Notes under the pieces: model-generated | Databases searched by the model: none | Told to the model about the DNA's origin: nothing | Seen by the model: the letters and a program-made list of their open reading frames with translations, nothing else | Position numbers and translations under genes: made by a program | From: a virus | Length of the DNA stretch: 26,419 nucleotides | Reading direction: 5' to 3' (one strand) | Virus record (IMG/VR): IMGVR_UViG_3300025617_000096 | Coordinates: 1-26,419 of that record | Shown: positions 1 through 26,419 of the stretch, in pieces | Layout of the letters: every line of letters begins with the position of its first letter | Numbering within the stretch: the first letter of the stretch is position 1

Positions 1-2496
1 AGCTATAACTACGGTGGTGGTAATATACCGCCTATGTATGCTAATCAAGGCGCTCTTACTGAGTTCTTAAAAGCAGAGGAAGGCCTTCGTAATGAAGCAT
101 ACTTAGACGCTGCAGGTGTACCCACAGTAGGTTATGGCAGTACTTATGGCGTTAAAATGGGTGATAAGCTATCTGATGCACAAGCAAATCAACAACTGAT
201 GAAAGATATTGCTGTTGTAGAAGAAGACTACGGTAATCTTGTTGATGTAGATTTAAACCCTAATCAACAAACTGCAGTTAAATCTTTACTATTTAATATC
301 GGTGGTCCTCAATTTGCTAACAGTAGAGCTAGAGCAGCACTTAATGCAGGTGACTTTGACACTTTTCAAAAAGAAGCTTCAGAGTTTCGCATGGCAAATG
401 GTGAGGTTCTTCCAGGTCTTGAAGCTCGTAGAGCCAGAGAAATGGATTTATTTCGAACTCCTTATGAAACAGCAGATACTGATAAAGACACAGGCTTTTC
501 GTTTATTAAGAGCGCTCAAGCAGCTGATGATGTATCTGATGCTCAAATGTTAGGTGAGTATGAGATAGACGGTATTGCAACGCCTAAAGATGAAGGATTC
601 TTTTCTCCACAAGTAAAAAGATTTTTACAGTATCCTTTAGAATCATTTGGAGTTCCTGTACCTGAAGATGCTCCTGGAAAGCCAGTAGGTAATAAGCTAT
701 TTGGAACCGAATCAACAATAATTAAAGAAGAACAAGCAGAACGAGCGCTTAAGTATCCTGCAGAATTTTTAGGTATACCAGCACCTCTAGATGCTCCTGG
801 AGTTCCTCTTCCTAATGTATTTGATTTGCTTCCAGATGAAGATAAAACAATAGCTAACCTTAATGAGATGCGTGTTAATGAACGACAAAGTAAAGTTGAT
901 AGATTAGCAAATCGAATTAATGAAAACCAAGAGAAAGGAATTCCTGTTTCTCCTGAGTTAGTTGCAGCACACCAAGAAGCAACTGCAAGCCTTGGCGAAG
1001 CACAACAAGTTCAGCAAAAACATGCTGCAGAAGTAGGTGCTGAAGTTACAAAAACAGCGGAAGCAACTGCAAAAGCACAAACTTATAATACTGAAACAGG
1101 TAAATTTGATAAACCAACTGAGCAAAAAGAGACTTCAGGGACTACTGAACAAAGAGATGCGGCAGCTAATGCGGCTGCAGCAGGTGCAGGACAACCTGAT
1201 CCGACAGAAAATCCTTCAGCTGAAACTCAAATGCTGTTAAATTTAGGTTACACCAAAGATGAAAATGGTAATTGGATAGAGCCTAAAGATGAAGAAGTTC
1301 CTGACGAAGTAAAAGGTTTTAGAGATCAAGCAGTAGATGCGTTTAAAGGTGCGTTTGGTGACTTGTTTAATCCTAAAGAACTTGCTCGTATGGCATTGCT
1401 TTATACAGGCAGTCGTCTTATGGGATACAGTCACGAAGGTTCATTTGCTTATGGTGCTAAAAGTTATCTTAATCGTGTTGATGCTATGGATGCTCAGTTC
1501 CAAAAAGATATTCGGGATGATGACTACCTAGATTACACTGAAGAGTCTCGCAAAGAGTTTGAAAAAACAAGAGACTATTCTGTACTTCGTAAAAAGAAAA
1601 CTGCAGTGACTATGGAAAAGCCAACAGGTAACTCTAACTTAATTGGTGTTGGTAAAGTTCAAAGATTTTTAGGTACTGATGGTAATGAGTATGTAGAATA
1701 TGAAGGTGGTATGACTCCAGTTTCTGCTCTTGTTGATTTATTAGAGCCGTGGGATGAAGCTACTCAAGGAAGAGAAGCAGTAACTGCTGATTTTAAAGCT
1801 GCCTTCGATAGCGCTGCTGCTACTGCAAATACTGAAAGAGGCTTACGGGCTGGTACTCGAAATAAAACTAGTTATGATGATCGAGTACCTTTTGATTCTG
1901 TTAGTCTTGCAAGAGAAGCAGAAAGTAGATACAGAGAAATCCTTCATCAAAACGGTGTGTCTATTAACGATGCACCTGAACTAAAAATTAATGTTAATAA
2001 TGCTATCAGTAAATTTGTAAATGATACAATTGATTTTAAACAGTCAGGTGGCAAAGGTACAAAACCGAATAGTATTAGAGCATATATTAATGCTGAAACA
2101 AGATCAGTATTAACAGGTGTACCTCAATTTGCAATGAATGGTGCTTCTGAAAATAATATGAATATCCTTGACGATAAGATTAAGAAAGAAGTTAGGGATG
2201 AAAATGGTAAAAGACTTGGTCCTAAAGATAAGGGATACGCTGAAGCATACGAAAATCTATGGTCGGCTACTTATGCAGCTTATCGTTTAAGAAGCCAATA
2301 TCCTAATCTTGATTCTCAAAGCGATGTTAATCTTGAAGAACTCGTAGAAAAGAAAAGAGAAAGAAATAAGAAAAAGAAAGATCCTGCAAATGAATGGACA
2401 CCATTTACTTTGTGGATGAGTAGAACACCAGCAAGTGAAGTTCAAGCAATTATTGAACAAGCAAAGCTTGATGGTAGTTTAGATAAACTTATCTAA
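1..2496 (+). CDS. Virion-associated lysozyme-domain protein (5' partial)
   Basis: A large virion/ejection-type protein whose N-terminal part is a T4-type (GH24) lysozyme that should cut peptidoglycan during DNA entry. Counting from the Met at 34, residues 10-145 carry the family's catalytic pattern E16-x8-D25-x5-T31, followed by VGYG. After it come two imperfect copies of a proline-rich motif (residues about 195-217 and 235-258, sharing YP...FG-P.P.DAPG.P), then a charged, probably coiled-coil stretch (about 265-345), an Ala/Gln/Glu-rich region and a long unrecognised C-terminal half. The frame is open to base 1 and no ribosome binding site precedes the Met at 34, so the true start lies upstream of the window. 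At more than 820 residues it is far longer than a free endolysin (about 160), which with its place before two giant genes points to an internal virion protein. The lysozyme call is firm; the virion role is inference. Confidence 0.85.
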   Translation, partial: SYNYGGGNIPPMYANQGALTEFLKAEEGLRNEAYLDAAGVPTVGYGSTYGVKMGDKLSDAQANQQLMKDIAVVEEDYGNLVDVDLNPNQQTAVKSLLFNIGGPQFANSRARAALNAGDFDTFQKEASEFRMANGEVLPGLEARRAREMDLFRTPYETADTDKDTGFSFIKSAQAADDVSDAQMLGEYEIDGIATPKDEGFFSPQVKRFLQYPLESFGVPVPEDAPGKPVGNKLFGTESTIIKEEQAERALKYPAEFLGIPAPLDAPGVPLPNVFDLLPDEDKTIANLNEMRVNERQSKVDRLANRINENQEKGIPVSPELVAAHQEATASLGEAQQVQQKHAAEVGAEVTKTAEATAKAQTYNTETGKFDKPTEQKETSGTTEQRDAAANAAAAGAGQPDPTENPSAETQMLLNLGYTKDENGNWIEPKDEEVPDEVKGFRDQAVDAFKGAFGDLFNPKELARMALLYTGSRLMGYSHEGSFAYGAKSYLNRVDAMDAQFQKDIRDDDYLDYTEESRKEFEKTRDYSVLRKKKTAVTMEKPTGNSNLIGVGKVQRFLGTDGNEYVEYEGGMTPVSALVDLLEPWDEATQGREAVTADFKAAFDSAAATANTERGLRAGTRNKTSYDDRVPFDSVSLAREAESRYREILHQNGVSINDAPELKINVNNAISKFVNDTIDFKQSGGKGTKPNSIRAYINAETRSVLTGVPQFAMNGASENNMNILDDKIKKEVRDENGKRLGPKDKGYAEAYENLWSATYAAYRLRSQYPNLDSQSDVNLEELVEKKRERNKKKKDPANEWTPFTLWMSRTPASEVQAIIEQAKLDGSLDKLI

Positions 2497-2502
2497 ATTA
2501 TA

Positions 2503-2555
2503 CCCTAAGAGATAATACACCCTTATAGGGGAGTGTCTCTTAGGGTTTTTTTTTT
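2503..2555 (+). terminator. Intrinsic terminator enclosing a promoter-like motif
   Basis: The arms CCCTAAGAGA (2503-2512) and TCTCTTAGGG (2536-2545) pair perfectly and are followed by ten T residues (2546-2555). The 23-nt interval between the arms can pair further (CAC with GTG, CCC with GGG). It sits 6 bases after the stop of the lysozyme-domain gene and 20 bases before the next start, so it should end or reduce transcription between these genes. The interval also holds the ACACCCTTATAGGGG motif, which could restart transcription. Confidence 0.85.
2517..2531 (+). promoter_or_regulatory. Candidate phage RNA polymerase promoter (copy 1)
   Basis: ACACCCTTATAGGGG is repeated exactly on the - strand at 23223-23209, upstream of the other operon. 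The surrounding TAATACACCC...TATAGGGG recalls the T7 promoter (TAATAC and TATAGGG blocks) with the two blocks 2 bases closer together. The motif also contains a small dyad, CCCT-TAT-AGGG, which resembles the short-stem, 3-nt-loop hairpins used by the N4 virion RNA polymerase. Which polymerase would read it cannot be told from sequence. Confidence 0.55.
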
Positions 2556-2575
2556 ATTTATATTAGGAGGTTAAC

Positions 2576-5500
2576 ATGGCAGAAGACTTTATTGATGAAG
2601 AAGGTAATTCTCGCCAATGGATAGACGGAGATACAATTGAAGGTAAAGGCAATCGAGATATCCGTATCCAAGGGCTTAATGCTCCTGAAACAAGCAAAGT
2701 AATTCGAAGAGATGGTAAGCTACGTTTTGTGCAAGGTCAGCTAGGCGGTGAAGAAACAACTAATGCAATAGCTAGAATTGCAAAAGAAGGTGGCTTTAAT
2801 AAAATTGTAGACACAGGTCTTGACTCGTTTGGTCGTGATGTTGCTCGTATTGAAAACGAAGAAGGTGCTGATCTTACAAATACTTTGTACAGGTCAGGTG
2901 CTATTCAAGAAGATATCTTTACTGATGCAGAAGGTATACGAGCCGCACAACAAGGTAGATTACAAGCACAGTTAAAAGGTAAGCGTGATTACCAAAATAT
3001 AATTCACGAAGAGCTAGGCGAAATACAACAAATGCCTATCTTGTTTAAAGAGTCAGCTAATAATGAAAAAGAGTATTTAGATTCAGTTATGCAAACTATT
3101 GCTCTTCAAAAGGGTTATGATCTAACTACTGAAGAAGACTATAAAGCAGCTTATGATCTTGCAATTGAAGGTAACTATGATACCCGTAGTTTACCTTTTA
3201 ACGCTATTGATTTTTCTTATGGCGACAGAGATATGACGGGTGTAGCCTACAATCAGTTTACACAATCATGGAATACTGGTTGGAAAGGAATGTCTACTGC
3301 TCTAGCTGGATTTGCAGAGCTAGCAGGGGTAGGACTAGGAATTGAAGACTTAGAAAGATGGGGCGCAACTGAAGTTGAGCTTGCCAAAGATGATTTGTCT
3401 AATGCACCTATACTTAAGAACTTAGACTTCAGAGATGTTGATGGACTCTGGGATGGCTGGCAATACCTTACTAATAATATGGCTATGTCTGCACCCTACC
3501 TTATTACTCTATCAGCAGGTCACTTGCTTTCGCCTGTAACATTCGGTGCGTCAATACCGCTTGCTTATGGTTCAATGGTAGGTGTTCACTCAGGTAACGT
3601 ATGGAATGATATTGAAGGGGAAAAAGGCCAAAAAGAAGCTGCAGGATCTTTAATTGCAGGTACTGCTATGGCAGTTATGGACAGGATTGGTATGCAAGGT
3701 ATTCTTGCTCCGTCTAAGCTATTAACTAAGTCAGGAAGGCTAGAAGTAGCTAAGGCGTTAAAGAAACAAAACCCAGGAATGACATCTAAACAAGCGCTTG
3801 CTTTAATTAATAAAGAAAGTAAGTCAGTAATTAAAGGTGCTATTCAGGGCATGGGTAACTTTGCTGCTGACCATATTAATCGCGGTAGCTTAGTTAAAAG
3901 TGTTTTAAAAGGTGCTGGACGAGGTGGAATCACTGAGGCTGTAACTGAAGCAGCACAAGAAGGAACAGGCTATATTGCTTCAAAACAAATGTCAGAAGGT
4001 GGGCTTGAACAAAACTTTAATCCTAACGAGTTTAGTAATCTGTTAGCTTCTGCTGCAGTTGCTGGTGGATCGCTAGGTGCTGGCTTTGGTGGAGCTGGTT
4101 CTATTGTTGAAGCAGGTGACCGTTATGCAATGAGCAAAGGTCTTATGCTAGGTCGTGTAGACAAATTAAATCCTTACGATCAGATATCCCAAGAAATTGG
4201 TAGACAAGGTTCTGTTTATGATATTACTAGAGACCTAAAAAGAAAAACTTATACTAAGGAAGGTGGGCGTTTAGGCGCAGACTATGCTACTAAAGGTAAA
4301 GAACAACGAGGTTCTCTTTGGGATAAAATTAAAAATCCAACTAAGTATCTCCCTGAGTTATACAGAGCTGCCGCTACTACTGCTTTTCGTCCTGAGTTAC
4401 TAAGACGTTCTGAAGCAGCTAGAAAACTTTATGCACTAGTAGGTCAACCACTTGGTAGACTCTATTCAGGTAGAGATGTAGGCGCTCAAGAACAAAAGCA
4501 CAGAGCCGACTTGCTTAATCAATTAAATGCTCAACGTATTTTTAAGCGGTTCGGTTTACCTGACAGAGTATCTAGCTCTAATCGCATATCAGACATGATA
4601 CGTAGGTTTGTAGCGGCTAAAGGTGATCGTGATGCTTTAATTAATGACCAAGAAGTGATGGAAAATTATGATTCTATTTTGACAACTGTAAATGAGTTGC
4701 AAGGCTATATGCAGATGGATTATGATTTGCGTAATGATACTTATTTAGGCCAAGGTAGCAATCGTACAGATCTTCTATTTGAAAATTGGTTAGACACTCA
4801 AGGATGGGACTGGAAAAAAGTAAGAGACAATCGTGATGCTTGGTTTAAATGGATGCGTGGAGTAAAAGACTCATCAGGCAAACAAGCTTATACTGAAGCT
4901 GAAATTGAAGAAATGTATAATAAGATTTCTAACAATGAAGATGTTACTGATTTCTCTATTGTAGAAGGCGTTGCACATGTTCCAGGATCAGTTAAAGGCG
5001 ATGTAACAAAAACTTTATCTAGTATTCCAGGGTATGAACAGTTTGCAAACACAGATATCCTTCAAAACTTAATTAATAGAGCAGATCAAACAGCTAAGTA
5101 TGCAGCTTACACAGAATACTTTGGTGAAGGTGGTAAGTACCTAGATCAACTATATTCTGAAATGAAAAATGATGGGCTAACTGATGATGAAATAGCTGAA
5201 GTTGCTTACCATACTAAAAGCATTATTGATGCTGGAACAGGTAACTATAAGCCAATTAAAAACAGGAAGATAGCAAATCTACAACGTACAGGTGCATTTT
5301 ATGCGTCAACAGTAGGCCTTCCGTTAGCGGCATTTAGTTCTATTCCTGAATTTATTATGATACTGTGGCAAGGCCGTGGATCTTCTGATGTTAAGCGCGG
5401 AATTTATTCTGCAACAGGAGAGCTTGTTGAGATCTTTAAAGGTGTAGTTAATATGAAGCAGAATCCTGCTTTAAAAACTCAGCCTAACCTGCCTATTTAT

Positions 5501-6640
5501 AGACAGTCAGTACAAGACCTTATTAATGCTGGATTATTCCCTGATGATGCAACCGTAGCTACTCGTTACGGGCTAGGTGAAACCGATATTAGTAAAGCTT
5601 GGTGGCAAAAACAATTCTTTAAGTTTACAGGTATTGCAGGAATAACACAATTACAGAGATCAATTGCCGCAGCAGCTGTATCTGGTTTTGTTTCTGACAG
5701 AATTAAAATTCTTTTAGCTAATGAAACTAATATGAATGCTAAAATTTCTTTTGGTAAATGGAATGCTGCAGAAAAAGGTAGCCCTGTTCTTAATGTTAAA
5801 ACTAAACGGCAACCTTATAATCAAGACCAACTAGAAGTTTATCGTCAGCTAGTTAACTTAGGTATGGACGTAGACGAGTATATTCGTATACAAAAGAAAT
5901 ACACTAATACAGATAAAAATTCTCAAGGAAGAACATTGTATGATAGGTTAATGAAAATAGATCCCAATGATCCTGAAATAGCAGCCGATATGGATTTTAT
6001 ACAAGAACAAATGGAAACTGTAACGTGGTATTTTGTTAACGATAGAGTTCAAAACCCACAAGCTTATAACAGACCTCTGTTTTTTCAAGATCCTCATTTT
6101 CAGTTGTTTGTTCAGTTCAATGGTTTTATTTCTACTTTTACTGCAAACATTGTACCTAAACTTTGGAATGATTATCTTAAAAACGGTAGCCCTCGAATGC
6201 AATACAATACTTTTGCATTGATTTGTGTAATGACAGCAACTGCTGGTGCATCCCAATGGCTTAAAGATTACCTTAAGTTTGGAGGGTCAACACCTTATCT
6301 GTCTAATGAACAGCTTGTTCAACGTGCGCTTATGAATTCAGGTGTACTAGGGACAAGTGAAAGAATACTTAATGCAGCATTTCCATTATATGCAGACCGT
6401 GATGAAGGAATTGCAGGTAGAATATTTGGTGAGACCGTTGGTGGTGCGCCAACAGCTAGACTTGGATTTACAGCAGGTAAACTAATTAAAGAAATTGGTG
6501 AGGGTGATTATGAAGGTTCATTACGTGCAGGAACAAAACTATTACCTGGAATAGCACCAGTAACACCTGTTAGAAATGCAATAACAGATTTAATGCAAGG
6601 TCAGCTACCAACAAAGTGGCCATTTGATAAAGGAGAATAA
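2576..6640 (+). CDS. Giant ejection-type protein with N-terminal thermonuclease domain
   Basis: A 1354-residue protein beginning with a staphylococcal-nuclease (SNase) fold at residues about 15-112. DGDT (17-20), R30, the NAPET block (35-39, with E38) and FGR (R87) match the family's active-site layout (Asp21, Arg35, Asp40, Glu43, Arg87 in the Staphylococcus enzyme). The one visible departure is Asn35 where Asp40 is usual. The rest is unrecognised but has hydrophobic or Gly/Ala-rich stretches near 303-337, 355-368, 490-512, 905-932 and 1211-1230, which would suit an ejected protein that crosses or lines the cell envelope. The start is supported by AGGAGG 5 bases upstream. It sits between the lysozyme-domain gene and the RNA-polymerase-like gene, where T7 and N4 relatives keep ejected internal proteins. 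The nuclease may act on host or superinfecting DNA or help in entry; that part is inference. Confidence 0.8.
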   Translation: MAEDFIDEEGNSRQWIDGDTIEGKGNRDIRIQGLNAPETSKVIRRDGKLRFVQGQLGGEETTNAIARIAKEGGFNKIVDTGLDSFGRDVARIENEEGADLTNTLYRSGAIQEDIFTDAEGIRAAQQGRLQAQLKGKRDYQNIIHEELGEIQQMPILFKESANNEKEYLDSVMQTIALQKGYDLTTEEDYKAAYDLAIEGNYDTRSLPFNAIDFSYGDRDMTGVAYNQFTQSWNTGWKGMSTALAGFAELAGVGLGIEDLERWGATEVELAKDDLSNAPILKNLDFRDVDGLWDGWQYLTNNMAMSAPYLITLSAGHLLSPVTFGASIPLAYGSMVGVHSGNVWNDIEGEKGQKEAAGSLIAGTAMAVMDRIGMQGILAPSKLLTKSGRLEVAKALKKQNPGMTSKQALALINKESKSVIKGAIQGMGNFAADHINRGSLVKSVLKGAGRGGITEAVTEAAQEGTGYIASKQMSEGGLEQNFNPNEFSNLLASAAVAGGSLGAGFGGAGSIVEAGDRYAMSKGLMLGRVDKLNPYDQISQEIGRQGSVYDITRDLKRKTYTKEGGRLGADYATKGKEQRGSLWDKIKNPTKYLPELYRAAATTAFRPELLRRSEAARKLYALVGQPLGRLYSGRDVGAQEQKHRADLLNQLNAQRIFKRFGLPDRVSSSNRISDMIRRFVAAKGDRDALINDQEVMENYDSILTTVNELQGYMQMDYDLRNDTYLGQGSNRTDLLFENWLDTQGWDWKKVRDNRDAWFKWMRGVKDSSGKQAYTEAEIEEMYNKISNNEDVTDFSIVEGVAHVPGSVKGDVTKTLSSIPGYEQFANTDILQNLINRADQTAKYAAYTEYFGEGGKYLDQLYSEMKNDGLTDDEIAEVAYHTKSIIDAGTGNYKPIKNRKIANLQRTGAFYASTVGLPLAAFSSIPEFIMILWQGRGSSDVKRGIYSATGELVEIFKGVVNMKQNPALKTQPNLPIYRQSVQDLINAGLFPDDATVATRYGLGETDISKAWWQKQFFKFTGIAGITQLQRSIAAAAVSGFVSDRIKILLANETNMNAKISFGKWNAAEKGSPVLNVKTKRQPYNQDQLEVYRQLVNLGMDVDEYIRIQKKYTNTDKNSQGRTLYDRLMKIDPNDPEIAADMDFIQEQMETVTWYFVNDRVQNPQAYNRPLFFQDPHFQLFVQFNGFISTFTANIVPKLWNDYLKNGSPRMQYNTFALICVMTATAGASQWLKDYLKFGGSTPYLSNEQLVQRALMNSGVLGTSERILNAAFPLYADRDEGIAGRIFGETVGGAPTARLGFTAGKLIKEIGEGDYEGSLRAGTKLLPGIAPVTPVRNAITDLMQGQLPTKWPFDKGE

Positions 6641-6642
6641 CT

Positions 6643-9600
6643 GTGGTTAATATTAATCTTAATAATCGAGCAGCTGGAGTTGATTTTCGAAGTCGTAATA
6701 GACAAAGAAAATTAGCTGACCAGCAACAGGATATCGCACAAGCCACGGCTGATACTCAAGCAACTATGGCGGCGGCATTAGCTGATAAACAAGCACTTAA
6801 AAGTGCATTGGATCAACAACTTCCTGTTGAAGAATTACAGTCTCGGATGGCACAACCATCTGAGGCTATAGATCCTCAAGGATTTAGAGGAACTGCACCT
6901 GAAAATATGGTCGAGTCTGATTTGCAAGCGTATACAGAGGTTGCACCAACAGCTGAACAGATAGCAGAAGCTACACAAGACCCTATGTATGAATATGTGC
7001 AACAAGGTTCTCGTCCAGATCCTAGTGTAGATAGGATTAGAGAGCTTACACCTACTCAAAAAGGTGAACGCTTTGTTACTACACTTGAAGAGCAAGCAAT
7101 GCCTCGTGGTGTTATTGCTGACGAAGAAGTGGGTGAATTCGCTCAAGCAGTAGACCCTCAAGTTGATGAGGCCTTAATTCAAGAAGGCGTACATGACAAT
7201 AGCATGATGAAATTTTCTGCAATGCTAGAGGGTGCAAGTAACATGTTTGATGCTACAAGCACTAAGTTTAATATACTTGGAACTTCGATTGATTTAAACA
7301 ACGTAGACCAAGAAGTGTTAGCAGCAGATCCTCAAAGAATTATTTTTGAAAATTCAGATGCACTTAACTTTATCATGCGAAATGATACTAAGCTTAACTT
7401 ATCTGAAGATCCAACTAATCCTAATTCCAAAATAAAAAAGGAAGCAGGGCGAGCAGCTATGATGGCAACCATTCTAGCGTTGTCTAATAAAATGGCTCTT
7501 CAGAGTTCAGAAATAGATGAGGAAGCAAACAAAAAACAGCATTCAAATGGTCTTAACCGAAATATCCTTGGCCCAGAAGTAGGTCGTTTAATGGAACGGT
7601 TTTTATTTCCAACGCAGATGGATAACCCAGCAGAGCTATTTAAAGGTGTAGCAGAAGGTTATGGTTATAACTCTCGCATGACTCCTGAAGAGCAAAGTCT
7701 TTTAGGTCAAGCTGTTTTACAAGGTTTTGCAGACTCAAAGATATTTGATTTTGTACAAGGTAAAGAAATTAAAGATGACGAAGGCAAAAAGACAATGACC
7801 TTTGTTACTACTCGTGAAGGCGATAAGAAAATGAGAGCCTTGAGGAGAGGTATTCGTAGTGCTTTAGGTATTGCTCAAACCAAAGATCGACCTGTTTCTT
7901 TAACTAGAACAGATCAAGGTATGCTCAGAGGTGAAGGTGCAAGTACACAAAAAAGAATTACAGCTGCACCTGAAAAGAACTTCTTAACTAAAGAAGTCCA
8001 AGATGCAATTAACGCTTTGAGCAGTGTTCAACATACAGTACCAAGCCATGCAACAACTTTATATGCAGGAATACTATCTGGTGGGCTTAAAAATCGTAAA
8101 GGTGTTTTTGCTCGCATAGCTAAACAAGATGAAAAATATCTAGAGAATAAAAGACAATCGTTGTATAACGACTTTCTTTATAAGTATTCTAAAGGTCTTA
8201 TTCAACCTGCAGATGTTGGAGGAGATGTTAACACTTTTTTGCAGCAAGGTCAAACACAAGAAGAAGCAATTAAATCTGCTTTCTTTGATGCAGCAAACAG
8301 ACAAGCAGTTTCAATTCAAAGAGACCACTTGCTAGAAAGAAGTGATACACTAAAAGACGGTATTAATCGTGCTAATGTTCCTTTTTATTACGGTTACAGT
8401 GTAATTAATAATTCTTCTCGAATGATGATCACTAACGATGAGCTTAATTATCAATCAGATAAGCTAGCTAGATTTTTAGTATCTGGAGGTATGCCTTCTC
8501 TGTTTTCTATTTCTACAAAAGGTGGACTGTCAGCAATAGATACTGCAATTAAAGAAGCACGCTCGGGCAAGCCGCTTAAAGGTGAGTCTGGTTTCTTCAG
8601 AGTATTAGCAAGATCACTAATCCTAGACGCAGACAAGTTATCTCCTGCAGATCAATTAACTGCTTTAAAAAATGAACTTTCGCAAAAAGATAGTACACTT
8701 TTAAAGCTTGCTAGCGAAGTTTATAATTATAGAGAGAAAAATAAAGCGTATACCGATGCTGGAAAGTCAGCACTTCAAAATAATCAGGCTATTCCACAGC
8801 CAGAACCGTTTATTCCAAGTGAAGGGCTAGAAAACTTTTTAAGTCAGCATGAAGAAAATGATACATTTTATTTTGCGTTAGATGCTTTGCATGAGTTGGG
8901 TGCGTATAATGTTGTTGCTAAACAAGCAAGAGCAAACAATAAACCAATGAAGTTTGCAACAAGAGTTAAAGCAGAAGTAGATGGTAATTCAAATGGCGCT
9001 GTTATTCAAGGCTACCAAATGGGAGTTAAGAATATTCTTGAGAGGGGAGGAGTTCTTTTTCAAGGGGAAGGAGATGTCGAAGGAGATCTTCGAGAGCAAG
9101 TGTTCAGAATCATGGCTGATAACGACAAGCTAGAAAAAGATGAGTATTGGACAGAGATCTTTAAGGTAATTGGTAATGATCCTCGAAAGATTAAAAAGCT
9201 AATGAAAGTTCCAATTATGACTTCTATTTATGGTAAAGACCCTGCGTTTCATCAAGATACTGCAAAGAAATTTATTGATGATAATCCAAAAATGTTTGAA
9301 GGTTTGATGGCTAACGGTATTCTTAGCTATGAAGGAACAATTAAACGTCTTGGAGAACATTTAGAGCAAGGCTTACTTGTTGGGCTAGGTGGTGCGCTTG
9401 AACATTCAATTCTTGTTAAGCGTGCAGGTCGTATTTTTAACTTTGCAGATGAAATGATGAATATTGTAGGTGCTAACGGATTTGTAGTACAAGCAGGTGG
9501 TATCGAATACTTACCTGTAGATCCTCGAATTGCGTTCCCTCAAGGCCAACAGGCATTTGCTCCGTATGGTGACAATACTGCACGAGTTAAATACGGTCAA

Positions 9601-16302: not shown

Positions 16303-16989
16303 TTATACCTCAAAGAAATCAGTTGGATTACGCAAGATATGAATACCGTTTGCTGTTTCCAGTAACTTCTCTTTCCAATTTACTATGCCGTATTTAGCTC
16401 TGTAAGCAGCAATAACACGCTTCTTACGCCTATTCATTGGTACACCTTTAAGCATTGCTTCTGCTTTCTTAGGGCCAATCTTAGGTAGTCCAGGCAGGTT
16501 ATCTGTTGGATCACCCTTAAGCATTTGAGTCCAGTAAAGAAGGTCTGCGGTATCAATATCGATTTCATAGAATTCTTCTTTCTTAGGATTGAAATGCTTT
16601 CCTGGAATACAATCAAGGTCTTTATCGATATGCACTACCGTAAAGTCTTGATTAAGACCAGCACACTCAGTTGCCTTGATACGCACCATATCGTCAGCTT
16701 CCATACCATCTGAGGGTATAGCAAGCCCTTTATCGATAATTAGTTGTATTAGTGGTCTAAAGAACTTAGCCTTTTCAGGTGGGTCTTTGCGATTAGACTT
16801 ATACTGTGGGCATAAGTTATAACGAAAGTTATCTTTACCAGCACAATAAATAATCCTTTCATCAGCCCATACAGGCTCAATCCAGTATTTATTCAATATG
16901 TTTTGATAGTTTTCAAATGCAGCATCAAGATCTGGTTGATCCCAAGCTGACTGATAGATACAACTATCAGCATCAATAATAGCAATCAT
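16303..16989 (-). CDS. 5'-3' exonuclease (FEN/T7 gp6-like)
   Basis: A 228-residue structure-specific 5' nuclease expected to remove RNA primers and degrade host DNA. Visible signatures are IIDADS (D6, D8), YKSNRK, GMEADD (metal-binding acidic cluster), IDKDLD and the helix-hairpin-helix block GDPTDNLPGLPKIGPKKA. These cover the normal catalytic and DNA-binding elements of the FEN family. AAAGGA lies about 8 bases upstream of the ATG. It is immediately downstream of the DNA polymerase gene (12-base gap), a natural partnership because the polymerase itself lacks a 5' nuclease domain. Confidence 0.93.
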   Translation of the reverse strand: MIAIIDADSCIYQSAWDQPDLDAAFENYQNILNKYWIEPVWADERIIYCAGKDNFRYNLCPQYKSNRKDPPEKAKFFRPLIQLIIDKGLAIPSDGMEADDMVRIKATECAGLNQDFTVVHIDKDLDCIPGKHFNPKKEEFYEIDIDTADLLYWTQMLKGDPTDNLPGLPKIGPKKAEAMLKGVPMNRRKKRVIAAYRAKYGIVNWKEKLLETANGIHILRNPTDFFEV

Positions 16990-17001
16990 AACGTATCCTT
17001 T

Positions 17002-18801
17002 CTAGTGTACGTCTGCGTAACAGTTACCAATGACACCATCGCCATCCATACACTGTACATTGAATTGTTTAGGTGCTTCTCTAAATGACTCTACACAGAT
17101 CTCTTTAACTCGTTCTGCGTCAGACTCTTTAGCTACCCATGCCATCTCATCGTGATAGAAGATAACAGGGTAAGCATCTAACTGTTCTTCTTTAATCTTA
17201 TCCATTGCATAACCAATAGCTGCTTTACAAGTAATGGCTTCAGCACTTTGTAGAAGATAGTTGAGCGACTGGTGGGCCGATCCAACGTAAACCCTTCTAC
17301 CATCCAATCCAGGAATGAATGCATCACCGTATCCGTTCTTTGTTTGTTGAAAGATATGGTCAAGCTTAGCCTTAATCTTTCCTAGTCCAGGAATTGCCGA
17401 TTGGTATTTTTGTTTGCTGGCATTGCCAACTTTATCATCAGGCTTACCAGTGAGAATAGTGCCAAGCTTGCGGCCACCACCGCCAAATAGATAGGCATAA
17501 AGCCAACGCTTAGCGTCACCACGACTACTCCCAAGAATACTTGCGTTATAAGAATGAATGTCTCCATCTGTAACTTCCTTTGTAAACTTATCATCACCAA
17601 TATAGTGACATAAGGCTCTCATCTGATTACCAGCAGAGTCAGCACCGACTACTTTATATCCGTCTTCACAGATAAATAGACTGCGCATCTCTTTACCCCA
17701 TGCTGCATCTACACTAGGTAAGTTAGTAATTACTTCGTGTCTTGCTCTGAATGTAGGCGTACCGATAACCCACATTCTTCCATGTAGCCTATTTCCCTTA
17801 ACCTCTTTAAGCCAGCCTTCGAGAATAGACCTTCTCGATCTTGTTGTGTAGTATCTGTCGATATCTTGTCCGACTTTTCCGAGCAGTTCGAGGCTTGTTG
17901 TTGTGAGCTTTGGACTCGTCTTGTGGAACTCATAGCCAACCTTTTTGTAATTCCAATCATCGGGTTTCCATCCTATAGTATAAAGATATTCTTTAACTTC
18001 TTCCATGTTACCAAGTGTAACTTGTGTAGTGTAACTGCGTTGGAACTCTTTCTTTGGATCCCAGTCATCTACTTCAGGTTCATACCCAAGATACTCAGTC
18101 AGAAGCCTACGTGTAACAGCAGTAAAGTCACCTTTCTTAGTGTACTTAGCTAACTTAGGTTGCTTGTCTACCATAATAGTCATCTCAGGTAGTTGAGGGT
18201 GTATCCGAGATTCAATTGCTTCAATCTCGTTAGTCATTTCTTCGTGCAGCTTGTTGGCTGCATTAATATCAAACAACCAGCCCTTCATTCTTACTCTGGC
18301 TTCGAATATTGCAGCATCATGTTCTGCTCGTAAACCTTTAGATATCAATGGTTTAGTTGTTGACTGTTCTTTGAATTCTTTCATTAAGATTTCGTAGACT
18401 TTAGTATTAAGCTCGACGTCTCTTACACAGTAGAGAAGCATCTCCTCTGAGAATTCAGACCAATCACTGAACTCAAACTTGCTGTAGTTAAAGTGTTCAC
18501 CCCAACCGCCTAGTCCGTGTTTGTGTGGTCTCTTGTACTTAAGAACTTGACTCATAATCCATGTATCATAAATACGTTTGTCATATAAATCAACTCCATA
18601 CAACTTATTTAATACAGCGAGATCATAGCCAATGATGTTATGACCTATTAGTGCATCTGCATTAGCCAAGAAGCTTAAGCCAAGCTCGATGTCATCAGGC
18701 TTCCACTTATAAATCTTTTTGGTATCAACATCTTGCGCTACAATACACCATATGCGTGTGGCATCGATACCGTCAGTCTCTATGTCGAATACTAGCTTCA
18801 T
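17002..18801 (-). CDS. Family A DNA polymerase with 3'-5' proofreading domain
   Basis: Replicative DNA polymerase, 599 residues. The exonuclease domain is complete: D6-x-E8 (Exo I), HNIIGYD (53-59 region, Exo II) and Y124-xxx-D128 (Exo III). Polymerase motif A is D388-SAG, motif B R427-xxx-K431-xxx-Y435, and motif C H550-D551-E552. Tyr435 matches T7 Tyr526 (E. coli Pol I Phe762), while the second tyrosine of motif B (T7 Tyr530) is replaced by Phe439. It is about 100 residues shorter than T7 gp5 (704), so a T7-style thioredoxin-binding insertion may be absent. I chose ATG 18801 over the GTG at 18822 because GGAAAGGA lies just upstream of 18801 and would otherwise be coding. Confidence 0.95.
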   Translation of the reverse strand: MKLVFDIETDGIDATRIWCIVAQDVDTKKIYKWKPDDIELGLSFLANADALIGHNIIGYDLAVLNKLYGVDLYDKRIYDTWIMSQVLKYKRPHKHGLGGWGEHFNYSKFEFSDWSEFSEEMLLYCVRDVELNTKVYEILMKEFKEQSTTKPLISKGLRAEHDAAIFEARVRMKGWLFDINAANKLHEEMTNEIEAIESRIHPQLPEMTIMVDKQPKLAKYTKKGDFTAVTRRLLTEYLGYEPEVDDWDPKKEFQRSYTTQVTLGNMEEVKEYLYTIGWKPDDWNYKKVGYEFHKTSPKLTTTSLELLGKVGQDIDRYYTTRSRRSILEGWLKEVKGNRLHGRMWVIGTPTFRARHEVITNLPSVDAAWGKEMRSLFICEDGYKVVGADSAGNQMRALCHYIGDDKFTKEVTDGDIHSYNASILGSSRGDAKRWLYAYLFGGGGRKLGTILTGKPDDKVGNASKQKYQSAIPGLGKIKAKLDHIFQQTKNGYGDAFIPGLDGRRVYVGSAHQSLNYLLQSAEAITCKAAIGYAMDKIKEEQLDAYPVIFYHDEMAWVAKESDAERVKEICVESFREAPKQFNVQCMDGDGVIGNCYADVH

Positions 18802-18922
18802 CTTCGTCCTTTCCGTTGTCACATCTTGGACAACTAATTTCGTCTGAGAGAAAGTCTAATGCCCCCTCATAATAGGTCGTGTTACAAACAGAGCATACTT
18901 TAGTATCCCTTAACCTGTTCAT
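18773..18922 (-). CDS. Zinc-ribbon mini-protein, 49 aa
   Basis: Begins MNRLRDTKVC and carries two CxxC pairs (CSVC at 10-13, CPRC at 31-34), a typical zinc ribbon, with an acidic C terminus. The ATG at 18922 has an AAGAG-like site upstream; a longer frame starting at 19048 would run through the neighbouring gene in another frame and is not needed. It overlaps the preceding gene by 23 bases and the DNA polymerase start by 29 bases. Exact role unknown. Confidence 0.6.
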   Translation of the reverse strand: MNRLRDTKVCSVCNTTYYEGALDFLSDEISCPRCDNGKDEDEASIRHRD

Positions 18923-19118
18923 AAAGCTCTTTTTTGTGACTCTTGAGCCACTCTTTTGCTTCATCTGAGATTTCTCCATCTTTGACTTCTTTGTACCCAA
19001 GATACGCTGTAGCCAAGTGATTGCAGTTGGGGTATCCACAGAACTCATCTCCTATTTTATGTTGATTACAAACCCTACCAAGCGAGTCTTTGTTGTTACA
19101 CTTCACTATCGTCATCAT
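18900..19118 (-). CDS. Cys-rich putative zinc-binding protein, 72 aa
   Basis: Four cysteines (C7, C17, C27, C32) with nearby His residues (CGYPNCNH) suggest one zinc site; the C-terminal third is charged and helical (EAKEWLKSHKKELYEQ). Not assigned to a family. The ATG lies within the end of the 47-aa frame upstream (23-base overlap) and its end overlaps the next zinc-ribbon gene. No strong ribosome binding site, so coupling is likely. Confidence 0.6.
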   Translation of the reverse strand: MMTIVKCNNKDSLGRVCNQHKIGDEFCGYPNCNHLATAYLGYKEVKDGEISDEAKEWLKSHKKELYEQVKGY

Positions 19119-19239
19119 ATTCTACCATGGCTATCACTATTTCTCTACCATCAATCTGACAAGATACCCATGCACAACCGAACATGAGTACCTTGAAAGG
19201 TGTTGCTAGAAATGCTAAAATATTATTCGTATACCTCAT
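19096..19239 (-). CDS. Small hydrophobic 47-aa protein
   Basis: Begins MRYTNNILAFLATPFKVLM; residues 8-27 are mostly hydrophobic and may form one membrane segment, followed by an acidic tail (EYDDDSEV). GGAGA lies about 10 bases upstream of the ATG. It overlaps the end of the preceding gene by 17 bases and the next gene's start by 23 bases, in keeping with the style of the operon. Function unknown. Confidence 0.5.
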   Translation of the reverse strand: MRYTNNILAFLATPFKVLMFGCAWVSCQIDGREIVIAMVEYDDDSEV

Positions 19240-19498
19240 AATAAACATCTCCGTTATCTCTAATCTTGGTGTCTTCGTAATCAGCTACAAACCGTCTATA
19301 GAATTCTAGCTGTGCGCCTGTTAATGCGCCCATTACGTCATTACATTGTTGATAGTTTAAACCGCTATGCTTAATATAATGGTGAATAACTAATGCAATT
19401 AAGTATTGTATTTCACCTGCTGTTTCAGGTGGATTAGTCTCTAAAGCATCATCAATCCACATAAAGCTGTTACGGTCTTCCTGTTTAATGTAAGGCAT
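19223..19498 (-). CDS. Conserved phage protein, DUF6899-like, 91 aa
   Basis: The pattern MPYIKQEDR at the start, GEIQY...YIKHSGLNYQ in the middle and EFYRRFVADYEDTKIRDNGDVY near the end matches a family of small conserved phage/bacterial proteins that I know as DUF6899; its function is not established. The length is normal for that family. AAAGGA lies about 8 bases upstream of the ATG. The assignment is from memory of the family's sequence pattern. Confidence 0.7.
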   Translation of the reverse strand: MPYIKQEDRNSFMWIDDALETNPPETAGEIQYLIALVIHHYIKHSGLNYQQCNDVMGALTGAQLEFYRRFVADYEDTKIRDNGDVYYEVYE

Positions 19499-19510
19499 TG
19501 TTATTCCTTT

Positions 19511-19729
19511 CTAGAGTTCGCTTGCGTCATCATTCCAAGTTGGTTTAGAACAGGTTTCTGTTAATAGACTAATATTATCTACATGAATATCACCATGCAG
19601 GTTATAGCTAATATTGCCCCAAGTGTTTTTAGATAATGAGATATCCATAACGCCTGACTCGGCAAGCTTTACAAATGCACTTGCTGCAGCATCAACATCT
19701 TTTGTGTGTGTATCAAAACGTACTTTCAT
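19511..19729 (-). CDS. Hypothetical 72-aa protein
   Basis: Begins MKVRFDTHTKDVDAA. GGAGA lies about 7 bases upstream of this ATG, so the longer frame starting at 19834 is rejected. A beta-rich middle (NTWGNISYNLHGDIHVDNISL) and no cysteine cluster or membrane segment are seen. It follows the deoxyribosyltransferase-like gene by 10 bases. Not recognised. Confidence 0.65.
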   Translation of the reverse strand: MKVRFDTHTKDVDAAASAFVKLAESGVMDISLSKNTWGNISYNLHGDIHVDNISLLTETCSKPTWNDDASEL

Positions 19730-19739
19730 TTTATTCTCC

Positions 19740-20177
19740 TCAGTCAAAGTAATAGGTGCAAGCATCAAGACAGTCTTCAAGTGTATTGTGCTTTTCAGTG
19801 TAAATGCTCTCATAGAACGGGTGTATGAGGTCATTTGGTAATGCCCATAAGATAATAATCTTATTTTTCATGTGAGCAAACATAAGTTCCATAGCAGTAC
19901 CCGTGCCACGACCACTCATTCTACGAACATCAGCAAGTATAACTGTACTGTTAGCTATATCTTGCATGTCCATTTTAAAGATGCGTCTGCATACCGATTG
20001 TACTGGAACACCTTTCTGTTCTAATGTTAACTCATCGTGGAACGCAACCCGTCTAGTTGGATCTAGGTATTGTATACCTGCTTCATCCAAAGTATTCGAT
20101 GCCTGAGTCCTCCATCCCGTCATCCATTCTTCTGTGCAGTCTTCCATTGGACCTGCTAGGTAAACGTAATTCTTCAT
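19740..20177 (-). CDS. Nucleoside 2-deoxyribosyltransferase-like protein
   Basis: A 145-residue Rossmann-like protein. It starts with YVYLAGPM, has D70 in KMDMQDI, STVILADV (77-84) and GTAMELMFAH with the likely catalytic Glu97, the layout of nucleoside 2-deoxyribosyltransferases and related N-glycosidases. The expected role is to exchange or remove bases from deoxynucleosides or deoxynucleotides, that is, salvage or pool control. The start at ATG 20177 is chosen because AAAGGAAAG lies just upstream; an in-frame ATG at 20192 would contain that site. Substrate cannot be read from sequence. Together with dCMP deaminase it points to manipulation of the nucleotide pool. Confidence 0.75.
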   Translation of the reverse strand: MKNYVYLAGPMEDCTEEWMTGWRTQASNTLDEAGIQYLDPTRRVAFHDELTLEQKGVPVQSVCRRIFKMDMQDIANSTVILADVRRMSGRGTGTAMELMFAHMKNKIIILWALPNDLIHPFYESIYTEKHNTLEDCLDACTYYFD

Positions 20178-20355
20178 GCTCTTTCCTTTCATGTTCTATT
20201 ACGTATAGTTTTAACTGTTCAATTTGTTTGACACAAGCTACGTAATGCTGGTGTCCTATTTTACCTCTCATGTGCATTTCAGACCAATAGTCTGCGCACT
20301 CATTCAGGGCTGTTATCGTTGGCTGTAAGCTCTCTCTTAATGTCTTTAATCGCAT
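20083..20355 (-). CDS. Possible overlapping gene, 90 aa
   Basis: A 122-base gap separates the genes on either side in a densely packed operon, and this frame covers it. It begins MRLKTLRESLQ with a distant GAGG upstream and includes a charged helical stretch (QIEQLKLYVIEHERKE). It overlaps the upstream gene by 56 bases and the deoxyribosyltransferase-like gene by 95 bases, which is long. A shorter form starting at an internal Met is possible. Weak support. Confidence 0.35.
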   Translation of the reverse strand: MRLKTLRESLQPTITALNECADYWSEMHMRGKIGHQHYVACVKQIEQLKLYVIEHERKEHEELRLPSRSNGRLHRRMDDGMEDSGIEYFG

Positions 20356-20626
20356 CTTGTAGTGCCTCACGAAGATCTGATGTAATACCCATATTACCAT
20401 CCTCATCAATGATAATATTTTCTTCTACCATATTATCGAAACAAACACCAGAGAATTGTAGAAATAGAAAGAGATAGGCTAGCTCATCGTCTATCAACTC
20501 TTTCAGAGATAACCCATCTATTACTTCCCAGAGGCTAACGATCCCTGCTTCCAGCAATCGTTGCTCCTCATCCTCAAGGCTTACTTCGACTTTATGTTTA
20601 GGTTTAAAGTCGATGACATCACCCAT
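20300..20626 (-). CDS. Hypothetical acidic 108-aa protein
   Basis: Begins MGDVIDFKPKHKVEVSLEDEE, is strongly acidic, and has a hydrophobic patch (ELAYLFLFLQFSGVCF) in the middle that is too interrupted for a confident membrane call. Its ATG overlaps the TAA of the ssDNA-binding protein gene by one base (TAATG), so it is probably co-translated with it. Not recognised. Confidence 0.65.
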   Translation of the reverse strand: MGDVIDFKPKHKVEVSLEDEEQRLLEAGIVSLWEVIDGLSLKELIDDELAYLFLFLQFSGVCFDNMVEENIIIDEDGNMGITSDLREALQDAIKDIKRELTANDNSPE

Positions 20627-21111
20627 TAAAAGTCTACCTGCTCTTCAGTTTCTGATTCACCTTCAATGATATCAAAGTCTGTACCTGTGTTTGGTGTGTA
20701 CTCTTTGAGTTCTGTGATTTGTACTTTAGACAAGATGCTTGCCACACCTTTACGGCCACCTACATCATACGGATACTGGAATAGCATTACATTACCGATA
20801 CTACCATTACCTACCTTGTTTCCGTCCATGCTTTTCTTAGCACCGTCTAGTACTTCAGGCGCATCATTAGGCTCACCATCTTTCTTAAGTGCTTTACGCT
20901 TGACGTTTGTTTTGTAGAATACACCGTCATCATCTTCTTCTGTCTTGACATTGAGATAAAAGTCTTCCTTCCATTTCTTTGCTTCGTTCTTATCACGAGT
21001 ACGCATTTGCAGTTCCCACTGTAGTGTACCGAAAGGCTCTACAGGCTTTACCAGCTTAGCCCAGTGAAGTTCTGCATTACGAATAATCTCAGTTCGCTTT
21101 TCATTAATCAT
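20626..21111 (-). CDS. gp2.5-like ssDNA-binding protein (copy A)
   Basis: A 161-residue OB-fold single-stranded DNA-binding protein for replication and recombination. The N-terminal block IIRNAELHWAKL...PFG and C-terminal block GNGSIGNVMLF...GGRKG resemble the T7 gp2.5 core (IIGGGSKLKVKYS). The protein ends in an acidic tail closing with DF (ESETEEQVDF), the feature by which gp2.5 contacts the polymerase and helicase. A clear paralogue lies at 23970-24431. GAGGAA lies about 8 bases upstream of the ATG, which overlaps the preceding zinc-ribbon gene by 8 bases. A lysine-rich middle segment (about 40-95) is longer than in copy B. Confidence 0.82.
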   Translation of the reverse strand: MINEKRTEIIRNAELHWAKLVKPVEPFGTLQWELQMRTRDKNEAKKWKEDFYLNVKTEEDDDGVFYKTNVKRKALKKDGEPNDAPEVLDGAKKSMDGNKVGNGSIGNVMLFQYPYDVGGRKGVASILSKVQITELKEYTPNTGTDFDIIEGESETEEQVDF

Positions 21112-21265
21112 CTTTATATTCCTCTAGTTTGATTTCATTGTTGCATGAGTAGCAGTATAACCTCCCAAGCTCTCTTAAAGCTTGAGAGACGTATTGTTTG
21201 TTTCTACAGTGTATACAGGTTATTTCCCTTCCTGTAGATGTTTTATCAGATATGTTAGATACCAT
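21104..21265 (-). CDS. Zinc-ribbon mini-protein, 53 aa
   Basis: Begins MVSNISDKTSTGREI and has two CxxC pairs (CIHC at about 17-20, CYSC at about 38-41) spaced as in a zinc ribbon. AAGG lies 4 bases upstream of the ATG. It starts inside the DUF3310 gene (46-base overlap, other frame) and ends 8 bases into the ssDNA-binding protein gene. The metal site and the fact that it fills a 108-base gap make it likely to be real. Confidence 0.65.
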   Translation of the reverse strand: MVSNISDKTSTGREITCIHCRNKQYVSQALRELGRLYCYSCNNEIKLEEYKDD

Positions 21266-21456
21266 TCAACCTTCTGTAACTCCTGTAGCTTAGAGTCTTT
21301 CTTACCGTATCGCATAAGATACTTGTAGATTTGACCCATTAAGTGTGCTTCAACACCATCAAAGTCGTCTAGCATATAGACCATCATGTCCATATACTCG
21401 TATCCAGGCACTATCTCTTTGTAGTGCTTGGGACTAATTGCGTTATTATTGCTCAT
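21220..21456 (-). CDS. DUF3310 family phage protein
   Basis: A 78-residue protein matching the DUF3310 pattern: an N-terminal AISPKHYK, then a middle GQIYKYLMRYGKK and a C-terminal KVEWYLTYLI helix. This family is widespread in phages, sometimes annotated as nucleotide-kinase-like, without firm function. The ATG lies within the last codons of the preceding gene (11-base overlap), so translation is likely coupled; an AGAAAG-like site precedes it. Confidence 0.82.
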   Translation of the reverse strand: MSNNNAISPKHYKEIVPGYEYMDMMVYMLDDFDGVEAHLMGQIYKYLMRYGKKDSKLQELQKVEWYLTYLIKHLQEGK

Positions 21457-21628
21457 CGAGTTTCTTTCTGTGGAATTCTAGGGTTTCTTCTTCAATGCTT
21501 CGCTTAAGCACCGCTATAAAGCCTTCTTCAATTAAAGCTTTATTCATTTCAGGTGACAATGAAATGTTTATTAATGCTCCACCGTCATCTGTATCCTCAT
21601 ATTTAAGTATCTCTACGTGTTCTTCCAT
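21446..21628 (-). CDS. Hypothetical acidic 60-aa protein
   Basis: Begins MEEHVEILKYEDTDDGG and continues with a helical, charged C-terminal half (RSIEEETLEFHRKKLDEQ). An AGGTTTAG stretch lies just upstream of the ATG. It overlaps the DUF3310 start by 11 bases and the upstream 41-aa frame by 26 bases. Not recognised. Confidence 0.6.
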   Translation of the reverse strand: MEEHVEILKYEDTDDGGALINISLSPEMNKALIEEGFIAVLKRSIEEETLEFHRKKLDEQ

Positions 21629-21728
21629 TTCTAAACCTATGCTTAAAGAATATGATTAAGTTAAGGAACGTATTAGTAGTCACCATAAGAAGCAACCACC
21701 AATGCGACCATATATTTGCTAGTTCCAT
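21603..21728 (-). CDS. Small membrane protein, 41 aa
   Basis: Begins MELANIWSHWWLLLMVT and has one strongly hydrophobic segment (residues about 10-28) followed by a very basic tail (KHRFRNGRTRRDT), so a single-pass protein with the C terminus in the cytoplasm is expected. Its ATG shares one base with the TAA of the preceding 55-aa gene (TAATG), which supports it. It overlaps the following gene by 26 bases. Role unknown. Confidence 0.55.
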   Translation of the reverse strand: MELANIWSHWWLLLMVTTNTFLNLIIFFKHRFRNGRTRRDT

Positions 21729-21895
21729 TACTTTATCTCATATGCTTCCATTATTTCTTCATTTCTCAGGTCAATCTCTTGTTCATTTGTATATGACCCT
21801 TCCCAGAAGTTATCATATGCATCTTGTTCAGTTTCACCTTCAACTTCATACTGAGTAACAAGCTCGGTTGTCGTTGTAATATACCATCTCTTCAT
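21728..21895 (-). CDS. Tandem 55-aa paralogue 3 (MKRWY...)
   Basis: Begins MKRWYITTTTELVTQYEV. It is a close relative of the gene just upstream: TTTT, VEGETE, DNFWEG and the EE-MEA/VE ending are shared at the same positions. The likely fold is a short beta-hairpin plus helix. AAGGAAG lies about 6 bases upstream and the ATG overlaps the previous stop (ATGA). Unknown function. Confidence 0.7.
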   Translation of the reverse strand: MKRWYITTTTELVTQYEVEGETEQDAYDNFWEGSYTNEQEIDLRNEEIMEAYEIK

Positions 21896-22059
21896 TTTGC
21901 TTCCTTTATTTCCACCATTTCTTCATCGCTATAAATATCTTTCTTACTGGAAGACCAACCTTCCCAGAAATTATCTGTAGCTTCTAGCTCTGTTTCACCT
22001 TCAACAGTATACTCTGTAATAACCTTTGTTGTTGTTGTTACAATCCATGTTTTACTCAT
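21892..22059 (-). CDS. Tandem 55-aa paralogue 2 (MSKTW...)
   Basis: Begins MSKTWIVTTTTKVITEYTV, the same length as its downstream neighbour and alignable with it end to end without gaps, so it arose by tandem duplication. GAGGAA lies about 6 bases upstream. The ATG overlaps the previous stop by ATGA, as does its own stop with the next start. Function unknown. Confidence 0.7.
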   Translation of the reverse strand: MSKTWIVTTTTKVITEYTVEGETELEATDNFWEGWSSSKKDIYSDEEMVEIKEAK

Positions 22060-22226
22060 TCCATTTCCTCTGCATCTACTACATTAACTTCTATTGAAGT
22101 TTCTCCATAAGGTTCAGTAGTAATTTCTCCATCGTAGTACTTCCTATACGCCTCGTAGTCACTTTCAGCCTCTACTTGTACGTAGTAAGCTGTATGTTCA
22201 CTGACTAATAGCTGATAAGTGGGCAT
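22056..22226 (-). CDS. Tandem 56-aa paralogue 1 (MPTYQ...)
   Basis: Begins MPTYQLLVSEHTAYYVQV and has the same plan as the next two genes: a beta-strand opening, then VEAESDYEAYRKYYDGE in the position of their VEGETE...FWEG. It is the most diverged of the three and lacks the TTTT run. AGGAA lies about 8 bases upstream. It overlaps the preceding gene by 29 bases. Unknown function. Confidence 0.68.
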   Translation of the reverse strand: MPTYQLLVSEHTAYYVQVEAESDYEAYRKYYDGEITTEPYGETSIEVNVVDAEEME

Positions 22227-22518
22227 TTAATAGTTCCTTTCCTATTACCTCTGCAAGACTTCTGTCAGCATCACCTAGCTCACTGCTTAACTCATCTGCT
22301 TTATCATGGGTAGACCCAATGAACTCTTCAAAGAACTCAGTGTCCTCTATTGAGGACACAAGAGTGAATATGTCCATGGCCTTTAGGTATGCTGCTTCTA
22401 CTCTGAGATAGTCTCTTATTCTTTTATCTTCTACCTCATTCTTGAAGAACGTATCCCAGTTAATATAGTTTCTTTGTACGTGACTAAAGTATTTCTCTCT
22501 CAGTTCATCATAGGTCAT
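22198..22518 (-). CDS. Hypothetical acidic 106-aa protein
   Basis: Begins MTYDELREKYFSHVQRN; probably all-helical and acidic, with no cysteine or membrane signature. GGAAG lies about 6 bases upstream of the ATG and the gap to the preceding gene is one base. Not recognised; a typical small early phage protein. Confidence 0.7.
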   Translation of the reverse strand: MTYDELREKYFSHVQRNYINWDTFFKNEVEDKRIRDYLRVEAAYLKAMDIFTLVSSIEDTEFFEEFIGSTHDKADELSSELGDADRSLAEVIGKELLNAHLSAISQ

Positions 22519-22519
22519 A

Positions 22520-22831
22520 TTACTTCCACTTTCTGACTGTGTCTCTGAAGTCTTCTATCATACGGTACGCTGTAGGTTCTGCACCAGTTAACCTCAAGAT
22601 TCTATCTCTGTGTAACTCATAGTGCTTACTGCTTGACGTATAGTCTAGTGTGTCATTGGTCATTGGACTAGGGTTCTTTACAAAGAGAGTAACTCGTTTA
22701 CGCAGAGGACTAAAAGTCCAGATGGCACTCTTAGTCTCATAAGCCACTCCTCCCTCGTTAGTAATCCTCTTTACTTCTTCATAGGTTCTGATCATGTAAT
22801 TGGCTTGGTCATTGTTAAGTACTTTACGCAT
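22520..22831 (-). CDS. Hypothetical basic 103-aa protein
   Basis: Begins MRKVLNNDQANYMIRTYEEV, net basic, with a beta-rich centre (AIWTFSPLRKRVTLFVKNP) and a helical Arg-rich C terminus. AAAGGA lies about 9 bases upstream. The start overlaps the preceding gene by 8 bases. Not recognised. Confidence 0.7.
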   Translation of the reverse strand: MRKVLNNDQANYMIRTYEEVKRITNEGGVAYETKSAIWTFSPLRKRVTLFVKNPSPMTNDTLDYTSSSKHYELHRDRILRLTGAEPTAYRMIEDFRDTVRKWK

Positions 22832-23135
22832 TGTCTAGTTCCTTTGCTGCTTCTAATAGTTCATCGAATTCATAACTGGTAGGCCATGCTCTGTCTGCTA
22901 GGTAGCCTTGTTCATTCAGGACTATGATGGCTGTCCTCAAGTGTTCTTCTAGTAATGACGAGTCACGACTAGCCTCTACGCTTTCTTCTATTACTTCTGC
23001 TCTTACTAGTGCCTCTCTGATAGCTTGAGGCGTATCTTCTAGTATCCTATCGTACTCCTCCCAGTTTTCCTCGTGTATAGCCTGAGTGATACTGTTGAAG
23101 TAGAAGTGGTACATTCCAGGGATTCTTTTAGACAT
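22824..23135 (-). CDS. Hypothetical 103-aa protein, first after the leader
   Basis: Begins MSKRIPGMYHFYFNSITQAI, helical and acidic overall (REALVRAEVIEESVEAS). It is the first gene downstream of the ACACCCTTATAGGGG copy at 23223-23209 and of the repeat-containing leader, so it heads that transcription unit if the motif is a promoter. The ribosome binding site is weak (AGAAAGAA). Not recognised. Confidence 0.68.
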   Translation of the reverse strand: MSKRIPGMYHFYFNSITQAIHEENWEEYDRILEDTPQAIREALVRAEVIEESVEASRDSSLLEEHLRTAIIVLNEQGYLADRAWPTSYEFDELLEAAKELDNA

Positions 23136-23166
23136 TGTTTGTTCTTTCTTTCTGTTGGACGTTACT

Positions 23167-23207
23167 AAAGGGATACCTTAAAGGGATACCTTAAGGATAT
23201 ACCCTTT
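23167..23207 (-). repeat. 13-nt tandem repeat in leader, with fold-back
   Basis: AAAGGGATACCTT (read on +) occurs at 23167-23179 and again at 23180-23192, followed by the related AAGGATATACCCTTT (23193-23207). In the - strand transcript the last element (AAAGGGTATA) can pair with either copy of TATCCCTTT, giving two alternative hairpins. It begins 1 base inside the putative promoter's downstream edge and ends about 31 bases before the first gene, so it may act as an untranslated leader control element or a protein-binding site. Confidence 0.6.
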
Positions 23208-23208
23208 C

Positions 23209-23223
23209 CCCCTATAAGGGTGT
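23209..23223 (-). promoter_or_regulatory. Candidate phage RNA polymerase promoter (copy 2)
   Basis: The - strand reads ACACCCTTATAGGGG, identical over 15 bases to the + strand copy at 2517-2531, and preceded like it by an A-rich stretch. It points leftward into the gene run beginning at 23135 and lies 10 bases after the stop of the 51-aa gene. Two exact copies, each oriented with its downstream operon, argue for a promoter. Confidence 0.55.
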
Positions 23224-23233
23224 GTTTTAAGCG

Positions 23234-23389
23234 TTACATGGGTTCTCCCCAGAACACTAGGTAGTTTCTTTGAGCCTGAACGACATGAGTATCAAACCTA
23301 CCCTCTTTTCTCATTTTCTTTGATAACTCACTGCATTGGTCAAGGCCATGCCGAGTGTCTGCTTTGTCTCTTGCAAAGTATAGTATCAT
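23234..23389 (-). CDS. Hypothetical basic 51-aa protein
   Basis: Begins MILYFARDKADTRHGLDQ and ends NYLVFWGEPM; basic and soluble. GAGG lies about 7 bases upstream of the ATG, which shares a base with the TAA of the preceding gene (TAATG). It ends just before the promoter-like motif. Not recognised. Confidence 0.6.
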   Translation of the reverse strand: MILYFARDKADTRHGLDQCSELSKKMRKEGRFDTHVVQAQRNYLVFWGEPM

Positions 23390-23718
23390 TAGTGTACCTC
23401 TAAGTTAGTGTCAGTGTCGTATGGTCCATTGTGTAAAGCGTCATCTTCGTAGTTCACCTCAAGTGTTATGTAGACTGCGCCATCGCGTACTTCTAGTGGA
23501 CACTCTGTGCGATCCCCTTCGATCCAGACGAACAGGGAGTCTCCTAGTGTAGCTGCAAACTTGACTACGTCAGGGTCTGTGTCATGACATAGAATGATCT
23601 CATCATAAGACCAGTCATAGGCATACCAGTGAGCGTTATCGAGTGTATTGCTTTTGAATTCGATATCGTAGTTAGATGAATAGTAGTTACAAATATAGCA
23701 ATTGATTTCTAGTGACAT
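23389..23718 (-). CDS. Hypothetical very acidic 109-aa protein
   Basis: Begins MSLEINCYICNYYSSNYDIE; strongly acidic and rich in Asp and Tyr, with a beta-strand-like middle (DSLFVWIEGDRTE, GAVYITLEVNYE). The acidity would fit a DNA mimic, but nothing specific supports this. AAAGGAA lies about 8 bases upstream. Not recognised. Confidence 0.68.
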   Translation of the reverse strand: MSLEINCYICNYYSSNYDIEFKSNTLDNAHWYAYDWSYDEIILCHDTDPDVVKFAATLGDSLFVWIEGDRTECPLEVRDGAVYITLEVNYEDDALHNGPYDTDTNLEVH

Positions 23719-23731
23719 TGTAGTGTTCCTT

Positions 23732-23812
23732 TTAAGTGATAATTGGAATTAGAATTAACGGGACAAGGACAGCGACAACAAGCGCCACCCACCAACGAAA
23801 ACTTGGTAACAT
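23732..23812 (-). CDS. 26-aa membrane peptide
   Basis: Starts MLPSFRWWVALVVAVLVPL and is hydrophobic from residue 7 to the end, so it is one membrane helix. The frame is very short but has the best ribosome binding site of the area (AAAAGGAG, about 6 bases upstream), and lies alone between the terminator at 23868-23892 and the next gene. It may act on the host membrane or be a minor lysis/inhibition peptide; this is inference. Confidence 0.55.
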   Translation of the reverse strand: MLPSFRWWVALVVAVLVPLILIPIIT

Positions 23813-23867
23813 ATAAAACTCCTTTTAGTGGTTACGATTAGCGGTTATGATACCTCTTTTTGAAAAT

Positions 23868-23892
23868 AAGGTAGCCCTTTCGGGCTAGCCTT
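23868..23892 (-). terminator. Intrinsic terminator after ssDNA-binding protein copy B
   Basis: AAGGTAGCCC and GGGCTAGCCTT form a stem with a one-base bulge and a 4-base loop, TTTC on +. On the - strand it is followed by TTATTTTC, and on the + strand by TTTTATTT. It lies in the 250-base space between the 153-aa ssDNA-binding protein gene and the 109-aa gene and should end or thin out the transcript coming from the right. Confidence 0.75.
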
Positions 23893-23967
23893 TTATTTGT
23901 GGAATATACTAGTGTAGTACCAAGCTACTATTAAATATACGCATAGGAAGAATAGTGCTATGCCCAC
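23893..23967 (-). CDS. Possible 24-aa membrane peptide (GTG start)
   Basis: After the ssDNA-binding protein stop, GTG at 23967 opens a 24-codon frame (GIALFFLCVYLIVAWYY in its core) that is one hydrophobic helix with a basic end (FHK). It has no ribosome binding site and would rely on reinitiation after the TAA at 23970. Its stop touches the terminator. Listed because of the strong hydrophobic character; weak as a gene. Confidence 0.25.
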   Translation of the reverse strand: MGIALFFLCVYLIVAWYYTSIFHK

Positions 23968-23969
23968 TA

Positions 23970-24431
23970 TTAGAAGTCTTGTGCTGGTGCTGCGTCAGCG
24001 CCTTCTCCTACTACTAAGTCAAAGTCAACACTTGCTTCAGGGTTGTAAGCTACAAGGTCAGTTACTTGCACAGCAATTAGAATAGTTTTACGACCACTGC
24101 GACCGCCTGTAGACCAATCATATGAGTATACAATCAAGTTACCTGTAGAGCCATTACCGATAGGGTCAGTAATAGGTGCTTTTTCATTGTTGACTACACG
24201 AATACTATTACTTTGGCCTTTATTATTTACAGCAGGGCGGTTAATGTTTAGTGCAAAGTTACCATTAGGAAGCTGTCTTACTTTACCGAATGGTGTCATT
24301 TCATCAATACGATCTTTACTGAATTCAATTTGAATATCGAATTGTTCTTTACCGAATGGATTCATTTCAGCTTTGTATACTTTAGCATAGTTGAGTTTAA
24401 CGTTACGAATAATTGAAGTTTGCTTAGTCAT
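23970..24431 (-). CDS. gp2.5-like ssDNA-binding protein (copy B)
   Basis: A 153-residue paralogue of the protein at 20626-21111. Shared blocks are IIRN-x-L-xx-AK (N-terminal), PFG-xx-Q, GNGS-x-GN, a GGR motif, VQ-TDL/TEL-x-YNP/YTP, and a final acidic stretch ending in DF (AAPAQDF). It lacks the lysine-rich insertion of copy A and its tail is less acidic. AAAGGAA lies about 9 bases upstream of the ATG. It is separated by a terminator from the genes to its left and by two dyads and a hairpin from the gene to its right, so it is probably controlled on its own. It may serve early replication or recombination, or bind a different partner than copy A. Confidence 0.8.
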   Translation of the reverse strand: MTKQTSIIRNVKLNYAKVYKAEMNPFGKEQFDIQIEFSKDRIDEMTPFGKVRQLPNGNFALNINRPAVNNKGQSNSIRVVNNEKAPITDPIGNGSTGNLIVYSYDWSTGGRSGRKTILIAVQVTDLVAYNPEASVDFDLVVGEGADAAPAQDF

Positions 24432-24458
24432 TGGGTGTTCCTTTCAAGAACGTTAATT

Positions 24459-24488
24459 GTGCAACATTGCACTAGGACATGATTGTCC
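24459..24488. promoter_or_regulatory. Two adjacent dyads upstream of ssDNA-binding protein B
   Basis: GTGCAACATTGCAC (24459-24472) is a perfect inverted repeat with a 2-base centre, and GGACATGATTGTCC (24475-24488) has 4-base arms. They lie 28 to 57 bases upstream of the ATG at 24431. They could be operator sites or small RNA hairpins; the second overlaps the end of the neighbouring intergenic hairpin by 2 bases. Confidence 0.4.
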
Positions 24489-24522
24489 TTTAGACTACAC
24501 CCGTTAAGATGTAGTCAGAAGG
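24487..24522 (-). other. Conserved intergenic hairpin 1
   Basis: On the - strand CCTTCTGACTACATC, loop TTAACG, GGTGTAGTCTAAAGG. The stem has a 2x2 internal loop (CU facing UA) at positions 5-6 and starts directly after the TAG stop of the preceding gene. No T run follows, so it is unlikely to be a terminator; a ribonuclease processing site or mRNA stabiliser is more likely. It has two close relatives at 24893-24928 and 25346-25381. Confidence 0.7.
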
Positions 24523-24855
24523 CTAATCACTTTCCTGGTCATATTCAGTGTCAGTTTCTCCTTCTAGTAACCAAGCATCAACACTATTTCCAGATACAGT
24601 AAAATGTGTTGCTTCTTGACTAATGTTGTATAAGTTACAATCGTTAATATGCATTCCTTTTGCAGTTCTAAATTTGCTTACAGGATTATCAAAGATAGTT
24701 TCGTGTGTTAACAGTCCATGTATGTCGTGACCACTAGAAATCATACAATCAGCTATCTCAAAAACACCGCCTAATCCTATATCATCATTCTTAACTTCTA
24801 CTTCATAATCACGTTCAAATACATGGCGTACAGTAATAATCTTTTTAACGGTCAT
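24523..24855 (-). CDS. Hypothetical acidic 110-aa protein
   Basis: Begins MTVKKIITVRHVFERDYEV. The ATG at 24855 is chosen because AAGGAGA lies about 7 bases upstream; a longer frame from 24909 would begin inside the hairpin loop. An Ile/Val-rich first strand is followed by DDIGLGGVFEIADCMISSG, and the C terminus is very acidic (EGETDTEYDQESD). It shares its hairpin-flanked setting with the 128-aa gene to its right. Not recognised. Confidence 0.65.
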   Translation of the reverse strand: MTVKKIITVRHVFERDYEVEVKNDDIGLGGVFEIADCMISSGHDIHGLLTHETIFDNPVSKFRTAKGMHINDCNLYNISQEATHFTVSGNSVDAWLLEGETDTEYDQESD

Positions 24856-24892
24856 TTCAAATCTCCTTATACCGTAAATAGGACTTAAGTGT

Positions 24893-24928
24893 CTTCTAAT
24901 ACACACCATTACTGATGTGCATAGGAGG
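24893..24928 (-). other. Conserved intergenic hairpin 2
   Basis: On the - strand CCTCCTATGCACATC, loop AGTAAT, GGTGTGTATTAGAAG. The internal 2x2 loop (CU facing UA) is at the same place as in hairpins 1 and 3, while the stem pairs differ. It begins directly after the TAG stop of the 128-aa gene. No T run follows. Confidence 0.65.
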
Positions 24929-25315
24929 CTACTTCCACACTCTTAATTCGTCAGCAACATCTATTTCATCTATCCAATTAATTTGTTTTGATTCGTCTTG
25001 GTATTCTAACCATATATCATCGATTATTTTATTAGCAGGGTGACTTTTGTTCATAAGAGCGTACTCAAACTCCTTGAGATTTCTTTTTGAACCTGTAAAA
25101 GTAAATCCTAACTCAACTTCATCAAAACAAGATACTCGACAATCAGTAGTTTGAATGTCAAATATATTGCAAATTGTAGTTATTACTCTGTCTATGTATT
25201 TTTCGTGTATATAATCACTTTCATCACAAAATACATAACCCCATCCATACTGTACAACACTCAGTATATAGGTTTCTTCAGTAACCCTATCGATATCAGT
25301 ATGACCTGTAAACAT
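24929..25315 (-). CDS. Hypothetical acidic 128-aa protein
   Basis: Begins MFTGHTDIDRVTEETYILSV. AAGGAG lies about 6 bases upstream of the ATG. It has three scattered cysteines, many Asp/Glu and Ile, and an ELRVWK C terminus. The first half may be an alpha/beta fold (SVVQYGWGYVFC, then IDRVITTICNIFDI). Not recognised. It is flanked on both sides by the conserved hairpins. Confidence 0.68.
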   Translation of the reverse strand: MFTGHTDIDRVTEETYILSVVQYGWGYVFCDESDYIHEKYIDRVITTICNIFDIQTTDCRVSCFDEVELGFTFTGSKRNLKEFEYALMNKSHPANKIIDDIWLEYQDESKQINWIDEIDVADELRVWK

Positions 25316-25345
25316 TTAAAACTCCTTTTAGTTAATACAAAGTGT

Positions 25346-25381
25346 CCTTTAGAATACACCTCGAAAGGTGTACTCAGAAGG
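25346..25381 (-). other. Conserved intergenic hairpin 3
   Basis: On the - strand CCTTCTGAGTACACC, loop TTTCGA, GGTGTATTCTAAAGG. It has the same length, the same 2x2 internal loop and the same position after a stop codon (4 bases) as hairpins 1 and 2. Relative to hairpin 1, stem position 9 changes from a C-G pair to a G-U pair and position 14 from U-G to C-G, both keeping the pairing. Confidence 0.7.
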
Positions 25382-25385
25382 TAAC

Positions 25386-26033
25386 TTAGAATCCGATATC
25401 GATTTGTTCAGAGACATCTCGTTGACCCTGCCAATTCCGTGGTATGAAGGTGTATTGAGGGAATCTACCGAGTATCTTATCTAGATAGATGTAGTTCCAA
25501 CCATGTGTTTCATTTAGCTCATGTATGATTCGGTTGTTATAGCTTTGAGCATACATGTGGCAACAATTGATATCACCGTCTTTATCCATCCAGATACGAG
25601 ACAGACTTATTGGGAAGTCTTTGATTACTTCAAGTGCATCTATATTGGTTTGTATGAGCTGTACTTTTGTGTATTCAGTACTTTTGGCTCTGGGTGAGAG
25701 CTTACTAGCATTATATTCGTGTACAGAGTGAAGTAACGGATTATTGTTTACACCGTAACCGCCTTGACTGTAATCTTGTGAGACTTTATCACACTCAGTA
25801 TCAAGCATAGCTGTAACGTGAGTTTTGAATTCTTTTGGAACTGAGAAGAATATATCGATATCTCGACAGCCCCATCCATGATGCCAGTCACGAGGTGCGC
25901 CTCCAGCTACGTAGGCTTGAGAGCCTTGTGGAAGTTTATTTAGCAATAGATTAAGATGTTTCTTAGCTACAGCTTTTTGTGCTTTAGGAAACATACCAGT
26001 TGACAGTGTTGTTTTCAGTTGAATCGAAAGCAT
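25386..26033 (-). CDS. Pol-beta-type nucleotidyltransferase
   Basis: A 215-residue protein with the nucleotidyltransferase core YVAGGAPRDW (41-50) and CRDIDIFF (56-63). The GG...RD...D58-x-D60 layout is that of Pol-beta superfamily enzymes such as CCA-adding polymerase. A phage-typical block KDFPISLSRIWMDKDGD follows (138-154). The substrate is unknown: it could add nucleotides to tRNA or RNA, or modify a protein. The C-terminal RNA-binding domains of true CCA enzymes are not evident. The start at ATG 26033 is supported by AGGAG 5 bases upstream; a longer frame from 26120 would run through the preceding gene. Confidence 0.78.
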   Translation of the reverse strand: MLSIQLKTTLSTGMFPKAQKAVAKKHLNLLLNKLPQGSQAYVAGGAPRDWHHGWGCRDIDIFFSVPKEFKTHVTAMLDTECDKVSQDYSQGGYGVNNNPLLHSVHEYNASKLSPRAKSTEYTKVQLIQTNIDALEVIKDFPISLSRIWMDKDGDINCCHMYAQSYNNRIIHELNETHGWNYIYLDKILGRFPQYTFIPRNWQGQRDVSEQIDIGF

Positions 26034-26034
26034 A

Positions 26035-26310
26035 TTAGGCTCCTGTTGTTTTGCGTGATTGTTTGATTTCTTCTTGAGCATACCATTCTTCAAGTATTTC
26101 TTTTGAGGCTGGTGATTCACCTGGACCAGCGGTTTCTTCGAGATACTCTATATAGCCTTGGCGGTACTTTTCCTCGACTTCACCGATGTATATATTATGG
26201 GTGATTGCATCTTCATATATACGATATTGACGATCTTGTAGCTCTACTAGAGCAGTTTGTACAAGTTCTTCAATTTGACGGTTAGACATATCGGTTATAT
26301 CGATATTCAT
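26035..26310 (-). CDS. Hypothetical 91-aa acidic helical protein
   Basis: Begins MNIDITDMSNRQIEELVQTA and is rich in Glu, Gln and Tyr (QDRQYRIYEDAI, EEKYRQGYIEYLEE), probably helical. AAGGAG lies about 8 bases upstream of the ATG at 26310, which overlaps the stop of the preceding mini-gene (ATGA). A Met 24 bases further upstream has no binding site. Not recognised. Confidence 0.68.
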   Translation of the reverse strand: MNIDITDMSNRQIEELVQTALVELQDRQYRIYEDAITHNIYIGEVEEKYRQGYIEYLEETAGPGESPASKEILEEWYAQEEIKQSRKTTGA

Positions 26311-26408
26311 TTGGCGAACTCCTTCATCCAACATTTAGCACATAGCCAATAGAATTTAAAGTTAGTTGTAACAGCAACTTCATCACATCTATTACAAAGC
26401 TTTACCAT
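26307..26408 (-). CDS. Zinc-ribbon mini-protein, 33 aa
   Basis: A 33-codon frame starting MVKLCNRCDEVAV with a second pair later (WLCAKCW), so two CxxC knuckles form a minimal zinc ribbon. Its TGA overlaps the next ATG, as usual in this operon. The upstream side is cut by the window edge; only GGAAAG is seen before the ATG. Probably real because of the Cys spacing and coupling. Confidence 0.6.
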   Translation of the reverse strand: MVKLCNRCDEVAVTTNFKFYWLCAKCWMKEFAK

Positions 26409-26419
26409 GATTACTTTCC

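Follow-up and report, generated by a model that had tools for sequence, protein, structure and literature searches.

A conserved, probable T7-type promoter motif in an uncultured phage family, with one copy probably enclosed by an intrinsic-terminator hairpin

The 15-nt sequence ACACCCTTATAGGGG, which occurs twice in the window (the whole stretch of virus DNA analysed here, 26,419 nt), is very probably a start signal read by the phage's own T7-like RNA polymerase. We consider it highly probable that the motif is a T7-type promoter for this polymerase and that one of its copies, named P3, is located within the loop of an intrinsic terminator. Judged from sequence and predicted folds, P3 and its hairpin would most likely act as a stop-and-restart element, in which upstream transcripts end and new ones begin. 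There appears to be an even chance that promoter and terminator constitute one jointly selected element, a self-excluding stop-and-restart insulator.

Results

Occurrence of the motif in the window

The window consists of two converging arms, a + arm that ends in three large virion-type genes and a - arm that carries replication genes, with the gene encoding a single-subunit RNA polymerase (RNAP) as its last large gene (Table 1). The exact 15-mer is found at 2517-2531 on the + strand, between the gene with the lysozyme domain and the gene for the 1354-aa virion protein (P3), and at 23209-23223 on the - strand, upstream of the replication arm (P4). Both copies are intergenic and in sense orientation relative to the genes downstream, and the two oriented copies reported in an earlier sequence-only reading were thus borne out by the sequence. 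No third copy with two or fewer mismatches was detected in the 26,419-nt window, which corresponds to the whole virus record. When the window was scanned with a weight matrix derived from related phages, the next-best place after P4 and P3 reached a score of only 10.6.

Table 1 Features of the window and promoter copies in the window and its relatives
Feature	Position	Strand	Evidence and remarks
P1, promoter copy (relatives)			heads terminase large subunit gene; PHROG 2
P2, promoter copy (relatives)			heads ribonucleotide reductase gene; PHROG 84
P3, promoter copy (window and relatives)	2512..2531	+	-16 to +4; predicted +1 at 2528 (first G); weight-matrix score 30.1; heads giant virion-protein gene/operon
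P4, promoter copy, replication arm (window and relatives)	23209..23228	-	-16 to +4; predicted +1 at 23212; weight-matrix score 32.1; orthologous sites in relatives; heads small genes at replication-arm start
Virion-type protein, N-terminal lysozyme domain, upstream of P3	34..2496	+	PHROG 7 endolysin, E 5.9e-41; frame open to left edge
Predicted intrinsic-terminator hairpin enclosing P3	2502..2546	+	arms 2502-2514 and 2534-2546; MFE -24.9, z -4.05
Ten-T run right after P3 stem	2546..2555	+	sequence; T-rich tail in all P3 copies
Giant virion structural protein, 1354 aa, first gene after P3	2576..6640	+	PHROG 6958
Second gene of P3 operon, 1264 aa	6643..10437	+	no PHROG match
Probable bidirectional terminator at arm junction: inverted repeat flanked by A/T-rich sequence	10435..10493	.	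arms 27 nt, 81% complementary
T7-type single-subunit RNA polymerase, 712 aa, predicted motif reader	10752..12890	-	PHROG 414, E 8e-103; Foldseek 1cez
First gene after P4, 103 aa	22824..23135	-	kept in relatives
Possible weak leader hairpin just past P4 start	23167..23207	-	z only -1.08

The sequence-only reading had also held that an exact 15-mer is unlikely to be shared by chance, and this argument fails, as dinucleotide-shuffled windows share a mean of 2.7 such 15-mers (range 0-11) and the window itself contains 7. A chance repeat could be accommodated by these counts; however, position, strand, and sequence of the motif are all conserved across relatives, and on this ground the explanation was rejected as having a negligible probability. 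Matches to host-type sigma-70 promoters showed no excess over shuffles, and such promoters were rejected as well. Exact 15-mer matches in IMG/VR beyond the family were discarded, many of them being chance-like, with different contexts and different G+C contents. The leader hairpin after P4 was not retained, since it was neither significant nor general, stable folds being obtained for few of the nine leaders folded.

P4 has on either side a different gene of the gp2.5-like single-strand-binding family (PHROG 112), located at 20626-21111 and 23970-24431 on the - strand. In the presumed early region, two hairpin-like 39-nt copies (82%) are present ahead of a gene start at 24484-24522 and 25343-25381; their middle part differs yet stays an inverted repeat. 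The gene at 15618-16313 (-) matches homing-endonuclease profiles, and its best PHROG is labelled 'NAD synthetase'. A gene of Roseobacter phage CRP-7 is likewise named 'NAD synthetase', and the label may be a propagated mis-annotation.

Distribution of the motif in related phages

RNAP-based searches of IMG/VR yielded 39 and then 78 contigs. Records with an RNAP 74-94% identical to that of the window were assigned to the near family, and those with 40-48% identity to sister families. Long related records were retrieved whole, oriented, and scanned for the motif, and the near-family count covers 33 records totalling 958 kb, the window among them. The related contigs are metagenomic, mostly incomplete, and include some near duplicates, and 20 non-redundant sites were obtained from them.

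The pattern AAhACvCCCTWWWAGGG occurred 37 times in the 33 near-family records and in none of 20 dinucleotide shuffles, and because of this conservation the motif signal is taken to be real. The reversed pattern was absent from the same 958 kb. The palindromic core CCCTWWWAGGG was found at about 39 places, as compared with about 0.75 expected, and nearly all of these have AAhAC on their upstream side. To the left of the RNAP gene the motif is on the + strand in 25 of 25 cases and to the right of it on the - strand in 11 of 12, the single exception being a divergent P1 copy that heads the terminase gene; the orientation corresponds to the reading direction of the downstream genes. Longer records contain two to four copies. 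The further copies at other operon heads that the sequence-only reading had called for are present in these longer relatives, ahead of the terminase, reductase, giant virion, and replication operons. Some related records have a second copy beyond P4, further along the replication arm, and a few copies in relatives fall within reading frames.

In one relative (locus L139, 329-423), a gene for tRNA-Leu (anticodon TAA; 347-423) begins no more than about 10 bases downstream of a promoter copy, and this phage tRNA would therefore come from a phage promoter.

Structure of the putative promoter

The consensus of the sites is AAhAC[A/G/C]CCCT-WWW-A|GGGG. Over the 20 non-redundant sites, A-14, A-13, A-11, C-10, the CCC from -8 to -6, T-5, A-1, and G+1 to +4 are invariant; most of these positions were part of the search pattern, but -14 and -13 were outside it, and both are A in 20 of 20 sites. 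Information falls off at -17 and past +4, leaving a conserved block from -16 to +4. T7-type promoters span about -17 to +4/+6. The block seen here resembles them in its length of about 20 bp, its A/T-rich stretch from -4 to -1, and its G start, and several copies stand at operon heads and are oriented with transcription. The likeness to T7-type promoters that had been suspected from the window is well supported by the relatives. Transcription would start at the G run of the motif, which would be recognised by the phage's own T7-type RNAP.

Two other functions were considered for the motif. In a promoter of the N4 vRNAP type, which the sequence-only reading had also brought into play, the CCCT-WWW-AGGG dyad would be extruded as a DNA hairpin and transcription would begin some 11 nt further downstream. 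Most sites do preserve the dyad although its three central letters vary (TAT, ATA, TTA, TAA), and PHROG 2166, 'N4-like RNA polymerase', is a secondary match of the RNAP, whose best match is nevertheless PHROG 414, RNA polymerase. Sites with CCCTTATACGGG, CCCTTATAGGAA, or AGGAA break dyad pairs, so that a strictly compensated stem is not seen; the dyad would surround the start site instead of preceding it by about 11 nt; AAhAC upstream of the dyad (-14 to -10) is strongly conserved, which is unexpected for an N4-type hairpin; and conservation is absent around +9 to +12 of the predicted start in the 20 non-redundant sites. Because of the dyad-breaking copies and the lack of conservation where an N4-type start would fall, we regard this reading as very improbable. 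The near-palindromic core and the presence of several sites near gene starts would also suit an operator for a dimeric phage regulator. The conserved part is, however, asymmetric, with AAhAC on one side only, and is oriented with transcription, and a phage RNAP, which must have promoters, is encoded in these genomes while host-type promoter matches do not exceed those in shuffles; there is thus only a slim chance that the motif is an operator and not a promoter.

The phage-encoded RNA polymerase

The catalytic motifs IDGANNG, AKRGAMTRAYS, and VHDSF of the 712-aa RNAP align with those of the T7 enzyme and are invariant in the family, and residues equivalent to T7 D537, K631, Y639, and D812 are present. 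The structural model (mean pLDDT 76) retrieved mitochondrial and T7 RNAPs in Foldseek, including the T7 RNAP-promoter complex 1cez with a TM score of 0.73, and these two groups are the only solved relatives of the protein. Family profile and fold thus both place the protein among the T7-type single-subunit RNAPs. By RNAP, no isolate is closely related; the nearest is Roseobacter phage CRP-7, with 33.5% identity.

A specificity loop of about 45 residues is present between the GFPV and GISPNFVHS motifs. Within the near family, 80% of the loop is invariant, as compared with 57% for the whole protein; 55 of 650 windows of loop size in the RNAP are as invariant. The loop is replaced in sister-family RNAPs of 44-48% identity. 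As identity to T7 RNAP is about 18-25% and model confidence in the loop is low, the T7 recognition contacts are not mappable one to one. The pattern of loop conservation fits, rather than proves, a matched polymerase-promoter pair. The idea that one phage polymerase reads both sites is well supported by the relatives, the copies at operon heads, and the encoded T7-type RNAP. Since P4 is upstream of the RNAP gene, the enzyme would boost its own production.

The hairpin surrounding P3

P3 forms the loop of a 13-bp hairpin, a putative surrounding terminator that the sequence-only reading had missed. P3 was present in 14 of 14 records with a window-type downstream gene (44-100% identical) and absent from the 17 near-family records in which that gene is divergent (25-32%). 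In three relatives without P3 (G024, G028, and G031), a plain terminator-like hairpin was recognised by eye at the same place.

In the predicted folds of all P3 copies, the core occupies the loop, and the stem forms even when the promoter core is masked. Stem sequences vary (TAAGAGA, TAGAGAT, TTGGGA, TAAAGG), and the partner arms change along with them and stay complementary. MAFFT alignment of P3 misplaced stem arms of unequal length, and pair counts were dropped in favour of an arm-swap test, in which native arms gave a mean of -18.9 kcal/mol versus -12.6 kcal/mol for swapped arms and the native partner arm was the best one in 10 of the 14 records. The 11-nt core CCCTTATAGGG is unchanged in all 14 records while the stem varies, and this combination of a fixed core with a varying, complementary stem therefore suggests that both signals are kept separately and together. 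As in intrinsic terminators, the covarying stem contains G+C and is placed directly before a T run, which comprises ten T in the window and reads TTTTTTATTT or ATACTTTATTTT in relatives; about half of the tails are of the weak type (ATACTTTATTTT), and termination may therefore be partial. The Shine-Dalgarno sequence AGGAGG of the giant virion gene (2565-2570) lies beyond the stem.

RNA arriving from upstream would carry both stem arms, fold, and end where the T run lies. Transcripts initiated at 2528 would start inside the loop without the 5' arm, and would escape and extend into the giant virion-protein genes. Because the promoter would start transcripts inside the loop, the terminator stem would exist only in read-through RNA, and the last virion-protein operon would thereby be uncoupled from upstream transcription and would rely on new starts made by the phage polymerase.

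Alternatively or in addition, RNase III could cleave at the P3 stem. That the promoter reading holds and the hairpin serves chiefly for RNase III processing is an unlikely but serious alternative: T7 phi6.5 also folds in a hairpin loop without a T run, and at P2 of seven relatives a long A/U-rich hairpin, again without a T run, pairs the Shine-Dalgarno region of the reductase gene. In this sister arrangement, the ribosome-binding site of the reductase gene would be hidden in read-through RNA only. All P3 stems, however, end directly in T-rich tails, and the three relatives mentioned above keep their terminator-like hairpin in the absence of the promoter, observations that argue for a terminator.

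In two of the relatives lacking P3, the motif is found close to where the giant virion gene ends (G024, 9228, +; G031, 8779, +; oriented coordinates). In G024, it is about 107 bases ahead of the next gene, as if the promoter had been shifted one gene down.

Sister families

In two sister phages, a CCCTWWWAGGG core was observed upstream of a ribonucleotide-reductase-like gene (locus L211 of G035, 6206; locus L206 of G033, 9712; oriented coordinates). It occupies the place of P2, and the letters from -9 to -14 differ, in line with the different specificity loop. A sister-family consensus, TATACTCYCCTTWTAGR, near terminase and reductase genes was not adopted, as the sites are too few and some copies are readable either way; it serves as a lead only.

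Discussion

Our analysis assigns to an uncultured phage group its probable polymerase-promoter pair and maps the regulon, both deduced purely from sequence. A terminator with a promoter in its loop would be a compact natural part that separates adjacent operons without a gap, and polymerase-promoter pairs that are orthogonal to T7 are in demand as tools. Should related polymerases swap their loop and the recognition region together, as the few sites in the sister families suggest, promoter co-evolution would become testable.

For comparison with T7, promoter sites were read directly from the T7 sequence. As in T7 class II/III promoters, the conserved block measures about 20 bp and closes with an A/T-rich stretch, A at -1, and a run of G from +1, and both systems have a single-subunit polymerase and several promoter copies at operon heads. 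They differ in the recognition region (AAhACvCCCT here, TAATACGACTC in T7), in the number of copies (few here, 17 in T7), in the layout (two converging arms versus one direction), in the location of the polymerase gene, here placed where the replication arm ends, and in the length of the polymerase (712 versus 883 aa). Although a T7-like RNAP is present, the converging arms and the length of the longest relative, 57.9 kb, do not agree with the unidirectional genomes of about 40 kb of the Autographiviridae. The predicted fold of T7 phi6.5 likewise places a promoter in a hairpin loop, and there too only read-through RNA would form the hairpin, but the T7 stem has no T run, and the stretch presumably holds an RNase III site.

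The T4 late promoters of I-TevI, segB, soc, and e are located inside hairpins that sequester the ribosome-binding site and into which only upstream transcripts fold (PMC2988022). They resemble P3 in having the promoter within a hairpin, and P2 of the seven relatives looks similar, its Shine-Dalgarno region being paired. In T4, however, host RNAP is used together with phage factors and it is translation that is blocked, whereas P3 would stop transcription and has its Shine-Dalgarno sequence outside the stem.

Roseobacter phage CRP-7 has the same converging layout, with the RNAP ending the replication arm and giant proteins ending the other, but its genome is 58 kb long and only 16 bases separate the giant genes 34 and 35. 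The motif was not found in the 58-kb CRP-7 genome, which was accordingly dropped as another place of its occurrence, and the word "promoter" is absent from the CRP-7 paper (PMC6918029). LUZ100 is a T7-like phage that also has a diverged promoter consensus of its own, and a strong terminator follows its capsid gene; its promoters differ in having been mapped by ONT-cappable-seq, and the sections of that report consulted describe no promoter within a terminator (PMC10134795).

Searches of open-access papers retrieved no phage case of a conserved promoter nested in an intrinsic-terminator loop. The promoter-in-hairpin arrangement has partial precedents in the T4 late promoters and T7 phi6.5, and the promoter set itself is of a known type; what sets it apart is its nesting in a covarying, putative terminator.

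Follow-up and report, generated by a model that had tools for sequence, protein, structure and literature searches.

T7 has three internal proteins, gp14, gp15, and gp16, and the N-terminal head of gp16 is a transglycosylase; the review of ejection proteins that describes them mentions no nuclease (PMC8954989). The polyvalent proteins of phages (P1 DdrB, N4 vRNAP type) are giant late proteins thought to be injected, some of them with DNase and lysozyme domains, and the text of their survey mentions no SNase (PMC5512222). Staphylococcal nuclease (SNase) has been placed in the T4 head by engineering (IPIII/CTS fusions) and is delivered from there at infection (PMC9026906). The nuclease of phage GBSV1, considered as a further precedent, was dropped, as it is reported to have no homologues among the known nucleases. 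Members of the SNase/thermonuclease family (PF00565, COG1525) are secreted or stand-alone proteins. To our knowledge, the enzymatic heads of known ejection proteins are muralytic, transcriptional, or host-modifying.

The locus described here shares with the SNase family the fold and the active-site residues D21, R35, E43, and R87, but carries them in an N-terminal head on a phage late protein of ~1350 aa, the product of gene 2. Unlike in the T7 ejection proteins, the enzyme at the head is here a nuclease, with the muralytic function placed on a separate protein; in contrast to the engineered T4 heads, which are artificial, the arrangement is natural and conserved. The closest counterpart from an isolated phage is gp34 (QBQ72827.1) of Roseobacter phage CRP-7, a marine podovirus. 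Its homology to gene 2 covers the full length, SNase head included, and CRP-7 shares the gene order and a T7-type RNA polymerase (RNAP). The protein is 22% identical to gene 2, has Asp at SNase position 40, and is annotated as a hypothetical protein; the CRP-7 paper mentions no nuclease. We found no paper on a natural SNase joined to an ejection or internal virion protein in the literature searched, which is no proof of absence; judged from the sequences, an SNase head on an ejection-type carrier, borne by a group of phages with short tails and mostly of marine origin, appears to be a new domain architecture. The reading that we prefer, at a probability of roughly one half, is that the gene 2 product is an internal virion protein of the ejection type with an active SNase-family nuclease that would act at entry.

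SNase Domain at the N-Terminus of a Giant Late Protein

The window, i.e., the whole stretch of DNA analyzed (26,419 nt), forms a virus record in its own right; the features discussed are listed in Table 1. Full-length relatives of gene 2, drawn from viral contigs and from CRP-7, are 22–88% identical to it.

Table 1. Coordinates of the gene 2 locus in the window and the evidence for each feature
Feature	Position	Strand	Evidence
Gene 1, large protein with a Phage_lysozyme domain; start may precede the window	34..2496	+	PF00959, E 1.2e-32
Hairpin with T-run resembling a terminator, in the gap separating genes 1 and 2	2502..2546	+	Fold −25 kcal/mol, z −2.62
Gene 2, 1354-aa giant with SNase head and virion-type body	2576..6640	+	ORF; ATG start codon with AGGAGGT ahead of it
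SNase domain of gene 2, residues ~13–133; active-site equivalents D17, D19, R30, N35, E38, R87	2612..2974	+	HMM, hhalign, fold, invariance in 39 heads
Body of gene 2, residues 155–1354, homologous to LUZ24-like particle proteins	3038..6637	+	phrog_6958; body profile
Gene 3, third giant, 1264 aa	6643..10437	+	ORF; CRP-7 and relatives likewise have a giant ORF after gene 2
T7-type RNA polymerase, transcribed towards the giants (convergent)	10752..12890	−	PF00940, E 7e-57

The initial annotation had recognized an SNase-like arrangement at nucleotides 2618–2911 (gene 2 residues 15–112), and all residues that it listed (D17-G-D19-T20, R30, N35-A-P-E38-T, and F85-G86-R87) are found in the ORF. The Pfam scan of the single gene 2 protein yields no SNase match even at E ≤ 1. 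Of the 11 phage heads of the first set, only one reaches PF00565 (E 0.1). We consider the miss a matter of detection threshold: the relative L031 scores above the curated Pfam SNase cut-off (24.3 vs. 21 bits).

With an HMM of 35 bacterial SNases (L056–L059, L061–L091; mostly found with PF00565), the window head scores 35.2 bits, while ~500 shuffled or reversed heads peak at 6.0 bits; the scores of all 24 phage heads tested range from 11 to 37 bits, and gene 2 is the sole ORF of the window to match this HMM meaningfully. The hhalign comparison of the 24 phage heads with the bacterial SNases gives a probability of 98.3 (E 2e-14), against a maximum of 1.85 for 40 column-shuffled control alignments. 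Bacterial genomes scanned with the head profile return Pseudomonas thermonuclease-like proteins at ~30% identity, and the Pseudomonas SNases L056–L059 have the series DGDT…NAPET…YGR in common with the gene 2 head. The sequence search of the PDB with the head profile produced chance matches only. An SNase ORF was also seen in an unannotated gut virus scaffold (L095, MT839905; minus strand, ~2966–3244), where the HMM of bacterial SNases scores 58 bits; at ~190 aa, this ORF is no giant.

Structure prediction, proposed in the initial annotation as a check, agrees with the profiles. The AlphaFold2 model of the head, built from an alignment of relative loci from the contigs only, with CRP-7 left out, is of moderate quality (pLDDT 74, pTM 0.64) and has the order of strands and helices seen in SNase. 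In Foldseek, all 50 PDB matches listed are SNase or SND1 (E 6e-4, probability 1.00), and VIA-align superimposes residues 13–132 of the model on SNase 15–141 (Z 8.6, rmsd 3.7 over 106 aa). The best match in a library of viral structures is a protein of 1368 aa, equal in length to CRP-7 gp34. On the combined evidence of sequence profiles and predicted fold, we regard the N-terminus of gene 2 as established to be a genuine SNase domain.

Conservation of the Active Site

The 39 aligned heads fall into three groups that have diverged from one another, those of the window and of CRP-7 and a third one represented by L044–L053 and L105–L118. The heads of the latter two are ~30–36% identical to that of the window. 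Only six of the 135 positions are invariant in all 39 heads (D17, D19, R30, E38, R87, and G97), and five of them align with D19, D21, R35, E43, and R87 of SNase. Equivalents of the active-site residues D21, R35, E43, and R87 are hence present in every head; P37 and G86 are repeatedly substituted, whereas the adjoining E38 and R87 never are. For the four preset catalytic positions all to be among the six invariant ones, a simple hypergeometric calculation gives P ~1e-6, an indicative value only, as residues of these types are often conserved in any case. The dN/dS ratio of the head is 0.07–0.35 in the pairs tested, mostly above the value for the body and well below 1, i.e., the head is under purifying selection. 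Since five of the six invariant positions are SNase active-site equivalents, the active site appears to be retained, not a remnant in a decayed fold, and the nuclease of the head is probably catalytically competent.

The gene 2 head has Asn at position 40 (Asn35 of gene 2), where S. aureus SNase has Asp, as well as Ala at position 41 and a diverged C-terminal part. Asn35, which the initial annotation set against the usual Asp as a change that may lower activity or alter metal use, is not an exceptional, inactivating substitution. Asn occupies this position in 32 of the 39 phage heads and Asp in seven (the CRP-7 group and L031); among 30 bacterial PF00565 proteins the counts are 17 Asn and 13 Asp, a ratio that is a rough guide, as these are the best-scoring loci of one phylum (proteobacterial). 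Asp40 is thus not required for membership in the family, and Asn, being common in bacterial SNases, is a normal variant. The model is unreliable near E38 (pLDDT <50 at residues 36–40), and the active-site loop 36–55 is poorly modelled.

Alternatively, the head may be an SNase-fold module that binds nucleic acid without useful catalysis, its conserved charged residues holding phosphates and metal, and that grips the DNA end or lines a conduit during packaging or ejection. SNase is an OB-fold, and the SN domains of Tudor-SN/SND1, which are among the structural matches, are non-catalytic SNase folds; a live nuclease beside packaged DNA would be hazardous; and Asp40 is replaced by Asn in most heads. 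The last point, however, is offset by the frequency of Asn40 in stand-alone bacterial SNases, and exactly D21, R35, E43, and R87 never vary, in contrast to the residues around them, the G86 and P42 positions included. We regard a purely binding module as unlikely, though it deserves to be kept in mind beside the preferred reading of an active nuclease.

Body of Gene 2 and the Cassette of Giants

The bodies of 10 of the 11 relatives match PHROG 6958, "virion structural protein," with a best E of 3e-29. The body profile reaches the LUZ24-like particle protein Lyrsu01 gp23 (E 1.4e-30), from residue 77 of gp23 onward, and gp14 of Vibrio phage VPp1 (E 1.7e-10). Both proteins lack the SNase head, so that the head sits on a virion-protein body found elsewhere headless; among the body homologues of the three groups, in turn, every one with a covered N-terminus has the head. 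The LUZ24-like particle proteins (phrog_6958; Lyrsu01 gp23; UFV-P2 ORF58, homologue of LUZ24 YP_001671923) resemble gene 2 also in being encoded by a large gene that ends the structural module. The LUZ24 homologue of the body is annotated as "phage particle protein" (PMC3890496), and ESI-MS/MS of LUZ24 virions detected nine proteins (PMC3517423); going by its annotation, the homologue would be one of the nine. The body thus has the character of the "ejection-type" carrier envisaged in the initial annotation, as far as homology and the surrounding cassette indicate, and delivery of gene 2 in the virion is likely.

Searches with the body against known structures were uninformative: the PDB sequence search gave no meaningful match, T7 gp15/gp16 included, and Foldseek gave none at E ≤ 0.001, again including gp15/gp16, with a model too poor for such a comparison (pLDDT 55.5). 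Gene 2 can be likened to the polyvalent proteins as a giant late protein with an effector domain, but LPD, MPTase, and ParB-type domains have no Pfam match in 23 bodies; DarB-like phrog_10089 matches the body weakly (E 0.0046). Two further candidates were discarded, namely a KPP25 "structural protein" (E ~1, its gene spanning the record start) and mycobacteriophage "VIP2-like" tblastn matches (E 4–8, chance).

Gene 2 is preceded by one large protein and followed by another, not just in the window but also in CRP-7 (gp35-gp34-gp33) and the inspected relatives. This cassette comes last among the late genes, facing the RNAP wherever the flank is covered; a T7-type RNAP was found in five further contigs tested. 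The initial annotation had placed gene 2 between a lysozyme-domain gene and an RNAP-like gene: the former is indeed directly upstream, whereas the latter is separated from gene 2 by gene 3, for which no Pfam or PHROG family match was found. Genes 2 and 3 are 2 nt apart, and genes 1 and 2 are separated by ~80 nt with the hairpin; with gaps of this size, no immunity gene adjoins the nuclease. The hairpin, being inside the late operon, could lower the expression of the two giants downstream.

In relatives of the window and CRP-7 groups tested, gene 1 keeps a muralytic domain through swaps of unrelated types: Phage_lysozyme in the window and L002, SLT in L009 and L016, Phage_lysozyme2 in L031, and a Pesticin-like domain in L017. 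The hydrolase thus changes among four types beside a constant SNase head. Gene 1 of the third group (L046, L050) gave no match to a muralytic domain.

Several other genes of the window are mentioned for completeness, all on the minus strand: a SegE-type GIY-YIG endonuclease among the replication genes (15618–16313; PF19835, E 1.9e-23); a nucleoside 2-deoxyribosyltransferase-like gene (19740–20192) and a dCMP-deaminase-like gene (13071–13505); and a paralogous pair, 20626–21111 and 23970–24431 (34% identity, E 2e-24), the first of which weakly matches the Enc34 ssDNA-binding protein, so that the pair is possibly a duplicated single-strand-binding protein.

Discussion

The proposal of an ejected, active nuclease is supported by the invariance of the active site, purifying selection, the virion-type body, and the conserved cassette. 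In the course of events that we propose, the three giants would be packaged close to the portal, leave the virion ahead of or together with the DNA, and build a conduit across the envelope, the cell wall being opened by the muralytic domain of gene 1. The SNase head, as read from its sequence, has no cysteine, which would suit passage through the portal and refolding outside the capsid. The refolded head may then cut nucleic acid non-specifically around the entry site, in the periplasm and/or the cytoplasm, with host RNA or DNA or the DNA of competing phages as candidate substrates. Free Ca2+ in the cytosol is too low for canonical SNase, and calcium availability favors periplasmic over cytosolic action.

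Calcium is also the source of the main difficulty. Seawater contains ~10 mM Ca2+, hence lack of metal would give a marine virion no protection, and restraint in the capsid would have to come from packing or incomplete folding of the head, which may hold it inactive there. When SNase is built into T4 heads by engineering, it stays in the capsid in a form that added Ca2+ can switch on, and the phage DNA is then digested (PMC9026906; also PMC7697877). These heads provide a precedent for virion delivery of SNase, and at the same time the loss of their own genome when Ca2+ enters is what speaks most against a nuclease kept for entry. The proposal is further weakened by the Asn at position 40 in most heads, by the unreliable model around E38, by the lack of room for an immunity gene between the giants, by the failure of the sequence and fold searches to link the body to T7 gp15/gp16, and by the third-group gene 1 in which no muralytic domain was detected.

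An internal protein adjoins the genome throughout, and the target of the head could instead be the phage's own DNA as the particle assembles or the DNA enters, for example by nicking or trimming packaged DNA or by clearing DNA trapped in the portal. In the LUZ24-like phage tf, which belongs to the group that has the related body protein, 14 localized nicks are present in the virion DNA (PMC3517423). The tf nicks, however, occur at a consensus sequence and SNase cuts without specificity, and the LUZ24-like relative examined has no SNase head; we therefore rejected the nicks as the work of this head as the main reading, and consider action on the phage's own DNA improbable.

It is less probable still that gene 2 is a late protein that never enters the virion and whose SNase degrades host DNA in the infected cell for nucleotide recycling. 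The position in the late operon alone would allow it, the presence of gene 2 in the virion being itself inferred; the homology of the body to particle proteins and the fixed place among the giants argue for a virion protein, and the low cytosolic Ca2+ is again unfavorable. Finally, chance resemblance of the DGDT…NAPE…FGR pattern, to which the missing Pfam match of the window protein and the single first-set head at PF00565 might point, is ruled out by the HMM decoys and hhalign controls, in line with the predicted fold and the score of L031.

Returning to the nuclease acting at entry, we put forward tentatively, and with somewhat less confidence than for gene 2 itself, that a widespread, partly marine lineage of podoviruses injects an active non-specific SNase that is restrained from its own genome in calcium-rich seawater. 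The conserved SNase head would then be the natural counterpart of the engineered T4-SNase capsid, raising the question of how a virion keeps an active nuclease beside its own DNA at ~10 mM calcium. It would also suggest a candidate role for ejected proteins beyond the channel, in host takeover or the exclusion of rivals, and the CRP-7 homologue offers an isolated phage in which this may be approached.

Follow-up and report, generated by a model that had tools for sequence, protein, structure and literature searches.

The DNA described here is a 26,419-base fragment from an IMG/VR virus record, and the whole of this stretch is termed the window. Its replication genes are T7-like and lie on the - strand, its structural genes are on the + strand, and the phage is of a marine type. 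The RNA polymerase gene (positions 10752–12890) has Roseobacter phage CRP-7 as its closest isolate, with 33.5% identity; the host of CRP-7 is a Rhodobacteraceae. Genes for a Gp2.5-like single-stranded DNA-binding protein (SSB) are found at positions 20626–21111 as well as 23970–24431 (phrog_112 for both), and positions 15618–16301 show a GIY-YIG endonuclease domain (PF19835, E-value = 1.8e-23), possibly that of a homing endonuclease.

In the - strand direction, the locus begins with a nucleotidyltransferase-like gene at positions 25386–26034 (phrog_1614, E-value = 1.4e-10; the start codon is our choice). This is followed by two small genes without a family match (positions 24929–25315 and 24523–24855) and by the SSB gene at 23970–24431 (E-value = 1.3e-6), which is the anchor of the slot comparison given below. 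Downstream of the SSB gene, a terminator scan shows a terminator-like hairpin at positions 23872–23887 on both strands. The transcript of this region is termed early on the basis of gene order only. A megablast search of the hairpin region against phages gave no match.

A first-pass annotation had placed three hairpins between these genes, each directly behind a stop codon. All three are present on the - strand, the coding strand at each of them, and fold as - strand RNA. Copy 1 (positions 24487–24522) is located 0 nt past the stop of the gene at 24523–24855 and ahead of the SSB gene, copy 2 (24893–24928) is 0 nt past the stop of the gene at 24929–25315, and copy 3 (25346–25381) is 4 nt past the stop of the nucleotidyltransferase-like gene. 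The predicted form is a stem of 4 bp, a 2x2 internal loop CU/UA, a stem of 10 bp and a 4-nt loop; in copy 1 the lower stem is CCUU/AAGG. The 15-position stem and 6-base loop of the annotation represent the same helix, in which the predicted fold closes one more pair. The annotation had also stated that stem pairs change and remain paired. The changes at positions 9 (C-G to G-U) and 14 (U-G to C-G) are as described, but position 2 in the lower stem of copy 2 is a C.A mismatch that went unmentioned, and thus copy 2 is not fully paired.

Folding energies of the - strand RNA are -17.4, -13.4 and -17.8 kcal/mol for copies 1, 2 and 3, respectively, and the + strand folds are weaker (-12.1, -8.3 and -13.7 kcal/mol). 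Shuffled sequences fold equally well in 0/200, 3/200 and 0/200 cases. A T/U tract is absent after 3/3 copies, in agreement with the annotation.

A structural scan of the window that permitted no mismatch yielded copies 1 and 3 only, with no match in five mononucleotide shuffles. When one mismatch was permitted, copy 2 and one weak + strand match were added, and there were 0–4 matches per shuffle. A covariance model termed R1 was built from 18 copies, leaving out those of the window and an element with the same sequence as copy 1. R1 detects exactly the three copies: copy 1 with 56.9 bits (E-value = 5.8e-16), copy 2 with 26.7 bits (E-value = 1e-6) and copy 3 with 45.3 bits (E-value = 2.1e-12). 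The next best matches in the window are + strand shadows of copies 3 and 1 (E-values of 0.005 and 0.011). The structural scan relative to shuffles, together with the E-values of an independent model, excludes chance as the origin of the window hairpins. A search of the window with 4227 Rfam families gave no match above the gathering threshold, and a search of the hairpin loci of eight relatives at E-values up to 5 gave only four weak, unrelated matches.

The window has other hairpins as well. On the - strand, four are found inside coding sequence (positions 13016–13059, 13722–13765, 19156–19199 and 16206–16249); these have energies of -18 to -23.5 kcal/mol per 44 nt, compared with a window mean of -5.3, and the coding strand folds better. 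Short tandem inverted repeats of the AAGGUAUCCCUUU type are present intergenically at 23166–23209. On the + strand, a strong hairpin (CCCUAAGAGA...UCUCUUAGGG, -23.3 kcal/mol) at positions 2503–2546 is situated shortly past a stop codon between two structural genes and may represent a processing site of the late region.

The full element exceeds a single hairpin. In most copies of the family the first hairpin (H1) has a second one, AGGACA-NNNN-UGUCCU (H2), directly behind it, which the first-pass annotation had overlooked. Copy 1 displays a strong H2 at positions 24474–24489 of the - strand (AGGACA-AUCA-UGUCCU). The H2 of copy 2 (24880–24895, - strand) is weak, with GAC/GUC pairing only, and copy 3 has none. 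The first three bases of H2 are the last three of AAGG; thus the lower stem and H2 are mutually exclusive. A third small hairpin is predicted by folding in the SSB leader at 24459–24472 of the - strand (GUGCA-AUGU-UGCAC), and as judged by eye it has counterparts in some relatives.

Both folds were assessed in 28 distinct copies. For the lower stem combined with the five adjoining upper pairs, 99.2% of the cells are paired, and for the upper pairs with the H2 alternative, 94.8%; both percentages are inflated, as many rows came from a scanner that requires pairing. Cells with a double change number 38 in the first case, compared with 7.1 in shuffles and 3–11 in slid structures, and 34 in the second, compared with 5.9 and 3–10. 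Upper-stem pair 9–46 is G-U in 18/28 copies and can pair only as coding-strand RNA. The covariation and the G-U pairs point to selection on RNA structure. In 24/28 copies the energies of the two folds are within 2 kcal/mol of each other. It should be noted that the alignments (A1 and A4) consist of selected copies; about a dozen of the 30 candidates from the general scan, which differed in sequence, were dropped as chance.

One example shows the relationship of the two folds. In L046, CCUU/AAGG is replaced by CCAA/UUGG and H2 becomes UGGACA/UGUCCA, i.e. three positions change together, and the identical change is found in L350, a separate contig. Equal compensation (CCUC/GAGG) is seen in the leaders of L351 and L352, which were retrieved via the neighboring protein alone. 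The element would be a two-state RNA module with covariation support that matches no Rfam family.

Two readings at the DNA level were rejected. A phage RNA polymerase promoter is at odds with the G-U pairs and compensatory changes, which indicate RNA, and is also disfavored by the R1 matches in the window, these being the three - strand copies and otherwise + strand shadows or weak matches. For a DNA palindrome bound by protein, the coding strand too clearly outdoes the other strand in both fold and score.

The annotation had regarded the hairpins as a family of intercistronic RNA elements, and this is borne out in relatives, with compensatory changes above both shuffles and slid controls. A scan for CU/UA-loop hairpins in the first 326 loci (3.28 Mb) yielded 14 distinct matches, which form one family by sequence; a general scan and then R1 revealed a wider family. 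With R1, matches of at least 25 bits number 61, of which 15 are in 60 stretches from the window and from relatives' contigs (839,573 bases) and 46 in 48 further loci (313,854 bases). These collapse to 35 distinct contexts, window copies included, in contigs of related IMG/VR phages. In 26/35 contexts, a frame of at least 40 codons ends in a stop codon no more than 25 nt upstream, and in 33/35 a start codon that has a purine-rich site lies no more than 160 nt downstream. The sequence UUUU is found near the 3′ part of the element in only two of the 35 and is there inside the H2 loop. The flanks CCUUCUG and CUAAAGGAC are conserved, and the 49-nt element of copy 1 is present with 100% identity in L204, set between different neighboring sequences. 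Among the matches listed for the pattern CCTTCTGN{20,34}CTAAAGGAC, 3 of the 80 that were checked are real.

As a control, R1 was applied to 79 other loci (699,761 bases), where the best score, 21.8 bits, is near the weakest accepted matches (25–28 bits). These loci are mostly unrelated ones picked for a terminal sequence pattern, plus T7 and CRP-7, and are a harder control than random DNA. The T7 stretch (L404) shows no listed match to R1 at E-values up to 10.

The CU/UA internal loop, described in the annotation as conserved, is identical in the three window copies and is the commonest in the family, but it is not constant. The loop is CA/GA in L061b, L204b, L318b, L282b, L046 and L350, GU/UA in L351a, GU/UC in L043 and L047, and GC/UC in L204c, while L044b is fully paired with no internal loop. 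Variation among relatives, which the annotation held would speak against its proposal, is thus seen for the loop sequence and not for the element. The variability of the loop sequence disfavors a ribozyme core at this site.

In relatives, type II hammerhead ribozymes (RF02276) are found after the corresponding stop codons. A hammerhead scanner that required longer stems and also allowed a CCGANGA core gave 20 distinct hammerheads in 404 loci, all within this phage group; an earlier scan had given five matches, and the one in L247 was judged false. With Rfam, RF02276 is found at 16 places in the 12 loci searched (6/16 above the gathering score), and in the leader slot itself in 7/12 loci, two of these above gathering. 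The remaining leader hammerheads were assigned by the scanner or by eye (L339 and L348); the L122 hammerhead, which has no Rfam match, comes from the scanner alone. The window shows no type II hammerhead core (GAAA / UH / CUGANGA with stems I, II and III) with either Rfam or the scanner. The three copies are therefore not degenerate hammerheads, and the link of the window to hammerheads is a comparative one.

Several phages have CCGAUGA in place of CUGAUGA in hammerheads of their SSB leaders, a predicted natural core variant of type II. The scanner shows these on the + strand in L342 (3911–3966), L345 (1824–1885), L347 (3212–3270), L349 (3910–3965) and L354 (3247–3308); as read by eye, L339, L341 and L348 have CCGAUGA-like hammerheads too. 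CRP-7 (L042, MK613349.1) has a type II hammerhead behind gp01 at positions 570–633 (RF02276, 50.1 bits). The annotated start of gp02 (619) falls inside this hammerhead, and gp02 therefore probably starts later.

The slot ahead of the SSB gene was compared in detail. An SSB profile retrieved 77 viral loci, where a scan with the single SSB sequence had given no relative; the profile gave no relative among genome_contigs, and prophage or host copies were set aside. Leaders were inspected in 48/77 loci, with near-duplicates shown once and with most of the omitted loci belonging to a distant group (~40% identity). The 37 SSB rows show a type A hairpin in 11, type B in 10, a hammerhead in 13 and neither element in 3, where type B is a related H1/H2 hairpin pair without a clear lower stem and types A and B were partly assigned by eye. 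Distant SSBs (L358, L359, L363, L366, L367, L371, L374, L382, L391, L393, L396, L401 and L402) display neither element by eye. Hammerheads are present in L397 and L399, whose SSBs have 37%–41% identity.

An SSB tree of 36/77 loci plus the window, with just two from the distant element-free group, requires eight changes of these labels, the minimum possible being three. Sister pairs differ in their element: L330 has the hairpin and L331 the hammerhead (support 96/86), and the window has the hairpin and L328 the hammerhead (support 93/88). L350 and L352, with near-identical SSB proteins, have type B and type A leaders, respectively. The window and L328 have the final part of the nucleotidyltransferase-like gene in common, as far as GATATCGGATTCTAAG. 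Beyond this point L328 displays a hammerhead and then the SSB gene, whereas the window displays copies 3, 2 and 1 in this order, with a small gene behind each of copies 3 and 2 and the SSB gene behind copy 1. Since L328 passes from the hammerhead straight to the SSB gene, two additional units of a gene plus its hairpin appear to be present in the window.

Both elements can be present in a single phage: G001 has the hairpin ahead of its SSB gene and a hammerhead right behind it. The slot after the SSB stop has a hammerhead, a type A hairpin, or a terminator-like or plain hairpin, depending on the relative; the terminator-like hairpins, with T tracts, are found in L329, L332, L347 and L351.

The element thus has a defined RNA structure with covariation, two mutually exclusive folds, a position past stop codons and slots that it shares with hammerheads. 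The hammerheads in corresponding slots of relatives make a processing role of the hairpins well supported as a prediction from sequence comparison. We consider it probable, at about 0.58, that the hairpins are endonucleolytic processing sites, cut probably by an RNase III-type enzyme, and that the RNA then refolds. According to this proposal, a long early transcript would carry the hairpins as intercistronic processing elements, and the cutter would most likely be the host RNase III or a similar double-strand-specific enzyme. The cut would fall in the 3′ strand of either the internal loop or the lower stem, leaving an upstream message that ends in the 10-bp hairpin H1. AGGACA would be freed from the lower stem, and H2 could then fold at the new 5′ end of the downstream message. 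Every gene would become its own message with hairpins at both ends, and new RNA ends would be expected within UAAAGGACA of each copy. With the hammerhead counterpart in relatives, the upstream message would end in stem III and the downstream one would begin with stem I. As both kinds of element put a hairpin on each side, a cut between H1 and H2 is the economical reading. Several points count against parts of this proposal: the helix (4 bp, loop, 10–12 bp) is short for RNase III, the alphaproteobacterial enzyme of S. meliloti requires dsRNA of greater length than that of E. coli (PMC6121014) while a Rhodobacteraceae is the host of CRP-7, the nearest isolate, and the absence of H2 in copy 3 and its weakness in copy 2 do not favor processing plus refolding.

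Other functions were weighed. The hairpins may be passive intercistronic structures that halt 3′ exonucleases, protect 5′ ends or obstruct ribosomes past the stop, with RNA ends arising elsewhere or through ordinary decay. The plain or terminator-like hairpins in the corresponding slot of some relatives, the type B leaders that by eye retain H1 and H2 without a clear lower stem, and the lack of H2 in copy 3 would fit such a role; yet conservation of the lower stem, of the internal loop and of an overlapping H2 is not needed for a passive role, and the exchange with ribozymes is left unexplained, so that this alternative is doubtful, if worth keeping in mind. It is unlikely that the element is a bistable RNA gated by translation, in which a terminating ribosome would cover CCUU, leaving AAGG free for H2 and the RNA uncut, while an untranslated upstream gene would allow the lower stem to form and the RNA to be cut; phages would then swap a gated, protein-dependent cutter for an ungated hammerhead. 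A role in ending or pausing transcription by the RNA polymerase of phage or host, of which the T-tract hairpins in the post-SSB slot of four relatives might be a sign, is quite improbable: the window copies have no U tract, the rare UUUU of the family is in the H2 loop, and three consecutive signals would starve the downstream replication genes. A search of positions 23700–26419 for an intrinsic terminator (a G+C-rich hairpin with a T tract) gave 23872–23887 and none of the copies.

The copy 1 element in L204 and the two extra window genes relative to L328, each with its own element, would fit recombination linkers, i.e. short shared sequences for cassette swapping between phages with the hairpin incidental. 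Selection on RNA structure, indicated by covariation and G-U pairs, makes this very improbable as the explanation, and recombination linking may occur alongside processing. Least probable of all is a new class of small self-cleaving ribozyme. To our knowledge, known ribozymes retain an invariant core, but here the unpaired positions are few and variable, down to the fully paired L044b; this weighs against the exchange with hammerheads in one slot, the conserved flanks and the lack of an Rfam family at threshold in the window, which would otherwise favor a ribozyme.

If processing by cleavage is correct, a single phage group naturally swaps a ribozyme and a hairpin of a different type at identical gene boundaries. 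It could then be tested how phages benefit from cleaving the messages they make, a long-standing question, and whether a ribozyme and a protein can replace each other as the cutter; a covariance model that detects the two-state element is available. No report of an exchange between hammerheads and RNase III sites was found in the titles and abstracts listed from the open PMC literature. Passages of Perreault et al. 2011 (PMC3088659) already propose sets of hammerheads as the means by which phage transcripts are divided into gene-length mRNAs; the present analysis contributes another element, of different structure, that shares their slots.

The element can be compared with several known systems, of which the RNase III sites of T7 are one. 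Passages of PMC6121014 describe a 4/5-nt internal loop in T7 R1.1, which E. coli RNase III cuts at one bond to give 47 and 13 nt (also in passages of PMC4858673), and state that the alphaproteobacterial RNase III of S. meliloti prefers longer dsRNA than the E. coli enzyme. The window element, in contrast to R1.1 as described there, has a 2x2 loop and a 4-bp lower stem. The helix of its family is 14–16 bp in total with a loop, the lower stem being just 4 bp, compared with a near-continuous helix of two turns, lower stem included, in T7-type RNase III sites. Five T7 stretches around what we take to be the positions of R0.3, R0.5, R1, R1.1 and R1.3 fold to 9–13 bp hairpins; 3/5 have CUC before and UAUGA after the stem, and one is directly after UAG. 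Like these sites, the window element is intercistronic with an upper stem of ~10 bp, a small loop and an internal loop beneath, and it has CU before and UA after. Unlike them, its sequence is not homologous and an overlapping second hairpin is the rule in its family. Cutting has been demonstrated for the T7 sites. Since cutting of the window element is a prediction and no T7 homology was found, membership among RNase III sites is not claimed.

Phage T4 has intercistronic CUUCGG hairpins, and the element resembles them as a stable tetraloop hairpin between genes (the loop of copy 3 is UUCG), but here the loop is variable and conservation lies in the lower stem and H2. T4-type phages also have mobile promoter-stem-loop cassettes, to which it is similar as an intergenic element that moves along with gene cassettes; unlike in those, sigma-70 promoter-like sites are not above chance here (3, with a shuffle mean of 9.9). 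Compared with type II hammerheads (RF02276), the window element is without the hammerhead core, but it occupies the slot that they have in relatives, immediately behind stop codons on either side of the SSB gene, and, like them, would leave hairpins at both new ends.
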